Below, piece after piece: positions 1 through 64,000 of a stretch of DNA of 64,000 nucleotides (positions are counted from its first letter, which is position 1; each line of letters opens with the position of its first letter). This DNA is from Sphingopyxis granuli NBRC 100800 (lineage in GTDB: Bacteria; Pseudomonadota; Alphaproteobacteria; Sphingomonadales; Sphingomonadaceae), in NCBI RefSeq assembly GCF_001591045.1, contig NZ_BCUA01000013.1, positions 1 to 64,000 on the forward strand, read 5' to 3'. The notes below the pieces were generated by a model. That model saw only the letters and a list, made by a program, of their open reading frames with translations, made no database searches and had not been told where the DNA came from. Position numbers and translations under genes: made by a program.

Positions 1-84
1 TCACCCGTTCGGGCGACGAAAATCAGCGGTGCGGTGCCGGACGGCGCCGCGCCAGAGCGACGTCGTGCCCGGAGGGAAAGATGA
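1..84 (+). CDS. possible 3' end of an upstream operon gene (partial)
   Basis: The first reading frame is open from base 1 to a TGA at 82-84 that overlaps the cobO start as ATGA. Every other junction in this operon overlaps in the same way, so this may be the tail of the preceding cobalamin gene. Only about 27 arginine-rich residues are visible and I cannot assign a family. It could also be plain leader sequence. Confidence 0.3.
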   Translation, partial: SPVRATKISGAVPDGAAPERRRARRER

Positions 85-689
85 CCGAAGACGAAATCAA
101 TGAGCGCCACAATGAAAAGGCGCGCAAGCGGCAGGCTGCAAGAGCCAAGATCATGGCCGACAAGACGCGGGAAAAGGGCCTGCTGATCGTCCACACCGGC
201 AAGGGCAAGGGAAAGTCGACTGCCGCCTTCGGCATGGTGTGCCGCGCGCTGGGGCACGGGATGAAGGTCGGCATCGTCCAGTTCATCAAGGGCGGCTGGG
301 CGACTGGCGAGAAGGCCGTCTATTCGGCCTTTCCCGGGCAGGTCGAGCACAAGGTCATGGGCGAAGGCTTCACCTGGGACACGCAGGACCGTGCGCGCGA
401 CATCGCCTGGGCGCGCGCCGGATGGGACGAGGTGAAGCGGATGATCGCCGATCCCGACATCGCGATGGTTGTCGCCGACGAACTCAACATCGTATTGCGC
501 TACGAATATCTGCCCGTCGACGAGGTGGTCGCGGGCCTGCTCGATCGAGGCGAGATGAAGCATGTCATCGTCACCGGCCGCAATGCGCCCGAGGCGCTGA
601 TCGAAGCCGCCGACCTCGTCACCGAGATGGTGCAGGTGAAGCACCCGTTCCGGTCGGGCGTGAAGGCGCAGCGGGGAATAGAGTTTTGA
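81..689 (+). CDS. cobO: cob(I)yrinic acid a,c-diamide adenosyltransferase
   Basis: CobO transfers the 5'-deoxyadenosyl group of ATP to the cobalt of cob(I)yrinic acid a,c-diamide, the adenosylation step of cobalamin synthesis and salvage in the cytoplasm. The 202-residue protein has the usual family length. It carries the P-loop HTGKGKGKST around residues 38-47, preceded by the basic N-terminal helix typical of CobO/CobA/BtuR, and an acidic VVADELN motif in the middle. The ATG at 81 follows a GGAGGG Shine-Dalgarno. The stop overlaps the TTG start of cobB. Confidence 0.95.
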   Translation: MTEDEINERHNEKARKRQAARAKIMADKTREKGLLIVHTGKGKGKSTAAFGMVCRALGHGMKVGIVQFIKGGWATGEKAVYSAFPGQVEHKVMGEGFTWDTQDRARDIAWARAGWDEVKRMIADPDIAMVVADELNIVLRYEYLPVDEVVAGLLDRGEMKHVIVTGRNAPEALIEAADLVTEMVQVKHPFRSGVKAQRGIEF

Positions 690-1987
690 GCGGCCAACTC
701 GCGCCGGGACTGCTGGTCGCGGCGCCGCGCTCGGGGGCGGGCAAGACGCTCGTCGCGATCGGGCTGCAGCGCGCTTTCCTGCGCGAAGGACTCGGCGTCG
801 CTGCGGCAAAATGCGGACCCGACTATATCGACCCCGGCTTTCACGCCGTGGCGACCGGGCGATCCTCGGTCAATCTCGACGGCTTCGCGATGACGCCGGC
901 GATGCTGAAGGGGCTGGCGGCGCAGGCGGCCTGCGGCGCCGATCTGGTCGTCGCCGAAGCCGCGATGGGGTTGTTCGATGGCGCGGGCCGGAGCAGTACG
1001 GCGGCCGAGGTCGCGCGGCTGACGGGTTGGCCGGTCCTGCTCGTCGTCGATGCCGAGGGCGCGGGCCAGAGCGTCGCGGCAGTCGCGCATGGCCTCGCGA
1101 CCTTTCCCGGCGCGCCGCCGGTGGCCGGAGTCATCGTCAACCGCGTTGCGAGCGACCGTCACGCCGCGATGATCGCCGAAGGATTCGACGCGCTCGACCT
1201 GCCGCTGTTCGGCATGATCCGCCGCGATCCAGCGCTGGCGGTCGCCTCGCGCCACCTCGGGCTGGTGCAGGCGCGCGAAGACGGCGCGTTGGACGAGCGG
1301 ATCGACGCCGTCGCGGCCATCGTCGCGCGCGATTGCGACCTCGCCGCGATCCGCGCGGCGGCGCGTGCGACCTCTCCGGCCTCGCCCGTCCGACCGCGCC
1401 TGCGTCCGCCGGGGCAGCGCATCGCCCTCGCCGCCGACGATGCCTTCGCCTTCTTCTATCCGCATCTGGCGTCGTGGTGGCGCGATGCGGGCGCGGAGAT
1501 TTGCAGCTTCTCGCCGCTCGCCGACGAGGCGCCGCCGATGGACTGCGACGCCTGCTGGCTGCCCGGCGGCTATCCCGAACTGCACGCGGGCAGGCTGGCG
1601 GGCAATGCGCGCTTCATGGCGGGGCTGCGCGCCTTCGCGGCGCGCGCGCCGGTGCATGGCGAGTGCGGCGGCTATATGCTGCTCGGCCGCAGCACCGAGG
1701 ATGCGGACGGCATCGTACATCCGATGGTGGGGCTGCTGCCGGTCGATACCAGCTTCGCGAAAAGGAAGATGTCGCTCGGCTATCGGCAGGCGCGGCTGTT
1801 CGCGCCGACGCGCTTCGCCGATGCCGAAACGCCGCTGTGGGGGCATGAATATCATCATGCGACCATCACATCGACGAACGAAGGCACCCCCTTCGCCCGG
1901 CTTACCGACGCGGCAGGTCGCGATCTCGGCCCCGCCGGCCATCGCGCCGGTCCTGTGACGGGCAGCTTCTTTCACTTGATCGCCTGA
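686..1987 (+). CDS. cobB: cobyrinic acid a,c-diamide synthase
   Basis: CobB/CbiA uses ATP and glutamine to amidate the a and c side chains of (hydrogeno)byrinic acid. The frame gives 433 residues when started at the TTG at 686, which overlaps the cobO stop; this matches the family length and places the P-loop APRSGAGKT at residues 13-21. The C-terminal half is a class I glutamine amidotransferase domain with HGECGGY (catalytic Cys about residue 327). No ATG or GTG lies at the homologous N-terminus, so the TTG start is an inference from overlap and domain position. The next gene is separated by a riboswitch. Confidence 0.93.
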   Translation: MSGQLAPGLLVAAPRSGAGKTLVAIGLQRAFLREGLGVAAAKCGPDYIDPGFHAVATGRSSVNLDGFAMTPAMLKGLAAQAACGADLVVAEAAMGLFDGAGRSSTAAEVARLTGWPVLLVVDAEGAGQSVAAVAHGLATFPGAPPVAGVIVNRVASDRHAAMIAEGFDALDLPLFGMIRRDPALAVASRHLGLVQAREDGALDERIDAVAAIVARDCDLAAIRAAARATSPASPVRPRLRPPGQRIALAADDAFAFFYPHLASWWRDAGAEICSFSPLADEAPPMDCDACWLPGGYPELHAGRLAGNARFMAGLRAFAARAPVHGECGGYMLLGRSTEDADGIVHPMVGLLPVDTSFAKRKMSLGYRQARLFAPTRFADAETPLWGHEYHHATITSTNEGTPFARLTDAAGRDLGPAGHRAGPVTGSFFHLIA

Positions 1988-2004
1988 CGCGATTTGCCTA
2001 ACGA

Positions 2005-2190
2005 GCAGGCCGCGACAGGTTCCCCGAAAGGGGATTGAAAGGGAATGGGGTGCGAAACCCCTGCTGCCCCTGCAACTGTAAGCGGAGAGCCATCGGGCCA
2101 TATGCCATTGGGACCATCGGTCCTGAGAAGGCGGCCCGGACCGGCGTCGACCCGCGAGCCAGGAGACCTGCCCGTCGCCGTCGTCTTTCG
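2005..2190 (+). ncRNA. cobalamin riboswitch upstream of btuB
   Basis: The leader has the family hallmarks in order. There is an ACAGGTTCCCC-GAAA-GGGGATT paired element with GAAAGGGAA near 2015-2054. A conserved core with CCCCTGC and AACTGTAAGC follows around 2075-2094. The B12 box AGCCAGGAGACCTGCC lies at 2157-2172. About 165 nt separate it from the btuB start, enough for an expression platform; GC-rich stretches near 2172-2230 could pair to hide the start region. It should reduce expression of btuB and the genes behind it when adenosylcobalamin is plentiful. Confidence 0.93.
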
Positions 2191-2335
2191 CGCGGACAGG
2201 GTGTGCCGGGCGGACGGGGGTGAACCCGACAGACGACAAAGGTGACCGCGCGGCCGCGCGGGCCGATGTCGTTCGCCTATCAGGGTGGGCCGCCATCGAC
2301 CCAGCGACCGAATGGTCTTGTCGATGGGGTATCCT

Positions 2336-4288
2336 ATGTTCCGTGTTATTGTTCGAAGTTCCATTTCACTGGCGGCACTTGCAGCCGGCTTTCCCGTATC
2401 GGCCGCAGAAGCCGCCAACGCCGCCGCGACGTCCGAAGAGGACAGCATCGTCGTCACCGCGACGCGCGCGCCGCTCGCACTCGACGAGGTGCCGTCGACG
2501 ATCACCGTGCTCGACAAGGCGGCGATCGACCGGTCGCAGGATATCGGCGCCACCGAGTTGCTGTTGCGCACGCCCGGCATCACCATCTCGCGCAACGGCG
2601 GCTATGGCACCGCGACATCGCTCCGCATCCGCGGCGCCGAGTCCGATCATACCGTTGTCGTGATCGATGGCGTGAAGCTCAACGATCCGGCGGCGGCCGG
2701 CGGCGGCTATAATTTCGCCAACCTGCTGGTCGGCGACATGGAGCGGATCGAAATCCTGCGTGGTCCGCAGTCGATCCTGTGGGGCAGCCAGGCGATCGGC
2801 GGCGTTGTCAATATCGTCACGGCCATCCCCGAAAAACCGCTGGAAGGCAGCTTCGACATCGAGGCCGGGTCGCGCAACACGGTCAGCGCGCGCGCCGCGA
2901 TCGGCAGCCGCACGGGCCCACTGAGCTGGCGCATTGGTGGGCAAAGCTTCACCACCGACGGCATTTCGGCGATCGCCCCAGCCTTTGGCGGCGGCGAGCG
3001 CGACGGCTATCGCAACCGCAGCGTGACGGGCCGCGCCGAACTGGCGCTGGCTTCGAACCTCAGCGTCGAAGTGCGCGGTTATTATTCCACGGCGCGCGTC
3101 AACCTCGATTCGACGAGCGGCGATACGCCGGACTACGCGCTCAACGAGGAATTCGTGAGCTATGCCGGCGCCAACTTCGACCTGTTGGATGGGCGTTTCC
3201 GCAACCGGATTTCCTATTCCTACACCGACACCGATCGCAGCAATTACGGGCCGCTACGCGCCCGTCCCGTCAGCCTTCAGGCCAAGGGAGAGAATCGGCG
3301 CTGGGAATATCAGGGCAATATCGATGTCACGCGCGGCGTCAGCGCGGTCTTCGGCGTCGAGAATGAACGGTCGAGGTTCCGCAGCCGCTCGCCTTCGGGT
3401 TCGCTGGCGACGCCCCTTCCCGACTTCGCGATCGGCAAGGCGGACGTGACGAGCCTTTATGGCCAGCTCAGCGTCGAGCCCCTGAACGGGCTGACGATCA
3501 ACGGCGGCGTCCGCCATGACGATCACGACCGTTTCGGCGGGCAGACACTGTTTGCGGCGGGCGGTGTCTGGCGGCTGCCGACCGGGACCATCCTGCGCGC
3601 GAGCTATGGCGAAGGTTTCAAGGCGCCGACGCTGTATCAGATGTTCAGCGAATATGGGAATGTCGCGCTCGACCCGGAGGAAGCGCATGGCTGGGAAGCA
3701 GGGATCGAGCAGCAATTGTTCGGCCGCGCTCTGACGGTTGGCGGGGTCTGGTTCGATCGCACCACGACCGGGCAGATCATCTTCAATTCCTGCTCGCCCA
3801 CCACGCCCAATCCGCTCTGCTTGGTCCCTGGCGATTCCACGCGCCGTTCGGGCTATTATTCCAATGTCGCGCGCGGCGAGGCGCATGGGATCGAGGCGAC
3901 GGCGGCGCTGACGCTGGGCGCGCTGACGCTCGACGGCAATTATAGCTGGATCGTGGCCGAGGATCGTTCGCCGGGCGCGACCAATTTCGGCAGGGACCTG
4001 CCGCGCCGTCCGCGCCACGCGGCCAATGCGTCGGTCGGCTATGCTCTTCCCTTCGGTCTCGACGTCGGAGCGGCATTGCGCTGGTCCGGCAAGAGCTTCG
4101 ACAATGCGTCGAACAGCATCGTCCTCGACGATTACACGCTTATCGACCTGCGCGCCGAATTCAGATTGTCGGAGAATGTCCGCTTCTTCGCGCGTGCCGA
4201 GAACATCTTCGATGAGAATTATATGACGGCCTACCGTTACGGCACACTAGGCCGCGCCATCTACGCCGGTTTCCGGGGACGCTTCTGA
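2336..4288 (+). CDS. btuB: TonB-dependent vitamin B12 receptor BtuB
   Basis: This outer-membrane beta-barrel imports cobalamin or cobinamide using TonB energy. The 650-residue product begins with a signal peptide (MFRVIVRSS..., cleavage near VSAAEA), then a TonB box (SIVVTATR), a plug domain with RIRGAESDHTVVVIDGVKLND and IEILRGPQS, and a barrel ending in the typical terminal aromatic residue. It is directly behind the cobalamin riboswitch, which supports the substrate. Upstream in-frame starts exist at 2285, 2312 and 2324; 2336 was chosen because it begins the signal peptide. The stop overlaps the first possible ATG of the next frame. Confidence 0.9.
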   Translation: MFRVIVRSSISLAALAAGFPVSAAEAANAAATSEEDSIVVTATRAPLALDEVPSTITVLDKAAIDRSQDIGATELLLRTPGITISRNGGYGTATSLRIRGAESDHTVVVIDGVKLNDPAAAGGGYNFANLLVGDMERIEILRGPQSILWGSQAIGGVVNIVTAIPEKPLEGSFDIEAGSRNTVSARAAIGSRTGPLSWRIGGQSFTTDGISAIAPAFGGGERDGYRNRSVTGRAELALASNLSVEVRGYYSTARVNLDSTSGDTPDYALNEEFVSYAGANFDLLDGRFRNRISYSYTDTDRSNYGPLRARPVSLQAKGENRRWEYQGNIDVTRGVSAVFGVENERSRFRSRSPSGSLATPLPDFAIGKADVTSLYGQLSVEPLNGLTINGGVRHDDHDRFGGQTLFAAGGVWRLPTGTILRASYGEGFKAPTLYQMFSEYGNVALDPEEAHGWEAGIEQQLFGRALTVGGVWFDRTTTGQIIFNSCSPTTPNPLCLVPGDSTRRSGYYSNVARGEAHGIEATAALTLGALTLDGNYSWIVAEDRSPGATNFGRDLPRRPRHAANASVGYALPFGLDVGAALRWSGKSFDNASNSIVLDDYTLIDLRAEFRLSENVRFFARAENIFDENYMTAYRYGTLGRAIYAGFRGRF

Positions 4289-4320
4289 TGCGCCCGCATT
4301 TTCAGCCAGAGGAGAAGAAT

Positions 4321-4866
4321 ATGAAGACGCCTTCTACCGCTCTCGCGCGCAATGTCTGGGTCGGCACCATGGCCGGGGTGAGCACCGTCGCCTCGATGAT
4401 TCTGGCCTGTGCAACGCCCTTTCCGTCGCTGGCCGCGCTGGCCGCGACGCACGTGCCGCGTCGCATCGGACTGATGCTGATGTTCGTTGCCTGGTTCGCC
4501 GCGCAGGCCGTGACCTATTTCATGCATCAGACGGGCAACCCGGCGTGGCCGTTCGCGCTCGGCATGGCGGCGGTCGTCTCGTTGCTGTCGGCGGAGGCCG
4601 TCGCGCGCTCGATGCGCAGCCGCCCCGCCGCCGTGCGGATGAGCGCCAGCTACACCGCCGCCTTCGTCGGCTTCAAACTCGGCATTCTCGCTTGGGTGGC
4701 GCTGCTCGACCATGGCTGGGCGGCCTTTTCGGGTGAAGTGCTGCTGCGCCAGTTCGTGCGCTATGGCGCGATCTTCGCCGGACTGCTGGCGGCGCAGGCC
4801 CTGCTGACGCGCGCGGGCTTCAGCCTCGACGTGCCCGCCAACGTGTCGAGACCGCAGGCCGCGTGA
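4321..4866 (+). CDS. unknown small polytopic membrane protein in the B12 operon
   Basis: I do not recognise a family. The 181-residue product is hydrophobic, with about four predicted transmembrane stretches (around residues 10-35, 42-65, 78-95 and 120-160). The ATG at 4321 follows a strong GAGGAGAA Shine-Dalgarno; an alternative ATG at 4288 overlaps the btuB stop and would add 11 residues. It lies between btuB and the DUF1636 gene downstream of the same riboswitch, so a role in cobalamin or cobalt handling is plausible by context only. Confidence 0.75.
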   Translation: MKTPSTALARNVWVGTMAGVSTVASMILACATPFPSLAALAATHVPRRIGLMLMFVAWFAAQAVTYFMHQTGNPAWPFALGMAAVVSLLSAEAVARSMRSRPAAVRMSASYTAAFVGFKLGILAWVALLDHGWAAFSGEVLLRQFVRYGAIFAGLLAAQALLTRAGFSLDVPANVSRPQAA

Positions 4867-5276
4867 CGATGCTTCGCCCCGCCGCCGACGGCCCCTCCGT
4901 CATCGTGTGCAACACCTGCCGTCACGGCGAGGATGCGCGCGAGGATGAAGAGGGCGTGCGCGGCGGGGCGCGGCTCGCCGGGCTGCTGCGCGGACTTGCC
5001 CGCAGCGAGCCCGCCTATGCGCGGATCGCGGTGGAAGAGATGCCCTGCCTGTTCGCCTGCAAGGAATATTGCGCGATCCATATCCGTGCGCCGGGGAAGG
5101 TCGGCTATGTGCTCGGCCGCTTCACGCCGGACGAAGCGGCGGCGCGCGCAATTCTCGACTATGCCGTGCATCATGCCGCCAGCGCCGAAGGCCGCGTCGC
5201 CTATGCCGACTGGCCGGAAGGCGTGAAGGGACATTTCCTCGTCCGCGTTCCGCCGCCGGGATTCGTCGCCGAATGA
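4863..5276 (+). CDS. DUF1636-family predicted metal-binding protein
   Basis: The product is 137 residues from the GTG at 4863, which overlaps the preceding stop as GTGA, or 135 from ATG 4869. It shows the DUF1636 pattern: an N-terminal CNTCRHGED motif and a second cysteine cluster MPCLFACKEYC in the middle, suggesting a bound metal or iron-sulfur cluster in a thioredoxin-like fold. Members often lie in cobalamin operons, but their biochemical role is not established. The stop overlaps the cobT start as ATGA. Confidence 0.85.
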   Translation: MTMLRPAADGPSVIVCNTCRHGEDAREDEEGVRGGARLAGLLRGLARSEPAYARIAVEEMPCLFACKEYCAIHIRAPGKVGYVLGRFTPDEAAARAILDYAVHHAASAEGRVAYADWPEGVKGHFLVRVPPPGFVAE

Positions 5277-6289
5277 CCGCCTTTGCCTCGATCGCGGATT
5301 TCGAGGTCGCGCTGGCGCGTCCGCGGAATATCGACGGCGAAGCGCAAGAGGCGGCCCGCGCGCGCCAGATGACGCTGACCAAGCCCGCCGGATCGCTGGG
5401 GCGGCTGGAAGACATCGCCATCTTCTTCGCCGGCTGGCAGTCGCGCGCGCGCCCGCGCCTCGACCGCGCGCGCGCCGCGATCTTCGCCGGCAATCACGGC
5501 GTCGCCGTGCACGGCGTCAGCGCTTTTCCCTCAACCGTCACGGCTCAGATGGTCGCCAATTTCGAGGCGGGCGGCGCGGCGATCAACGCGCTGTCGGCCG
5601 CCGCCGGACTGGAATTGAAGATCGTCGCGCTCGACCTAGACCGGCCGACCGCCGACTTCACGGCCGGGCCGGCGATGACCCCGGCCGAATGCCTCGACGC
5701 GCTCAACGCCGGGGCGGCGGTCGTTGACGAGCGGATCGACATGATCGTGCTGGGTGAAATGGGGATCGCCAATTCGACCGCTGCCGCCGCGCTATGCGCG
5801 CGCAGCTTCGGCGGCACGGCTGCCGACTGGGTCGGCCCCGGCACGGGCGTCGATACTCAGGGCGTGGCGCGCAAGGCCGAGGTGGTCGAGCGCGCGGTCG
5901 CCGTCCATGCCCATGCCGGGCGTTCGGCGTTCGAGACGCTGCGCCGCGTCGGTGGCCGCGAGACGGCGGCGATCGCCGGTGCGGCGGTGCGGGCGCGGCA
6001 ATTGGGCGTTCCCGTCCTTCTCGACGGCTTCATCTGCTGCGCGGCGATCGCGCCGCTGGCGTCGGACAATCCGGCGATCGCCGACCATTGTATCGCGGGC
6101 CATTGCTCGGCCGAGCCCGGCCATGTGCTGCTGCTCGAAAAGCTTGGGCTCGATCCGCTGCTGTCGCTCGGGATGCGGCTCGGCGAAGGGAGCGGGGCGG
6201 CGGTGGCGGCCGGGGTCGTCCGCGCGGCACTCGCCGCGCACGACCGGATGGCGACCTTTGCCGAGGCCGCAGTGTCGGCGTCGCTGTGA
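5273..6289 (+). CDS. cobT: nicotinate-nucleotide--dimethylbenzimidazole phosphoribosyltransferase
   Basis: CobT activates the lower ligand, transferring phosphoribose from nicotinate mononucleotide to 5,6-dimethylbenzimidazole to give alpha-ribazole phosphate. The 338-residue protein has FAGNHGVAVHGVSAFP near residue 72, the GEMGIANSTAAAA motif, and a C-terminal MRLGEGSGAA motif containing the family's catalytic glutamate. The ATG at 5273 overlaps the DUF1636 stop, and its own stop overlaps the GTG of the phosphatase gene, so translation is likely coupled across the operon. Confidence 0.95.
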   Translation: MTAFASIADFEVALARPRNIDGEAQEAARARQMTLTKPAGSLGRLEDIAIFFAGWQSRARPRLDRARAAIFAGNHGVAVHGVSAFPSTVTAQMVANFEAGGAAINALSAAAGLELKIVALDLDRPTADFTAGPAMTPAECLDALNAGAAVVDERIDMIVLGEMGIANSTAAAALCARSFGGTAADWVGPGTGVDTQGVARKAEVVERAVAVHAHAGRSAFETLRRVGGRETAAIAGAAVRARQLGVPVLLDGFICCAAIAPLASDNPAIADHCIAGHCSAEPGHVLLLEKLGLDPLLSLGMRLGEGSGAAVAAGVVRAALAAHDRMATFAEAAVSASL

Positions 6290-6855
6290 CCGGCTTCGCG
6301 CTCCATTTGCTGCGCCATGGCGCGCCCGAGCGACCGGGGCTGCTGCTGGGCCGGACCGACAGCGCGCCGACCATGGAAGGAATCGCCGCCTGCGTCGCGC
6401 AGGCGCGCACCGTCGGCGTCGAACGGCTGATCGCGTCGGACCTGCGGCGCTGCCGGCTGGCGGGCGAAGCAATCGGAGCGGCCATCGGCCGGCCGCTCGC
6501 CGTCGACCCCCGCTGGCGCGAAATCGATTTCGGCGCGTGGGACGGCCGCGCGGCCGAAGAGATCGACCGCGAGGCGATGGCCCGTTTCTGGGACGATCCC
6601 GACGCCAACCCGCCGCCGGGCGGCGAACGCTGGTCGGCGCTCGTCGCGCGCGTGTCGCGCGCCGTCGCCGGGCTGGAACCGGCCCCCACGCTCGTCGTCA
6701 CACACGGCGGCGCGATCCGCGCGGCGTTGCACATCCTCTGCGGCTTCGAACGGCGTCCTATATGGTCGTTCGACCTGCCATATGGCGTCCTCGTCTCGCT
6801 GCGCCTGTGGCCGGGCGACGCGCCGGTCGCGCAGATTACCGGCCTGCGCCCATGA
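6286..6855 (+). CDS. cobC: histidine phosphatase family protein, likely alpha-ribazole phosphatase
   Basis: The 189-residue product starts at a GTG overlapping the cobT stop. It has the phosphoglycerate-mutase-like signature LLRHGAPERPG near residue 8, supplying the phosphohistidine, and a second catalytic histidine in VVTHGGAIR. In enterobacteria CobC removes the 5'-phosphate of alpha-ribazole phosphate or of adenosylcobalamin phosphate. The position between cobT and cobS supports that role, although specificity cannot be read from sequence. Confidence 0.85.
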   Translation: MTGFALHLLRHGAPERPGLLLGRTDSAPTMEGIAACVAQARTVGVERLIASDLRRCRLAGEAIGAAIGRPLAVDPRWREIDFGAWDGRAAEEIDREAMARFWDDPDANPPPGGERWSALVARVSRAVAGLEPAPTLVVTHGGAIRAALHILCGFERRPIWSFDLPYGVLVSLRLWPGDAPVAQITGLRP

Positions 6856-7574
6856 AGGGATTGCTGATCGCCATCCAGTTCCTGACGCGGTTGCCGACGC
6901 CGCGTCTGGCGGCCGTTTCCAGCGCGGAATTCGCGGCCTCGATGCGCTGGTTTCCGGCGGTCGGGCTCCTCGTCGGCGTGATCGTCGCCGCGGCCGCATG
7001 GGGCGGCGGCAGGCTGGACGGCTGGTCGGGAGCCTTGCTCGCGCTGCTCCTGTGGGTGGGCGTCACCGGGGCGCTTCATCTCGACGGGCTGGGCGACATC
7101 GCCGATGCGCGCGGCGCGGCGCACAAGGATCGCGACTGCATGATCGCCGCCCTGTCCGATCCCCATGTCGGCAGCTTCGCGATCGTTGCAATCGTCCTGC
7201 AACTGGTCGCCAAGCTGGTTCTGCTCCATGCCCTGATCGAGTCGCAGGCCTTCCTCGCCATCGCCCTCGTCCCCTTCGCGGCGCGAACGGGGCCGCTCGG
7301 CTGGTCGCGGTGGCTGCCCGATCTTCACGCGGGGCTGGGTTCTCGCTTTCGCGGCGGCGTCCGCATCGGCGATCTCCTGCTGTGGGGCACGCTGCTCGCG
7401 GCGGCTTCCTGCTGGTCGCCCGCGCTTCTCGCTACACCCCTCTTCCTGCTCGGCTGGGGGTGGTGGCTGCGCCGCGCGATCGGCGGCGTGTCGGGCGACG
7501 GCCATGGCGCCGGAATCGAAGTGACCGAAAGCCTGTCGCTGTTCGCAGCGCTGCTGTGGCTGCAAGTCGCATGA
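6852..7574 (+). CDS. cobS: adenosylcobinamide-GDP ribazoletransferase (cobalamin synthase)
   Basis: CobS joins alpha-ribazole (phosphate) to adenosylcobinamide-GDP in the inner membrane. The 240-residue product is polytopic. It carries the family segment AIQFLTRLP near the N-terminus and the acidic motif LHLDGLGDIADA followed by DRDCMIAALSDPHVGSF, the expected metal and substrate site. The ATG at 6852 overlaps the cobC stop (ATGA) and the TGA overlaps the next start. Confidence 0.95.
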   Translation: MKGLLIAIQFLTRLPTPRLAAVSSAEFAASMRWFPAVGLLVGVIVAAAAWGGGRLDGWSGALLALLLWVGVTGALHLDGLGDIADARGAAHKDRDCMIAALSDPHVGSFAIVAIVLQLVAKLVLLHALIESQAFLAIALVPFAARTGPLGWSRWLPDLHAGLGSRFRGGVRIGDLLLWGTLLAAASCWSPALLATPLFLLGWGWWLRRAIGGVSGDGHGAGIEVTESLSLFAALLWLQVA

Positions 7575-8551
7575 GCGAGCCGTGGACATGGCACGGCGGT
7601 GACCTGTCGGCCGCGAAGCGTCGGTTCGGCCCGGGCGACGATCCCTGGATCGACCTGTCGACGGGGATCAACCCCAACCCCTGGCCCGATACGGAGCGCG
7701 TCGACACCGACTGGCGGCGCCTTCCCGAACGCGGCGCCATCGCCGGGCTGGAGGCCGTGGCGGCCTCCTGTTTCGGCGTCGCCGCGCGCCACGTCTGCGC
7801 CGTCCCGGGAACCGAGATCGGCCTCCGCCTCGCCGGCGCGCTGATCGGCGGCGAGGCCCGATACGCTGCACCCGGCTATCGCACGCACGGCGAGATGATT
7901 CCGGACGCAATGGCCACGGGTGCAGACGCAATCGGGCGGCATGGCGGCAGCATAATCCTCGCCAATCCCAACAATCCCGACGGCCGGACCGTCACGCCCG
8001 CGACGCTTCGCGACCTGCTCGCGAGCCGGGGCGGGACGGGCTGGCTGCTGGTCGACGAAGCCTTCGCCGATGTCGATCCCGCGCTGAGCCTCGCACCGGC
8101 GGTGGGCGACGACGCGCGCCTGATCCTCTTCCGCTCCTTCGGGAAATTCTTCGGGCTGGCCGGGGTGCGGCTCGGCTTCGTGCTGGGGCCGGAGCCGTTC
8201 CTGCGCGATCTGCGCGCCCTGCTCGGCGCCTGGTCGGTGTCCGCCGCCGCCGTGGCCATCGGCGCCGCCGCCTACGCCGACGCGGACTGGATTGCCGCCA
8301 CGCGCCGCCGCCTGCCGAAGCAGGCAGCCGCGCTCGATGCGCTGTTGCGGGAGGCCGGATATATGCCGGTCGGTGCATGCCCGCTGTTCCGGCTCGTCGA
8401 GACCGCCGACGCGCGCGCCTTGTTCGAACGGCTGGCGCGCCGCGCCATCCTGACGCGGCCCTTTGCGGAACAGCCGCAATGGCTGCGTTTCGGCCTTCCG
8501 GGGGACGACGCAGCGCTCCTGCGGCTGAAGGCCGCCCTCGCCGATGGCTGA
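7571..8551 (+). CDS. L-threonine-O-3-phosphate decarboxylase (CobD/CobC aminotransferase family)
   Basis: This PLP enzyme makes (R)-1-amino-2-propanol phosphate, the linker attached to cobyric acid. The 326-residue protein has the class I/II aminotransferase fold: the N-terminal family motif DLSTGINPNPWP, an ANPNNPDGR motif, VDEAFADVD, and the PLP lysine in SFGKFFGLAG (about K192). I leave the symbol blank because cobC and cobD are used in opposite ways in different organisms. It overlaps cobS by 4 nt and cbiB by 8 nt. Confidence 0.92.
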   Translation: MSEPWTWHGGDLSAAKRRFGPGDDPWIDLSTGINPNPWPDTERVDTDWRRLPERGAIAGLEAVAASCFGVAARHVCAVPGTEIGLRLAGALIGGEARYAAPGYRTHGEMIPDAMATGADAIGRHGGSIILANPNNPDGRTVTPATLRDLLASRGGTGWLLVDEAFADVDPALSLAPAVGDDARLILFRSFGKFFGLAGVRLGFVLGPEPFLRDLRALLGAWSVSAAAVAIGAAAYADADWIAATRRRLPKQAAALDALLREAGYMPVGACPLFRLVETADARALFERLARRAILTRPFAEQPQWLRFGLPGDDAALLRLKAALADG

Positions 8552-9482
8552 TCCGGTCACATTGGCGGCGCTGGGGCTCGACGCCGCGCTGGGCTGGCCG
8601 CGTACCCTCTACCGGCTGGCCGGGCATCCGGTCGGATGGTTCGCGCGGCTGATCGACGCCGCCGAGAGGCGTTGGAACGGACCGGAACGACGCTTCGGCA
8701 CGCGCCGCCTGCTGGGGCTGCTGACCGTCCTGCTGCTGGCCGGGCTGGTCGGCGGGACGGCCTGGCTCGTCCAGTCGCTGCTGCTCGAACGGCTGGGCGC
8801 GTTCGGGTGGGCGGCCGTGGCGCTGCTCGCCTGGCCGGCGATCGCGCAGCGCAGCCTGTTCGACCATGTCCGCGCCGTCGCCGATGCTCTCGATAGCGAA
8901 GGTCTGCCCGCCGCCCGCGCCGCCGTGGGCGCGATCGTCGGCCGCGATACCGCCGCACTCGACGAAGGCGGCATCTCGCGCGCCGCCATCGAAAGCCTTG
9001 CGGAAAGCTTTTGCGACGGCGTGACCGCACCCGTCGTCTGGCTGCTGGTCCTGGGGCTGCCGGGGGTCTGGACCTATAAGGCGGTCAACACCGCCGACAG
9101 CCTGATCGGCCACCGCGAGGAACGCTGGCGCGCCTTCGGCTGGGCGGCGGCGCGCGCCGACGATCTGCTCAACCTCATCCCCGCCCGCCTGTCGGCGCTG
9201 CTGATCTGCCTCGCGGGCGGCGGCGGCTGGCGCATCCTGCGGCGCGACGCCGGTAAGCACGCCTCGCCCAACGCCGGATGGCCGGAGGCGGCCATGGCGG
9301 GCGCGCTCGGGCTGCGCCTCGCGGGCCCGGTCGCCTATGACGGCGTCCTGCACGACAAGCCCTGGATCGGCGACGGAGCGCGCGCGCCGTCGAGCCTCGA
9401 CATCCGCCGGGCGCTGCGTCTCTACCTCGGCGCCTGCGCGCTGCTCTGGCTTCTCGCGGGGGGTGCCGAATGGGTGCTGTGA
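8544..9482 (+). CDS. cbiB: adenosylcobinamide-phosphate synthase (CbiB/CobD)
   Basis: CbiB condenses adenosylcobyric acid with aminopropanol phosphate. The 312-residue integral membrane protein has the N-terminal LDAALGWPRTLYRLAGHPVGW segment split around the family's first helix, several hydrophobic helices, and the conserved RDT and TYKAVNTADSLIGHR motifs. Its stop is overlapped by the two candidate ATGs (9470, 9482) of the cobQ remnant. Confidence 0.93.
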   Translation: MADPVTLAALGLDAALGWPRTLYRLAGHPVGWFARLIDAAERRWNGPERRFGTRRLLGLLTVLLLAGLVGGTAWLVQSLLLERLGAFGWAAVALLAWPAIAQRSLFDHVRAVADALDSEGLPAARAAVGAIVGRDTAALDEGGISRAAIESLAESFCDGVTAPVVWLLVLGLPGVWTYKAVNTADSLIGHREERWRAFGWAAARADDLLNLIPARLSALLICLAGGGGWRILRRDAGKHASPNAGWPEAAMAGALGLRLAGPVAYDGVLHDKPWIGDGARAPSSLDIRRALRLYLGACALLWLLAGGAEWVL

Positions 9483-9691
9483 TGCTGCAGGCGACCGGGT
9501 CCGACGTCGGTCAATCGGTGCTGGGTTCCTGTCTGCACGGTCTCTTCGCCTCCGTCGACCGGCGCCGCGCGCTGCTGGGCCACATCGGGGTCACGGCGAG
9601 CGGTCGCGACTATCATGCCGATTTCGATGCGCGGCATGGCGATGTCGGCGGCTTGCTCGCGCCGGCGGGAAGGGGGAAGGGGAGCGCATGA
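9470..9691 (+). pseudogene. cobQ: cobyric acid synthase remnant with an in-frame internal deletion
   Basis: The 73-codon frame starts MGAVMLQATGSDVGQSVL, which matches the CobQ/CbiP N-terminus (usual pattern MLQGT-x-SDVGKS). It then runs directly into GSCLHGLFASVDRRRALL, which matches the CobQ C-terminus (usual pattern GTYxHGLF...R). About 420 codons of the usual roughly 490 are missing, including most of the synthetase domain and the amidotransferase domain. The P-loop lysine position reads Gln. The frame still overlaps cbiB upstream and cobU downstream (ATGA). It cannot be an active cobyric acid synthase; whether it is translated is unknown. Confidence 0.85.
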
Positions 9692-10200
9692 CCGGACGAA
9701 GCCTTTTCGTGCTGGGCGGCGCGCGATCGGGAAAGAGCCGATACGCACAGGCGCGCGCCGAAGCGATCGCGGGCCGGCACATCTTCATCGCCACGGCGGA
9801 AGCCCATGACGCGGAGATGCGCGACCGTATCGCGCGCCACCGGGCGGACAGAGACGAACGATGGCAAACGGTCGAGGCGCCGCATGATCTCGCCGCCGCG
9901 CTCGACGCCGCCGATGGCGCGGACGCCGTCGTCCTGGTCGATTGCCTCACCATCTGGATATCCAACCTCATGCTGGCGGAGGCCGATTGCGAAGCCGCGA
10001 CGCGCGAGCTTTGCGAAGCCATTGGGCGGTTCGAGGGCCAACTCATCCTCGTCGCCAACGAGGTCGGCCTCGGGATCGTGCCGGACAACGTACTGGCGCG
10101 TCGCTTCCGCGACGAAGCCGGTCGGACGAACCAGGCCGTCGCTGCGGCTGTCCAGGAGGTGCAGATGATATTCGCTGGCCTTCCGCAGCGCCTGAAATAG
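9688..10200 (+). CDS. cobU: adenosylcobinamide kinase / adenosylcobinamide-phosphate guanylyltransferase
   Basis: CobU (CobP) phosphorylates adenosylcobinamide and then guanylylates it to adenosylcobinamide-GDP for CobS. The 170-residue protein has the P-loop GGARSGKSRYAQ at residues 8-19, a HRADRDERW motif holding the guanylylated histidine region, VLVDCLTIWISN and the VANEVGLGIVPDN signature. The ATG at 9688 overlaps the stop of the cobQ remnant. It appears to be the last gene of the operon. Confidence 0.95.
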   Translation: MTGRSLFVLGGARSGKSRYAQARAEAIAGRHIFIATAEAHDAEMRDRIARHRADRDERWQTVEAPHDLAAALDAADGADAVVLVDCLTIWISNLMLAEADCEAATRELCEAIGRFEGQLILVANEVGLGIVPDNVLARRFRDEAGRTNQAVAAAVQEVQMIFAGLPQRLK

Positions 10201-10384
10201 TGCGCCGCATGAAGGGATGCGCATGGACTTGCGTCCATCAGCCAGAATGAACGAGAGGTCGCTTGCGCGTCTTTCGAATGCGGCGAATAACGCAACGGCA
10301 ACACGCGTCGGCGGGCCACCCATCGCAGCACCGCAGCTCACGTTCCATCACGTGCGCTTGCTTCGACAATCGCAATTTTCATGC

Positions 10385-10810
10385 TCATGCATTTCCGCGT
10401 CGGTGTATGCCGGCTGCGATTGCGACCAGAAGACCGGCCATCAGCAAAGGCATCGCGGCGATCGTCGCAATCGCAGGTAGGCCGAAGCCGCGATCGAGCA
10501 TCATGCCGCCTGCCATGGGGCCGAGCGTCCCGCCCGAAAAGCGGCCCATGCCGGTCGTGACACCAATTGCCGTGGCGCGGATGCGGCTCGGAAATATCCA
10601 TGCACCGAACCCGATAATTCCGCTGAACGCTCCATCAATGAAGAAACTGATGAACGCGAGGACGGCAACCGTCGTTGTGAAATTTCCGTGATCGCGCAGC
10701 CCCGGTGCCAGCGCGACGGCACCGATAAGGAATGTGGCCGGCAACAGACGGCCCGGTTGGACCCGAGCCATCAACGCCGCGACGCCAGGAAGCCCTTGTT
10801 CGCTCTCAAG
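10385..10810 (-). pseudogene. C-terminal fragment of an MFS transporter
   Basis: The reverse strand encodes about 140 residues that look like the last five helices of a major facilitator, with GAWIFPSRIRATAIGV and TGMGRFSGGTLGPMAGG, resembling the aromatic-acid:H+ symporter group. Upstream of about 10810 the open frame stops resembling a transporter. Roughly two thirds of a normal 430-450-residue protein is missing. The LysR gene to the right points away from it, the usual layout of a regulator and its divergent target, so this may be what is left of that target. Confidence 0.7.
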
Positions 10811-11011
10811 CTGGCCAAAGAGGCAGTCAATGCGGCTCAAGACGCGCAGGGACGGGCGGGAGCGATGCAGACTGCATTTGCCTATCATCAACTCAGCCAC
10901 GCGCATAACATGCAGACGCTTGGCACCCTCATCGATACGCGCGGAATCATGTCGAAGAACGTCGATTATAATGCCAAGGTATACGACCCGGCCAAGGGTT
11001 CGACTTCCTGA
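10799..11011 (+). pseudogene. possible 3' remnant of an unidentified gene
   Basis: From about 10799 the forward frame ending at 11011 reads as a plausible protein tail (LFALKLAKEAVNAAQD, later AFAYHQLSHAHNMQTLGTL, ending KVYDPAKGSTS). The frame upstream of it is proline/arginine-rich noise. No family is recognised. It abuts the MFS fragment end to end, consistent with a deletion or rearrangement junction near 10800. This is weak evidence. Confidence 0.3.
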
Positions 11012-11139
11012 CGGCATGTTGATTCCCGGTTCGCACCATCGGGGTGTCCCGCCTCCGGGGAAACCTGGCGTCGCAGGTGCACCCGGCTTCCCGCCGTGAT
11101 AGATCGTATCAAAGTTCTTCAACCGGACGGGCTAAGTTG

Positions 11140-12054
11140 ATGCGTGGCCGACACCAGGTAAATCTTGAATCGCTCAATCTCTTCGTTCTGGCGGCGAAGC
11201 TCGGAAGTATTTCCAAGGCCGCCAACGAGATGAACATCGCGCTCGCCGCGGCCAGCCGGCGGATCAAGAACCTGGAAGAATATTATGGCGCGCGGTTGTT
11301 CGACAGGACCGGGCGCGGGGTGGAGGCGACATCGGCCGGCCGGGTTCTGCTGGACCATGCCCACCACGTGTTCAGGCGCCTCGACATCGCGACGCGCGAT
11401 CTCGTGGATTATGCCAGCGGTCTCATCGGAACCGTCAAACTCCACGCGTGCACGTCGGCGATCGCCCAATTTCTGCCGGAGGATCTGTCACGGTTCGCGG
11501 CGACCTATCCCGACACGCGAGTGGATCTGCGCGAAGCCTACACCGGCAACATCGTTTCGCTTATCCGTGAAGGCCTGGCTGATGTCGGGATCGTCATGGC
11601 GGGCACGATTACCGACGGCCTGGACACGGTTCCGTATAAGGAAGACAGGCTCGCGATCGCGGCGCCGAGCAACTTTCGCGAAGGTATCGACAGGATGCAA
11701 TTCGCTGACCTCCATGACGAAAGCTTCGTCGTGCTGGAGGATAACGCATCGATGACTCGCCTGTTGCAATCGGTTGCCACCACGACCGGCATGCCTTTAC
11801 AGATCCGCGCGCAAGTCGACAGCTTCGATGGCGTCTGCCGGATGGTCCAATCCGGTTTCGGGATTGGCATCCTGCCGGTCGTCGCCGCTCGCAACCTGGC
11901 CTATTCGCTTGGACTGCGCTTGATCGACCTAGATGAGACCTGGGCGCTGCGAAAATTCGCCATCTGTACCAACCCTCATTTCCCCGCGACATTGGCCATG
12001 CGCCGGATCGTCGAATTCCTGGGCCAGAAAAATAAATCCACCGACAATCCGTGA
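11140..12054 (+). CDS. LysR-family transcriptional regulator
   Basis: The 304-residue product has the LysR winged helix-turn-helix at residues about 8-65 (LNLFVLAAKLGSISKAANE, followed by AASRRIKNLEEYYGARLF), then a periplasmic-binding-like effector domain with a VGIVMAG strand and a FGIGILPVVAA motif. The ATG at 11140 was chosen because it begins shortly before the HTH; the frame is open to 11044 with non-family sequence. Its natural divergent target, an MFS gene, is broken, so its present regulon is unclear. Confidence 0.9.
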   Translation: MRGRHQVNLESLNLFVLAAKLGSISKAANEMNIALAAASRRIKNLEEYYGARLFDRTGRGVEATSAGRVLLDHAHHVFRRLDIATRDLVDYASGLIGTVKLHACTSAIAQFLPEDLSRFAATYPDTRVDLREAYTGNIVSLIREGLADVGIVMAGTITDGLDTVPYKEDRLAIAAPSNFREGIDRMQFADLHDESFVVLEDNASMTRLLQSVATTTGMPLQIRAQVDSFDGVCRMVQSGFGIGILPVVAARNLAYSLGLRLIDLDETWALRKFAICTNPHFPATLAMRRIVEFLGQKNKSTDNP

Positions 12055-12194
12055 CAAGGCACCGTCAGTCCGGGGCGACACCGGCGCCGCATGGCGCCCT
12101 GACGTGTGCAACGATTTTCACCCTTTGTGAAACCGTTTGGAAAAACCGCCGGGTGCCCGACGCTGACCGTGACGACTTCGGTCGTCTTGCTACC

Positions 12195-13646
12195 CTAAAC
12201 CGCGACGGAAACAGCCGTGCCGACAGTGTCGACGCAGGAAGAAGCGAAGGTCAGTTGCAGATCGGGGCCGCGCGCCTCGATCTCGACCGGGCTGCCATCG
12301 CCGAGGCGGACCCCCTTGCCCGAGAGGGCCAGATTCTTGATCACCAGCCGCGTGTCGGCCACCGGCCCCTTGACGATCAGGTTCACGCGCCCCGGTGCGG
12401 CGGTGAAGCGGACGGCAAGCCCGCATTCGGTCTCGCCATCCGATTGCGTCCATGGCCGCGTGCCGTAGATGGCGTCGCCATTTGCGCGGAGCCATGCGCC
12501 GAAGCGTTTCAGGCGACGAAGCTGTTCGTCGGGTATGCCCGCGTCAGTTGCGCGCGGCCCGATGTTCAGCAGCAGATTTCCGTTGCGTGACACGGCATCG
12601 ATGAAATCGTGGAGCAGCGTATCGGCGCTGGCGTAGTCGCTTTCGTCGTCGTTGCGGTTGAAGCCGAAGCTGTGACTCATCCCCCGTGTCGCTTCCCATT
12701 TCTTCTCCTGGATTTCGGCGAAGGCTGCATATTCGGGCGTCCGAAAATCGCTGTGCGGAATTTCCGGCGGAATGATCCCCTGCGATGCGTCGGGACCCTG
12801 CCTGGCGATCGCCGCCTTGATCTTCCGGTCGACATAGCGCCGCACCAGCGGAATTTTCAGCAGGTCGCGCTGCAGGCCGGCCGCCACCCAGCGGTCGTTG
12901 ACCACGCCGTCGGGCACCGCACGATAATAGTCGGCGAACAGCCGGTACAGCGGCCTGGGCCGCGTGGGCCAGCTGATGTCGTTCCACAGCACCGACGGTT
13001 CATAGCGGTCGATCAGTTCGCGCACCTGCGCCATCGCATAGGCCGGATAGTCGCCACTGGGCGTCGAAGCGATGAAGTCGCCGAGCGTTCGCAGCGGGCG
13101 CCGGTTGAAGGTCCAGTCGATCCCGCCCGAATAATAGACCCCGAAGCGGAGCCCGGCGGCGCGCACCGCCGCGGCGAGCTCGCCGACGATGTCGCGTCCG
13201 GTCGTCCATCCCGCCTGATGCGGGTTCGCGATCTGGCTGGGCCACAGGCAAAGCCCGTCGTGATGCTTGGTGACGAGCACGACATAACGCGCGCCGGCGT
13301 CGCGAAACGCCTCCGCCCAGGTGGCGGGGTCCCAATGGTCGAGTCCCGCCTCGAACGGCTGCTTGAAATCCTCATAGGGCGCATCGCCATAATGCGCCCG
13401 GTGGAATTCGGCAGAAGGCGTTCCCGGAACCTTGATCGCATTCCAATACCATTCGGTATAGGGCACCATCGCGACCGCCCGGTCATAGTCCCTGGCGAAG
13501 GCTTCGCCGATCGAACCAAGGCGCGGGGCAAAGCCGGGGATGGCGAACGCGCCCCAATGGATGAAAATCCCGAACTTCGCGTCCTGATACCAGTCGGGGA
13601 GGGCGCGCGCGTTCAGTTCGGTAAGCGTCCGGGCGGTGGAAGCCAT
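12195..13646 (-). CDS. alpha-L-fucosidase, glycoside hydrolase family 29
   Basis: GH29 enzymes remove alpha-L-fucose by a retaining mechanism. The 483-residue protein starts with the family segment WYQDAKFGIFIHWGAFAIPGF split over residues about 18-38. It has KHHDGLCLWPS, and VLWNDISWP, where Asp (about residue 223) is at the expected nucleophile position. A C-terminal region of about 90 residues forms the usual beta domain. No signal peptide is visible, so it probably acts in the cytoplasm after uptake. It is divergent from the TonB receptor and the symporter, which suggests a fucoside-use locus. Confidence 0.9.
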   Translation of the reverse strand: MASTARTLTELNARALPDWYQDAKFGIFIHWGAFAIPGFAPRLGSIGEAFARDYDRAVAMVPYTEWYWNAIKVPGTPSAEFHRAHYGDAPYEDFKQPFEAGLDHWDPATWAEAFRDAGARYVVLVTKHHDGLCLWPSQIANPHQAGWTTGRDIVGELAAAVRAAGLRFGVYYSGGIDWTFNRRPLRTLGDFIASTPSGDYPAYAMAQVRELIDRYEPSVLWNDISWPTRPRPLYRLFADYYRAVPDGVVNDRWVAAGLQRDLLKIPLVRRYVDRKIKAAIARQGPDASQGIIPPEIPHSDFRTPEYAAFAEIQEKKWEATRGMSHSFGFNRNDDESDYASADTLLHDFIDAVSRNGNLLLNIGPRATDAGIPDEQLRRLKRFGAWLRANGDAIYGTRPWTQSDGETECGLAVRFTAAPGRVNLIVKGPVADTRLVIKNLALSGKGVRLGDGSPVEIEARGPDLQLTFASSCVDTVGTAVSVAV

Positions 13647-13784
13647 CAGCCCTGACCCTCGCTAATGCCGCCCGTCGAGACCGTCCGCCGATCCATGGCG
13701 CGCGAAACTCCGTTCATTCCTGTCTCCCTTATACCTCGCCCGCTTCGTGGCGATGGTCGTGTCGGCCGTGACCAATCACGATGA

Positions 13785-13800
13785 TTCTATCATAATAGAA
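13785..13800. promoter_or_regulatory. inverted repeat, candidate operator
   Basis: TTCTAT and ATAGAA form a perfect 6-bp dyad around CATA. It lies about 140 bp upstream of the fucosidase start on the fucosidase side of the divergent region. Read on the other strand its core CTATTAT resembles the second site at 13959. Its function is inferred. Confidence 0.4.
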
Positions 13801-13958
13801 AAATATATTACGCCATTGCAACATGTGCGAACATCGAAATCGCCGTGGCGATGTCGTCTTGCTTTTCCAATGAGATAAGATGCTCCTGCCATCGCCGGGC
13901 AATCCCCGCAAATGCGCCGGGAATGGCTTTCCCAGCGATAAAATCGCGATGTTAAATA

Positions 13959-13973
13959 TACTATTATAGACTA
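13959..13973. promoter_or_regulatory. candidate TetR-family operator, site 1
   Basis: TACTATTATAGACTA matches 12 of 15 positions of TACTCTTATAGTGTA at 18826-18840 in the control region of the TetR gene at 18130. It lies about 140 bp upstream of the TonB receptor start. It may be a binding site for that regulator; this is an inference from the shared motif only. Confidence 0.45.
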
Positions 13974-14110
13974 ATATATGAAACACCTATAACGATGGTG
14001 ACGGGGAATGCCGCAATGGCATTTCGCCGTACATAGCGTGGGCCCGGTGAAGCGGGCCCATCGCGCCAATAATCGACCAGCAGGATCGCTGGCGGCGGGA
14101 GAGGCGTGGT

Positions 14111-16651
14111 ATGCGAAATATATCTTGGATGTTTGCGGGCGTCGCATTCATGGCGATGCCGGCTGCGGCTCAGACGCAGGGTACGACGACGGCCGGGAGC
14201 CGGCCTTCCGCAACGGAAGACGGCCCGGGCCTGACCGAAATCGTCGTCACGGCCGAAAAGCGGACGGCCAATCTGCAGGAAGTGCCGCTGGCCATATCGG
14301 CCTATACGTCCGATGCGCGCCAACTCGCCGGTATCGACACGCTGCAGGATTTCGCCAACTTCACGCCCGGATTGAGCTATTCGGCGGGCAATGATCGCGT
14401 GTTCATCCGCGGCATCGGGCGCCAGACCAACACCAACGGCAGCGATCCCGGCGTTTCGACCTATACGGACGGCATCTATGACGCCTCGACCACTTCGATC
14501 GCGGCGTCCGATTTCTTCATCGATCGCATCGAAGTGCTGCGCGGCCCACAGGGCACGCTTTATGGCCGCAACTCGATCGGCGGCGCGATCAACGCGATCT
14601 CCAAAAGGCCGACCGAGGACTTCAGCGCCGACCTGCGCGGCACCGTCGGCAATTATGGGCTCTACACGATCGAGGCATCGGCGTCGGGCGCACTGACCAG
14701 GGGGCTGCGCACGCGGCTGGCGGGCGGGTACCACAAGCAGGGACGCGGCTATTTCAAGAATGAGGCCGGCGGGATCAGCGAGGGCGGCCGCGGCGAGCGC
14801 CGCTATGTCGAATTGCAGCTGGAGGCCGACCTCGGACCCGACGTGACGGCCTGGGCCAAGATATTCTCGGGCCGAAGCGACCTGAATCCGCACCCGCTCA
14901 ACCGCATCGGCGCCTATGACTTCGCTCCCTATCCGACCGGTGCGATCACGCCGGGCGCGGCGTTCGGCTACCTGATTCCGGGCGTCGTCGCTCTCGATCC
15001 CGATCCGGTGCCGCCCGGCGCGACCGACATCCGGCGCTTCAGCGCCGATACGACGCAGACCGAGCGCCTGCGCGGCAATTTCGGCGCGACGGGCGATATC
15101 AAATGGTCGCTGCCGACCTTCGACGTCCGCCTGCTCGGCGGCTATCAGAAATATCGTATCGACAACACATACGAACTCGATGGGACGAGCGTGATTTCCT
15201 ACGCTTTTCCGCTTGCCCCGGGCGGCGGCGTCTGCGCCTTCATTCCCGGCTGCACACCGCTCACCGCCTTTCCGTCGACGCAGCTCAATCTGCACAACGA
15301 CAAGAGCTTCGGCAGCGGCGAACTCAACCTGACGTCGAACACCGACGGACCGCTGCAATGGGTCGCTGGCGTCTATTATTATCAGGAGACGCTGACACAG
15401 GAATCGCACTTCAACGCGCCCAACCAGCTGCAACTGCGCGCGCCGGCCAACGGCCCCGCCAACCCGCTCGGCGATTTCGTCTATGCCGCCTCGACGCTGA
15501 CCACCAAATCGTCGGCGGTCTTTGGTCAGGTCGACTATCGCTTCACCGACGCGCTGCGCATCACGGCCGGGTTGCGCTATACGCATGACAGGAAGAGCGG
15601 CGACGAATCCTTCCGCATTCTCTGCTTCGGCTGCGGCGGCTTCTCGCCCGACCTTTATGGTTCGGCGACTCCGGCGCTCGACATCACCGCGTCGCAAATC
15701 TCCGCGCTCCCCGCACCGGGGGTCGCGTCGGCCGTGACCATCGATCCCGCAACGGGCATTGCGCGGCGCGGGCTGGCGAACAGCTGGGACGCGCTGACCG
15801 GGACCATTGCGGTCGAATGGCAACCCGGCGACGACCAGCTTGCCTTCCTCCGCTACAGCCGCGGCTACAAGTCGGGCGGGTTCAATGCCGGCGGCATTTC
15901 GGTGCTGCCGCAGACCGGAGCGGAGCATGTCGACGCTTTCGAAGCGGGCTACAAGCATGCAATCGGCCGGCGGCTGCGCGTCAATCTGGCCGGCTTCTAT
16001 TATGATTATCAGGGGCTTCAGGTGCCGTTGACGGTGTCGCAGCCGGGCGGTGCGCAACTCACCCAGTTCTTCAACCTCAAAAGCTCGCAAAGCTATGGCG
16101 CCGAGTTCGAGCTCGCGTGGCAGCCCGCCGATCCGCTGCAACTGTCGTTCAACTATGGCTACGGCCATTCGCGGATCGGCGACGGATGCTGCTTCGTCGA
16201 TGGGCAGGACCCGCTGGCGGTACAGCCCGGCGCGCAGCCGTCGGGACCGTCAGTCAATGGCCAGCAGCCGCAAAGCGTCGCGGGCGCGCGGCTGTCCGAC
16301 ACGCCGCGCCACAAGCTGGCGCTCAATGCGATGTACAGCATCGACTTCGAACCCGGCACCCTTTCGCTGTCGGGAAACTATGTGCTGCGCAGTTCGGCCT
16401 ACAGCAACATCTTCAATCGCCCCTACAACCAGATGCCTTCCTGGGATCAGGTCGATTTGCGCGCGATCTGGACCGGTACGGGCGATCGCTATCGCGTCGT
16501 TGCCTTCGTCAAGAATCTGTTCGACAGCAAGGGATATGACAGCGCGCAGGGCAATTTGCTCGCGTCGTCGCCGACGTTGGAGGTTGCGCAATCCTATTCG
16601 CTGACCCCGCCGCGAACCTATGGCCTCCAGCTCGAAGTCCGGTTCCGATAG
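14111..16651 (+). CDS. TonB-dependent receptor
   Basis: This 846-residue outer-membrane receptor has a signal peptide (MRNISWMFAG..., cleavage after AAAQ), a TonB box TEIVVTAEKR, a plug domain with FIRGIGRQTN, GVSTYTDGIYD and IEVLRGPQGTLYGRNSIGG, and a 22-strand-type barrel ending VRFR. The plug motifs are those of the FecA/CirA-like receptors common in sphingomonads. The substrate is not readable from sequence. The divergent fucosidase and the immediately following GPH symporter make a fucose-containing glycoside likely. Confidence 0.9.
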   Translation: MRNISWMFAGVAFMAMPAAAQTQGTTTAGSRPSATEDGPGLTEIVVTAEKRTANLQEVPLAISAYTSDARQLAGIDTLQDFANFTPGLSYSAGNDRVFIRGIGRQTNTNGSDPGVSTYTDGIYDASTTSIAASDFFIDRIEVLRGPQGTLYGRNSIGGAINAISKRPTEDFSADLRGTVGNYGLYTIEASASGALTRGLRTRLAGGYHKQGRGYFKNEAGGISEGGRGERRYVELQLEADLGPDVTAWAKIFSGRSDLNPHPLNRIGAYDFAPYPTGAITPGAAFGYLIPGVVALDPDPVPPGATDIRRFSADTTQTERLRGNFGATGDIKWSLPTFDVRLLGGYQKYRIDNTYELDGTSVISYAFPLAPGGGVCAFIPGCTPLTAFPSTQLNLHNDKSFGSGELNLTSNTDGPLQWVAGVYYYQETLTQESHFNAPNQLQLRAPANGPANPLGDFVYAASTLTTKSSAVFGQVDYRFTDALRITAGLRYTHDRKSGDESFRILCFGCGGFSPDLYGSATPALDITASQISALPAPGVASAVTIDPATGIARRGLANSWDALTGTIAVEWQPGDDQLAFLRYSRGYKSGGFNAGGISVLPQTGAEHVDAFEAGYKHAIGRRLRVNLAGFYYDYQGLQVPLTVSQPGGAQLTQFFNLKSSQSYGAEFELAWQPADPLQLSFNYGYGHSRIGDGCCFVDGQDPLAVQPGAQPSGPSVNGQQPQSVAGARLSDTPRHKLALNAMYSIDFEPGTLSLSGNYVLRSSAYSNIFNRPYNQMPSWDQVDLRAIWTGTGDRYRVVAFVKNLFDSKGYDSAQGNLLASSPTLEVAQSYSLTPPRTYGLQLEVRFR

Positions 16652-16660
16652 GCCGCTCGC

Positions 16661-18100
16661 GTGAGCAGGACCGACGCACGTCCGGCCGATGCCCTGCCGT
16701 TCAGGACCCGGCTTCTCTATGGTTCGGGCACCATCGCCTTCGGCATCAAGGACCATGGCTTCAACGCGCTCCTGATGTTGTTCTACAACCAGGTCGTCGG
16801 ACTTCCGGCGGCCTGGGTGGGAACGGCGATCATGATCGCGATGATCGCCGACGCGCTGTTCGATCCGTTGCTCGGACAATATTCGGACAATGTCCGGACG
16901 CGTTGGGGCCGCCGGCACCCCTTCATGTATGCCGCCGCTTTTCCCATCGCACTTTTCTATCTGCTGCTGTGGACGCCGCCCGGGATGGCGCATGGCGCGC
17001 AGTTCGCCTGGCTCGTCACCACGGCCATCCTCGTGCGCTTTTCGATCAGCCTTTATGAGATCCCCTCGACCGCGCTGCTTGCCGAATTCACCAGCGATTA
17101 TGACGAGCGCACCAAGCTGGTTGCCGCGCGCTATTTCTTCGGCGTGTGCGGCGGCATCGGGATGACGGTCGTGACCTTCGGCTATTTCCTGCGGCCGACG
17201 CCGACGCAACCGGTCGGCCATCTCAACGCGGGCGGCTATGTCACCTATGCCTGGGCGGCGGCGGCGATCATGCTGCTGTCGGTCCTTGTCTCCTCGCTGG
17301 GGACGCAGAGGGAGGTGCTGAAACGCCCGCCGCCGCCACCGGTCGTCAAGGTTCCGGTCGGACGGATGCTGCGCGAGATGCTCGGCGTACTGGTTCACCC
17401 CGCCTATGTCTCCATCCTGCTCGCCAGCCTGTTCTTCGCCGTGGCGTCAGGACTCAACCTGTCGCTGGGCGTCTATTTCTCGACCTATTTCTGGGAACTC
17501 AGCGCCAGTCAGATCGCCACCGTCGCATCGACCGCGGTTGCGGGCATTCTGCTCGCCTTCGTCGTCGTGCTGCCGTTGTCGGCGCGTTTCGGCAAAAAGC
17601 CGGCGGCGATGCTCATGTTCGGCCTGTCGCTGATATCGAGTGTCGTCCCGCTGATCCTGCGTCTTGTCGGCCTGTTTCCGGCCAACGGCGATCCGCTGCT
17701 GCTGTGGCTGCTGATGGGGCAATTCGCCTTCAGCATGATGACGACGGTCGCGGGCGGCATCCTGGCGGTGTCGATGGTCGCCGACGTGACCGACCAGATC
17801 CGGCTCGAGACCGGCCGCCGCTCCGAAGGCCTGCTGTTTTCGGCCGCGACGATGGTCAACAAGGCGGTTTCGGGCATGGGGATCATGCTCGCGGGGCTGC
17901 TGCTGTCCTTCGTCGGTTTTCCCGACAATGCCCGGCCGGGACAGGTCGGTGCCGATGCGCTGCACGGGCTGGCGACCATCTATATCGTGGCGCTGTCGGT
18001 CGCGACCGCCATCGCAATCCTCTGCCTCGCCCATTATCCGATCAGCCGGTCGCGCCATCTGGAAAATATCCGGCAACTGGGCGAAGCTGCCGCGGAATGA
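16661..18100 (+). CDS. MFS transporter of the glycoside-pentoside-hexuronide (GPH) cation symporter type
   Basis: The 479-residue protein has about 12 transmembrane helices and the GPH signature DALFDPLLGQYSDNVRTRWG, followed by GRRHPFMYAAAFP, near residues 66-96. It starts at GTG 16661, 10 bases behind the TonB receptor stop, so the two are very likely co-transcribed. It would carry the sugar or glycoside across the inner membrane by cation symport, feeding the cytoplasmic fucosidase. Confidence 0.88.
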   Translation: MSRTDARPADALPFRTRLLYGSGTIAFGIKDHGFNALLMLFYNQVVGLPAAWVGTAIMIAMIADALFDPLLGQYSDNVRTRWGRRHPFMYAAAFPIALFYLLLWTPPGMAHGAQFAWLVTTAILVRFSISLYEIPSTALLAEFTSDYDERTKLVAARYFFGVCGGIGMTVVTFGYFLRPTPTQPVGHLNAGGYVTYAWAAAAIMLLSVLVSSLGTQREVLKRPPPPPVVKVPVGRMLREMLGVLVHPAYVSILLASLFFAVASGLNLSLGVYFSTYFWELSASQIATVASTAVAGILLAFVVVLPLSARFGKKPAAMLMFGLSLISSVVPLILRLVGLFPANGDPLLLWLLMGQFAFSMMTTVAGGILAVSMVADVTDQIRLETGRRSEGLLFSAATMVNKAVSGMGIMLAGLLLSFVGFPDNARPGQVGADALHGLATIYIVALSVATAIAILCLAHYPISRSRHLENIRQLGEAAAE

Positions 18101-18129
18101 TCGCGGGTCTCGTTGCGGTCGAACCCTTG

Positions 18130-18771
18130 CTAGATGCCGTCGCGCCGGGTCAGTGGCAGGCCGCGGGCGAGCACCGCCTCGGCCGCGTCGAGCAGGCGTT
18201 CGTTCTCGGCCACCAGATCGCCCGCGCGACCGCTTTCGATCCAGGCATCGAACGCCATCCGTCCGCCCGCGACAAGCATCGCGGCGGCCATCTGCGCGCG
18301 GCGGTCGACCGTCGGATCGATGCCGAGCTCGTCGGCGATATAGTCGGTCATCAGATCGATCTGGAGCCGCTGATGCCCATACCACACCGGCAGCAGTTCG
18401 GGTTCGCCCGCGAGCGCGCGGCCGAGGTTGATCTGGCCATCGCCATCGCGCTCATAGGCGTGCGCGAGCCGGACCACCTGGTTGCGCCAGAAGGTGAGCA
18501 CCGGCACCCCCTGTGCGCGATGCGTCGCGACCACCGCTTCGAACCGGGTGCCCGCGGTGACCGCAATCGCCGCGGCCAGATCGCGCTTCGAGGCGAAATG
18601 GGTGAACAGCGTGGTGATGTGGATATCGGCGGCTTCGGCGATCGCCGCCATCGTCGCATCGGCATAGCCGAGCGTGACGAACAGGCGACGCGCGGCTTCC
18701 TCGATACGTTGGCGCGTCCGCGCCTTCGCCGCGGCGCGCCTCGGGAAACTGACTTTGGTAGGTTCGTCCAT
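18130..18771 (-). CDS. TetR-family transcriptional regulator
   Basis: The 213-residue protein has an N-terminal TetR HTH (RQRIEEAARRLFVTLGYAD, then ATMAAIAEAADIHITTLFTHFASKRDL) around residues 18-62 and an all-helical ligand domain. It is convergent with the symporter gene and divergent from the COQ4-like gene. A TetR-style imperfect palindrome at 18826-18840 between the divergent genes has a relative upstream of the TonB receptor, so it may control both. Confidence 0.88.
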   Translation of the reverse strand: MDEPTKVSFPRRAAAKARTRQRIEEAARRLFVTLGYADATMAAIAEAADIHITTLFTHFASKRDLAAAIAVTAGTRFEAVVATHRAQGVPVLTFWRNQVVRLAHAYERDGDGQINLGRALAGEPELLPVWYGHQRLQIDLMTDYIADELGIDPTVDRRAQMAAAMLVAGGRMAFDAWIESGRAGDLVAENERLLDAAEAVLARGLPLTRRDGI

Positions 18772-18825
18772 GGGCCGCTTATAATCAATGCCGCACGAAG
18801 TGCCAGCTATATAAGTTGATCATTC

Positions 18826-18840
18826 TACTCTTATAGTGTA
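18826..18840. promoter_or_regulatory. candidate TetR-family operator, site 2
   Basis: TACTCTTATAGTGTA is an imperfect palindrome (TAC-n-CT-nnn-AG-n-GTA) in the 99-bp gap between the TetR gene and the COQ4-like gene. It is followed by a short ATCGATCGATCGAT repeat. It matches site 1 at 12 of 15 positions, or 14 of 17 if the following AT is included. Confidence 0.5.
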
Positions 18841-18870
18841 ATCGATCGATCGATGAAATTCGGGAGATGA

Positions 18871-19830
18871 ATGGCGATGATCGAACCGTCGATGCGCAAG
18901 GAATTCGAAACCTGGGTCGAGACGGCCCGTCCGCCGCTGGCGGAGGAGCCGGCGCTGGGCCTCGCTGCCCTGATGACGACCGCTGCCTTCGTCGATCCCG
19001 TCGCGCAGGTGCTGATCTTCGACGCCATCGCAGCCGCCACGGCGGCGAGTGACAACGGTGCCGCGCGCGCGACGCAGATCGCGGCGGCGCTGCCGTGGGC
19101 GACCGAGGGCAAACCGCGCATCGCGCTGCCGCGCGCGCTGTGGGACGATTATTGGGCGATCGTTGCCGAGCCGCCCTCGCCGACCGCGGGCGAACTCGAT
19201 CTGACGCTCGCCGTCGTCGCGCTCGGCAGCCGCTACGACCAGCGGATGATCGACGCCTGCGAGGCGGCGCTGCTCGAGTTCGACAGCGTGCACGAACTGA
19301 TCGCCCAGCCCGAGGTGCGGCTGACCACCGCCGATCTGGAAAGCCATGCAGCCGACAGCCTTGCGCATGATCTGCTATCGATGCTGACCGCGAACGGGTA
19401 CGATATCGAGGTGATCGACGCCGACACCGTCGTCCTGCCGGGCGATTATCCGGCGCAGAACCGGACCAACCGGCGCATCCTCCAGCTCCACGACATCTGG
19501 CATCTGGTCGCCGGATACGGCTTCACCCCGGCGGGCGAGGTCGCGATCTCCGGCTTTCAGATGGCGCAGTTCGGCCAGAATTATTCGACGCGTTTCCTGG
19601 CGACGGTGGCGTCCAAGGCCGCGGTCCACGCTCCGGCGATGATGGACATGCTGCTGACCGTGATGTTCGACGGCTGGCGCCACGGACGCGCGACGAAGGA
19701 GCTGATCGCGGTTCCGTGGCACCAGCGCATCGCCGACCCGATCGAGCGCGTTCGCGCCGAACTCGGCATTCGTCCGCTCGACAGTGCGGCGGTGCGGATG
19801 ATGGAGGCTCTCACCCCGGTGGCCGCCTAG
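18871..19830 (+). CDS. COQ4-family protein (ubiquinone-biosynthesis-like)
   Basis: The 319-residue product contains the COQ4 metal motif HDxxH-x11-E as LHDIWH followed by E, with H207, D208, H211 and E223. Around it are the helical segments typical of the family (SGFQMAQFGQNYS; ELIAVPWHQRI). COQ4 in mitochondria acts on the quinone head group during ubiquinone synthesis; bacterial relatives are less well defined. The ATG at 18871 has a GGGAGATG Shine-Dalgarno. No other ubiquinone gene is nearby, so the role here may differ. Confidence 0.75.
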   Translation: MAMIEPSMRKEFETWVETARPPLAEEPALGLAALMTTAAFVDPVAQVLIFDAIAAATAASDNGAARATQIAAALPWATEGKPRIALPRALWDDYWAIVAEPPSPTAGELDLTLAVVALGSRYDQRMIDACEAALLEFDSVHELIAQPEVRLTTADLESHAADSLAHDLLSMLTANGYDIEVIDADTVVLPGDYPAQNRTNRRILQLHDIWHLVAGYGFTPAGEVAISGFQMAQFGQNYSTRFLATVASKAAVHAPAMMDMLLTVMFDGWRHGRATKELIAVPWHQRIADPIERVRAELGIRPLDSAAVRMMEALTPVAA

Positions 19831-19845
19831 CGCGGCCGCGCCGGC

Positions 19846-21192
19846 CTATTCGGCGGGCACCGGCGGCGCTGACGGGCGGTATTGCGCGGCGTCGGTGGTG
19901 AATTCGGCATGGCCATAGCTCGCGAGTTGCGCCTTGAGCTTGGCGATCAGCCGCCGGTCGGCGACCGCACGCAATCCCGGAATATGGGCCGCCAGCGCAT
20001 AAAGCCGAACCCGGGCATAGATGAACAGCCCGGCGATCGCCGCCAGCGCGACGTCGCCGGCGGTGAGATGGACGCCGATCGCCGCGGCCTTCGCCTTGTC
20101 GCCGCCCATGAAGCTCTTGACGAAGAAGAGCTTGGCAAAGGCGCGCTCGAAGATCTCGTGCAGGCGCGCGCGCAGCGAATCGTCGGCGCGCAGGTCCGCC
20201 GCCATCGTCGCGCGCAGCAGTTCGCCGCAGGTGCTGTCGTCATAGCCGCTGCGGAGCGTGCCGCTCCGCGCGTTCATCAGATCGACGATCCCCTGCGGCG
20301 TGTCGGCGAGCAGTTCCTCGGGCAGGCCGAGCAGGAAACAGCGATAGCGGGCCAGTTCGACCGTCGCGCGCTCGGCGCGGGTGAATTCGTGACGCCCCTC
20401 CTCGATCATCCTGTACGACAGCAGGAAGACCGAGATCAGCCCGGCCGGCATCTGGTCGACCTGCGGGATCGGAATGCCATAGACGTCCATGTCCCAGTCG
20501 TCCGGGCGCCGCAGCACGTTCGCACGCACCATCGAATGCATCAGCCGCACCATCGCCGCGGCCTTGAAGCCGGGACCATGACGTTCGAGCGCCCCCGGCA
20601 GCAGCGAGGTGGTGAAGAATGTCGCGGTATCCTTGACGCGGCGCGCCGCGGTCTGGCTCGACAGCGTGCCGGTGATCGCCATCGGCAGCGCGGCATATTT
20701 GTTCATGAAGGTCGCGATGAAGGCCCCGCGAATGATGAACGGGCCGAAATTGGCAGCCGAATTGCGGTCGATCCGCGCGCCTTCCTCGACCAGCGTCATG
20801 TCGAGCCAGTCGGGAATCCGCTCCATGTCGCGGATGAAGGCGACCAGTTCGGGCGGTGCCCCCGGGACGCTCTCGACGCCTTCATCGCAAGCGCGCGTCA
20901 GCATGTCGACCAGCGCGCGGAATCCATATTCGCGCATCAGCGCGGCATAGGCATCGGCGGTCACGTCGCCGGTCATCGTATAGGCACGGATGAATTCGAC
21001 CCGGTCGGGATCGGCGAGCAGGGCATCGCGGTCGCGGTCATATTTGCCCGACAGCGCGGTCGGATCGCCCGGCGCCGCGGCGAAGCGTTCGGGAACGGCC
21101 CGGAAATCGACCTTGCCGTACATCGCGGGCACCCGATCCCGCTGCGATTCCACCTTCGCCCACAGAGTGTCGAGCGTCGCGCGCGTGATCAA
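19846..21192 (-). CDS. oxygenase MpaB / rubber-oxygenase-like (DUF2236) family protein
   Basis: The 448-residue product resembles the MpaB/latex-clearing-protein catalytic domain, a helical b-type-haem-associated fold formerly DUF2236. Conserved-looking segments include GPFIIRGAFIATFMNKYAA and MVRLMHSMVRANVL, with DVYGIPIPQVDQM. A TTG at 21192 is preceded by GAGGGAGA at good spacing and was chosen as start; the longer frame runs through the promoter region. It is divergent from a TetR gene with a palindrome between them. The reaction is unknown. Confidence 0.78.
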   Translation of the reverse strand: MITRATLDTLWAKVESQRDRVPAMYGKVDFRAVPERFAAAPGDPTALSGKYDRDRDALLADPDRVEFIRAYTMTGDVTADAYAALMREYGFRALVDMLTRACDEGVESVPGAPPELVAFIRDMERIPDWLDMTLVEEGARIDRNSAANFGPFIIRGAFIATFMNKYAALPMAITGTLSSQTAARRVKDTATFFTTSLLPGALERHGPGFKAAAMVRLMHSMVRANVLRRPDDWDMDVYGIPIPQVDQMPAGLISVFLLSYRMIEEGRHEFTRAERATVELARYRCFLLGLPEELLADTPQGIVDLMNARSGTLRSGYDDSTCGELLRATMAADLRADDSLRARLHEIFERAFAKLFFVKSFMGGDKAKAAAIGVHLTAGDVALAAIAGLFIYARVRLYALAAHIPGLRAVADRRLIAKLKAQLASYGHAEFTTDAAQYRPSAPPVPAE

Positions 21193-21231
21193 TATCCATC
21201 TCCCTCTCGACGAGATGGCATCGATCATATA

Positions 21232-21243
21232 TATCAATTGATA
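21232..21243. promoter_or_regulatory. perfect palindrome, candidate operator of the divergent TetR gene
   Basis: TATCAATTGATA is a perfect 12-bp palindrome in the 81-bp AT-rich gap between the MpaB-like gene and the TetR gene. Its position between divergent start codons is the classical place for a TetR autoregulatory operator. Confidence 0.6.
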
Positions 21244-21273
21244 CAAATTCAAGCAAAAGGGATTGAACCGCCG

Positions 21274-21972
21274 ATGCCGCGCTCCGCAACCCCGGCCACC
21301 CCGCTCCGCACCGCCTCCGACGGTTATCGCAAGGGCGAGGAGACGCGCGCGCGCATCCTCGCCGTCGCGCTCGCCGCGTTCGGCAACAGCGGCTTCGCCA
21401 GCGTCACGACCCGGCAAATCGCCAGGGAGGCGGGCGTGAACCTGCCCGCGCTGACCTATTATTTCGGCAACAAGCGCGGCCTCTATCTCGCCTGCGCGCA
21501 CGCGATCGTCGCGCGCTATCGCGAAGGCATGGGCGCCGTGGCGCTGACATCCTATGCCGCACTGCAGGAACCGCTGGCGCCCGACGCAGCGCGCGCGCTG
21601 CTCAAGCGGCTGTTTGCGGCGCTGGCGCGCTTCCTGCTCGCAACCCCGGGGGCGCAGAATCCGTCGCTGTTCGTCCAGCGCGAAATCGCAAGCCCCGGTC
21701 CGGCCTTCGAGATTCTCTATGCCGAATTGTGGCGCCCGGGCATCGAACTTGCGACCGATCTGATCGTGCAGACGACGAGCGGGCAGCTGACGGAGACCGA
21801 GGCACAGGTGCGCGCGGTGCTGATGATTTCGAGCCTGACGGGCTTCCTCTCAGGCCTGCCGGTCATCGCACGCACGGCAGGAAAGGCTGACTATGTTGCG
21901 CTCGTCATCGCGGCGCTTGCAAGACAGATCGACTCCCTTGGACGCGATGATCAACATTGTGCGGACATCTGA
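21274..21972 (+). CDS. TetR-family transcriptional regulator
   Basis: The 232-residue product has a canonical TetR HTH (ETRARILAVALAAFGNSGF, then TTRQIAREAGVNLPALTYYFGNKRGLY) near residues 20-65. The C-terminal helical domain is of the CerR/DUF1956 kind, with a TPGAQNPSLFVQREIASPGP segment. The ATG at 21274 lies 30 bp after the palindrome at 21232. It probably represses itself and the divergent MpaB-like gene. Confidence 0.88.
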   Translation: MPRSATPATPLRTASDGYRKGEETRARILAVALAAFGNSGFASVTTRQIAREAGVNLPALTYYFGNKRGLYLACAHAIVARYREGMGAVALTSYAALQEPLAPDAARALLKRLFAALARFLLATPGAQNPSLFVQREIASPGPAFEILYAELWRPGIELATDLIVQTTSGQLTETEAQVRAVLMISSLTGFLSGLPVIARTAGKADYVALVIAALARQIDSLGRDDQHCADI

Positions 21973-22306
21973 CGGCGTCGACCCACTTGCACCGACGAAG
22001 ACCAGCCACGGACTTGAACACATATTCCCCAAAGCAACCGTTTCAGATGACCTGTAACGCCAACGCAAACAGCCGGGATGAAGCGCGAAGCGGACATTGT
22101 CGTTCGCTTCCGAGTTCAGAATTTTCAATAACTTACGTACGGGTCATGAACGTCCTTGCCCCGGCCGCCGCTACTCGGGGCTTTCCGGAGTCGTTTTCGC
22201 TGCCGATCACTTCGTCTACCGCCCACCGATCCGACGGGGCCGCGGTTTCGCGCCGTGATCCGGCCCGCGCTTTCCTTGCGCTTAAGGCAAGGAGAGGAGA
22301 GAGGTC
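21973..22306. other. intergenic region without recognised gene
   Basis: I see no conserved coding sequence in these 334 bases. The last part carries the GGAGAGGAGAGAGG Shine-Dalgarno of the small gene at 22307. The promoter of that gene probably lies here, but no convincing -35/-10 pair is evident. Confidence 0.5.
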
Positions 22307-22483
22307 ATGGGCGGGCGACGCGCTCATCGGGATGTCTACCAGTGGCGGCCCTGGATCGTGATGATTCCGCGGTTCGGCATGATGGTCACGCGCGACGGCG
22401 CGCGGTCCGGCCTGATTCTGCCGGGGCGCTATCTGGTGCGCCGGTCGCGGACGATGGGGCAGATGATGTATCGGCGGACCTAG
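22307..22483 (+). CDS. small basic hypothetical protein (58 aa)
   Basis: An ATG at 22307 follows an unusually strong purine-rich Shine-Dalgarno. It opens a frame of 58 residues ending at TAG 22481-22483. The product is arginine-rich with tryptophans (YQWRPWIVMIPRFGMMV in the first half; RRSRTMGQMMYRRT at the C-terminus). There are 9 methionines and no signal or membrane segment. I do not recognise it. It is convergent with the beta-barrel protein gene. Confidence 0.5.
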   Translation: MGGRRAHRDVYQWRPWIVMIPRFGMMVTRDGARSGLILPGRYLVRRSRTMGQMMYRRT

Positions 22484-22531
22484 GGTCCTGACCCAAGCGG
22501 CGATCCTTCGGAGGACCGCCGCCACCGTGCG

Positions 22532-23203
22532 TCAGTCCGCCCGTTGCGGCGCGGCGGCCGCCTTTCGGTCCCTGACGGTCCTGGCCCAGGGGTTGAGGTC
22601 GGGTTCGGCGATCTTGGTCAGCCTGTTCCGGTCGCGGTGCTGGAACGCGACATCGCGTCCGCGCACCATCAGGCTCGTGTCGGATATGTAGCTCCACGAT
22701 CCGTCGCGGTGGAAGCTCACCTCGATGCGATAGCTGTCGGTCCGGAACGCGAGTTCGAGGAAGGTGGTCGAACAGATGCCATAGTCGGTCCGCCCGCGTT
22801 CCGCGGTCAGGACCAGCTTCGTCGCCTGCGGCGTGGCGTGTCCCGCTGCGATCGCCACCTGCCCGCGCGGGATCGCCACGGTCTGCAGGATAAGGCCTGT
22901 CGCCGGCTCCCACAGCCAATAGCCGACCTGGTCGTGAAAGGCGATGTCCTCGTCGGGCGTGTTGATGTGCACATGATAGCGCAAGCCGTAGAAGAGCTGC
23001 GGCCCGTTGGTCTGCGGGTCGATCGGCTGCATCTCGATGCGCTCGTAATAGGATTTCCGCTCGGGTCCCTCGGCCTTGGGGTTGAGGTCGACCCCGCGAT
23101 GCCCTTCCCAAATGCCCGCCAGCCGGCGCAGCGGCCCCAGATGCGCCAGCGTGTCGGCGTCGATCGGATCGGGCTCGGTGAAAATATCGTCCGGAATGTC
23201 CAC
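22532..23203 (-). CDS. FABP/nitrobindin-like heme-binding beta-barrel family protein
   Basis: The 223-residue product has the lipocalin-like FABP/DUF1794 pattern: LRRLAGIWEGHRGVDLN near the N-terminus (usual G-x-W-x-G), alternating beta-strands, and a GYWLWEPATGLILQ strand in the middle. Nitrobindin relatives bind ferric haem with an axial histidine, but whether this one does is not shown. The GTG at 23203 sits about 10 nt behind AGGGGAG; a TTG nine codons upstream is an alternative. Confidence 0.7.
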   Translation of the reverse strand: MDIPDDIFTEPDPIDADTLAHLGPLRRLAGIWEGHRGVDLNPKAEGPERKSYYERIEMQPIDPQTNGPQLFYGLRYHVHINTPDEDIAFHDQVGYWLWEPATGLILQTVAIPRGQVAIAAGHATPQATKLVLTAERGRTDYGICSTTFLELAFRTDSYRIEVSFHRDGSWSYISDTSLMVRGRDVAFQHRDRNRLTKIAEPDLNPWARTVRDRKAAAAPQRAD

Positions 23204-23614
23204 GCCCCTGTTTCTCCCCTGACTGCGCAACCGCTCGACCCCGCTCGGCGCGATTCGACCGTCCGGCGATAGCCTAGCAAGGCGCGGCGCCCTTGTCGCC
23301 GCCGCGGACTCGCAACTCGGGCCGCTTTCGAGTCGTCCTCACGACGGCCGAGAGGAGCGATTCCGCCCCGGTTTGGCACGGATATCGGCCGTCTGCCCAT
23401 ATTGGTGACGGAGCGGGGCGCTCCGTCAGGGCGGAATCATGATGATCTATCGGGAAATTTTCCAACAGACCCGAAGAATTGACGAATTTCACGTAAAACG
23501 GAGAATTAAATCCGGATTTCGGATGAAAATACCACGCACCTTCGGAAACCCCGATGATAGCATCCGATAACTGAAGAATTCACGGTCGGAATTCGCAAAA
23601 AGGGGATTAGCAAC
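23204..23614. promoter_or_regulatory. intergenic promoter region of the TonB receptor at 23615
   Basis: No gene is seen in 411 bases. The right half (23440-23614) is AT-richer. A possible -35 TTGACG at 23479 is followed after 17 bases by AGAATT, a weak -10. AAAAGGGG at 23597-23604 serves as Shine-Dalgarno. Confidence 0.45.
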
Positions 23615-25957
23615 ATGGGAGACAGTGAGATTTTCGTTGGTCGCGTTGCCCGTTTCACACGGGCCGTACTGATGGTTTCGGCGATGGGCGTCGCCGGAAT
23701 CGCTCCGGCGATGGCACAGGATACGGCCGCACAGGATACGCAGAACGACAGCGCGCAGAGCGCGGCGACGGGCGGTGAAATCATTGTGACCGCGCTGAAG
23801 CGCGGCACGCGCCTTCAGGACACGCCGCTCGCCATCTCGGCGGTGACGGGCGATTCGCTGGAGCGCGCGGGCACCACCAGCTTCACCGAACTGACGTCGG
23901 ACACGCCCAGCCTGCGCATCGTCGACAACGGCCCGGGCAACCGGCGCGTCATCCTGCGCGGCGTCGTTGGCGCGGGCGAACCGACGGTGGGCATCTATTA
24001 CGACGAATCGCCGGTATCGGGATCGGTCGGCACGTCGAGCGACGCCGCGGGCAGCACCCCCGACTTCCGCGTCTTCGACGTCGAACGCGCCGAGGTGCTG
24101 CGTGGCCCGCAGGGCACACTCTACGGCTCGGGTTCGATGGGCGGCACCGTCCGCATCATCTATGAAAAGCCGAAGACCGACACGCTCGAAGGCGCGGGGT
24201 CGGTGAATCTGTCGGCGGTGAAGGGCGGCAGCCCGGGCGCCTCGGTCGACGGCATGATCAACCTGCCGATCGCGACCGACAAGCTCGCGCTGCGCGTCGT
24301 CGGCAGCTATCAGCAGTTCGCCGGCTACATCGACAATAATTTTTACGGCACCAGGAACATCAACGACGGCTATGCCCTCGGCGGCCGCGCGTTGCTGCGT
24401 TTCACGCCGACCGACGAGCTGACGATCGACCTCGGCGCCTATTATTCGAAGGTGTCGACCGATGCGTCGCGCTGGTTCTACGAAACCGGCCAACGGCACG
24501 TCACCAGCGCGCGGTCCGAATCGGGCAACTACGACACGAACCGTATCTACAGCGGCACGCTGCGGTACGACTTCGGGCCGGTGGCGCTGACCGCGGTGTC
24601 GACCTATTTCGACCGCGACAAGATCACCGTCGGCGACGTCAGCGACAATTTCAACGGCCGCGCCACGGCGGCCGGCTGCGCGCAATATCTGCTCGGCAAC
24701 ACCGCGCTGACCTGCTCGGCGACCGAACTCGCTTCCTATCTCGATCTCACCAACACGATCCTCTATTCGAGCCTGTATCAGCCGCAGAGCGTGCGCAACT
24801 GGTCGAACGAGATCCGCGTTAGCTCGACCGACGGCGGCCCGTTCAACTGGACCGTCGGCGGCTATATGGAGGATCGCAAGACGACGGTGCGCTCGACGCT
24901 GCTCGCCGCCGATCCGCGCAACGGCCAGCTGCTGCCCTTCGTGGCCGCGAACATCTATTACGACCGCACGATCAGCGACCATCTGAAGCAGAAGGCGCTG
25001 TTCGCCGAACTGTCCTATGAATTCTTCGAGAAACTGACCGCGACCGTCGGTTCGCGCTGGTACGAATATGACAAGACGGTCGGCGGCGTCGTCGATCAGG
25101 GGCAGATTCACTACGCCTCGAAGCCCAGCCCCTATCGAGAGGCGCGGTCGAAGGAGAACGGCTTCGTCTTCAAGTTCAACCTCGCCTATGAGTTCAGCCG
25201 CAACCTGATGATCTATGCCCAAGCGGCCGAAGGCTTCCGTCCGGGCGGCGTCAACCAGGCGAACGGTCTGCCGGTCGCACTCGCCGGCTATACCGCCGAC
25301 AGCCTGTGGAACTACGAACTCGGCCTGAAGAGCCAGCCGATCAGCGGCGTCTACTTCAACCTGACGGGCTATCAGATCGACTGGACGAACATGCAGGTGT
25401 CGGCGCGCACCGCCGGCGCGGGCTCGGTGTTCGGCTTGATCTCGAACGTCGGCGCGGCGCGCATCAAGGGGCTCGAGGCGGAACTCAACGCGTCGCCGGT
25501 CGGCGGTCTCTCGCTGATCGCCAACGTCGGCTATACCGACGCCAAGCTGTCGGAGGATCAGGTCAGCACCATCGTCATCGCGGCAGGCCGCAAGGGCGAC
25601 AGGCTGCCGTTCGTTCCCAAGTGGAACGTCAGCGCCTCGGCCGAATATCTGTGGTCGCTCAGCAGCACCCTCGAAGGGCTGGTCCGGTTCGACGGCACCT
25701 ATGCCGGCTCGTCCTACTCGACGCTGGCAAAGACCGACGCCTATCGCCGCAAGGTCGACGACTACACCCTGTTCAATGCGCGGTTCGGTATCCAGGCGCC
25801 CGACGGCGACTGGAGCGCGCACCTCTATGTGAACAACATCTTCAATGCCGAGGCGATCACGACCAAGTCGAGCAGCGGGAACACCGGCGGGCTGACGGTC
25901 ACCCATGGCGCGCCGCCGCGCACCATCGGCCTCAATCTGACGAAGCGGTTCCGCTGA
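23615..25957 (+). CDS. TonB-dependent receptor
   Basis: The 780-residue receptor has an N-terminal signal region (about 35 residues, cleavage after APAMAQ), a TonB-box-like GEIIVTALKRG, and plug motifs RRVILRGVVGAG, PTVGIYYDESP and AEVLRGPQGTLYGSGSMGG. The barrel ends NLTKRFR. It is followed by two exported amidohydrolases on the same strand, so it probably imports their substrate, perhaps a modified peptide or amino-acid conjugate. This is inferred from context. Confidence 0.9.
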   Translation: MGDSEIFVGRVARFTRAVLMVSAMGVAGIAPAMAQDTAAQDTQNDSAQSAATGGEIIVTALKRGTRLQDTPLAISAVTGDSLERAGTTSFTELTSDTPSLRIVDNGPGNRRVILRGVVGAGEPTVGIYYDESPVSGSVGTSSDAAGSTPDFRVFDVERAEVLRGPQGTLYGSGSMGGTVRIIYEKPKTDTLEGAGSVNLSAVKGGSPGASVDGMINLPIATDKLALRVVGSYQQFAGYIDNNFYGTRNINDGYALGGRALLRFTPTDELTIDLGAYYSKVSTDASRWFYETGQRHVTSARSESGNYDTNRIYSGTLRYDFGPVALTAVSTYFDRDKITVGDVSDNFNGRATAAGCAQYLLGNTALTCSATELASYLDLTNTILYSSLYQPQSVRNWSNEIRVSSTDGGPFNWTVGGYMEDRKTTVRSTLLAADPRNGQLLPFVAANIYYDRTISDHLKQKALFAELSYEFFEKLTATVGSRWYEYDKTVGGVVDQGQIHYASKPSPYREARSKENGFVFKFNLAYEFSRNLMIYAQAAEGFRPGGVNQANGLPVALAGYTADSLWNYELGLKSQPISGVYFNLTGYQIDWTNMQVSARTAGAGSVFGLISNVGAARIKGLEAELNASPVGGLSLIANVGYTDAKLSEDQVSTIVIAAGRKGDRLPFVPKWNVSASAEYLWSLSSTLEGLVRFDGTYAGSSYSTLAKTDAYRRKVDDYTLFNARFGIQAPDGDWSAHLYVNNIFNAEAITTKSSSGNTGGLTVTHGAPPRTIGLNLTKRFR

Positions 25958-25963
25958 CGGGAC

Positions 25964-26001
25964 GGCGGGCGCGCCGGGGAGCTCCTGCCGGTGCGCCCGC
26001 C
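25964..26001 (+). other. strong GC stem-loop between TonB receptor and amidohydrolase
   Basis: GGCGGGCGCGCCGG (25964-25977) can pair with CCGGTGCGCCCGCC (25988-26001) around a 10-base loop. No T-run follows, so it is not a classical terminator. It could protect the receptor mRNA 3' end or tune read-through into the next gene. Confidence 0.5.
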
Positions 26002-26047
26002 CTCCCACGACGGTATCGGTTCAGGGGCTTCCAACGGGAGAGGGTCA

Positions 26048-27748
26048 ATGAAAAAACTGGGGAAAAAACTGGGATCGACGACACGACGCGTTCTGATGGC
26101 CGGGGCGGCCGGGCTGCTTTGCGCCATTCCGGCGGTGTCCGGGCTGGCGCAGACCGCCAGCCCCGCAGCGCAGGCGACGAAGCCGCGCGCGGGTGCCGTT
26201 CCCGCCCCCGCGCGCCAGCCGGGCGAGGGCGCCGGGCCGTTCCGCAAGATGGTCATTCGCGGCGTCACGCTGATCGACGGCAGCGGTGCGCCGCCGCGCG
26301 GTCCGGTCGACGTGGTGGTCGAGAACAACATTATCACCTCGATCGAGGCCGCCGGTACGCCGGGGCTGCCGCTCGTCGACGGCCGCGCGCCGCGCGATGC
26401 CGATTATGAGCTCGACGCGACCGGCATGTTCATGCTGCCGGGCTTCATCGACATGCACGTCCACGGGTCGAGCGACGACAAGGCGCCCGACCTCAGCTAT
26501 TCCTACAAGCTGTGGCTCGCGCACGGCGTGACCTCGGTCCGCGGCGTCGACCTCGCGCCGTTCGAGATTTCGCTCAGCGAGCGGGCGCGCTCGGCACGCA
26601 ACGAGATCGTCGCGCCGCGCATCTTTTCCTATCATCGGCCGGGCATGGGGCGCGGCTGGACCGGCGGTCTGACGAACACGCCCGACAAGGCGCGCGAATG
26701 GGTGCGCTGGGCGGCCAAGGCCGGGATCGACGGCATCAAGCTGGGCGCCGACGCCAACCAGCCGCCCGAGGTGCTGGAGGCGATCTTCGACGAGGCGAAG
26801 AAGCAGCAGATCGGCACCGTCGCGCACCTGTCGCAGATCGGCGTCGGGAGGATGGACGCAAAACACGCCGGCGCCACCGGCCTAGGCACCGTGACTCACT
26901 TCTACGGCCATTTCGAATCGCTGCTCGAAAACGGGCCGGTGCAGGACTGGGCGCCCGACTATAATTTCATGGACGAGCAGCACCGCTTCGGCGACGTCGC
27001 CAATCTGGCGCGCGAAAGCTTCAATCCGGGAACCCCCGAGTGGAAGGAATATCTGGAAAGCCAGAAGGCGAATGGCGTCACCTTCGATCCGACGATGACG
27101 ATCTATGCCGCGTCGCGCGATCTGATGCATGCGCGCAACGCCGACTGGCACGCGCGCTATACGATGCCGCAGCTCTGGGGCTTCTTCCAGTCGTCGCGGG
27201 AGAATCACGGCTCCTACTTCTTCGACTGGACGACCGAGCGGGAAGTGCGCTGGCGGAATTTCTACAAGAAATTCATGCAGCTGATTAATGACTACAAGAA
27301 TATCGGCGGCCGCGTCACGGCAGGGTCGGACTCGGGCTTCATCTTCAAGACCTATGGCTTCGGCTTCATCGAGGAACTGGAGCTGTTGCAGGAGGCCGGC
27401 TTCAATCCCAGCCAGGTCGTGCAGGCCGCGACGCTGAACGGCGCGCTGACGCTCTATGAGCCCAAGGGCAATGTGGCGCCGCCGATCGGCACCGTGCGCG
27501 TCGGCAAGCTTGCCGATATGGTGCTGGTGAAGGAAAACCCGCTCCAGAACTTCAAGACGCTCTACGGCACCGGCGCGCTGCGCCTCAACGAGCAGACGCA
27601 GCGGCTCGAACGCGTCGGCGGGGTCAGCTACACGATCAAGGACGGCATCGTCTATGATGCGAAGAAGCTGCTGGCCGACGTGGCCGAGATGGTGAAGGCC
27701 GAAAAACGGCGGATGGGATTGCCCGAAGAAGGCGTTCCGCTGCCCTGA
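26048..27748 (+). CDS. exported amidohydrolase-family metalloenzyme (paralogue 1)
   Basis: The 566-residue product has a basic N-terminus and signal peptide (cleavage near GLAQ), then an amidohydrolase/imidazolonepropionase-related TIM barrel. Visible ligand candidates are H137 and H139 in DMHVH, K231 in GIKLG (possible carboxylated lysine), H260 in VAHLSQ, H284/H288 in THFYGH and D428 in GSDSG. The composite beta-sandwich segments (VTLIDGSG at the start; KLADMVLVKENPL at the end) are present. The ATG at 26048 follows GGGAGAGGG. It is closely similar to the gene at 27907. Substrate unknown. Confidence 0.87.
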   Translation: MKKLGKKLGSTTRRVLMAGAAGLLCAIPAVSGLAQTASPAAQATKPRAGAVPAPARQPGEGAGPFRKMVIRGVTLIDGSGAPPRGPVDVVVENNIITSIEAAGTPGLPLVDGRAPRDADYELDATGMFMLPGFIDMHVHGSSDDKAPDLSYSYKLWLAHGVTSVRGVDLAPFEISLSERARSARNEIVAPRIFSYHRPGMGRGWTGGLTNTPDKAREWVRWAAKAGIDGIKLGADANQPPEVLEAIFDEAKKQQIGTVAHLSQIGVGRMDAKHAGATGLGTVTHFYGHFESLLENGPVQDWAPDYNFMDEQHRFGDVANLARESFNPGTPEWKEYLESQKANGVTFDPTMTIYAASRDLMHARNADWHARYTMPQLWGFFQSSRENHGSYFFDWTTEREVRWRNFYKKFMQLINDYKNIGGRVTAGSDSGFIFKTYGFGFIEELELLQEAGFNPSQVVQAATLNGALTLYEPKGNVAPPIGTVRVGKLADMVLVKENPLQNFKTLYGTGALRLNEQTQRLERVGGVSYTIKDGIVYDAKKLLADVAEMVKAEKRRMGLPEEGVPLP

Positions 27749-27756
27749 ACCGAAAG

Positions 27757-27788
27757 GGGGGCGGCCCACGGCGGGCCGTCCCCTTTTT
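27757..27788 (+). terminator. Rho-independent terminator
   Basis: GGGGGCGGCCC (27757-27767) pairs with GGGCCGTCCCC (27773-27783) around ACGGC with one G-T pair, followed directly by TTTTT. It lies 9 bases after the first amidohydrolase stop and separates it from the second. Confidence 0.85.
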
Positions 27789-27906
27789 CCGCCATGGCGG
27801 AAGGAAGAATCGGGACCGCGATCGACAGGGGGGCTTGCGCCCGTCGGCAAACAATGGTCGATCGTTCGTATTTGAAGCATCTGTACCGACAGGGGGAACA
27901 GAATAT

Positions 27907-29541
27907 ATGAAACGGAAATTCACGAAGATCGCGCTCGCAGCGCTGCTGCTTGCCGCCCCGGCGGGCGCGCATCAGCGCGGCGATGAAAAGACCCCCGCGC
28001 CCGCGGCATCCTTTCCCGTGACCGCGGGGGCCCCCGCCCGCGGCGCCGGCGAAGGCGCCGGCCCCTTCCGCAAGATGGTGATCCGCAATGCCACCATCAT
28101 CGACGGGACCGGCGGACCGCCGCGCAGCCGGTTCGACATCGTCGTCGAAGGCAACCGCATCACCTCGATCACCCAGTCGGGCTGGCCGGGGCTTCCGTCC
28201 GGCGGCAACCGCGTCGCGCAGGATGCCGATTACGAGATCGACGCGGCCGGCATGTACGTCTTGCCCGGCTTCACCGACATGCACGTCCACCTGCCCGGAC
28301 CCGACAAGGCGCCCGATGCCAGCTATGCCTACAAGCTGTGGCTCGCGCACGGCGTGACGACGGTGCGCGGTGTGCCGCTTTCGGCCCCCTCGGTCGCCAG
28401 CAACGAAAAGAACCGCTCGGCACGCAATGAGATCGTGGCGCCGCGCATCTTCAACTATCAGACGCTGGGCGCCGGCTGGTCGGGCGGCGTCGTCGACACG
28501 CCCGAAAAGGCGCGCGCGTGGGTGCGCTGGGCCAAGCAGAACAACATCGACGGCATCAAGTTCTTCAACCGGGAGAATGAGACCCCCGACGTCTTCTCGG
28601 CCGCGCTCGACGAGGCGAAGAAGATGGGGCTGGGGACGACCGCGCATCTCAGCCAGATCGGCGTCGCCAATTTCAACGCCCGTCAGGCGGGTGAGGCGGG
28701 ACTGAACACCGTCACCCACTATTACGGGCACATGGAATCGCTGCTCAAGGGGCGGGCGATCCAGGATTTTCCGTCCGGCTACGACTATAACAACGAACAG
28801 CATCGCTTCGGCGAGGTCGCCGAAATCTGGAATCAGGTCTATGGCCCGGGTTCCAAGCAGTGGCAGGAATATCTGGACGCGCAGAAGGCGAACCACGTCA
28901 CCTTCGACCCGACCTTCAACATCTATGCCGCATCGCGCGACCTGATGCGCGCCCGCAACGCCGACTGGCACGCGCGCTACACGACACCGCAGCTCTGGAA
29001 CTATTTCCAGTCGACCCGCGACAATCACGGCTCCTATTTCTATGACTGGACGACCGAGAATGAGTTCGCGTGGAAGAAATTCTACGGTCTCTTCATGCGG
29101 CTGATGAACGATTACAAGAATATGGGCGGGCGCGTGACCGTCGGCACCGATTCGGGCTTCATCTGGAAGGTCTATGGCTTCGCCTATGTCGAGGAAATGG
29201 AATTGCTGCGCGAGGCGGGTTTCTCGCCGCTTGAGGTCGTGCGCGCCGCGACGATGATGGGCGCCCAGACGCTGTACGAACCGCGCGGCGAAACTCCGCC
29301 GATCGGTGCGGTGCGTGCGGGGATGCTGGCCGATCTGGTGATCGTTCCGGAAAACCCGCTCCAGAATCTGAAGACGCTCTATGGCACCGGCTTCCAGCGT
29401 CTGAATCCCGAAACGAACCGACAGGAAGTCGTCGGCGGGGTGAAGTTCACGATCAAGGACGGCATCGTCTACGACGCGAAGAAGCTGCTCGCCGACGTCG
29501 CCGCCATGGTCGAAACCGAAAAGGCGAAGCTCGGCCAGTAA
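27907..29541 (+). CDS. exported amidohydrolase-family metalloenzyme (paralogue 2)
   Basis: The 544-residue product has a signal peptide (MKRKFTKIALAALLLAAPAG, cleavage near GAHQ) and the same architecture as the gene at 26048. It shares long identical or near-identical stretches such as GEGAGPFRKMVIR, YKLWLAHGVT and NADWHARYT. Ligand candidates are H126, H128, K218 (GIKFF), H247, H271/H275 and D415. It follows a terminator, so it probably has its own promoter. The pair look like a tandem duplication that has diverged in specificity. Confidence 0.87.
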   Translation: MKRKFTKIALAALLLAAPAGAHQRGDEKTPAPAASFPVTAGAPARGAGEGAGPFRKMVIRNATIIDGTGGPPRSRFDIVVEGNRITSITQSGWPGLPSGGNRVAQDADYEIDAAGMYVLPGFTDMHVHLPGPDKAPDASYAYKLWLAHGVTTVRGVPLSAPSVASNEKNRSARNEIVAPRIFNYQTLGAGWSGGVVDTPEKARAWVRWAKQNNIDGIKFFNRENETPDVFSAALDEAKKMGLGTTAHLSQIGVANFNARQAGEAGLNTVTHYYGHMESLLKGRAIQDFPSGYDYNNEQHRFGEVAEIWNQVYGPGSKQWQEYLDAQKANHVTFDPTFNIYAASRDLMRARNADWHARYTTPQLWNYFQSTRDNHGSYFYDWTTENEFAWKKFYGLFMRLMNDYKNMGGRVTVGTDSGFIWKVYGFAYVEEMELLREAGFSPLEVVRAATMMGAQTLYEPRGETPPIGAVRAGMLADLVIVPENPLQNLKTLYGTGFQRLNPETNRQEVVGGVKFTIKDGIVYDAKKLLADVAAMVETEKAKLGQ

Positions 29542-29657
29542 GCATCCGGTCCGCAGGGCCCGCCGGCGTCCCGCTCCCCGCTTGCCGCGAAGGGCCGGGT
29601 CCCGGCAGCCCCCGGTCCTGACCCCGGTTGCTGCGGCGGCCGGGTGGGAGAACCCTC

Positions 29658-31064
29658 ATGTCCTTTTTGACCCGCCGAAAGGCGATCGACACGATCGGAG
29701 CGGTCGGCGAGACCCAGCGGCTCCATCGCACGCTCAGCTGGCCGCATCTGATCGGCCTCGGCGTCGGCGCCATCGTCGGGACCGGCATCTATACGCTGAT
29801 CGGCGTCGGCGCGGAGCGGGCGGGCCCCGCTGTCATCATCGCCTTCGTCGTCGCCGGGCTGGTCTGCGTCTGCGCCGCGCTCGCCTATGCCGAACTTGCG
29901 ACGCTGATGCCCGTGTCGGGCAGCGCCTATACATACAGCTACGCGGTAATCGGTGAAGGCGTCGCCTGGGTCATCGGCTGGAGCCTCGTGCTCGAATATT
30001 CGGTGGTCTGCGCGGCGGTCGCGGTCGGCTGGTCGGGCTATGCGGTCGGCTTCCTGCAGGCGGCGGGGATCGACGTTCCGCTCGCGCTTGCCGCCGGTCC
30101 GCATGCCGGCGGGATCATCAATCTGCCGGCGATCCTGATCGTCGCGGCGGTGGCGGGAATGCTGCTGGTCGGCACGCGCGAAAGCGCCACGCTCAACATG
30201 GCGCTCGTCGTCCTCAAGATAGCGGCGCTCGCGGCTTTCGTGGTGCTGGCGATGAAGGCGTTCGACGCTGGCAATTTCCAGCCCTTCATGCCCTATGGCT
30301 TCGCCGCGCATGAGGTCGACGGGCAGGTGCGCGGCGTGATGGCGGCGGCCGCGATCATCTTCTTCGCCTTCTATGGCTTCGACGCGGTGTCGACCGCGGC
30401 AGAGGAGACGAAGGATCCCGCGCGCGACCTGACCATCGGCATCATCGGCTCGATGGTTGTCTGCACGCTGGTCTATATGGCGGTCGCCGCGGCGGCGATC
30501 GGTGCGATGCCGTTCATGGAATTCTCGCGCTCGGGCGAGCCGCTCGCCTATGTGCTGCGCCAGCTTGGCCATCCGGGCGTCGCGACGCTGATCGGCGCGG
30601 TCGCCGTCGTCGCGCTGCCGACCGTGATCCTGGCCTTCATGTTCGGGCAGAGCCGCATCTTCTTCGTCATGGCGCGCGATCGGATGCTGCCCGAACGGCT
30701 CGGCCGGGTGAATGCGAAGGGCACGCCGGTGGCGGTGACGATCGGCACCGCGATCGTCGTGTCGGGCATCGCGGGTTTCTTCCCGCTGGCGGAGATCGCC
30801 GAGCTGGCGAATGCGGGAACGCTCGCCGCGTTCGTCGCCGTCGGCCTGTGCCTGATCGTGCTGCGCGTGCGCAGACCCGACCTGCCGCGGCAGTTCCGCG
30901 CACCGATGCCCTGGGTCGTCGGGCTGGTCGCGATCTTCGGCTGCCTCTATCTGTTCATCAGCCTGCCGGCGGTCACACAGGGCCGGTTCCTGATCTGGAA
31001 CCTGATCGGCGCCGGCGTCTATCTGGCCTATGGCGCGCGCAAGAGCCGCCTGGCCGGGCAATAG
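29658..31064 (+). CDS. APC-superfamily amino acid permease
   Basis: The 468-residue inner-membrane protein has about 12 helices and the APC helix-1 signature HLIGLGVGAIVGTGIYTLIG near residues 33-52, with FFAFYGFDAVSTAAEETKDP in the middle, as in the cationic-amino-acid-transporter/YfnA-like group. The ATG at 29658 was chosen because the family N-terminus follows it. Its place behind two amidohydrolases suggests uptake of the amino acid they release. Confidence 0.88.
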   Translation: MSFLTRRKAIDTIGAVGETQRLHRTLSWPHLIGLGVGAIVGTGIYTLIGVGAERAGPAVIIAFVVAGLVCVCAALAYAELATLMPVSGSAYTYSYAVIGEGVAWVIGWSLVLEYSVVCAAVAVGWSGYAVGFLQAAGIDVPLALAAGPHAGGIINLPAILIVAAVAGMLLVGTRESATLNMALVVLKIAALAAFVVLAMKAFDAGNFQPFMPYGFAAHEVDGQVRGVMAAAAIIFFAFYGFDAVSTAAEETKDPARDLTIGIIGSMVVCTLVYMAVAAAAIGAMPFMEFSRSGEPLAYVLRQLGHPGVATLIGAVAVVALPTVILAFMFGQSRIFFVMARDRMLPERLGRVNAKGTPVAVTIGTAIVVSGIAGFFPLAEIAELANAGTLAAFVAVGLCLIVLRVRRPDLPRQFRAPMPWVVGLVAIFGCLYLFISLPAVTQGRFLIWNLIGAGVYLAYGARKSRLAGQ

Positions 31065-31121
31065 GGAAGGGGACGGATGCGCGCGCCGGGCGTCCGCCCC
31101 CCGTCCGCCGGGGCGCGGTGG

Positions 31122-31577
31122 TCACAGCGGCAGGCTGGCCGAATTCTTGACCTCTTCCAGCACCGCATAGGTGCGCGTCTCGCGCACGCCGGGCATGTGC
31201 ACCAGCGTGTCGGCCAGAAAGGCACGATACGCCTCCATGTCGCGCACGCGTACCTTGATCAGATAGTCGAAACCGCCCGCCACCATGTGGCATTCGAGAA
31301 TTTCCGGCATCACCGACACCGACGCCGCGAACTCCTGAAACACGTCGCCCGTCGTGCGGTCCATCAGCACCTCGATGAAGATCAGCAGCGCGCGGTCGAG
31401 CTTGGTCGGGTTGAGCAGGGCATGGAAACCCAGGATATAACCCTGTTCGCGCAACCGCTTCAGCCGGTCGAAACAGGCCGACGGCGACAGGCCGCACCGG
31501 TTCGCCAGTTCCTGGTTGGTGATTCGGCCTTCGGCCTGGATGACCTTGAGAATGCGGCGGTCGGCATCATTCAGCAT
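31122..31577 (-). CDS. Lrp/AsnC-family transcriptional regulator
   Basis: The 151-residue protein has an N-terminal HTH (ILKVIQAEGRITNQELANR, then CGLSPSACFDRLKRLREQGYI) and a C-terminal RAM ligand domain with VAGGFDYLIKVRVRDMEAY. It is convergent with the permease. Upstream it has a perfect dyad at 31588-31610, so it likely autoregulates and may sense an amino acid imported by the neighbouring permease. Confidence 0.92.
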   Translation of the reverse strand: MLNDADRRILKVIQAEGRITNQELANRCGLSPSACFDRLKRLREQGYILGFHALLNPTKLDRALLIFIEVLMDRTTGDVFQEFAASVSVMPEILECHMVAGGFDYLIKVRVRDMEAYRAFLADTLVHMPGVRETRTYAVLEEVKNSASLPL

Positions 31578-31587
31578 CGATTATTCT

Positions 31588-31610
31588 CCGGATAATGCGG
31601 AATTATCCGG
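31588..31610. promoter_or_regulatory. perfect 9-bp inverted repeat, candidate Lrp operator
   Basis: CCGGATAAT at 31588-31596 and ATTATCCGG at 31602-31610 flank a 5-bp centre. The dyad starts 11 bp upstream of the Lrp start codon, between it and the forward gene at 31789. A TATAAT hexamer facing right lies at 31621-31626. Confidence 0.65.
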
Positions 31611-31788
31611 ATTATCATCGTATAATGTACCGAAAATTCCAAGTAAATTCGACGTTATGCCGCTATATTGGAGATGTGACCGGTTCGGGACGCAGGAGTC
31701 GCCATTCGATCGGGTTCGGGCCGCCCGGCCCACGCCGCGCCGGCTGCGCGGCCGCCCTACCGATGGTCGCAGGAAAAGGAGTATCGAG

Positions 31789-32187
31789 GTGAAGCAGCAC
31801 AAGCAACGCATGTGCATCATCAATCCCATGCTGGTCGAGGACATCGTCCCCCTCGCCGGCGGCCAGGCCGACATCATGTGCCGCATCGGCATCAGCTGGA
31901 ACAGCTGGATCAAGATCCTCGCCGGCCAGCCGGTCCGCCAGTCGCTCGGGGAGCGGTTGCGGACGCGTATCCTCGCCGCGGCCGAAGGAATCGAAGGGTT
32001 CGGCGCGAAGTTCCCGGCCGCTGGCGGCGGGCTCGACCGGGCGGCGCTCGCCGCCGCCTTCCTGCTGCCGAGCCTGTCGGGCGCGAAGGACGACGACGAG
32101 GATTGGCAGCCCGCCGCCTTCGGGCACGGTGCGGCGGATCAGGCGGACGATCGCGGCGCGCGCTTTGCGGCGGCCGGTCGGGGATGA
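31789..32187 (+). CDS. small HTH-like protein of unknown function
   Basis: The GTG at 31789 is preceded by AAGGAG at 7-nt spacing and gives 132 residues. Residues about 10-70 (IVPLAGGQADIMCRIGISWN, then SWIKILAGQPVRQSLGERL) resemble a compact helix-turn-helix of the XRE kind, but I am not certain. The C-terminal part is acidic and low-complexity. It is divergent from the Lrp gene and just upstream of the third amidohydrolase, so it may be part of that control unit. Confidence 0.6.
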   Translation: MKQHKQRMCIINPMLVEDIVPLAGGQADIMCRIGISWNSWIKILAGQPVRQSLGERLRTRILAAAEGIEGFGAKFPAAGGGLDRAALAAAFLLPSLSGAKDDDEDWQPAAFGHGAADQADDRGARFAAAGRG

Positions 32188-32248
32188 CGGGCGGCCCGGA
32201 CGAACCGGGCTTTCGAACAATAACGACGGGATGACGAGGGAGGATGGT

Positions 32249-33883
32249 ATGCGCAGGATGATGAAGAAGGCGATGGGCTTGGCGGCGGGCGTGGCGATGC
32301 TCGCATCGGGCGCAGCGCTTCCCGTGAGCGCGGCGGTCGTTCCGTCGGCGACGGTCGCGCCGGCGCAGGATCATGGCGATCTGGCGGCGGGTCCCTATCG
32401 CCGCCTCGTCATCCTCAATGCGATGGTGATTCCGGGGCATGGCGGACCGGCGGCCGGTCCCTACGACATCGTGATCGAGGGCAACCGGATCGCGGAGATG
32501 ATCGCGCTCGACCCGGTGACGCTCGGCCGTCGCGGCGCGAGCGCCCGGCCTACCGGTGACCGGGTCATCGACGCGACAGGCAAGTTCGTCATGCCCGGCA
32601 TGATCGATCTGCACATGCACATCCGCGAAGATCCGCTTCCGATGTCCTACAACCATTATCTGAAGCTTGCCCACGGCGTAACCTCGGAAGTGATGGTGCC
32701 CGACCGCGGCATGCCGCACGCGCTCGAGCAGCAGCGCCTGTCGGCCGCCAACCGCATCCTCGCGCCGCGCCTCTACCCCTATTGGACGTGGGGCAATCTG
32801 CCCGGCTACACGCGCGAGGAGCAGGAGGACCCGTCGCAGGCGCCGCGCATCGCGCGCGAGATCGCCGCGAAGGGCGCGCATGTCGTCAGCGTCGGGCCGA
32901 TCGCCTGGAACCGCGAGCTTTTCGGCGCGGTGTGCAAGGCCGTCTATGCCGCGGGCGGGATCACCTCGGTCCATCTGCCGCCCGCGACCACCGCCGTCGT
33001 CGACGCGCTGACCGCCGCGAAGCTGGGGGTCACGATGATCGAGCATCATTATGGCTATGCCGAATCCGCGCTCGACCGGACGGTGCAGGATTTCCCTCGC
33101 GACTATAATTACGATGACGAGAGCCACCGTTTTCGCCACGCCGGCATGGTCTGGACCGAGGCCGACCGCGAGCCCGCGCGCACCCGCCTGCTGACCGAGG
33201 TGGCAAAGGAACTCGCCGAAACCGGCGTGACCATGCTGCCGACGCGCGTGGTCTACGAGGCCAACCGCGACATCCTGCGCGCGCAGGGGCTGCCGTGGCA
33301 CGAGAAATATACGCACCAGCTGCTGTGGGAGAAGTTCCTCCCCAACCGCAACCTGCACGGCGGCTATTTCTGGGACTGGTCGTCGGAGGACGAGGCGGCG
33401 TGGAGCAAGGCCTACGACCTGTGGGGCCGGCTGATCTATGCCTTCAACAAGGAAGGCGGCCGCGTCGCCTATGGCACCGACGACAGCTATATCTGGGCGA
33501 CCCCCGGCTTCTCCAACGTCCGCGAACTCGAACTGCTGCGCGAGGCGGGGCTGCACAATTACGAGGTGCTGAAGGCGGCGACGCTGAACAGCGCGGAGAC
33601 GCTGCGCGAGGCGAAGCTGGGCCTGGTGCGTCCGGGCTATGCTGCCGACCTGCTGATTGTCGACCGCAACCCGGCCTATAACCTGGCCTTCCTCTATGGC
33701 TTCGGCGCCAACACGCTCGATGCGTCGGGTCAGATGGTCCGCACAGCCGGCATCATTCACACGATCAAGGACGGCGTGGTGATGGAAAATGCCCGCCTGC
33801 TCGAAGAGGTCGCGCGCATGGTCAAGGCATCGCGGCCCGAAGGCCGCGCGCCCGACGCGGCGACAGCGCCCTTCCTGCCCTGA
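32249..33883 (+). CDS. exported amidohydrolase-family protein (paralogue 3, lysine ligand absent)
   Basis: The 544-residue product has a signal peptide (cleavage near VSAA) and the amidohydrolase layout: H122 and H124 in DLHMH, H242 in SVHLPP, H266/H267 in EHHYGY and D411 in GTDD. Where the other two paralogues have GIK (K231/K218), this one reads AHVVSVGP with no lysine, so it may be mononuclear or use another ligand. The ATG at 32249 follows GAGGGAGG. It is clearly more distant than the other two are from each other. Confidence 0.85.
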   Translation: MRRMMKKAMGLAAGVAMLASGAALPVSAAVVPSATVAPAQDHGDLAAGPYRRLVILNAMVIPGHGGPAAGPYDIVIEGNRIAEMIALDPVTLGRRGASARPTGDRVIDATGKFVMPGMIDLHMHIREDPLPMSYNHYLKLAHGVTSEVMVPDRGMPHALEQQRLSAANRILAPRLYPYWTWGNLPGYTREEQEDPSQAPRIAREIAAKGAHVVSVGPIAWNRELFGAVCKAVYAAGGITSVHLPPATTAVVDALTAAKLGVTMIEHHYGYAESALDRTVQDFPRDYNYDDESHRFRHAGMVWTEADREPARTRLLTEVAKELAETGVTMLPTRVVYEANRDILRAQGLPWHEKYTHQLLWEKFLPNRNLHGGYFWDWSSEDEAAWSKAYDLWGRLIYAFNKEGGRVAYGTDDSYIWATPGFSNVRELELLREAGLHNYEVLKAATLNSAETLREAKLGLVRPGYAADLLIVDRNPAYNLAFLYGFGANTLDASGQMVRTAGIIHTIKDGVVMENARLLEEVARMVKASRPEGRAPDAATAPFLP

Positions 33884-33899
33884 GGGCCGGGGCGGCGGA

Positions 33900-34496
33900 T
33901 CAGGCCGCCATCAGGCGCAGCTCGCCGCGGAAATCCTCGTCGAAACCGACGCGGCCGCGCATGGGGGTGACGGCATCGCTGCCGTCACCGTCGCCCTGCT
34001 CGAACAGCGCGCAGGGCGCTTCGCCCCCGCGCGCGAGGCTGTGACGCGACACGACCCGACCGGTCGGCCGAAATCCCAGCTTGCGCAGCACCGCGCCCGA
34101 CGCGGGGTTGTCGACGAAATGGCCGGCGGTCAGCTTGGGCAGCTTCATCGCATGGGCGATGCGGACGAGCTGGCGCCCCGCCTCGGTTGCGAAACCAAGC
34201 CCCCAATAGGGCCGCGCGATCCAGTACCCGAGTTCGAGCCCATCGTCGGGGCCGGGCGCGATGCCGCAGCCGCCGACAAGGCGCGGCGCGGCGCCGGTGC
34301 GCGCGAAGATCAGGAGGCGCGGCTGGTCGGGGGCGGTCGGCTGGTCGAGGAAGGCTGAAGCCTCCGCTTCGCCATAGGGCCAGGGCGCGCGGGCGAGGCC
34401 TCGCACCACCGCCTCGTCGCCGATCGCACGGGCGAGCGCCGGGGCATCTTCCAGCCAGCCGGGCCGCAGCAACAGTCTATCGGTACGCGCAAACAT
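33900..34496 (-). CDS. GNAT-family N-acetyltransferase (RimJ/RimL-like)
   Basis: The 198-residue product has the RimJ/RimL pattern: TDRLLLRPGWLED at the N-terminus, GYWIARPYWGLGFATEAG around the acetyl-CoA site, and NPASGAVLRKLGFRPTGR near the C-terminal half. The ATG at 34496 was preferred because GGGAG lies 8 nt upstream; ATGs at 34502 and 34511 are alternatives. The acceptor is unknown. It lies downstream of the rplU-rpmA terminator. Confidence 0.85.
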   Translation of the reverse strand: MFARTDRLLLRPGWLEDAPALARAIGDEAVVRGLARAPWPYGEAEASAFLDQPTAPDQPRLLIFARTGAAPRLVGGCGIAPGPDDGLELGYWIARPYWGLGFATEAGRQLVRIAHAMKLPKLTAGHFVDNPASGAVLRKLGFRPTGRVVSRHSLARGGEAPCALFEQGDGDGSDAVTPMRGRVGFDEDFRGELRLMAA

Positions 34497-34621
34497 TCTC
34501 ATCACTCCCATTTGGCTGTCGCCTTGGCGCCAGATGGTGACGCTTTGGCGACAGTCGATGTGCGAGGGAGATGATCGGCCCGATTTTCGCGCCCGTCCGT
34601 CAAGCGACGGAATAAGGGCGA

Positions 34622-34660
34622 GAAAAAAGGGAGGCCGGGGCGACCCGTCTCCCTCTTTTC
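34622..34660 (-). terminator. terminator of the rplU-rpmA operon
   Basis: GGGAG (34629-34633) pairs with CTCCC (34649-34653). It is flanked by AAAAAA on the left and CTTTTC on the right, so it can work on the reverse strand behind rpmA and possibly in both directions. A further hairpin of GGTCGTCC with GGACGACC at 34701-34722 lies between it and rpmA. Confidence 0.65.
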
Positions 34661-34738
34661 GAACCTGGTTTTCCGCGTCGGGCGGAAAAGGGCGGTCCCG
34701 GGTCGTCCCTTGGTGGACGACCGCGGCAGGATCGTCCC

Positions 34739-35008
34739 TTATTCGGCGGCGTCCGCCATACAGTCGACCGACACATATTTGCGGCCGAGCTTGCCGTCGT
34801 GGAATCGGACGCGGCCGTCCGCGGTCGCGAACAGCGTGTGGTCCTTGCCGATGCCGACGTTGACGCCCGGATAGACCTTGGTGCCGCGCTGGCGCACGAT
34901 GATGTTGCCGCCGATCACTTCCTGACCGCCGAACTTCTTCACGCCAAGGCGCTTGGATTGCGAGTCGCGGCCGTTGCGCGACGAACCGCCTGCCTTCTTA
35001 TGTGCCAT
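34739..35008 (-). CDS. rpmA: 50S ribosomal protein L27
   Basis: The 89-residue protein starts [20 protein letters not shown] and continues with [11 protein letters not shown] and [11 protein letters not shown], the standard L27 sequence. It supports the peptidyl-transferase centre of the large subunit. It is 42 bp downstream of rplU on the reverse strand, the conserved bacterial order. Confidence 0.98.
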
Positions 35009-35050
35009 GACTGATGCTCCTTACTTCTGCCGAGCCGCGGACGAGCGCGC

Positions 35051-35530
35051 TCAGGCGTCCTTCTTGGGGGCCGCTTTCTTGGCGGCGGGCTTCTTCTCGG
35101 TGGCTTCGGCCTTGGGCGCGGCGGCCTTCTTCGGCGCTGCAGCCTTCTTCTCGACGGGCGCAGCCTTGGCTTCGGCGGCCGGGGCGGCGTCTTCCTTCGG
35201 CGCCGCTTCCTTCTTCGGGGCGGCCTTCTTGGCTTCGCCGACCGACAGGATACGCAGCAGCGTCAGCGACTGGCGGTGGCCGTTGCGGCGGCGGTAATTG
35301 TGCCGGCGGCGCTTCTTGAAGACGATGACCTTCTCGCCGCGCGTCTGGGCGATGATCTCGGCAGAGACGGTCAGTCCCTTGGCGTCCTTCACCTCGCCGC
35401 CGTCGCCGGCCAGCAGGATGTCGCCCAGCGACACGGTGTCACCGGCCGCGCCCTCGATCTTCTCGACGGCGATCTTGTCTCCAGCGGCGACGCGATATTG
35501 TTTGCCGCCCGTGCGCACGATTGCGAACAT
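35051..35530 (-). CDS. rplU: 50S ribosomal protein L21 with long Ala/Lys-rich C-terminal extension
   Basis: The first about 100 residues ([20 protein letters not shown]..., ending [14 protein letters not shown]) are a normal L21. A tail of about 57 residues follows, built of repeated KKAAPKKEA-like units. Alphaproteobacterial L21 proteins often carry such tails, but bacterial L21 is usually near 103 residues and this is 159. The ATG at 35530 is the conserved start. Confidence 0.97.
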
Positions 35531-35759
35531 GGTCTTCCATCCAATCAAAAACTAAATCGCCCGCGCTGCCGACCGCCCGCCGAAGCAGGCGAACTTTCCG
35601 GCATGCGGGAAAGACCGCGCCACTAGCGGGACCGGGGCTTTCTGTCAACCGCATGTTTCCGGGCTTTTCGGCGATTTCGTCGCCGTTCGCGGAATCCCGA
35701 TGGGCGCGCATTCCGATTCGGCTTGCCGCCCCGCGCCGGCCCCCATATCAGGGGCGGCG

Positions 35760-36278
35760 ATGACGCGCATCCCGCTTTCCCGTCCACTGGCGATCGCCGC
35801 CGCCCTGTCGCTTTCGGCCTGCGCCGCCGCTGGCGGGGACGGGGCGCCGTCGCTGGCCAAGCGGCCGGTTGAGGGACGATTCGACGTCGCGCCACCCGTA
35901 GTCGCGGTCGACCCGCCGGGGCCGTTGCCCGCCGACCTCGCCGGCCGCCTCGCGCGATGGGATGCCGATGCCGTCGCCGCGCAGAGAGCCTTCGCCGCCG
36001 AACGCGGCACCGCCGCGACGCTCGTCTCGGCCGCTTCGGGCGCCGCGGTCGCCAGCGAGCGCTGGGTCGTCGCGCAGCAGGCGATCTCACGCCTCCAGGC
36101 GACGCGCGCGCCGCTCACCGCCGCACTCGCCGACATCGACCGGCTCTATCTCGACCGCAGCGTCGCCGAGGATATCGACGGTCTGCCCGACATCTATGCG
36201 CTGCGCGACCGCCTCGCCGACATGGCGGCGACGCAGGATGCGGTGGTCGAGGCGCTGGAGCGGCAATTGCCGCAATAG
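35760..36278 (+). CDS. hypothetical lipoprotein
   Basis: The 172-residue product has a lipoprotein signal peptide with lipobox LSAC (Cys about residue 21), a short Pro-rich linker, and a mostly helical body with many Ala and Arg residues. No family is recognised. It is divergent from rplU and alone on its strand. Confidence 0.65.
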   Translation: MTRIPLSRPLAIAAALSLSACAAAGGDGAPSLAKRPVEGRFDVAPPVVAVDPPGPLPADLAGRLARWDADAVAAQRAFAAERGTAATLVSAASGAAVASERWVVAQQAISRLQATRAPLTAALADIDRLYLDRSVAEDIDGLPDIYALRDRLADMAATQDAVVEALERQLPQ

Positions 36279-36350
36279 GGGGCCGACCCGGCCGGAAATC
36301 GTCACCCCGGACTTGCTTGGCAATTATTCCCGTTTCGGCACGTAGCTGTT

Positions 36351-36413
36351 CCCCGGCGAAAGCCGGGGTCCATGCGGGGAAGCACGACGCCATCTGGACC
36401 CGGCTTTCGCCGG
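36351..36413. repeat. REP-like palindromic element pair
   Basis: CCGGCGAAAGCCGGGGTCCA at 36353-36372 is mirrored by TGGACCCGGCTTTCGCCGG at 36395-36413, giving arms of about 19 bp with a small inner hairpin of its own. This is the form of the intergenic REP/BIME-like elements frequent in sphingomonad genomes. It lies in the gap between the lipoprotein and pspF. Confidence 0.75.
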
Positions 36414-36512
36414 TGAACAAGCTGAGGGGCTTACAGGCCAAGCCGTTTCAGGGCCCATCGTCGGAGCAATAGATGCCGAAACATATTCGACATGACGAAG
36501 GAATGGGCGAGG

Positions 36513-37538
36513 TTATTGATTCAGCCCATGCTTCTTCAGCGCATGGCGAATCTGGTCGTAGCTGAGCCCCAGCGCCTCAGCCGCGACCTTCTGGTTATAG
36601 CGGCAGCGCGCCATCGTGTCGGCGAGGATCTGCCTTTCATAGCCGTCGACCGCGGCGCGCAGGTCGCTGACCGACCCCGAAGATGGCGCGGCCGGGGCGG
36701 CTTCGCTGACTGCGGCCGAAGGCACGGAGGCGGGCGCGGCGGATTTGCGCTGCGCCGTGGGTTGCCACGGGCTCGCGAAGGGGTCGAAGCTCAGCGCGTC
36801 GACCGGACGGGTCGCGTCGGCCCAGCGATAGATGGCGCGCTCGATGACGTTGCGCAGTTCGCGGACGTTGCCCGGCCAGTCGTGCCCTTCCATCGCCGCG
36901 AGCGCGCGCGGGCCGAAGCCCGGCCATTCCTCCCAGCCGAGCACCGCCGCCATGCGCTGCCCGAAATAGGTCGCGAGCACTTCGATATCGCCCTCGCGCG
37001 CGCGCAGTGGGGGCAGGGTGATGACCTCGAACGACAGCCGGTCGAGCAGGTCGGCGCGAAAGCGGTTATCCTCGACCAGCGCGGGCAGATGCTCGTTGGT
37101 CGCCGCGACGATGCGGACGTCGACGCGCACCGGGCGCGACGCGCCGACGCGCGTGATCTCGCCATATTCGACCGCGCGCAGCAACCGCTCCTGCGCCGCC
37201 ATCGACATCGTCGCCAGTTCGTCGAGGAATAATGTGCCGCCGTCGGCTTCCTCGAAACGGCCCGCGCGGCTGCGTGTTGCGCCGGTGAACGCGCCCGCCT
37301 CGTGTCCGAACAGTTCGGCCTCGATCAGCGTCTCGGGCATCGCGGCGCAGTTCAGAATCACATAGGGCTTGTCCCAGCGTGCCGACAGGCGGTGCAGGCG
37401 TTCGGCGATCAGTTCCTTGCCGGTGCCGCGCTCGCCGATCACCAGCACCGGGCGGTCGAGCAGCGCCGCCTGGCTCGCGCGGTCGACCGCATCCTGAAAG
37501 GCCGCCGATTGCCCGATGAACTGCGTTTCGCGCTCCAT
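36513..37538 (-). CDS. pspF: phage shock protein operon activator PspF (sigma-54 enhancer-binding protein)
   Basis: The 341-residue AAA+ activator has no N-terminal sensor domain, as in PspF. It shows Walker A GERGTGKE near residue 36, the sigma-54-contact loop GAFTGA, Walker B GTLFLDE and an arginine-finger region. A low-complexity linker of about 45 residues leads to a C-terminal Fis-type HTH (QKVAAEALGLSYDQIRHAL). It is divergent from the psp genes and should activate the sigma-54 promoter at 37639. Released PspF activity is normally held down by PspA. Confidence 0.93.
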   Translation of the reverse strand: MERETQFIGQSAAFQDAVDRASQAALLDRPVLVIGERGTGKELIAERLHRLSARWDKPYVILNCAAMPETLIEAELFGHEAGAFTGATRSRAGRFEEADGGTLFLDELATMSMAAQERLLRAVEYGEITRVGASRPVRVDVRIVAATNEHLPALVEDNRFRADLLDRLSFEVITLPPLRAREGDIEVLATYFGQRMAAVLGWEEWPGFGPRALAAMEGHDWPGNVRELRNVIERAIYRWADATRPVDALSFDPFASPWQPTAQRKSAAPASVPSAAVSEAAPAAPSSGSVSDLRAAVDGYERQILADTMARCRYNQKVAAEALGLSYDQIRHALKKHGLNQ

Positions 37539-37638
37539 TCCCAACTATTGGCAAAATTTCCCGCTGAATGGCAAGAAGAATCGGCTTGTACGGAGATTTC
37601 GGTGTGAAGTTGCGCGCTTTTCCAGTGCTTTTGGGCAA

Positions 37639-37656
37639 TTGGCACGCCCTCTGCAT
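37639..37656 (+). promoter_or_regulatory. sigma-54 (-24/-12) promoter of the psp operon
   Basis: TTGGCACGCCCTCTGCAT matches the sigma-54 consensus, with GG at 37641-37642 and GC at 37653-37654 separated by exactly 10 bases. It faces the psp genes and lies about 100 bp from the divergent pspF start, leaving room for upstream PspF-binding sites at 37545-37635. Confidence 0.88.
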
Positions 37657-37714
37657 AGAATAAGGCGAACCGGCGCATGTCGTGCCGGAGCAGCAGAATG
37701 AGGAAGTTCGATCC

Positions 37715-37885
37715 ATGAAGACGACCCTTGCCCAGGCCGCTACCTTCGCGTTCAGCGCGGTCGGTGCGCTGGCCATTCTCGTCGGCGTGCTCGACCAGCC
37801 TCGGATCGCCGCCAGCGCCGCCGGAACCCCGACCGCGATGCTGGCGGCGGCTGCATCGACCCCGACGGTCGGCCGCATGGCCTGA
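37715..37885 (+). CDS. small unknown protein, first gene after the psp promoter
   Basis: The 56-residue product has one hydrophobic segment (residues about 5-22, AATFAFSAVGALAILVGV) and an Ala/Thr-rich tail. It could be a small membrane protein or have a signal peptide. GAGGAAG lies about 9 nt upstream of the ATG. It is the first frame downstream of the sigma-54 promoter, so it should be induced with pspA. No family is recognised. Confidence 0.6.
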   Translation: MKTTLAQAATFAFSAVGALAILVGVLDQPRIAASAAGTPTAMLAAAASTPTVGRMA

Positions 37886-37991
37886 CCGGCTCTGGTGCCG
37901 GGGCTCTCTCCCCCCTTGCCCCGCCCCGGCACCAGCATTCAAAAAGGGCCCTGCCAAGGGCTCGGACGTGTTTCGACAGGAGTGTAGTAAA

Positions 37992-38654
37992 ATGGGTATT
38001 TTCTCACGGACCCGCGACATCATCGCCGCCAACGTCACCGATCTGCTCGACCGGGCGGAGGATCCCGAAAAGATGATCCGCCAGATCATCTTCGAGATGA
38101 ACGAGACGCTGGTCGAGGTTCGCGCCTCTGCGGCCCGCACCATCGCGGACCAGAAGGAAATGCGCCGCCATATTGCCAAGCTCGAAAGCCTGCAGGACAG
38201 CTGGAAGGAAAAGGCCGAACTCGCGCTGTCGAAGGACCGCGAGGACCTCGCCACCGCCGCGCTCGTCGAAAAGCAGAAGGCCGGCGACATGGCCGAACGG
38301 CTGAAAGGCGAAATCGCGGTGCTCGACGATGCGCTCAAGGGCTATGAAGCCGATATCGCCAAGCTCCAGAAAAAGCTGGGCGAGGCGCGGGCCCGCCAGT
38401 CGAGCGTCGTCAACCGCCTCGAAAGCGCGGAGAACCGCTATCGCCTGCGCGAGATGACCAATGGCGATCGCGTCCAGGACGCCTTCTCGCGCTTCGAGAT
38501 CCTCGAACGCCGCGTCGACGAGGCCGAAGGCCGCGCCGAGGCGCTGGGTCTCGGCTACAAGAAGTCGCTCGACGAAGAGATCGCCGAACTGCAGGCCGCC
38601 GACAAGGTCGCCGACGAACTGGCCGCGCTCAAGGCGGCGCAGGGCAAGCAGTAA
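37992..38654 (+). CDS. pspA: phage shock protein A (PspA/IM30)
   Basis: PspA is a peripheral inner-membrane protein of the ESCRT-III-like family that stabilises damaged membranes and inhibits PspF. The 220-residue product starts MGIFSRTRDIIAANVTDLLD and contains the EDPEKMIRQIIFEMNETLVEVR segment split across the first helices, then long coiled coils to the end. The length is typical. It is in the operon driven by the sigma-54 promoter at 37639. Confidence 0.96.
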   Translation: MGIFSRTRDIIAANVTDLLDRAEDPEKMIRQIIFEMNETLVEVRASAARTIADQKEMRRHIAKLESLQDSWKEKAELALSKDREDLATAALVEKQKAGDMAERLKGEIAVLDDALKGYEADIAKLQKKLGEARARQSSVVNRLESAENRYRLREMTNGDRVQDAFSRFEILERRVDEAEGRAEALGLGYKKSLDEEIAELQAADKVADELAALKAAQGKQ

Positions 38655-38666
38655 GGAGCCGGACCG

Positions 38667-38942
38667 ATGGAAGAGATCATCATCGTCCCGATCGTCATCG
38701 GCACCCTCTTCCTCGGTCTGCCCTGGCTGATCCTCCACTACATCACGCGGTGGAAACAGGCCAAGACGCTGACCGGAGAGGATGAGCAGCTGCTCGACGA
38801 GCTCTATGACACCGCGCGCCGGCTCGAGAATCGTCTGCATACCGTCGAACGGATCATCAGCGCCGACCATCCCGACTTCCGCCCCGCGGTTTGCAGCGAC
38901 GAGGATCTGGCGCAGCTTGAAAACATGAGCAGGAGGAACTGA
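38667..38942 (+). CDS. pspB: phage shock protein B
   Basis: The 91-residue product has an N-terminal transmembrane helix (IIIVPIVIGTLFLGLPWLIL), a basic ITRWKQ junction, and a cytoplasmic coiled coil containing ARRLENRLHTVERIISADHP, the PspB family pattern. PspB and PspC normally sense membrane stress and recruit PspA. The segment R-L-x-x-V-E-R-I is shared with the five small proteins encoded downstream. Confidence 0.92.
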   Translation: MEEIIIVPIVIGTLFLGLPWLILHYITRWKQAKTLTGEDEQLLDELYDTARRLENRLHTVERIISADHPDFRPAVCSDEDLAQLENMSRRN

Positions 38943-38943
38943 G

Positions 38944-39324
38944 ATGTCTGCCAGCCGCACCAAATTCTATCTCGATAAACAGCATGCCAAGTGGAGCGGC
39001 GTGTGCGCGGGGATCGCGGACTATATCGGAATCGACGTCCTCTGGGTCCGCGTCGGCGCGGTGCTGCTGACGCTGATGGGCGGCTTCCCCTGGACGCTGA
39101 TCGCCTACTGGCTGGTCGCCTGGATGGGAACGCCCAAGCCGCTTGCGCTCTATGGCTCGGCAGAGGAAGCGAAATTCTGGCAGGGCGTGCGCTCGAACCC
39201 CAGCGCCTCGACGCGCGATATCCGCTCGCGTTTCCGCGACATCGACCGCCGCCTCGCCGACATCGAACAATATTATACCAGCCACAACCGCCGCCTCGCC
39301 GACGAGATCGACGCGCTGCGCTGA
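38944..39324 (+). CDS. pspC: phage shock protein C
   Basis: The 126-residue product has the PspC domain at residues about 8-65 (KWSGVCAGIADYIGIDVLWV, then a hydrophobic helix through TLIAYWLVAWMG). The C-terminal coiled coil reads DIDRRLADIEQYY and ends RRLADEIDALR. That tail resembles the tails of the small proteins that follow. It starts 1 base after the pspB stop. Confidence 0.93.
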   Translation: MSASRTKFYLDKQHAKWSGVCAGIADYIGIDVLWVRVGAVLLTLMGGFPWTLIAYWLVAWMGTPKPLALYGSAEEAKFWQGVRSNPSASTRDIRSRFRDIDRRLADIEQYYTSHNRRLADEIDALR

Positions 39325-39352
39325 GCGGGACCGGGCAACAGGGAGACAGACC

Positions 39353-39652
39353 ATGAGCTGGGGAGGACCCGCCTTCGTTATCGCGATCATCGGCCTTTCG
39401 ATCGCCGGATGGATGTTCACCACTTGGGTGCGTGCGAGGCACGGCTATCCGATCGAGAATGAATGGGGCGGCACGGTTCATCGAACCGACCCCCACGCTG
39501 ATCGAAAAATCGCGCTGCTGACGGACGACAATGCCAAGCTTTCGGTCCAGATCACGCGGCTGGAGGAGCGGGTGTCGGTGCTCGAACGCATCGCCACCGA
39601 CGCGAACGGCCGCGCGGCGCAGCTCGCCGAGCAGATCGACCGGCTGCGCTGA
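39353..39652 (+). CDS. PspB-like small membrane protein, paralogue a
   Basis: The 99-residue product has one N-terminal transmembrane helix (residues about 5-24), then the motif ARHGYPIENEWGG, and a coiled coil with RLEERVSVLERIATD ending QIDRLR. It is not PspB itself but shares its layout, and shares the LERI-TD and LR-end signature with the next genes. GGGAGAC lies upstream of the ATG. Its position in the psp operon suggests a membrane partner in PspA recruitment or sensing; this is an inference. Confidence 0.78.
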   Translation: MSWGGPAFVIAIIGLSIAGWMFTTWVRARHGYPIENEWGGTVHRTDPHADRKIALLTDDNAKLSVQITRLEERVSVLERIATDANGRAAQLAEQIDRLR

Positions 39653-39663
39653 GGAGAGGAAGT

Positions 39664-39984
39664 ATGGACAAACTCGGTATCATCAACGCCATCGGCCCGA
39701 TCCTCGCGATCATCGGCGTCGCCGGTATCGCCGGCTGGGTCGTCACCACCTGGATGCGGATCAAGAACGGCTATCCGCTCGACGGCGCCTGGGGACAGGC
39801 AGTCTATCCCAAGACCGGCGACGAGGCGATGGAGCGCATCAAGCTGCTGAGCCAGGAAAACGCCCAGCTCCGCGCCGAGCTTGGCTCGCTCAAGGACCGG
39901 CTCGCGGTGGTCGAGCGGATCGTCACCGACGAAGGCCACCGGTTGAGCCACGAGATCGAGGCGCTGCGGCGCCCGGCGAACTGA
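39664..39984 (+). CDS. PspB-like small membrane protein, paralogue b
   Basis: The 106-residue product has a hydrophobic helix (GPILAIIGVAGIAGWVVTTW), the motif IKNGYPLDGAWGQ that parallels paralogue a, and a coiled coil with LKDRLAVVERIVTD ending HEIEALR. The ATG follows GAGGAGAGGAAG closely. The shared GYP-x-x-x-x-WG segment makes a and b the most alike of the set. Confidence 0.78.
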   Translation: MDKLGIINAIGPILAIIGVAGIAGWVVTTWMRIKNGYPLDGAWGQAVYPKTGDEAMERIKLLSQENAQLRAELGSLKDRLAVVERIVTDEGHRLSHEIEALRRPAN

Positions 39985-39994
39985 GGAGGCGGAC

Positions 39995-40243
39995 ATGGAA
40001 GATATGGTCTATGCGCTGATCCCGCTCGCTCCGTTCATCGTCGGTGGTCTGTTCATCTGGACCAAGCACCAGCAGAAGATGATCGAGAAACAGTCGGAGA
40101 TGACGGCCGAAAAGGCGGCGCAATATGCCGCGCAGACCGAACGGCTCGAAGCGCGTGTGCGCGTCCTCGAACACATCGTCACCGACCGGGGTATCGACGT
40201 CGCCCAGGAAATCGACAAGCTGCGTGATGCGCCCCTGAATTAA
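39995..40243 (+). CDS. PspB-like small membrane protein, paralogue c
   Basis: The 82-residue product has an N-terminal helix (LIPLAPFIVGGLFIW), a Lys/Gln/Glu-rich stretch, and a coiled coil with RLEARVRVLEHIVTD ending QEIDKLRD. It lacks the GYP segment. It is 10 bases behind paralogue b with GAGGAGG as Shine-Dalgarno. Confidence 0.78.
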   Translation: MEDMVYALIPLAPFIVGGLFIWTKHQQKMIEKQSEMTAEKAAQYAAQTERLEARVRVLEHIVTDRGIDVAQEIDKLRDAPLN

Positions 40244-40288
40244 CGGCCGGACCGACAACCAGACCGACAGGCGAAAGGAACCTCCCCC

Positions 40289-40552
40289 ATGAACCCCTTT
40301 GAAATGGTGATCGGCATCGTTCTGATCGTGACGATCGGCAGCATCCTCCGCGCAAAATATGGCGTGCGCCGCGATTCCCACGGAGCCGAATATATCGCTG
40401 CCGGCAACGATGCCGAAACCAGGGCGCTCCAGGCCGAGATCCGCCAGCTCAAGGAACGGATCCAGGTCCTCGAACGCATCGCCACCGACAACAACCGCGC
40501 CGCCAGCCTCGACGAGGAGATCGAGAAGCTGCGCGACCGTTCGCATCCCTGA
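40289..40552 (+). CDS. PspB-like small membrane protein, paralogue d
   Basis: The 87-residue product has a short N-terminal helix (FEMVIGIVLIVTIGSIL), the segment AKYGVRRDSHGAEY in place of the GYP motif, and a coiled coil with LKERIQVLERIATD ending EIEKLRD. GAAAGGA precedes the ATG. It keeps the full shared signature. Confidence 0.78.
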   Translation: MNPFEMVIGIVLIVTIGSILRAKYGVRRDSHGAEYIAAGNDAETRALQAEIRQLKERIQVLERIATDNNRAASLDEEIEKLRDRSHP

Positions 40553-40578
40553 ACGGGACGAAGAGAAGGAGCCGAACC

Positions 40579-40833
40579 ATGGCCACCATTGCTTCCGATC
40601 TCGCCGCCAACCTCGTGACCGCGGCCGTTGCCCTGACCGCGCTCGGCATCGTCAGCCTCGCGGCGCTGCGCGGCTGGCGCGACTGGATCGACCTCAAGCG
40701 CGAGGAACTTGCCGCCGGCCGGTCGGCGGCGCACGATCCCGCCGTGCCGCACGCCGGCTCGCGGATCGAGATCGCCGACCTCAAGGAACGGCTGCGCAAG
40801 CTCGAGGCGATCGCTGCGGGGGTCGACCTGTAA
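40579..40833 (+). CDS. PspB-like small membrane protein, paralogue e (divergent)
   Basis: The 84-residue product has an N-terminal helix (NLVTAAVALTALGIVSLAAL), a WRDWIDLKREEL linker, and a shortened coil with LKERLRKLEAIAAG that ends without the EI-x-x-LR tail. AGAAGGAG precedes the ATG. It is the last and least conserved of the five and probably closes the psp operon. Confidence 0.75.
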   Translation: MATIASDLAANLVTAAVALTALGIVSLAALRGWRDWIDLKREELAAGRSAAHDPAVPHAGSRIEIADLKERLRKLEAIAAGVDL

Positions 40834-40922
40834 AAGAAAAGTCGTCCCCGCGCAGACGGGGGCGGTGAAAAGAGGGGGCGGGGCCCCTTCCATCCGCACC
40901 CCGAATCTGTCACTGGCGCACC

Positions 40923-41333
40923 ATGCGCAGCCTTGACGACATTTTCGAAGAATATGATTTCCTCGACAGCGACGACCGCTATCGCCTGCTGATCGACCTC
41001 GGCCGCACCCTCGAACCGATGCCCGATGCACTCAAGACCGATGCGACGCTGGTGCGCGGGTGCAGCGCGAGCGTCTGGGTCTATCCGGTGCCGTGCGACG
41101 ACGGACGGCTGCATTTCCTCGCGGACAGCAACGCGGCGATCACCAAGGGCATCGTCGCGCTCGTCCTCGCCGCGGTGCAGGACCGGCCGGCCGCCGAGGT
41201 CGCGGCGATGGACATCGCGGGCCGTCTCGCCCCCTTCGACCTGACGCGCCAACTCTCATCGAACCGCACCCAGGGCGTCCCCAACATGATCGCGCTGGTC
41301 GCCGACACCGCCCGCCGCATCGCGACCGCTTGA
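40923..41333 (+). CDS. sufE: SufE family sulfur-acceptor protein
   Basis: SufE accepts persulfide sulfur from a SufS-type cysteine desulfurase and stimulates it in iron-sulfur cluster assembly. The 136-residue product has the family layout with VRGCSASVWV holding the active cysteine (about residue 46) and a C-terminal QLSSNRTQGVPNMI motif. No suf operon is nearby, as often in alphaproteobacteria. Confidence 0.93.
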   Translation: MRSLDDIFEEYDFLDSDDRYRLLIDLGRTLEPMPDALKTDATLVRGCSASVWVYPVPCDDGRLHFLADSNAAITKGIVALVLAAVQDRPAAEVAAMDIAGRLAPFDLTRQLSSNRTQGVPNMIALVADTARRIATA

Positions 41334-41363
41334 CCGGTCTTCCGATGAAATTTCCAATTCTGC

Positions 41364-41396
41364 AAAGAAAACGGCGCGGGAGTTCCCTCCCGCGCC
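41364..41396 (-). terminator. Rho-independent terminator of the Oar-like receptor gene
   Basis: GGCGCGGGAG (41373-41382) and CTCCCGCGCC (41387-41396) form a perfect 10-bp stem with a TTCC loop. On the reverse strand the stem is followed by GTTTTCTTT. It lies about 30 bases after the receptor stop and between that gene and the convergent sufE. Confidence 0.88.
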
Positions 41397-41424
41397 GCAT
41401 CGTTGTTCCATTCGAGGCGAAGAA

Positions 41425-44400
41425 TCAGAAGTTGACCTTCACGCCGACGCGGACGCCATAAAGCGACTGGCGCGTGACCAGCGTCGTGTTGGGCGCTTCG
41501 ACTTCGCTATAGAGATATTTGGCGCAGGCGTTGGCGCCATCCGTGATGCAGCTCACCTCGACCAGAGACGCCGCATAGGGGAAGGCCACCTGGCGCAGCG
41601 CGCCCCAGTCGCTGTCGATCAGGTTCAGCACATTTTCGACATCGGCGAACAGCTTGAACTTGGCGTTGCCGACCAGGGCCGGGATTTCCTGGCTCACATG
41701 CAGGTCGACCTTGAAGAAATCGGGCGAACGCTGGCTGTTCTTCGGCACGATTCGTCCCCGATATTTTTCGAGGCCCAATGCCGAAACCAGCGCGTTGAAA
41801 TTCGCCTCGCTCGTCGGCGTGTCGAAGTCGACCTTGCTGTTGTCGTTCAGGTTGGGAACATACAGCGCCATGCTGCCCAGATTGCCGACGGTGCCGAACA
41901 CCGCGCCGCGGCCGCCGCTGTTGTCGAGCATCGTCACGCTGTACGGACGGCCCGTGCGATATTCGCCGAACAGGCTGAAGCGCGTTTCATTGTCGCCGAA
42001 GAATTCGCGCTTGAAGTCGAAGCCGAATTTCCACTGGTTACGGAACTCGTAGAGCGATCGGCCATAAGCGGCGAAGTTCGGGTCGACGAAGATGTTGTTA
42101 CCATAGTTCGACGACGAGGTCGACGAGGTCATCGCCGCGACATCTTTGACGTTCGAATAGGTATAGCTGCCGTCGATCGACAGGCCGAAGTCCCAGCTCT
42201 TGGCAAAGCGGGCCGTGGCGAAATAACCGCGCCCCTTCTTGCTGTTGGTGAGTTGCAGGTCGCGATTCGTCGTCGCGCTGCCGCCAAAGGGACCATAGGC
42301 CGGGCGCCCGTCGGGAAGAACCGCTCCGGTCGGAACCGAACGCAGGTCGGTCCACTGATAGCCGTAGATGTTCTTGTCGTACAGGAACTGGGCGCCGAAC
42401 AGCCAGCCATCGCCCAGCGTGCCGAGGTCGGCTTCATAATCGACCTGCAGCGAGGTCTTGAGCTTTCGGGCCAGCTTCAGATTCGGGTCGATATTGTCGG
42501 TCGGCGCGGCGGCCAGCGATCCGATGTTGGTGGCGAGATAGTCCTTCACGCTTTGCGTGATCGCGCCGCTGGTGATGCCCGTCAGGGCGTCGCACGTGGC
42601 CGATGTCGCGCAATTGGAAGGTCGGATGTCGATCGAGTTGGTCAACTGTCCGGTATTGGAGAAGACGTTGGAGAGATAAACGTCGGGGGTGCCGCCGGCA
42701 AAAATGCCGACGCCGCCGCGAACGATCAGGCGGTCCGACGGTTTCCAGTTGAAGCCGACACGCGGCTGCACGACGCTGCGCCCGTTGAACGTCTCGCGAT
42801 TGTGATAGCCGTAGCGGGCGAGGAAGTTCGGATTGAGCGGCGGACGCGCGTCATTGCCGAACAGATCATAGCGCACGCCGGCCGACAGCGTCAGATCGGG
42901 CGTGATCTGCCAGTCGTCCTGCAGGCCGATCGTGTAGTTCTGCGTGCCGAACTGGGCTGCTGCGTCGTCCGGATCGAGGCTAGGAACCGCGTTGCCGTAG
43001 CGCAGCCGCGACACATTGCCGGCCAGGAAATCGGCGATGCTGTCGAAATAGAAATGGCCGAGCGAACGCTGAAGGAACAGGTTGAATACCGTGACGTCGG
43101 TATAGCCTGCGAGGAAACGGAGCGCATGATCGCCCGCATCGAGCCGAGCGGTGAAGTCGACCGACAGATTTTCGGTGTTCAGCGCATTGGAATGACGGCT
43201 GATATCGGGCCCGAACACCAGACTGGTGCCGGTGCAGCTCGTCGACGACGATCCGCCCGAGACGGCGTCGGTGCAGACGTCGAACTGCGGGAAATCGCGA
43301 CTGCCGAACGGCGTCTGCGACCGGTTGTAGTCCCGATAGGAAACGCGCACCTGGGTCGAGAACCGGCTCGACCAGTTGGAGTTCAGTTCGAAGATGCCGG
43401 TGTTGACTTCTTCGCCCAGTTCATAGCCGTTCGACTGGAAGCCCAGCGAATAGGGCGGATTGGTGAAGGTGTTCTGCTGCGACTGCTGGGTTCCGACATT
43501 GCGGATATAGGTCAGCGAGGCGCGGTGCTTGTCATTGATGTTCCAGTCGAGCTTGCCGATCAGCTTTTCGTCCGATTCGACCGCGTTCGGCGACAATCCC
43601 AGCGTGTCATAGCCGTAACGCGACTGCGCCGTCTGGCTGACCAGGTCGACAACCGCCTGCGTCAGGCCGGGAATCTGATTGGCAAAGCCGGGCCCGAAAC
43701 CATCGTCGAACGGGTCGCTTTCCTTGGTCCGTTCATAGGCAAGCATGAAGAACAGCTTGTCCTTGATGATCGGCCCGCTCAGATAACCGCCATATTGCTT
43801 GCTGTCGAAGTCGAGCGTGACGTTGTTGCCGCGGCTGCGGCTGCCGGTGAGGTTGTCGTCGGTGTAGGAGAAGAAGGCTCCGCCATGGAACCGATTGCCG
43901 CCGGACCGCAGCACGACGTTGACGGCGCCGCCCTGGAAATCGCCCTCGGCGATGTCGTAAGGGGCAACCTTGACCGAGAACTGCTCGATCGCGTCGAAGG
44001 GGACGGGGCCGCGCGCGGTCGGCAGACCGCCGTTGTTGAGACCGAAGTCGTCGCTGAACTGCACGCCATCGACCGAGAAACGGTTGAGACGACCATTGTT
44101 GCCCGCAACCTCGATCGCGCGGCTGTTGGTCAGGTCGAGGCTGACGAGCGGGTCGCGACGCGCGAGGTCGCGGATATCGCGGTTGAGCGATGCCGCACCT
44201 TCGATCGCCGTGCGGTCGAGCGCCGTGACCGGGCCGTTCGAGGTCGCGACAGTTCCGCGCAGGGCGGACGCCGTGACGACGATCGCCTCTTCCTGCATTT
44301 CGATCGGCAGGCGGAACGGCTGTCCGGCCTCGAGAAACAGGTCGGTAACCTGGACCGGTTCGAAGCCGCCGGCCGAAATCTCGACCGTGAAGGGGCCGCC

Positions 44401-44631
44401 CACGCGAAGGCCGTTGGCGGAGAAATTGCCGCTGCCATCGGTGGTGGTGCGCTGCGTCGTCCCCGACGGAACGTGCGTCACCGTCACATCGGCGCCGGCA
44501 ACCGGGCCCGTAGCCGACACCACGGTGCCGCGGACCGCAGATGTCGTTTGCTGGGCCTGGGCGGGTGCCGCGATTACGGTGGCCACGCTGATGGCCATCA
44601 GGCTTGCGGCGATCGAATAGCGAAGTTTCAT
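41425..44631 (-). CDS. TonB-dependent receptor, Oar-like with carboxypeptidase-regulatory domain
   Basis: The 1068-residue product has a signal peptide (cleavage after PAQAQ), an N-terminal carboxypeptidase-regulatory-like beta-sandwich (SAVRGTVVSATGPVAG, then GTTQRTTTDGSGNFSA), a plug with RFSVDGVQFSDDFGLNN, and a very large barrel ending GVRVGVKVNF. This is the layout of Oar proteins, which have been linked to adhesion, protein secretion or peptide uptake. It stands alone, with its own terminator. The start ATG at 44631 begins the signal peptide. Confidence 0.88.
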   Translation of the reverse strand: MKLRYSIAASLMAISVATVIAAPAQAQQTTSAVRGTVVSATGPVAGADVTVTHVPSGTTQRTTTDGSGNFSANGLRVGGPFTVEISAGGFEPVQVTDLFLEAGQPFRLPIEMQEEAIVVTASALRGTVATSNGPVTALDRTAIEGAASLNRDIRDLARRDPLVSLDLTNSRAIEVAGNNGRLNRFSVDGVQFSDDFGLNNGGLPTARGPVPFDAIEQFSVKVAPYDIAEGDFQGGAVNVVLRSGGNRFHGGAFFSYTDDNLTGSRSRGNNVTLDFDSKQYGGYLSGPIIKDKLFFMLAYERTKESDPFDDGFGPGFANQIPGLTQAVVDLVSQTAQSRYGYDTLGLSPNAVESDEKLIGKLDWNINDKHRASLTYIRNVGTQQSQQNTFTNPPYSLGFQSNGYELGEEVNTGIFELNSNWSSRFSTQVRVSYRDYNRSQTPFGSRDFPQFDVCTDAVSGGSSSTSCTGTSLVFGPDISRHSNALNTENLSVDFTARLDAGDHALRFLAGYTDVTVFNLFLQRSLGHFYFDSIADFLAGNVSRLRYGNAVPSLDPDDAAAQFGTQNYTIGLQDDWQITPDLTLSAGVRYDLFGNDARPPLNPNFLARYGYHNRETFNGRSVVQPRVGFNWKPSDRLIVRGGVGIFAGGTPDVYLSNVFSNTGQLTNSIDIRPSNCATSATCDALTGITSGAITQSVKDYLATNIGSLAAAPTDNIDPNLKLARKLKTSLQVDYEADLGTLGDGWLFGAQFLYDKNIYGYQWTDLRSVPTGAVLPDGRPAYGPFGGSATTNRDLQLTNSKKGRGYFATARFAKSWDFGLSIDGSYTYSNVKDVAAMTSSTSSSNYGNNIFVDPNFAAYGRSLYEFRNQWKFGFDFKREFFGDNETRFSLFGEYRTGRPYSVTMLDNSGGRGAVFGTVGNLGSMALYVPNLNDNSKVDFDTPTSEANFNALVSALGLEKYRGRIVPKNSQRSPDFFKVDLHVSQEIPALVGNAKFKLFADVENVLNLIDSDWGALRQVAFPYAASLVEVSCITDGANACAKYLYSEVEAPNTTLVTRQSLYGVRVGVKVNF

Positions 44632-44901
44632 GTCAGGACGTCCCCTAGTTGGTAGCTGCGGCAGGCGCGCAATATGGGGCGCGCCGAACCTGCGAGCGCC
44701 CCTGAAGCCCGCATGTGGCACGATTGTGACAGCAAATATGACAGTGCAAGCCGACAGCGGTGAACCGTCGGGGATGGTCAGGGAAAAGGCCGGTTTTCCG
44801 TCACCGCGCCCGATCGGCGATCAGGCGCGGCGGCATTTTTTCCGACAACTGTTGCTGCAATGCAACATGGTTTCGCGGTGCAACCAGTTGGTCGCCGCGA
44901 C

Positions 44902-46170
44902 TCAGGCGGCGTCGCCGGCTTCCTTCGCCTTGTCGGCGTAGACTCGGACCGGCTGCTTGCGGCCCTCGACGACATCCTTGTCGACGACGATCTCGACCAC
45001 GTCGGTCAGGTCGGGCAGGTCGAACATCGTGTCGAGCAGGATCGCCTCGACGATCGAACGCAGCCCGCGCGCGCCCGTCTTGCGCTCGATCGCCTTCTTC
45101 GCGATCGCGACGAGCGCGTCGTCGGTGAAGGTCAGGCCGACCTCCTCCAGGTCGAACAGCTTCTTGTACTGCTTGACCAGCGCGTTCTTGGGCTCGCCGA
45201 GAATCTTGACCAGCGCATCGACGTCGAGGTCCTCGAGCGTCGCGATGACCGGCAGGCGGCCGACGAATTCGGGAATCAGGCCGAACTTGAGGAGGTCGGC
45301 CGGCTCGATCTGCTTGAGCACCTCGCCCGCGCGGCGTTCGTCGGGGCCGGCGACATGCGCGCCGAAGCCGATCGACTTGCCCTGCAGGCGGTCGCCGATG
45401 ATCTTTTCGAGGCCGGCGAAGGCGCCGCCCGCGATGAACAGGATGTTGGTCGTGTCGACCTGCAGGAATTCCTGCTGCGGATGCTTGCGGCCGCCCTGCG
45501 GCGGGACGCTCGCGGTCGTGCCTTCCATCAGCTTGAGCAGCGCCTGCTGCACGCCCTCGCCCGACACGTCGCGGGTGATCGACGGATTTTCGGCCTTGCG
45601 GCTGATCTTGTCGATCTCGTCGATATAGACGATGCCGCGCTGCGCCTTTTCGACGTTGTAGTCCGACGCCTGGAGCAGCTTGAGGATGATGTTCTCGACA
45701 TCCTCGCCGACATAGCCCGCCTCGGTCAGCGTCGTCGCGTCGGCCATGGTGAAGGGCACGTCGAGGAAGCGCGCGAGCGTCTGCGCGAGCAGCGTCTTGC
45801 CGCTGCCGGTCGGGCCGACGAGCAGGATGTTCGACTTCGCCAGTTCGACATCGTCGCCGCGGCCGCTGTTCGCGAGGCGCTTGTAATGGTTGTGCACCGC
45901 AACCGACAGCACGCGCTTGGCCGTGTTCTGGCCGATGACATAATTGTCGAGATGCTGGCAGATCTCCAGCGGCGTCGGCACCGCGCCGTCCTTGCGCGCG
46001 GCGACTCCGCCCTTGATCTCCTCGCGGATGATGTCGTTGCACAGTTCGACGCATTCGTCGCAGATGAACACCGTGGGGCCGGCGATCAGCTTGCGGACTT
46101 CATGCTGCGACTTGCCGCAGAAGGAGCAGTAGAGAGTGCTCTTGCTGTCCGAGCCGCTCAATTTGGTCAT
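44902..46170 (-). CDS. clpX: ATP-dependent Clp protease ATP-binding subunit ClpX
   Basis: ClpX unfolds substrates and feeds them to ClpP. The 422-residue protein has the N-terminal zinc-binding domain ([13 protein letters not shown] and [10 protein letters not shown]), Walker A GPTGSGKT, Walker B YIDEIDK and a typical C-terminal domain. It lies downstream of clpP on the same strand, the usual order, separated by 215 bases. Confidence 0.98.
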
Positions 46171-46385
46171 AAAACTTCCTCTGGCGGGCGCAAAAGGCGC
46201 GCTGCCGTCCTTATCCTAGCCCGCGGCCACCCAATTACAATATGGCAATTGGGTGACGCGGGTTCAATGTTCCGCCTAGCATCGTGGCGCCAAGCGGGCG
46301 TCAAGAAATGCGGTTACCGGAATGTCACTCTCTTCTTCGTGCCGGACCGAGTCCGGGGTGGCAAAGGGATGGATCAGGCTCCGGA

Positions 46386-47036
46386 TCAGGGCGTCGGCCC
46401 TTCGCTCACATCCTTCGCCGCCTCGTCGCCGGGCATCGCCGGGCGGCGGTCGTAGACATGGTCGACGAGCCCGAACGCCTTCGCTTCCTCGGCCTCGAGG
46501 AAGGTGTCGCGGTCCATTGCCTTCTCGATGTCCTTGAGCGGCTTGCCGGTATATTGCGAATAGAGGTCGTTCATCCGCTTGCGGATGCGCAGGATTTCCT
46601 TGGCCTGGATCTCGATGTCCGACGCCATGCCGCGCGCGCCGCCCGACGGCTGGTGGACCATGATGCGCGCGTTCGACAGCGCGACGCGCATGCCCGGCTC
46701 GCCCGCGGCGAGCAGGAAACTGCCCATCGACGCCGCCTGGCCGATGCACACGGTGCCGACGCGCGGGCGGATATATTGCATCGTGTCGTGGATCGCCATG
46801 CCCGCCGTGACGACCCCGCCCGGCGAGTTGATGTACATGAAGATGTCCTTCTTCGGATTTTCCGATTCGAGGAACAGCAGCTGGGCGACGATCAGCGACG
46901 CCATATTGTCCTCGACCTCGCCGGTGACGAAGACGATCCGTTCGCGCAGCAGGCGGGAGAAGATGTCGAAGCTGCGTTCGCCGCGGCTCGTCTGTTCGAC
47001 GACAACGGGAACAAGGGCGGCGAGCGGGTCGATCAT
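46386..47036 (-). CDS. clpP: ATP-dependent Clp protease proteolytic subunit ClpP
   Basis: The 216-residue serine protease subunit has catalytic Ser in [11 protein letters not shown] and His in IMVHQPSGG, with the aspartate further on, and forms the two-ring barrel with ClpX. The C-terminal 15 residues are a slightly longer tail than in Escherichia coli. It is upstream of clpX, and no trigger-factor gene is beside it. Confidence 0.98.
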
Positions 47037-47350
47037 GCGAATCTATCCTATGTTTCCGGGATGCCGCGCCGAGGACCGGCGGGCTGACCCCTCCGCGTCC
47101 CTACATCGGCGGCAAGGCGAAGGGTTTCAAGAGGGCAATCGCGCCGGCCGGTTTGGGATCGGGGGAATGTGAGGGGCGACCTCAGGCTGTGGAATGAACG
47201 TGCAAAAGGTGGACTGGTTTCCCCTCCCGCAAGCGGGAGGGGAGAAGAATGTCGCCCACCGGCCGACATGAGCCGCCGTCTGCTGCTCCGCCAAAAAAGA
47301 AAGGGGCGGGAGTGGCCCGCCCCGCTTCCTTCGTCTTTTCGCTGTGCGAA
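47037..47350. other. intergenic region between fdxA and clpP
   Basis: These 314 bases hold no recognised gene. They contain the fdxA terminator at 47292-47323 and, nearer clpP, its leader and promoter on the reverse strand. Several short GC-rich inverted repeats occur (for example CCCCTCCCGC and GCGGGAGGGG at 47221-47242). Confidence 0.6.
47292..47323 (-). terminator. Rho-independent terminator of fdxA
   Basis: GGGGCGGG (47303-47310) and CCCGCCCC (47316-47323) form a perfect 8-bp stem with a 5-base loop. On the reverse strand it is followed by TTTCTTTTTT. It lies 27 bases behind the fdxA stop. Confidence 0.9.
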
Positions 47351-47689
47351 TCAGTCGCCTTCGCCGGGCTCGGGCGAGAAGAATTTGTCGAACTTGCCGT
47401 CGACGCCCTTCCATTCGTCGGCGTCGGCGGGGCTTTCCTTCTTGGTCGTGATATTCGGCCAATCGGCGCTGAACTTGGCGTTGAGCTCCAGCCACTGTTC
47501 GAGGCCGTTTTCGGTATCGGGCAGGATCGCTTCGGCCGGACATTCGGGTTCGCAGACGCCGCAGTCGATGCACTCGTTCGGGTTGATGACGAGCATGTTC
47601 TCGCCCTCATAGAAACAGTCGACCGGACAGACCTCGACGCAATCCATGTATTTGCAACGGATGCAAGCGTCGGTGACGACGTAGGTCAT
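47351..47689 (-). CDS. fdxA: ferredoxin FdxA (7Fe-8S type)
   Basis: The 112-residue electron carrier starts [20 protein letters not shown] and contains CPVDCFYEG followed by [15 protein letters not shown], the cysteine layout of the [3Fe-4S][4Fe-4S] ferredoxin common in alphaproteobacteria. Longer in-frame starts exist but the ATG at 47689 is the conserved start. Confidence 0.95.
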
Positions 47690-47852
47690 GGGTAACGGCT
47701 CCCTTATCGCGGCGCGGCGCGCGCCGTTCGACTGCAACGATTCCTCGCCTCTATGCCGCGCGGCGGCGGCGCGTCAACGCCTGACGACAGTTGCGAATCA
47801 CTCTCACTCGATCGGCGGCCGCGCGCGGTGCTTCCTGGGAGGCGCCGGCCGT

Positions 47853-48152
47853 TCAGCTCGCGGCGGACGAACCCCGGTCCTCCAGCCGGACATAGCAGGA
47901 TTGCGCTTCGGGGGCCGGTCCGCGCCGCGACGGCACGGTCAGCAGCCGGATCACCTCGATCCGCTCGCCCACCGGCAGCACCAGCGTCGCTCCGGCGTGG
48001 ACGGCGGCAGAGGCGCGGGTGACGCGCCGGCCGTCGAGGCGGATATGCCCCGCCGCGACCATTGCCTGCGCGATGCTGCGCGAGCGGGCGAAGCGCAGAT
48101 ACCAGAGCAGCTTGTCGAGCCGGATGCTTCCCGCGGCGCCCGGACTCGCCAT
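47853..48152 (-). CDS. S4-domain RNA-binding protein (Hsp15-like)
   Basis: The 99-residue product has an N-terminal S4 domain (RLDKLLWYLRFARSRSIAQA, then GHIRLDGRRVT), as in Hsp15/HslR, which rescues stalled 50S subunits carrying a nascent chain. Its ATG overlaps the stop of the helicase gene (TGATG), so they are co-translated. An exact role is inferred from the family. Confidence 0.85.
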   Translation of the reverse strand: MASPGAAGSIRLDKLLWYLRFARSRSIAQAMVAAGHIRLDGRRVTRASAAVHAGATLVLPVGERIEVIRLLTVPSRRGPAPEAQSCYVRLEDRGSSAAS

Positions 48153-50923
48153 CAGTCCTTGCGCCCCTCGGCCAGCAGCGCGGCGAGGCCGGCGAAGGGG
48201 CTGTGCGGCGACGGGCCGCGCCGCGGCGCCCGCTCGGGACGCGGCGCGCGCGGCGCCTCCTGCCCCGGTTTCGGGCGCTGTCCCTTCTTGGCGGGGCGGG
48301 GCGGCCGCCCCTTCGCGGCTTCGCCGGCCTGCCGCTGCGGGGCGCCCTTCCTTTCCGGCTTGCGGCGCTGGCGCTTGTCGGCCCGCTTGAGTCCCGTCCA
48401 GCGCCAGCGCTGAAGCGCCGGGTCGCCGACCGGACGGAAACCGAAGCTCTGGAGCAGCGCGCGCCGCGCCTCCTCGTCGAGGCCGAGCGAGGTGGCGAGC
48501 GCCGGGTCGATCGCGAACCCCGGCGGCAGCGCGCCGACGGCGCCTTCGCCATCGGCGTCGCCCTCTTCGCCCGCCTCCTGCTGCGCGGCGCGATGCGGAT
48601 CGCCGCCCGCGACCGGCGCGCTCGGCGGCGTGGCCGCCTGCATCCGCGCGGCATGCGCCTGCCGCGCCAGCTTCTCGGCCATGTCGATGCGCAGCCAGCC
48701 CGAAGCGCAGCGGCGGAAGCCGGCAACCGCCAGCCCCGCTTCGTCGCCGCCCTTTTGCAGCACCGCGCCGTGCGGCGGCAGCGCGGGCATCGCCGTGCCC
48801 TGCTGCGCGGCGAGCAGCGCGGCGCGCCAGCGCACCGCCTCGGGCTTGAGGAGTTGGGGGTGGAACAGGTCGAGCGACCCGATGGTGAGGCCGAGCCGGC
48901 GGAGCAGCGGCCGCTCGTCCGCGGTCATCGCCGCGAGCTGGTCCTCGACCGCCGCGCGCGTCCCCGTGCCGCCGCCGTCGACCAGCGCCGCGAGCAGCGC
49001 GCGCACCCGCGGCGGGGTGAAGAGGTCGCCCGCCGCCGCGCCCATCGCGGCGAGCGGCGCGGCGTGGCGTGCGAGCTGTTCGGCGACGAAGCGCTGGAGC
49101 CGCTCGGCGATCGCCTGCACCTGCGGCGGATCGAGCCTGCGCAGCGCCGCATCGAGAAGGATCGCCGGCTGCACCAGCGTCGTTCCCCGCGCCAGCGTCG
49201 CGATGGTCTGGCCGTGCCATGCGAGGCGCGGTGGCGTGCCCGCGTCGCCGACCAGCGCCAGCGCACTGCCGTCACTTTCCGCCAGCGCCGCGGCGCGGCG
49301 CGCCAGCTCGCCGCGCAGATGCTTGTCCGCGGCGGCGAGCAACAGCCGGTGGTCGCTCGCGCGCGCGACGGGGTCGACCTTGAAGCTGAAGCCGCTCAGC
49401 GTTCCCAGCGCTTCGCCGTCGACCGCGACGGTGCCGTCGGCACCGACCGCGACGGGCAGCGCGGCATGGCGCTGGCCGGCGTCGCGGATCAGCAGCGCCA
49501 GCCGCCGGTCGACGAAGCGCTGCGTCAGCGCCGCGTGCAGCGCATCGGACAATCGCGATTCGAGCGCCTGCGTCTGCGCGGTCCACCCCGCCGCATCGGC
49601 GATCCAGTCGCCGCGCTGGGCGATGAAGCACAGCGTGCGCACCGCCGCGATGCGGCTCGCGAGCTGGTCGATGTCGCCCTCGGCATCGTCGAGCCGCGCG
49701 AGCCGGCGCGCGAACCAGTCGGGGTCGATCATGCCGTCGCCGCTGGTGCGCCACTGCCACAGGCGGAGCACGGTGCGGCTGTGATGCTCGGCGCCAAGCT
49801 GCTCGAAATCGGGCAGGCCGCAGACGTCCCACAATCGCTCGACCGCCTGCGGCTCGCCGCCGCGCGCCGCGACCTCGATATCGCCCGCCAGGTGCCGCAG
49901 CACGGCGAGGTCCACCGCTTCGGGCGCCGCGCGGAGCGCGGGGTGGGCAGGGGGCTGGGCGAGGTCGGCGAGCAGCCCGTCGAGCGTGTCGAAGCGCGGC
50001 TGCGGGTTGCGCCAGAACAGGCTCGACAGCGGAGGGAAATGATGCCCCTCGATCGCGGCGATTTCCTCGGGCGTCATGCCGCCCTGCGGCAGGCCGATGG
50101 TGCCGAAGCTGCCGTCCTGCTGGTGGCGTCCGGCGCGACCCGCGATCTGCGCCATCTCCGAGATGGTCAGGCGGCGCAGGCGGCGTCCGTCGAATTTCTG
50201 CAGGCTGGCGAAGGCGACGTGGCGCACATCGAGGTTCAGCCCCATGCCGATCGCGTCGGTGGCGACCAGATAGTCGACCTCGCCCGCCTCGAACATCGCG
50301 ACCTGCGCGTTGCGGGTGCGCGGGCTCAGCGCGCCCATCACCACCGCCGCGCCGCCCGCGAAGCGGCGCAGCATCTCGGCGATCGCATAGACCTCCTCGG
50401 CCGAGAAGGCGACGATCGCCGATCGCTTGGGAAGGCGCGACAGCTTCATCGCGCCGGCATAGCTCAGCGTCGAAAAACGCGGCCGCCCGACGATTTCGGC
50501 CTCGGGCACTAGTTCGCGGATCAGCGGGGTGAGGCTCGCCGAGCCGAGGATCATCGTCTCGTCGCGGCCGCGCGCGCGCAGCATCCGGTCGGTGAAGACG
50601 TGCCCGCGCTCGGGATCGGCGCCAAGCTGCGCCTCGTCGATCCCGACGAAGGCGACGTCGCGCTCGATCGGCAGCGCCTCCATCGTGCCGAGCACATAGC
50701 GCGCCTCGGGCGGCCAGATGCGTTCCTCGCCGGTGACCAGCGCGACCGCGGCCGGCCCCTTGATCGCGGCGACGCGGTCATAGACCTCGCGCGCGAGCAG
50801 GCGCAGCGGGAAGCCGATCATGCCGCTGACATGGGCGGTCAGGCGTTCGACCGCCAAATGGGTCTTGCCGGTGTTGGTGGGGCCAAGGACGGCCTTGACC
50901 ATGGAGGAGGAGGTGAAAGGCAT
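48152..50923 (-). CDS. SUV3-like ATP-dependent RNA helicase
   Basis: The 923-residue protein has Walker A GPTNTGKTH near its N-terminus, a DEAQ Walker B box (GIDEAQLG), and the C-terminal helicase motif QIAGRAGRHQQDG, the pattern of the mitochondrial SUV3/bacterial DExH group. A long helical domain follows, then a basic low-complexity tail (residues about 840-910) rich in Arg, Pro and Lys. The ATG at 50923 was chosen; ATG 50902 is seven codons closer to the P-loop. It is coupled to the S4-domain gene, so both may act on structured RNA. Confidence 0.88.
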   Translation of the reverse strand: MPFTSSSMVKAVLGPTNTGKTHLAVERLTAHVSGMIGFPLRLLAREVYDRVAAIKGPAAVALVTGEERIWPPEARYVLGTMEALPIERDVAFVGIDEAQLGADPERGHVFTDRMLRARGRDETMILGSASLTPLIRELVPEAEIVGRPRFSTLSYAGAMKLSRLPKRSAIVAFSAEEVYAIAEMLRRFAGGAAVVMGALSPRTRNAQVAMFEAGEVDYLVATDAIGMGLNLDVRHVAFASLQKFDGRRLRRLTISEMAQIAGRAGRHQQDGSFGTIGLPQGGMTPEEIAAIEGHHFPPLSSLFWRNPQPRFDTLDGLLADLAQPPAHPALRAAPEAVDLAVLRHLAGDIEVAARGGEPQAVERLWDVCGLPDFEQLGAEHHSRTVLRLWQWRTSGDGMIDPDWFARRLARLDDAEGDIDQLASRIAAVRTLCFIAQRGDWIADAAGWTAQTQALESRLSDALHAALTQRFVDRRLALLIRDAGQRHAALPVAVGADGTVAVDGEALGTLSGFSFKVDPVARASDHRLLLAAADKHLRGELARRAAALAESDGSALALVGDAGTPPRLAWHGQTIATLARGTTLVQPAILLDAALRRLDPPQVQAIAERLQRFVAEQLARHAAPLAAMGAAAGDLFTPPRVRALLAALVDGGGTGTRAAVEDQLAAMTADERPLLRRLGLTIGSLDLFHPQLLKPEAVRWRAALLAAQQGTAMPALPPHGAVLQKGGDEAGLAVAGFRRCASGWLRIDMAEKLARQAHAARMQAATPPSAPVAGGDPHRAAQQEAGEEGDADGEGAVGALPPGFAIDPALATSLGLDEEARRALLQSFGFRPVGDPALQRWRWTGLKRADKRQRRKPERKGAPQRQAGEAAKGRPPRPAKKGQRPKPGQEAPRAPRPERAPRRGPSPHSPFAGLAALLAEGRKD

Positions 50924-51166
50924 CGTCTTGGCGCCACGCTGGCATGGTGCGCGCGCGGGCGCAACCGCCGATCGCCGCGTGATGCGCCTCTCGCCTGCCT
51001 TTTCCGCCGGCGGGCACGCCACAGCCCGCCTCGGCCACGGCTCGCCGCAAGCCAAAAGCCGTGGAGAAGCCATTAAATTGACTTTAACGACCTTTGTTTA
51101 CAGACGTTCGGTCCGACGAGATCATCGACGGCCGGGTCGCGGGAGGCCCGTCGAGCGGGGGTTTAT

Positions 51167-52741
51167 TTGTTCCAGCGCCACGAACCCATCGCCGGGATGT
51201 CAGGCAACGCGGCCGCGCTCAGCATGGCGCAGGCCGTTCCGCTGCGGCCCGCGGCGTTCGAACCCGAACCGGCACTCTCGTGGCGCGATCGTCTCGCCGG
51301 TCTTGACCTCGTTCCCGATCTGGGCGCCAATATCGGCTCGGCCGAATGGTGGCGCGGGCTGGCGACGCTGACCCTGCTGTGCGGCAGCGCCATCGCGACC
51401 TTTCCCGGCATCAAGCCGCTGGAGATCGGCGGCGCGCCCGCGCTCGACGCCGCCGATTTCAACGAGGCGCGCGCGCAGATGATCGTGCCGCTCGCGCTCG
51501 GCGCCGACACGGGCCGCCACATGGCCGCGACCGACGCGGTGCGCCCGCTGACCCAGACGCCCGAACGGCCGCAGATCGAGCTGACCGCGACGCTTGGCCG
51601 CGGCGACAGCTTCGCCCGCCTGCTCGAACGCTCGGGCGTCGGCGGCGTGGAGGCGCAGGCCATCGCGCAGCAGGTTTCGGGCGCCGTGCCGCTGTCCGAC
51701 ATCGCGCCGGGCACGCGCATCGACCTGATCCTGGGACGCCGCGCGGCGCGCACCATGCCGCGCCCGGTCGAGGCGCTGGCGATGCGCGCACGCTTCGACC
51801 TTCGTATCGAGATGGAGCGGATCGACGGGCGGATGGTGATGCGCCGCATCCCGATCGCCGTCGACGCGACGCCGCTGCGCATCCGCGGACGGGTCGGCGA
51901 CAGCCTCTATCGTTCGGCGCGCGCGGCGGGCGCGCCGCCGGAGGCGATCCAGGCCTATCTGCGCGTGATCGGCAAGCAGATCTCGGTCGGCAGCGACCTG
52001 CGCGCCTCGGACGAATATGACATCATCGTCGACCATCGCCGCGCCGAAACGGGCGAAAGCGAGACGGGCCGGCTGCTCTATGCCGGGCTGATCCGCGGCG
52101 GCAAGCCGAAGCTGTCGATGCTCGAATGGACCAAGGACGGGCGCAGCCAGTGGTTCGAGGCATCGGGGGTCGGCGAACGGCGCGGCGGCATGGTGCGCCC
52201 GACGAACGGCCGCGTCACCTCGACCTTCGGGGTGCGGCGCCATCCGATCCTCGGTTATCGCCGCATGCACAGCGGCGTCGATTTCGGCGGCGGCTATGGC
52301 GCGCCCATCCACGCGGTCAGCGACGGCGTGGTGACGGTCGCCGGCCGCACCGGCGGCTTCGGCAATTACGTCAAGCTCAACCATGGTGGCGGCACCGGCA
52401 CCGGCTATGGGCATATGAGCCGCATCGCGGTGCGCGCGGGCCAGCGCGTCGCGCGCGGCCAGGTGATCGGCTATATCGGCTCGACCGGCCTGTCGACCGG
52501 GCCGCATCTTCATTTCGAAGTCTATCGCAACGGCCATGCGGTGAACCCGATGTCGGTCAGCTTCGTCACCAAGGCACAGCTCGAAGGCCAGGAACTCGCG
52601 GCCTTCCGCGCGCGCATCCGCGCGCTGACCGCGATCGCCCCGGGCGCGGCGCTGGCGCCCGTCGCACCGAAGCAGATCGAGGGGCCGAAGCTCGGCTCGC
52701 TCGCCGACGTCGCTTCGAAGCGGGCCGGCGACGGACTCTGA
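51167..52741 (+). CDS. M23-family peptidoglycan metallopeptidase
   Basis: The product is 524 residues from TTG 51167, preceded by GAGCGGGGG, or about 514 from ATG 51197. A hydrophobic segment near residues 65-82 anchors it in the inner membrane. A mixed region follows, then a C-terminal LytM/M23 domain with HSGVDFGGGYGAPIHAV and the zinc ligands H-x-H in GPHLHFEVYRNG. It should cut peptide cross-links during cell-wall growth or division, or act as an activator if inactive. Confidence 0.88.
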   Translation: MFQRHEPIAGMSGNAAALSMAQAVPLRPAAFEPEPALSWRDRLAGLDLVPDLGANIGSAEWWRGLATLTLLCGSAIATFPGIKPLEIGGAPALDAADFNEARAQMIVPLALGADTGRHMAATDAVRPLTQTPERPQIELTATLGRGDSFARLLERSGVGGVEAQAIAQQVSGAVPLSDIAPGTRIDLILGRRAARTMPRPVEALAMRARFDLRIEMERIDGRMVMRRIPIAVDATPLRIRGRVGDSLYRSARAAGAPPEAIQAYLRVIGKQISVGSDLRASDEYDIIVDHRRAETGESETGRLLYAGLIRGGKPKLSMLEWTKDGRSQWFEASGVGERRGGMVRPTNGRVTSTFGVRRHPILGYRRMHSGVDFGGGYGAPIHAVSDGVVTVAGRTGGFGNYVKLNHGGGTGTGYGHMSRIAVRAGQRVARGQVIGYIGSTGLSTGPHLHFEVYRNGHAVNPMSVSFVTKAQLEGQELAAFRARIRALTAIAPGAALAPVAPKQIEGPKLGSLADVASKRAGDGL

Positions 52742-52894
52742 CCGGACGCGGCGCGGACCCACGCGCCGGCTATCGTCCGCTCCGTTCAGACGCGTTCGCA
52801 GCCACCGCGCGACCGCCATCGCTCGCGGCGCGACCGGCGTCGACCGCCGGCTGATCAAATCTTGGATATAATCAAAAAGGAATATTGGGGCATG

Positions 52895-52908
52895 CATAAT
52901 TTATTATG
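52895..52908. promoter_or_regulatory. perfect dyad upstream of the TonB receptor at 53014
   Basis: CATAAT and ATTATG form a perfect 6-bp inverted repeat around TT in a 60-bp AT-rich island about 110 bp before the receptor start. It is a candidate operator for the uptake locus; the regulator is not identified. Confidence 0.45.
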
Positions 52909-53013
52909 TTGATATATGAACGCCGCTAATTTGCAGCCTGCGACACAACAATGCCGGTTGGGCACCTTCCCGAGCGAGGATAAGGGGGCCGGCCGCTGGG
53001 GAGGTAAGCTGCA

Positions 53014-55395
53014 ATGACATCCACTCGAAATCTGCGCTGGGCGCTTCTCGCGACCGTGGCGGGCCTCACGGCGCCGGGCACGGCCTTTGCGCAGGCGGCC
53101 CCGAACGAGGCCGCCGCGGCCGCACCGGGCGACGAGATCGTCGTCACCGCGCGCAAGCGCGCCGAAAGCCTGCAGGACGTGCCGATTTCGGTCCAGGCGT
53201 TCAGCAGCGCTGCGCTCGAACAGGCCGGCATCAAGGATTTTTCCGAAGTCGCCTACCGCATTCCGGGGCTCAAGCTCAGTGCCGAGCGCGCGGTCGATAC
53301 CGAGCTGTTCATCCGCGGCATCGGTTCGGACATCCAGGGCGCCGGCGCCGACGCGGCGGTCGGCATCTTCGTCGACGGCGTTTATCTGTCGCGCGGCACC
53401 GGCTCGCTGCTCGACCTCTATGACCTCGAGCGCGTCGAGGTGCTCAAGGGGCCGCAGGCGCTCCGTTTCGGCAAGAGCGTCGTCGGGGGCCTGATCAACT
53501 ATGTGACCAAGAAGCCCGGCGACACGTTCGAAGGGCGCTTCGAGGCGAGCTACGGCAACTATGATCGGATCGACGTCGCGGCGTCGGCGCGCGGCCCGGT
53601 GTCGGACACCGTCAGCCTCGGCCTGACCGCCAGTTCGCGCAAGCACGACGGCTATGCGAAGAATCTGCGCGGCGGCGACGAAGAGGACCAGAACATGCAG
53701 TCGGTGCGCGCGCAGCTGCGCTGGCAGCCCGACGCGACGCTCGACGTCAACCTGTCCGCCGACTATACGCGCCATCGCGACGGCGCGCGCTGGGTCGACA
53801 TCCTCGTTTCCGGCGACAGCGAGGAAGTGACCTACCTCGGCTATTATGCGCCGACTATCGACAGCCTGCCCGGTTTCGTGCTGCCGAACCGCAACGCGCC
53901 TTTCAAGAGCGCGAAGCGCCGCTCGGGCGAGCATAATTTCACCGGCTTCCAGAACAGCGACATGTACGGGCTCAGTGGCACGATCGACTGGCAGCCGGGC
54001 GACGGGATCAGCATCACCTCGCAGACCGCCTATCGTGACAGCTCGCTGGCGGCGCGCGAGGACGGATCGGGGATGTTCTTCAATTTCCCCTTCGACCCCG
54101 CCACCAACGCCCCCGACATCACCTCCGCGATGCTCGCCGGGCTCGACACCTATCTCGCGACCGTCCCCGACAGCTATTTCGACAGCGGCAAGGGCGAGGA
54201 CGTGAAGCAATTCTCGCAGGAACTGCGCCTGCGCTGGGACAATGGCGGGCCGCTCCGGCTCGAAGGCGGCGTCTATTATCTGCACGAGAAGATCCGCCGC
54301 GCGGAAGATGTGAACTTCCTCTTCCCCGACTTCGGGGCGATCGAGGAATTTGCCTTCGCGCTCGCCTATGGCGGCATCCCGGCGACGCCGTCGCCCGGCT
54401 CGAACCACACGGTCACCAGCTCGCGCAATGACAATATCGGCGTCTTCGGCGAAGTCAGCTTCGACCTGACCGACCAGCTCACTGTCGAGGCGGGGCTGCG
54501 TTATGCCTATGACCGCAAGCGCTATTCGAACAATCGCTCGGGCGTGTCGTTCGAGGGCGAGGCTGTCAATTTCCAAGTCGGCGAGACGCGGAGCTGGGAC
54601 GCCTGGCTGCCGAGCGCGACGCTACGCTACGAACCGAGCGACGACGTCACCCTCTATGCCCGCTATGCGAAGGGCTACAAGCCCGGCGGCTGGACGGGCG
54701 AGGACGCCAACACGCCGGCCGAGGCGCTGGTCTCCTTCGATCCCGAAACCGCCGACAGCTTCGAACTCGGCGCCAAGCTCGCGCTTGCCGACCGGCGGTT
54801 GTTCATCAACGCGGCGGCCTATTATACGCTCTACGACAATCTCCAGACCAACCAGTTCCTGTCGCCGGGGCCGGGGATGCCGCCCGACAATTTCGTCTTC
54901 AATGCGAAGAACGGCACGCGCGCCTATGGCCTCGAACTCGATTTCCAGGCGCGGATCACCGATACCTTTACCCTGTCGGGCAACTATGCATTTTCGAAGT
55001 GCAACTTTACCGGCGAGCTGATCATCGACGACGACGGAACCGACCTCGACGGCAACAGTTGCCGCCGCACTCCCAAGCATGCGTTCAGCGTCGCGGCGAA
55101 CCTCGACCAGCCGATCAGCGAACGGCTCGCGCTGGTGGCGGGCACCGACTTCCAGTATACGGGGGCGAATTTCTTTGACAATCCGAACACCCCGATCCTG
55201 AAGTTCGACGAAGAGGTGCTGCTCAACGCACGCATCGGGGTGCGCGACATCGACGACAAGTGGGAATTGACCGCCTGGATCAAGAATCTCACCAACGAGC
55301 TCAACTATACCAGCAAGCTCGAATTGTTCGGCACCATCTATTCGACCTATATCCCGCCGCGCACCTATGGCCTGACGGCCCGGTTCCGCTTCTAG
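53014..55395 (+). CDS. TonB-dependent receptor
   Basis: The 793-residue receptor has a signal peptide (cleavage near TAFAQA), TonB box DEIVVTARKRAES, plug motifs ELFIRGIGSDIQG, VGIFVDGVYLSRG and VEVLKGPQALRFGKS, and a barrel ending TARFRF. It is the first gene of a run of same-strand genes ending with a kynureninase and a permease, so it may import an aromatic-amino-acid-derived compound. Confidence 0.9.
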   Translation: MTSTRNLRWALLATVAGLTAPGTAFAQAAPNEAAAAAPGDEIVVTARKRAESLQDVPISVQAFSSAALEQAGIKDFSEVAYRIPGLKLSAERAVDTELFIRGIGSDIQGAGADAAVGIFVDGVYLSRGTGSLLDLYDLERVEVLKGPQALRFGKSVVGGLINYVTKKPGDTFEGRFEASYGNYDRIDVAASARGPVSDTVSLGLTASSRKHDGYAKNLRGGDEEDQNMQSVRAQLRWQPDATLDVNLSADYTRHRDGARWVDILVSGDSEEVTYLGYYAPTIDSLPGFVLPNRNAPFKSAKRRSGEHNFTGFQNSDMYGLSGTIDWQPGDGISITSQTAYRDSSLAAREDGSGMFFNFPFDPATNAPDITSAMLAGLDTYLATVPDSYFDSGKGEDVKQFSQELRLRWDNGGPLRLEGGVYYLHEKIRRAEDVNFLFPDFGAIEEFAFALAYGGIPATPSPGSNHTVTSSRNDNIGVFGEVSFDLTDQLTVEAGLRYAYDRKRYSNNRSGVSFEGEAVNFQVGETRSWDAWLPSATLRYEPSDDVTLYARYAKGYKPGGWTGEDANTPAEALVSFDPETADSFELGAKLALADRRLFINAAAYYTLYDNLQTNQFLSPGPGMPPDNFVFNAKNGTRAYGLELDFQARITDTFTLSGNYAFSKCNFTGELIIDDDGTDLDGNSCRRTPKHAFSVAANLDQPISERLALVAGTDFQYTGANFFDNPNTPILKFDEEVLLNARIGVRDIDDKWELTAWIKNLTNELNYTSKLELFGTIYSTYIPPRTYGLTARFRF

Positions 55396-55475
55396 GGCAT
55401 CATTGTCATTGCAACTCCGGATCGGGTTCGGGGTCGCAATGACGCAGCAGGTCAACAGGCAGGAAAGGGTTCGCA

Positions 55476-57227
55476 ATGAAGCGCGGCATCAGGATCATGG
55501 CAGGCGCAGGCACCGTCCTCGCCGCGCTGCTCGGCACGGCGGCGCTCGCTGCGGCGGACTGGGGTCCGAAAGAACCCGGGCCGATCGATGTGCGCGATTC
55601 GTGGCTGCAGGCCTGGATCGCCATGATCCCCGACAATCCGCCGGCCCCGCCGAAACCGGGCGTCGATTACGGCATGAACCCCGACGGGTCGTTCCGCCAT
55701 CCGGTCGCGACGCCGCTGACGACCGATGCGCCGCGCTTTCCGGGGCAGCTCGATCATTGGGACCAGAACAGCTACGCCAGCAACGTTGACGTGATCGCCT
55801 TCTATCCCGCGGTGACGTCGCCGTGGCATGCCTGGGCGAATGTCGTCGATTTCGGCGGCAAGCGCTATCTCTACACGCACGACCGCGACTATCTGCGCAT
55901 CCTCGACGTCACCGACCCGCGCAAGGCGAAGATCGTCTGGTCGCAGGGCGGCACCTGGAGCGCCAAGGGGTCGAGCGAGGATTGGGACGCCTCCGCGGTC
56001 ACCGACTATTTCGGCGGCGTCACCATCGCATGGAACGAGAAGCTGCGGCGCAACATCCTCGTCGCCTCCTACGAGATCGGCCGCTTTGGCCTGATGGAGG
56101 ACAAGCGCCGCGAGCCCGCGAAAGTGGCGGAGCAGCGTCACTATAATTCGCTCAAGGGCTTCAAGGTGTATGCGATGAACGGCCCGACCCCCGACCAGTG
56201 GGAACTGATCGCGACGCGCACCACCGACACCAGACACCCCGATGCGCCGATCGGGCAGCAGCAGGGATCGGGCGCGCTCGACGCGGTCACATGGTTCGGG
56301 GGCAAATATATGCTGCTCTCGGCGGCGCCCGACGACAGCTATTCGCTCACCGAATATCCCGATTATCTCTATTCGCCCGGCTATCAGGTCTGGGACATGG
56401 CGGACCCGGCGAACCCGAAATTCGTGTCGCAAATCACGGTGCCCGGCCAGCAGCTCGGCGACCCCGCCAGCGAGGCCGCCTATCGCGCCAATCCGCGCGC
56501 GGGCAACCGGACGAGCTGGATGGGTTCGCGCTATCCAATCGTGACCGCCCGGCCGGTCGAGGACGGCGGCAAGGTCGGCTTCGGCGGCATGGGCGGGCTC
56601 GGCTTCTATACGTTCGACCTCAGCGACCCGGCGCAGCCGAAGACGCTCGGCCATCTCGCCATCCCGCCGAGCTATGCCGGGACCGAGTTCGACAATGTCG
56701 ACGTCAGCCAGTACGACCGCACCGGCTTCGTCTTCGCGAACGGCTATCCGATGAACGAGAATTGCTACGAGCCGTTCAAGGACATTTATTCGATCGATGT
56801 GCGCGATCCCGCGCATCCGAAGGTCGCGGCGACCTTCCCGCGTCCGACGCCGCCGCCCGGCGCGGCCTTCACCGATTTCTGCCAGCGGCGCGGCAGCTTC
56901 GGGCCGAAGCGGTCGGGCGGGCTCACCCAGCCCGAGCGCGGGCGCCAGGGTCTCGCCATCTATGCCTTCTACAACGCGGGCATCCAGATCTTCGACGTCA
57001 AGGATCCGGCAAAGCCGAAGGTCGCTGGCTATTTCGTCCCGCGCTTCGCGACGACCGACGAACTGCCCGATTATGCGATCGGCAACTCGACCTTCGCGGT
57101 CTATACCGAATATGACCGCAACATCATCTGGGCCTTTTCGGTGAACGGTGTCTACGCGCTGTCGTCGCCGCTGCTCGGCAAGCCGCGGCTCGGCGCGCCG
57201 AAGACCATCTGGCCCGAACGGCGATAA
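55476..57227 (+). CDS. exported LVIVD-repeat beta-propeller protein
   Basis: The 583-residue product has a signal peptide (cleavage near ALAAAD) and several LVIVD-type repeats: LRILDVTDPRKAKIV, YQVWDMADPANPKFV, FYTFDLSDPAQPKTL, IYSIDVRDPAHPKVA and IQIFDVKDPAKPKVA. They suggest a beta-propeller in the periplasm or at the surface. Such proteins often bind ligands or partners and have no fixed reaction. It follows the TonB receptor by 80 bases. Confidence 0.8.
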   Translation: MKRGIRIMAGAGTVLAALLGTAALAAADWGPKEPGPIDVRDSWLQAWIAMIPDNPPAPPKPGVDYGMNPDGSFRHPVATPLTTDAPRFPGQLDHWDQNSYASNVDVIAFYPAVTSPWHAWANVVDFGGKRYLYTHDRDYLRILDVTDPRKAKIVWSQGGTWSAKGSSEDWDASAVTDYFGGVTIAWNEKLRRNILVASYEIGRFGLMEDKRREPAKVAEQRHYNSLKGFKVYAMNGPTPDQWELIATRTTDTRHPDAPIGQQQGSGALDAVTWFGGKYMLLSAAPDDSYSLTEYPDYLYSPGYQVWDMADPANPKFVSQITVPGQQLGDPASEAAYRANPRAGNRTSWMGSRYPIVTARPVEDGGKVGFGGMGGLGFYTFDLSDPAQPKTLGHLAIPPSYAGTEFDNVDVSQYDRTGFVFANGYPMNENCYEPFKDIYSIDVRDPAHPKVAATFPRPTPPPGAAFTDFCQRRGSFGPKRSGGLTQPERGRQGLAIYAFYNAGIQIFDVKDPAKPKVAGYFVPRFATTDELPDYAIGNSTFAVYTEYDRNIIWAFSVNGVYALSSPLLGKPRLGAPKTIWPERR

Positions 57228-57252
57228 TCCCACTTCGAAAAGGACCTGATTT

Positions 57253-58170
57253 ATGCGCATAGCGATGATGACGCTGGCGGGGGCGCTGTTCCTCGCCGGA
57301 TGCTCGAACGCGCCCGCCGACAAGCCGGTGGCAAAGCCCGCTGAACCGGCCGGCGACAATATCCTGCACATCAGCTGGGGCGGCATCGCGGAGGCCGATG
57401 CGGGCGAGGCCGCGCGCCACTGGTCGACCTGGACGATCAACCTCGTCGACGGCGGTCCGGCCTATGGCTGGCAGTCCGACAAGGCCGTCACCCTCCCGCA
57501 CCAGCTCGCTTTCGAGCTGGCGGGCAGCGGCACGATCCGAGCGGTCGCGCTCGACAATCGCTTCGAGCCGGTGGTGCGCGAGGACGGGTCGATGTCGCAG
57601 GCCCCCGACGGTTCGCCGGTGCGGCGCTTTGCGCTGCTCGGCTCGACTGCCGGACCCGACGGGCCGTTCGAGACACTGGTCGAGGGCGAGGCCAAGGCCG
57701 ACGCACAGACGCTGGTGAAACTGCCGAAGGAGGCCCGCGCACGCTGGCTGCGGCTGCGCATCGACAGCAATTGGGCGGGCAGCGGTTCGACGCGTCTGTC
57801 GGACCTCGCCGTGATCGGCGATCTCGACCAGCGCGGGGCGGGCGGCGGCGAGGAGGTCGGCGGCGTCTATGCCCATGAATATGGTCCGATCCTGCTGCGG
57901 CAGAAGGGGAATGAGGTTTTCGGCTGTTACAACGACGGGCTCGGCACGCTGCGCGGCACGATCTTCGGCCGCATCATGCGGCTCGCCTGGTATTCGAAGG
58001 CGGAGGGCAGCATCGGCGCGGCGACGCTGGTCGCGGCGAACGGCAAGCTCTATGGCTTCTGGTATCGCCCTGAAGACAGGATGGGCAGCCCGTGGAATGC
58101 GGTGAGGGAAGGCGGCCTCGACGGCGCCGATCTCGGCAAGTGCCGCGCGGCGCTCTATCCGCCAGCCTGA
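57253..58170 (+). CDS. lipoprotein of unknown function
   Basis: The 305-residue product has a lipobox LAGC (Cys17). Its N-terminal domain (residues about 35-195) is beta-rich and reminiscent of F5/8-type carbohydrate-binding folds (TIRAVALDNRFEPVV, then ARWLRLRIDSNWAGSG). A C-terminal domain begins with GVYAHEYGPILL. I do not recognise it with confidence. It is 25 bases behind the LVIVD protein and 10 before the next gene. Confidence 0.7.
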   Translation: MRIAMMTLAGALFLAGCSNAPADKPVAKPAEPAGDNILHISWGGIAEADAGEAARHWSTWTINLVDGGPAYGWQSDKAVTLPHQLAFELAGSGTIRAVALDNRFEPVVREDGSMSQAPDGSPVRRFALLGSTAGPDGPFETLVEGEAKADAQTLVKLPKEARARWLRLRIDSNWAGSGSTRLSDLAVIGDLDQRGAGGGEEVGGVYAHEYGPILLRQKGNEVFGCYNDGLGTLRGTIFGRIMRLAWYSKAEGSIGAATLVAANGKLYGFWYRPEDRMGSPWNAVREGGLDGADLGKCRAALYPPA

Positions 58171-58180
58171 GGACTTGCCC

Positions 58181-58858
58181 ATGCGTTTCGATGTCTCCGC
58201 CCCCACCGCCGGAATCGCCGGAAGCGCTGAGCGCTTCCCCGTTCGCCGCATCTTCTGCGTCGGCAAGAATTACGCCGACCACGCGCGCGAGATGGGCGGC
58301 GATCCGACGCGCGCGCCGCCCTTCTTCTTCTCGAAGCCCGCCGATGCGATTGCCGGGGGGGCGGGCGACATCGCGATGCCCCCGCGCACCGACAATCTGC
58401 ATCACGAGATCGAGCTGGTCGTCGCGCTCGCGAAGGGCGGCGCGAATATCGCATCCGACGACGCGATGTCTCACATCTTCGGCTATGCGGTCGGCAACGA
58501 CCTGACGCGCCGCGACCTTCAGGCCGACGCCAAGGCCGGCGGTCGGCCGTGGGACATGGCCAAGGGCTTCGACCACAGCGCGGTGCTGTCGCCGATCCGC
58601 CCTGTGGCCGAGGTCGGCCATCCAGCTGCAGCGCGAATCTGGCTGTCGGTGGGCGGGACGGTCCGGCAGGACGGCAATATCGCCGATATGATCTGGCCCG
58701 TCGCCGATATCATCGCTGAGCTGTCGACCTATGTCGAGCTGAAGGCGGGCGACCTCATCTACACCGGCACCCCGGCGGGCGTCGGTCGGATCGTGGCAGG
58801 CGATGTCGTCGAGGGCGGGATCGACGGCATCGGGACGATTGCCAACCGCTTCTTATAA
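58181..58858 (+). CDS. fumarylacetoacetate hydrolase family protein
   Basis: The 225-residue cytoplasmic product shows FCVGKNYADHAREMG, PFFFSKPADAI, HHEIELVVAL (metal-binding glutamates) and GNDLTRRDLQ, with YTGTPAGVG near the end. The family hydrolyses or decarboxylates 2,4-dioxo acids such as fumarylpyruvate, using Mg2+ or Mn2+. The nearby kynureninase suggests a ring-cleavage or side-chain product, but specificity is not readable. A TTG at 58175 is an alternative start. Confidence 0.87.
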   Translation: MRFDVSAPTAGIAGSAERFPVRRIFCVGKNYADHAREMGGDPTRAPPFFFSKPADAIAGGAGDIAMPPRTDNLHHEIELVVALAKGGANIASDDAMSHIFGYAVGNDLTRRDLQADAKAGGRPWDMAKGFDHSAVLSPIRPVAEVGHPAAARIWLSVGGTVRQDGNIADMIWPVADIIAELSTYVELKAGDLIYTGTPAGVGRIVAGDVVEGGIDGIGTIANRFL

Positions 58859-58956
58859 CAAGTTCGCCATATCATAGAGGGTATTTAATATTATTTGTGT
58901 ATGGCGGAGGCGCCTAATCCGGCGCCGTACCCCGGCTCCCGCATGAAGGATTGCGC
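58859..58956. promoter_or_regulatory. AT-rich gap before the ThDP-enzyme gene
   Basis: A 7-bp inverted repeat, CGCCATA (58865-58871) and TATGGCG (58900-58906), brackets an AT-rich stretch (TTTAATATTATTT) that could hold a promoter. It marks a possible second transcription unit for the four metabolic genes that follow. Confidence 0.4.
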
Positions 58957-60585
58957 ATGACATCGACGACCGTAGCCCGCAACGTCGTGACGGGACTGCG
59001 CGACATGGGCGTGCGCCATGTCTTCGGCGTGCCGAGCGGCGGCTGGGTCGATTATATGGAGGCGATCCGTACCACCGACGGCATCGACTTCGTTCTGACC
59101 AGTCATGAGGGTGGCGCGGGTTTCATGGCCGACGTGTGCGGGCGGCTGACCGGGGTGCCGGGGGTCTGCTTCGGCACCTTCGGGCCGGGCGCGACCAACC
59201 TCGCGACCGGGGTCGGCGGCGCGACGCTCGACCGCTCGCCGATGATCGCGCTGACCGACGAGATGCCCGCGCCCCTGCGCGGCCGCACCGTGCAGATGGC
59301 GATCGACCATCAGGCGCTGTTCGCGCCGCTGACCAAGGCGACGATGCGGATCGAGGCCGACGGCGCCGCCGATACGCTGGCGCAGGCGGCGCGGATAGCG
59401 TTGTCGGGCCGTCCGGGCGCTGTGCATGTCGGCCTGCCGCAGGGGATGAGCGCGGAGGCGGTCGAGCCTGCCGCAATCGGCCCGATCGTGCCCGACGCAC
59501 CACCCGCGCCCGATGCCGCCGCGCTCGATGCACTGACCGCCGCCTTTGCCGCCGCCGCGAAGCCGGTGCTCGCCGTCGGTCTCGGCGCCGTCCACGCGGG
59601 GGTGCAGGACCGCATCCTCGCGCTGGCCGAGCGGTTCGGCCTGCCGGTACTGCTGACCCCGATGGCGAAGGGCATGGTGCCGGAGGATCACCCCAATTAC
59701 GCGGGTGTGCTGTTCCACGCGCTGTCCGACATGGTTGGGCGGACGCATGCTGAGGCCGATCTGGTCGTCGCGGTTGGCTACGACCCGATCGAGTTCAATT
59801 ACGAAAGCTGGATGAAGGACGGACTCGCGCTCGCCAGCATCGACGTCGCCCCCGCTGACATCGACCGCGCCAAGCATCCCGTCGCCGCCGAGGTCGTCGG
59901 CGCCATCGCGCCCGCGCTCGACGCGCTCCTCGCGCTGCCCGCCGCCGCGAAGGCCTGGGACCTCGCGGCGCTGGCCGAGCGCAGGGCGGCGATGTTCGCG
60001 AAGTTGAAGGGGCGCGAGGGCCGTTTCGGTCCCTGCGCCGCGCTTGACGTGCTCCGTGACGTGCTGCCCGCCGACGGCATCATGACCTGCGACGTCGGCG
60101 CGCACACGCATCTGATCGGCCAGCATTGGCGCACGCCCCGGCCGGGGACGCAGATCATGACCAACGGCTGGTCGGCGATGGGCTTCGGCCTGCCCGCCGC
60201 AATCGCCGCGAAACTGTGCCGTCCCGATACGCCGGTCTGCTGCGTGCTCGGCGACGGCGGCTTCCTGATGACGGTGGGCGAGCTGGCGACTGCCGCGCGC
60301 GAAAAGCTGCCGATCGTCATCGTCGTCTTCACCGACAACGACCTCGCGCTGATCCGCATCAAGCAGGAGAAGAAGGCGAACCCCATCTACGGCACGCCGG
60401 TGCGCGCTGAGGGAACGATAGGCGGCCCGTCGCTGTTCGGGGTACCGGTGACGGTCGCGCGCGATCCCGCCGAATTCCGTGCCGCGCTCGAAGCCGGTTT
60501 CGCCGCGGATGGCCCGGTCATCGTCGAGGCGCTGCTCGACAGCCGTGAATATGACGAGTTGGTGCTGCGCAAGGACAAGCCATGA
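58957..60585 (+). CDS. ThDP-dependent enzyme (acetolactate-synthase / 2-oxoacid-decarboxylase-like)
   Basis: The 542-residue product has the three-domain ThDP fold. The N-terminal half has the activating glutamate in TSHEGGAGFMADV. The C-terminal half has the ThDP motif from GDGGFLMTVGEL to FTDND, and GWSAMGFGLPAAI. It could decarboxylate a 2-oxo acid to an aldehyde for the adjacent aldehyde dehydrogenase. The ATG at 58957 was preferred to TTG 58951. The stop overlaps the dehydrogenase start (ATGA). Confidence 0.88.
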   Translation: MTSTTVARNVVTGLRDMGVRHVFGVPSGGWVDYMEAIRTTDGIDFVLTSHEGGAGFMADVCGRLTGVPGVCFGTFGPGATNLATGVGGATLDRSPMIALTDEMPAPLRGRTVQMAIDHQALFAPLTKATMRIEADGAADTLAQAARIALSGRPGAVHVGLPQGMSAEAVEPAAIGPIVPDAPPAPDAAALDALTAAFAAAAKPVLAVGLGAVHAGVQDRILALAERFGLPVLLTPMAKGMVPEDHPNYAGVLFHALSDMVGRTHAEADLVVAVGYDPIEFNYESWMKDGLALASIDVAPADIDRAKHPVAAEVVGAIAPALDALLALPAAAKAWDLAALAERRAAMFAKLKGREGRFGPCAALDVLRDVLPADGIMTCDVGAHTHLIGQHWRTPRPGTQIMTNGWSAMGFGLPAAIAAKLCRPDTPVCCVLGDGGFLMTVGELATAAREKLPIVIVVFTDNDLALIRIKQEKKANPIYGTPVRAEGTIGGPSLFGVPVTVARDPAEFRAALEAGFAADGPVIVEALLDSREYDELVLRKDKP

Positions 60586-62024
60586 TGCATGTCGCGTTCG
60601 ACGCGGCGCGCTCGCTGTTGATCGGCGGCCGCTGGGAGGCGGCCGACGCGACGATGGATGTCGTCGACCCCTGGTCGGGCGCGGCGCTCGGCGCGGTCGC
60701 CTGCGCCGATGCGAGCCATGTCGAACGCGCGGTGGCCGCCGCGGTGCACGGCGCCGCCGCGATGCGCGAGTTGCCGACCGGCGCGCGCTCGCGCATTCTC
60801 CACGTCGCCGCGTTGGCGCTTGAGGCCGATGGCGAGCGCTTCGCCGCCGCGATCACCGCCGAAACGGGCAAGCCGATCCGCAGCGCCGCGCGCGAAGTGG
60901 CGCGCGCCGTCAACACGCTGCGCCTCTCGGCCGAAGAGGCGGTGCGGCTGGCCGGCGAGACGATCGCCTTCGACGGCTTTCCGGGGGGAGAGTCGCGGTC
61001 GGGGCATTACGTCTATGAACCCGTCGGCGTCGTCGCCGCGATCACGCCGTTCAACGATCCGCTCAATCTCGTCTGCCACAAGCTTGGCCCCGCCTTCGCG
61101 GCAGGCAACGCCGTCGTGCTCAAGCCTGCTGAGCAGGCGCCGCTCGTCGCGATCATGCTGGCGCGGCTGCTGCTCGCGGCGGGACTGCCCGAAGGGGCGC
61201 TGAATCTGCTGACCGGGTGCGGGGCCGACTTCGGCGATGCGCTGACGAGCCACCCCGACGTGGCGATGGTCAGCTTCACCGGCGGCGCCAGCGTCGGGCA
61301 GGCGATCTGCCGGTCGGCCGGGATCAAGCGCGTGGCGATGGAACTCGGCGGCAACGGGCCGGTGATCGTGATGGACGATGCCGATGTCGACGGGGCCGCC
61401 GCCGCTTGCGTTTCGGGCGCGTTCGGCGCGGCGGGGCAGAACTGCATCGGCGTCCAGCGCATCTATGTCCACGACGCGGTCCACGACCACTTTCGGGCGG
61501 CGCTGATCGCCGCGACGCGCGCCTTGCGCGTCGGCGACCCGACCGACCCGGCGACCGACATCGGCCCGATGATCGGCACGGGAGAGGCGACGCGCATCGC
61601 GGCGTGGATCGAGGAAGCCGTGGCGGGCGGCGCGACGCTGCTTGCGGGCGGCGAGCGCGCCGGGGCGCTGGTGCGGCCGACTTTGCTTGCCGACGTGCCC
61701 GATGATGCGCGCGTCGCCTGCCGCGAAGCCTTCGGCCCGGTCGTCAGCCTGTTCCGCTTCGCCGATCTGGACGAGGCCATCGACGCGGCCAATCGCGCCG
61801 ACTACGCGATCCATGCCGCGATCTTCACCGAATCGATCCGCAACGCGCGCCACGCGGCGCGGCGGCTGCGCGCGGCGGGGGTGATAATTAACGATTCGAC
61901 CGACTACCGGCTCGACGCCATGCCTTTCGGCGGCGCGGGGCGGGGCAATATGGGCCGCGAAGGCGTGCGCTTCGCCGCGCGCGAAATGTCGCAGACGAAG
62001 GTGATATGTTTCCATGACGCTTGA
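60582..62024 (+). CDS. NAD(P)-dependent aldehyde dehydrogenase
   Basis: The 480-residue product has the family motifs GVVAAITPFNDPLN, the general base glutamate in MELGGNGPVIV, the catalytic cysteine in GAAGQNCIGVQRI (about Cys287), and the C-terminal PFGGAGRGNMGREG. It should oxidise an aldehyde to an acid, likely the product of the ThDP enzyme, whose gene overlaps its own by 4 bases. Confidence 0.92.
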   Translation: MMHVAFDAARSLLIGGRWEAADATMDVVDPWSGAALGAVACADASHVERAVAAAVHGAAAMRELPTGARSRILHVAALALEADGERFAAAITAETGKPIRSAAREVARAVNTLRLSAEEAVRLAGETIAFDGFPGGESRSGHYVYEPVGVVAAITPFNDPLNLVCHKLGPAFAAGNAVVLKPAEQAPLVAIMLARLLLAAGLPEGALNLLTGCGADFGDALTSHPDVAMVSFTGGASVGQAICRSAGIKRVAMELGGNGPVIVMDDADVDGAAAACVSGAFGAAGQNCIGVQRIYVHDAVHDHFRAALIAATRALRVGDPTDPATDIGPMIGTGEATRIAAWIEEAVAGGATLLAGGERAGALVRPTLLADVPDDARVACREAFGPVVSLFRFADLDEAIDAANRADYAIHAAIFTESIRNARHAARRLRAAGVIINDSTDYRLDAMPFGGAGRGNMGREGVRFAAREMSQTKVICFHDA

Positions 62025-63267
62025 TGCCGAACCCCTTGATCGCGCCGCCTGTCAGGCGATGGACGCCGCCGATCCGCTCGCGCCGCTGCGCGATCGCTTC
62101 GACCTGCCCGAAGGCCTGATCTATCTCGACGGCAATTCGCTTGGCGCGATGCCGAAGGATGCGGCGGCGCGCGCACACGACGTCGTGACGCGCGAGTGGG
62201 GGACCGGCCTGATCAAGAGCTGGAACAGCGCCGGCTGGTTCGACCTGCCGGTGCGGCTCGGCGACAAGCTCGCGCCGCTGATCGGCGCCGCACCGGGCGA
62301 GGTCGTCGTCTGCGATTCGACGAGCCAGAATCTGTTCAAGGTGCTGTCGGCCGCGGTCGCGCTGCGTCCGGACCGCCGCGTTCTGATCCTCGAAGGCAGT
62401 AATTTCCCGACCAACAACTATATCGCCGAGGGCGTCGCCGCAGCGACCGGCGGGCGGGTCGAGGTCCGGCTCTGTGAAAAGGACGAGATTGCGGAGGCGA
62501 TCGACGAAGACACGATCGCGGTCGCGATCACCCATGTTCATTACAAGTCGGGGCACGTCCACGACATGGCCGCGATCACCGCGCGCGCGCATGCGGCCGG
62601 GGCGCTCTCCATCTGGGACCTGTGTCACAGCGCCGGGGCGATGCCGGTCGACCTCAATGGCGCTGGCGTCGATTTCGCGGTCGGCTGCACCTACAAATAT
62701 CTGAACGGTGGTCCCGGCTCGCCTGCTTTCCTGTTCGCGGCGCGGCGCCACCAGGGGCAGGCGCTCCAGCCCGTCACCGGCTGGTGGGGGCACGCCGCGC
62801 CCTTCGCCTTCGAACCCGGATACCGCCCGCAGCAGGGCATCCGCCAATATCTGATCGGCACCCAGCAGATTCTGTCGATGGCGCTCGCCGAGGTCGGGCT
62901 CGACATCCATCTGTCGGCCGACATGGGCGCGATCCGCGCGAAGTCGATAGCGCTGACTGACCTGTTCATCCGCCTCGTCGAACAGCGCTGCGCCGGCCAC
63001 GACTTCACGCTCGCGTCGCCGCGCACGGCCGAGGCGCGCGGCAGCCAAGTGTCCTTCGCGCACGCCGATGGCTATCCGATCATGCGCGCGCTGATCGCGG
63101 CGGGGGTGATCGGCGATTTCCGCGCCCCCGACACGGTGCGCTTCGGCTTCACGCCGCTCTATGTCCGCTTCGTCGACGTGTGGGATGCCGTCGACCGGCT
63201 GGTGGCGATCATGGACGGCGGCATCTGGAAACTGCCGGAGCATCAGGTACGCGACGCCGTTACATGA
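62014..63267 (+). CDS. kynU: kynureninase
   Basis: Kynureninase cleaves L-kynurenine to anthranilate and alanine with PLP. The 417-residue product has the family start IYLDGNSLGAMP, FPTNNYIAEG, HVHYKSGHVHDM and the PLP lysine in CTYKYLNGGPG (about K228). The ATG at 62014 overlaps the dehydrogenase end by 11 bases. No tryptophan dioxygenase or formamidase is in the window, so the substrate may be imported kynurenine or a derivative. Confidence 0.93.
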   Translation: MTLDAEPLDRAACQAMDAADPLAPLRDRFDLPEGLIYLDGNSLGAMPKDAAARAHDVVTREWGTGLIKSWNSAGWFDLPVRLGDKLAPLIGAAPGEVVVCDSTSQNLFKVLSAAVALRPDRRVLILEGSNFPTNNYIAEGVAAATGGRVEVRLCEKDEIAEAIDEDTIAVAITHVHYKSGHVHDMAAITARAHAAGALSIWDLCHSAGAMPVDLNGAGVDFAVGCTYKYLNGGPGSPAFLFAARRHQGQALQPVTGWWGHAAPFAFEPGYRPQQGIRQYLIGTQQILSMALAEVGLDIHLSADMGAIRAKSIALTDLFIRLVEQRCAGHDFTLASPRTAEARGSQVSFAHADGYPIMRALIAAGVIGDFRAPDTVRFGFTPLYVRFVDVWDAVDRLVAIMDGGIWKLPEHQVRDAVT

Positions 63268-63293
63268 GCGCGCGGCAAGGGGAGGGAGTGACG

Positions 63294-64000
63294 ATGGACG
63301 AACAGGCCTATCTCGATCGCGAGGCGGGACTCGAGCGTGGGCTGAGCAAGGCGCAGATCATCATGATCGGCCTCGGCGGCGCGATCGGCACCGGCCTGTT
63401 CATGGGATCGGGAATCGCGATCGGCTATGCCGGGCCGGGGGTGCTCATCAGCTATCTGATCGCGGCGCTGATCGCGGTGATCATGGTGTTCAGCCTGTCC
63501 GAAATGGCCGTCGTCCACCCCACCGCAGGTTCGTTCGGCACCTATGCCGAAATCTATCTCGGGCCGATGATGGGCTTCATCGTCCGCTATACCTACTGGA
63601 TTCAGCAGGTACTGCTGATCGGCGCCGAGGCGGTCGCGGTCGGCATCTACATGAGCTGGTGGTTTCCCGACGTGCCGGTGTGGTTGTGGGCGATCGGCAG
63701 CGCCGCGGCGGTGCTGTGGATCAACACGCGCGCGGTGCATAATTTCGGATCGGTCGAATATTGGCTGACCGTGATCAAGGTGTCGGCAATCGTCGCCTTC
63801 ATCGTCGTCGGCCTGTCGCGCATCCTGGGCATCGTCGGCGATCCCATCGGGCTGCACAATGTCACTGGCCTTGCGGGCGGTTTCCTGCCCAACGGCTTTT
63901 TGGGCGTCTGGCTGGCGGTGCTGATGGCGCTCTTCTCCTTCATGGGGCTCGAGTTCGTCGTCGGCACGGCCAGTGAGGCCAAGGACCCGAAGGTCGCGAT
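63294..64000 (+). CDS. APC-family amino acid permease (3' end outside window)
   Basis: The frame starts MDEQAYLDREAGLERGLSKA and continues to base 64000 without a stop. It has the APC helix-1 signature IIMIGLGGAIGTGLFMGSG and further hydrophobic helices, most like the aromatic/GABA-type amino-acid transporters. The ATG at 63294 follows AGGGGAGGGAG; an in-frame ATG at 63264 overlaps the kynureninase stop. It presumably imports the amino acid processed by kynureninase. Confidence 0.85.
   Translation, partial: MDEQAYLDREAGLERGLSKAQIIMIGLGGAIGTGLFMGSGIAIGYAGPGVLISYLIAALIAVIMVFSLSEMAVVHPTAGSFGTYAEIYLGPMMGFIVRYTYWIQQVLLIGAEAVAVGIYMSWWFPDVPVWLWAIGSAAAVLWINTRAVHNFGSVEYWLTVIKVSAIVAFIVVGLSRILGIVGDPIGLHNVTGLAGGFLPNGFLGVWLAVLMALFSFMGLEFVVGTASEAKDPKVA

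Follow-up and report, generated by a model that had tools for sequence, protein, structure and literature searches.

In many bacteria the inner membrane is protected by the Psp response. The means by which PspB and PspC detect damage and hold PspA are unsettled, and the sphingomonads offer a natural set of diverged coils in one operon. Among the closest described systems are psp operons with PspB duplicates and those in which PspC carries a fused, divergent PspB at its C-terminus (Ravi et al., 2024; PMC11237479), which runs against the claim of a sequence-only reading of the present locus that Psp systems described so far hold nothing beyond pspB, pspC and, in some cases, pspD, G or Y. These cases resemble the locus described here in having additional PspB units within the operon and a PspB-like unit in PspC; unlike it, the passages of that work on the duplicates give one example accession, with no family-wide array of several types, order, co-loss or zipper differences. 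In Escherichia coli, a mutant of the PspC leucine zipper loses PspA binding and full induction while keeping PspB binding (PMC3068692). The status of this zipper as a cytoplasmic dock is disputed, because the same work draws it on the periplasmic side and suggests two topologies for PspC. As for sphingomonad psp operons themselves, the passages of the literature that touch on them contain passing mentions only.

Within the window, namely the whole 64,000-nucleotide stretch of Sphingopyxis granuli DNA analysed, lies a pspF|pspABC membrane-stress operon in which the PspB/PspC part is enlarged by an ordered set of five small membrane proteins, g1 to g5:

36513..37538, minus strand: pspF, sigma-54 enhancer-binding activator, divergent from the operon (TIGR02974, 473.4 bits against a cut-off of 443.55; start taken at an ATG, stretch scanned 36513-37532)
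37639..37655, plus strand: sigma-54 -24/-12 promoter-like site, TTGGCACG-N4-CTGCA, 12 of 13 consensus positions
37715..37885, plus strand: s57, gene for a 56-residue hydrophobic or exported-looking leader protein, heading the operon (coding score positive)
37992..38654, plus strand: pspA (TIGR02977, 270.5 bits, above cut-off)
38667..38942, plus strand: canonical pspB (TIGR02976, 92.4 bits; PF06667, 96.8 bits; both above cut-off)
38944..39324, plus strand: canonical pspC, with a coil tail at its C-terminus (TIGR02978, 119.1 bits, above cut-off)
39353..39652, plus strand: g1, PspB-like, 99 residues (profile match to g2 and to the PspB and PspC tails; Asn at zipper heptad a)
39664..39984, plus strand: g2, PspB-like, 106 residues (tail probability 87.0 to PspB and 96.0 to PspC; Asn at zipper heptad a)
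39995..40243, plus strand: g3, PspB-like, 82 residues (TIGR02976, 19.6 bits, under cut-off)
40289..40552, plus strand: g4, PspB-like, 87 residues (TIGR02976, 22 bits, under cut-off)
40579..40833, plus strand: g5, last gene of the array, 84 residues (coil divergent, ending ...KLEAIAAGVDL; family conserved; profile link only to g4, 91.6)
40923..41333, plus strand: sufE, directly 3' of the array (PF02657, 111.9 bits)
41372..41397, plus strand: first predicted intrinsic terminator of this strand downstream of the promoter (11-pair stem)

The five genes stand in a row behind pspABC with the order, coordinates and sizes (82-106 codons) first read from the letters, and their coding scores, based on codon use, are all positive, g1 having the lowest. 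The single N-terminal membrane helix claimed for each is seen by hydropathy in g2-g5 and by eye from the translation in g1. The operon is identified by a divergent pspF and by pspA, pspB and pspC, all above their curated cut-offs. The array genes and pspA are co-directional and form one run of genes with one strong sigma-54 site in front, this site, at 37639, being recognized by consensus match only. Across the sphingomonad loci considered below, sites matching 10-13 of the 13 positions lie at most 450 bases ahead of pspA in 92 of 119, a good site being absent from that interval in the other 27; within the operon itself, a best site of 10 is seen in 5 of 116 loci, and lower values in the rest. 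The gaps between genes are short (median 23 nt over 510 gaps), and no plus-strand terminator was predicted between the sigma-54 site and the terminator behind sufE, in a scan of 35000-43000 that returned 13 such sites on both strands, where shuffles average 6.0. Two sigma-70-like plus-strand sites also precede pspA, at 37632-37661 and 37973-38002, and an Rfam scan of 36000-42000 gave 0 matches.

The coil is the part that ties these proteins to PspB and PspC. The sequence-only reading had placed one strict signature, R-[LVI]-x-x-[VL]-E-x-I-[AV]-T-D, in each of the five. It is present in g1, g2, g3 and g4 and missing from g5 (RLRKLEAIAAG), whose divergent coil has neither the T-D nor the EIxxLR; the ending EI/QI-x-x-LR was rightly assigned to four of the five. 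PspB shares the first half of the signature (RLHTVERI) and not the remainder, while PspC shares the spacing (RRLADIEQYYTSHNRRLADEIDALR) and not the exact motif. The proposed sevenfold repeat of one module is not supported in that form, g5 and PspB each holding only part of it. Likeness was measured by tail-only profile comparisons, with 42 reversed-profile and 35 PspA-segment comparisons as controls. Profile probabilities among g1-g4 are 98.5-99.8; the PspB tail matches g1, g2, g3 and g4 at 74.5, 87.0, 82.2 and 37.8, and the PspC tail at 90.6, 96.0, 78.3 and 88.0, respectively. The best controls reach 36.6 (g2 against reversed PspC) and 28.2 (PspA segments), so that the likeness among g1-g4, and of g1-g4 to the PspB and PspC tails, exceeds these controls, for PspB-g4 only barely. 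The refuting condition set in the sequence-only reading, a likeness no greater than that of random short coils, is not borne out for g1-g4. The g5 tail reaches 91.6 to g4 and 38.6, 32.4 and 14.0 to g1, g2 and g3, with no match to PspB (2.2) or PspC (0.3); nor do the PspB and PspC tails match when compared directly (2.8). In E. coli the module is carried by PspB 56-74 and PspC 97-119, and the PspC leucine zipper (residues 77-98) overlaps its start. Under the g1 and g2 models both E. coli tails outscored every scored shuffle, and under the g3 and g4 models only the PspB tail did. Two candidates were rejected on these grounds: chance coil likeness for g1-g4, by both sets of controls and the E. 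coli tail shuffles, and g5 as a complete copy of the module, by the motif scan and tail profiles.

Hydropathy (g2-g5), the motif, the g1-g3 tail profiles and the g2 model accordingly display a membrane helix at the N-terminus and, behind it, a coil bearing the PspB core motif, g4 being marginal and g5 weak in the profile comparison. Like PspB (PF06667/TIGR02976), these proteins have one N-terminal membrane helix, a coil of the form R-[LVI]-x-x-[LVI]-E-x-[IL] and a place in the psp operon; unlike it, g1-g4 add a T-D turn and an EIxxLR helix, g1 and g2 add an Asn-containing zipper, and there are five extra genes. With the C-terminal tail of PspC (within TIGR02978, beside the E. coli leucine zipper) they share equally spaced helical halves, the g1-g4 tails matching at 78-96, whereas g1-g5 have only one membrane helix and no match to the PspC domain with its two membrane segments (PF04024). 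All five stay under every curated PspB cut-off, with at most 22 bits against 51.7 (TIGR02976) and 16.3 against 25.6 (PF06667), and TIGR02978 matches g2 and g3 in its tail part only, under cut-off. Among family members, 22 of 25 in the g3 family match TIGR02976 at E<=0.01 (best 2.1e-8) and 18 of 25 match TIGR02978 in the PspC tail; in the g4 family only 3 of 28 match Pfam PspB at E<=0.01. The AlphaFold models of g2 (helices 3-35 and 53-102; mean pLDDT 81; a single chain, silent on oligomers) and PspB (helices 2-67 and 78-90; mean pLDDT 73.3, pTM 0.32; too weak for further use) are plain helices. Solved structures in the PDB included no PspB relative (best E 0.22) and, for g1 and g2, mostly generic coiled coils, with a viral fibre best at E 0.002. 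A plasmid search gave one match, a hypothetical protein in a Sphingomonas parapaucimobilis record (43.6% identity over 74%). The g5 protein also matches PspM below threshold (16.7 bits; cut-off 80).

The array types are, on the evidence of their tree, old separate lineages. The tree requires 8 changes of type label against a minimum of 6 and a shuffled mean of 102, with 22 of 23 g2 rows (100/100) and all 21 g5 rows (100/99) each forming one group. Among the named loci compared, the best 80 of 581 relatives and not a random sample, the types cross genera and gene order is largely kept. The tree and this cross-genus order rule out a recent tandem duplication in this strain alone. The types also differ at the zipper core, where g1 and g2 have Asn, PspB has Leu and g3 has Ala: Asn occupies heptad position a(-14) in 51 of 54 g1 rows and in 85 of 91 anchored g2 rows (of 99), positions 0 and +3 being fixed by the pattern that anchors the rows.

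Across the sphingomonad family, an array of 1-8 such genes is present in 118 of 119 analysable loci, the window included. These derive from 149 genomes searched, 139 with a pspC match, of which 120 loci were fetched and joined by the window; two (L034 and L087) were left out, their pspC call being short or missing. Genes were called with our own codon-use caller, which may have misplaced individual starts and miscalled some small genes; types were labelled by likeness to the window genes, which favors finding those types, and 18 unlabelled genes inside arrays were set aside, 2 of them with a loose motif. The gene next after the array is sufE in 101 of the 119 loci. Ten family genomes lack a pspC match, and none of them has pspA; nine of these, each with a completeness of 90% or more, yield no array gene with the g4 model, on which this absence rests. 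The array is an old, ordered feature of the family, occurring only alongside psp in the genomes tested.

This conserved array suggests a widened version of the familiar Psp stress system. On the likeness of the tails, we lean towards g1-g5 being extra PspB/PspC-type membrane docks that would present their coils to PspA, possibly as selective dimers. Here, PspF would respond to membrane damage by turning on the entire unit, and the array proteins would serve as further PspB/PspC subunits, using their coils to dock PspA at the membrane. Such docking would pull PspA off PspF and would also spread PspA, the membrane-repair effector, over more sites. The zipper core differences might keep the coils in selective dimers, and we propose that each pair would therefore form its own dock. 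Comparison of the types suggests residues for a common output, kept in all, and possible partner-choice residues, namely those at the one zipper position that holds Asn, Leu or Ala; the docking idea becomes testable through swaps between types. Additionally, a likely Psp role would follow for numerous small genes of sphingomonads without a match to any curated family.

Several other readings deserve weighing against docks for PspA. First, the array proteins could be input adaptors, each linking a stress sensor or damaged protein of its own to the PspA-PspF switch, with the module as common output and the variable membrane helix and linker as inputs; the model would be E. coli, where PspB probably couples ArcB and PspBC probably engage multimeric secretins. 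We hold this to be rather unlikely, although the tail is the best-kept part of the proteins and the N-terminal halves vary by type, contacts of PspB with ArcB and of PspBC with secretin are known (PMC2764110, PMC5596341), and the genome holds two secretin matches above cut-off; among the labelled neighbors in windows of about 8 kb, no sensor gene was seen to accompany the array. Second, they might be pure effectors like PspD or PspG, strengthening the membrane directly or clearing mislocalised proteins with no part in signalling or PspA binding. Small membrane proteins from an inducible-looking operon fit such a role, as does the finding that Yersinia PspBC alone counteract secretin toxicity (PMC5596341), but what is best kept is the coil shared with the PspC tail and overlapping the PspA-binding zipper of E. 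coli, not a membrane-active part, which makes this reading distinctly improbable.

Apart from these rivals, the more novel part of the locus may be the short gene for an exported-looking peptide at its head. In 85 of 121 loci a gene of 40-80 codons was called immediately ahead of pspA, and s57 is under weak constraint (dN/dS 0.52 and 0.63). A bolder proposal, to which we give little credence, would join this peptide, ending in [LIVM]A, to a combinatorial receptor made of separate g1/g2 (Asn), PspB (Leu) and g3 (Ala) dimers, with one PspA-docking module and different membrane parts, the cleavage or arrest of the peptide reporting the state of the envelope to the receptor set. As for the third rival to docking, it is very doubtful that the genes are tandem duplicates under weak selection, subject to birth and death, whose total dose matters and which have no special roles. 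Copy number does range from 0 to 8 across the 119 loci, with 9 in one Sphingosinicella record, and g1-g5, though under constraint, evolve faster than pspABC (dN/dS 0.15-0.35 for g1, g2, g4 and g5 in two comparisons, against 0.04-0.10; one g3 pair at 0.51 is probably not orthologous), but the old separate types and the order largely kept across genera argue otherwise. Finally, a chance likeness between the short coils of unrelated small membrane proteins behind pspC, for which the value of PspB-g4 near the best control, the failure of g5 to match PspB or PspC and some generic coils (e.g. bZIP and ZapB) among the weak profile matches could be cited, is scarcely credible given the profile and shuffle controls, the curated PspB/PspC matches of the g3 family and the co-loss with psp.

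Stand-alone relatives occur in further families of this order and, in a few genomes, outside it, at one or two matches per genome in class and phylum scans that scored at most 14-16 candidates per genome. They resemble the array proteins in combining a membrane helix with an ERIxVLERIxTD...LxxEIxxL module and are unlike them in placement: among 21 loci fetched, 3 lie behind pspC and 16 elsewhere, and 2 had no gene called. Of 23 relatives from loci outside the family, 19 have g4 as their best-scoring counterpart, the loci having been mostly picked by the g4 model. Three of the 16 placed elsewhere adjoin an rpoD-like gene, and for that reason we considered whether the stand-alone relatives might be sigma factor partners. 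The other neighbors, identified by eye from translations, are diverse and include dut/coaBC-, GNAT- and RND-like genes.

In the window, pspF occupies the minus strand; the plus strand carries, in this order, the genes of an expanded psp operon, with sufE next in line:

37715-37885, plus strand, s57, a 56-aa leader-like gene at the operon head
37992-38654, plus strand, pspA
between pspA and g1, plus strand, pspB and then pspC
39353-39652, plus strand, g1, first of five small genes (g1-g5, here with their counterparts elsewhere the 'array')
39664-39984, plus strand, g2
39995-40243, plus strand, g3
40289-40552, plus strand, g4
40579-40833, plus strand, g5

Among the window proteins, PspA, PspB, PspC and PspF pass their NCBIfam cut-offs; g1-g5 all remain under those for PspB and PspC, the best of them being g4 (22 bits) and g3 (19.6 bits) against TIGR02976 (PspB, cut-off 51.7). 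That model also covers the last part of g1 (13.7 bits), g2 matches the PspC model only (15.5 bits) and g5 matches neither. On these sub-cut-off scores g1-g5 are therefore PspB-like, rather than PspB by formal criteria. In a test less bound to our labels, the g3 and g4 member sets were also scanned against curated models: of 25 g3 members, 22 hit PspB (TIGR02976) with E no higher than 0.01 (best 2.1e-8) and 18 hit PspC (TIGR02978); of 28 g4 members, 3 reach that E value with Pfam PspB, a weak result. Against NCBIfam, g5 hits a single model, that of PspM, a Psp protein of actinobacteria (16.7 bits with E 0.0053, under a cut-off of 80), possibly by chance.

The sequence-only reading had ascribed one coil pattern, R-[LVI]-x-x-[VL]-E-x-I-[AV]-T-D (the strict motif), to each of the five genes; the window translations bear this out for g1-g4, but not for g5. 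Rates across the family (Sphingomonadaceae) are tabulated with other properties of each type.

Table. Array genes by type. Motif rates are for the 119 analysable loci (120 fetched plus the window, minus two skipped); because labels were assigned by resemblance to the genes of the window, these rates are not blind. Columns: gene; strict motif; looser motif; rows anchored for the heptad register; profile-profile probability of the tail against PspB; the same against PspC; dN/dS in comparison with two congeneric genomes.
g1; 35/54; 53/54; 54/54; 74.5; 90.6; 0.23/0.34
g2; 73/99; 92/99; 91/99; 87.0; 96.0; 0.35/0.34
g3; 80/118; 113/118; 112/118; 82.2; 78.3; 0.15/0.51
g4; 58/117; 117/117; 115/117; 37.8; 88.0; 0.26/0.26
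g5; 0/104; 104/104; 103/104; 2.2; 0.3; 0.15/0.35

The looser motif is also found in 102/121 PspB and 0/123 PspC proteins, and shuffled tails of the same proteins yield it 0.3-0.6 times in all per type; 18 unlabelled genes inside arrays were set aside, 2 of which have it. When the tails were compared by profile-profile alignment, with the membrane helix left out, those of g1-g4 matched each other at 98.5-99.8, against maxima of 36.6 for reversed-profile controls (42 pairs; g2 with reversed PspC) and 28.2 for segments of PspA, itself a coiled-coil protein encoded at those loci (35 pairs). The claim that the coils are more alike than random ones thus holds for g1-g4 mutually and against PspC, for PspB with g1, g2 and g3 and, by a bare margin at 37.8, for PspB with g4. 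It fails for the direct links of PspB with PspC (2.8) and of g5 with either, which are near nil, g5 being joined to the set through g4 only (91.6). This tail module, common to PspB, PspC and g1-g4, reaches E. coli: the PspB tail there (module RIQALESILDAEHPNWRDR) is scored by the sphingomonad-only models of g1-g4 at 12.1, 11.0, 10.6 and 18.8 bits, above all scored shuffles, as is the PspC tail (module RLREMERYVTSDTFTLRSRFRQL) by the g1 (9.5) and g2 (13.5) models; with the g3 and g4 models the PspC tail is equalled by 5/488 and 15/500 shuffles, respectively.

The coils also share a heptad register. Rows were anchored on the residue following the motif R (position 0; PspB 121/121, PspC 86/123), an anchoring that itself makes positions 0 and +3 hydrophobic. 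Position d(-4), which is independent of it, is hydrophobic in 87-100% of PspB, PspC and g1-g5 members; for a(-7), likewise independent, the figure is 95-100% in every set except g3 (59%), and the remaining positions average 16-31%. Further up the core the types differ: a(-14) is Asn in g1 (51/54) and g2 (85/91), Leu in PspB (112/121), Ala in 94 g3 rows and mixed in g4. In leucine zippers, Asn buried at heptad position a marks parallel in-register dimers. A predicted model of g2 (helices 3-35 and 53-102; mean pLDDT 81, pTM 0.37) is consistent with a single membrane helix and a second, long helix, and is silent on partners.

The array is likely co-transcribed with pspA, as judged from the layout of the locus. 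A -24/-12 site matching 12/13 consensus positions lies at 37639, ~350 bases upstream of pspA, and such sites of at least 10/13 occur within 450 bases upstream of pspA in 92/119 loci; in the operon interior the best site reaches 10 in 5/116 loci and is lower in the rest. Between neighbouring genes from pspC to the end of the array the median gap is 23 nt (510 gaps), and the first predicted plus-strand terminator past the promoter is at 41372, behind sufE. Scanning both strands of 35000-43000 gave four sigma-70-like sites, as against 1.2 in shuffles. The two plus-strand ones (9/12), at 37632-37661 and 37973-38002, both lie outside the array. At the operon head, a 40-80-codon gene directly upstream of pspA, the place of s57, is called in 85/121 loci, a few probably spuriously; 83/85 have a hydrophobic or signal-like N-terminus and 61/85 end in [LIVM]A, as against 5.7% predicted by composition. 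The window copy of s57 (dN/dS 0.52/0.63) has no meaningful family match; its product could be a leader peptide or one under proteolytic control.

Of 149 genomes of the family, 139 match pspC (E up to 1e-6), and 120 of these were fetched. Labelled array genes number 0 in 1, 1 in 7, 2 in 8, 3 in 18, 4 in 37, 5 in 30, 6 in 10, 7 in 7 and 8 in 1 of the 119 loci, and sufE is the next gene behind the array in 101/119. The array and pspABC seem to be gained or lost jointly, because all ten genomes without a pspC match also lack pspA by TIGR02977 and in nine of these, each at least 90% complete, the g4 model likewise picks up no array gene; the tenth genome, whose assembly is 66% complete, carries five array matches on a single contig. 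Among the best 80 of 581 relatives, the order s57-pspA-pspB-pspC-g1-g2-g3-g4-g5-sufE recurs in 35 of the 80 named loci and, minus a called s57, in 12 more; a Sphingosinicella terrae record in this set has nine array genes. Sphingopyxis supplies the majority of the top-scoring matches. Between g5 and sufE, ten loci (L062, L066, L130, L135, L137, L143, L145, L146, L148 and L151) encode a conserved 57-58-aa hydrophobic protein of the pattern ...GIGLGSAIAVAISWS...WA...G...W.YVIYY..TRPGG..G or close to it, with a 63-aa form in L049.

What the sequences show is the gene content, the module, its register, a promoter-like site and co-occurrence. Because the array proteins carry a module that starts within the PspA-binding zipper of PspC and runs on past it, we propose that they may act as further membrane docks for PspA, that they would be induced together with it, and that differences in the zipper core might sort them into dimers. 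In PMC3068692, both full induction and PspA contact depend on the putative zipper of E. coli PspC (residues 77-98), while PspB is contacted without it; the zipper is drawn in the periplasmic part, with two topologies suggested. PMC5596341 has PspA bound in the on state by the cytoplasmic C-terminal domain of PspC, with PspBC pulling PspA off PspF and, in Yersinia, sufficing to counteract secretins. The 'leucine zipper' of E. coli PspB that contacts ArcB, whose mutated residues 10, 15 and 18 lie in the membrane part (PMC2764110), is different from the module described here. PspB duplicates within the operon, and fusions of PspC to divergent PspB, are in print in the available portion of Ravi et al. 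2024 (PMC11237479); that of PMC9239133 mentions no such multi-gene array, nor do the matches listed for literature on psp in sphingomonads describe one. Accordingly, the array is a variation on the known Psp system, not a new kind of system.

The sequences point to an array that is constrained, yet less so than pspABC (dN/dS 0.04-0.10; sufE 0.24/0.18); the 0.51 for g3 probably pairs two different g3 genes. In the 151-row tree, which has few columns, 48 open forks, an unsettled bootstrap and untrustworthy near-root branches, single groups are formed by g5 (100/99), pspB (100/100), 22/23 g2 (100/100), g1 and g2 jointly (100/99) and g3 together with a lone g4-labelled row (100/98); g4 rows are not a single group. 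On this tree 8 changes account for the seven labels (minimum 6; shuffled 102).

A scan of 337 genomes of the class gave strong g4 or g1/g2-model matches only in the five family genomes drawn and in G329, from another family, with weak ones (E 5e-5 to 0.01) in nine and twelve further genomes. With g5, a phylum scan of 349 genomes found strong matches in 14 family genomes; in another five genomes the matches were weak (E 7e-5 to 4e-4), and the family genome G040 had none. Within the order, 91/118 genomes have g4-model matches with E no higher than 0.001, namely 35 from the family with 2-6 matches each and 56 others with 1-2. In 21 loci from other families, a relative lies behind pspC in three, beside an rpoD-like gene in another three and at other sites in 13, and none was called by the gene caller in L196 and L203. 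By score, 19/23 outside relatives are closest to g4, the loci having mostly been picked with the g4 model; in the tree, 10/19 cluster with g3 (100/85). The simplest history would be one in which a stand-alone-type gene entered the psp operon and then multiplied in the sphingomonad line.

The three with a relative behind pspC (L187, L189 and L190, from family f171 of the order) have a psp operon in which a further, short PspC of 78-84 aa accompanies a single g4-like gene. By eye, stand-alone relatives adjoin an rpoD-like gene in another three (L186 3905-4177, L188 3396-3668, L191 3727-3984), and paired relatives lie close to dut/coaBC-like genes in L174 and L200 (family f146, outside the order). 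L201 and L202, from other classes of the same phylum, have single relatives; the module family therefore extends past the window's class.
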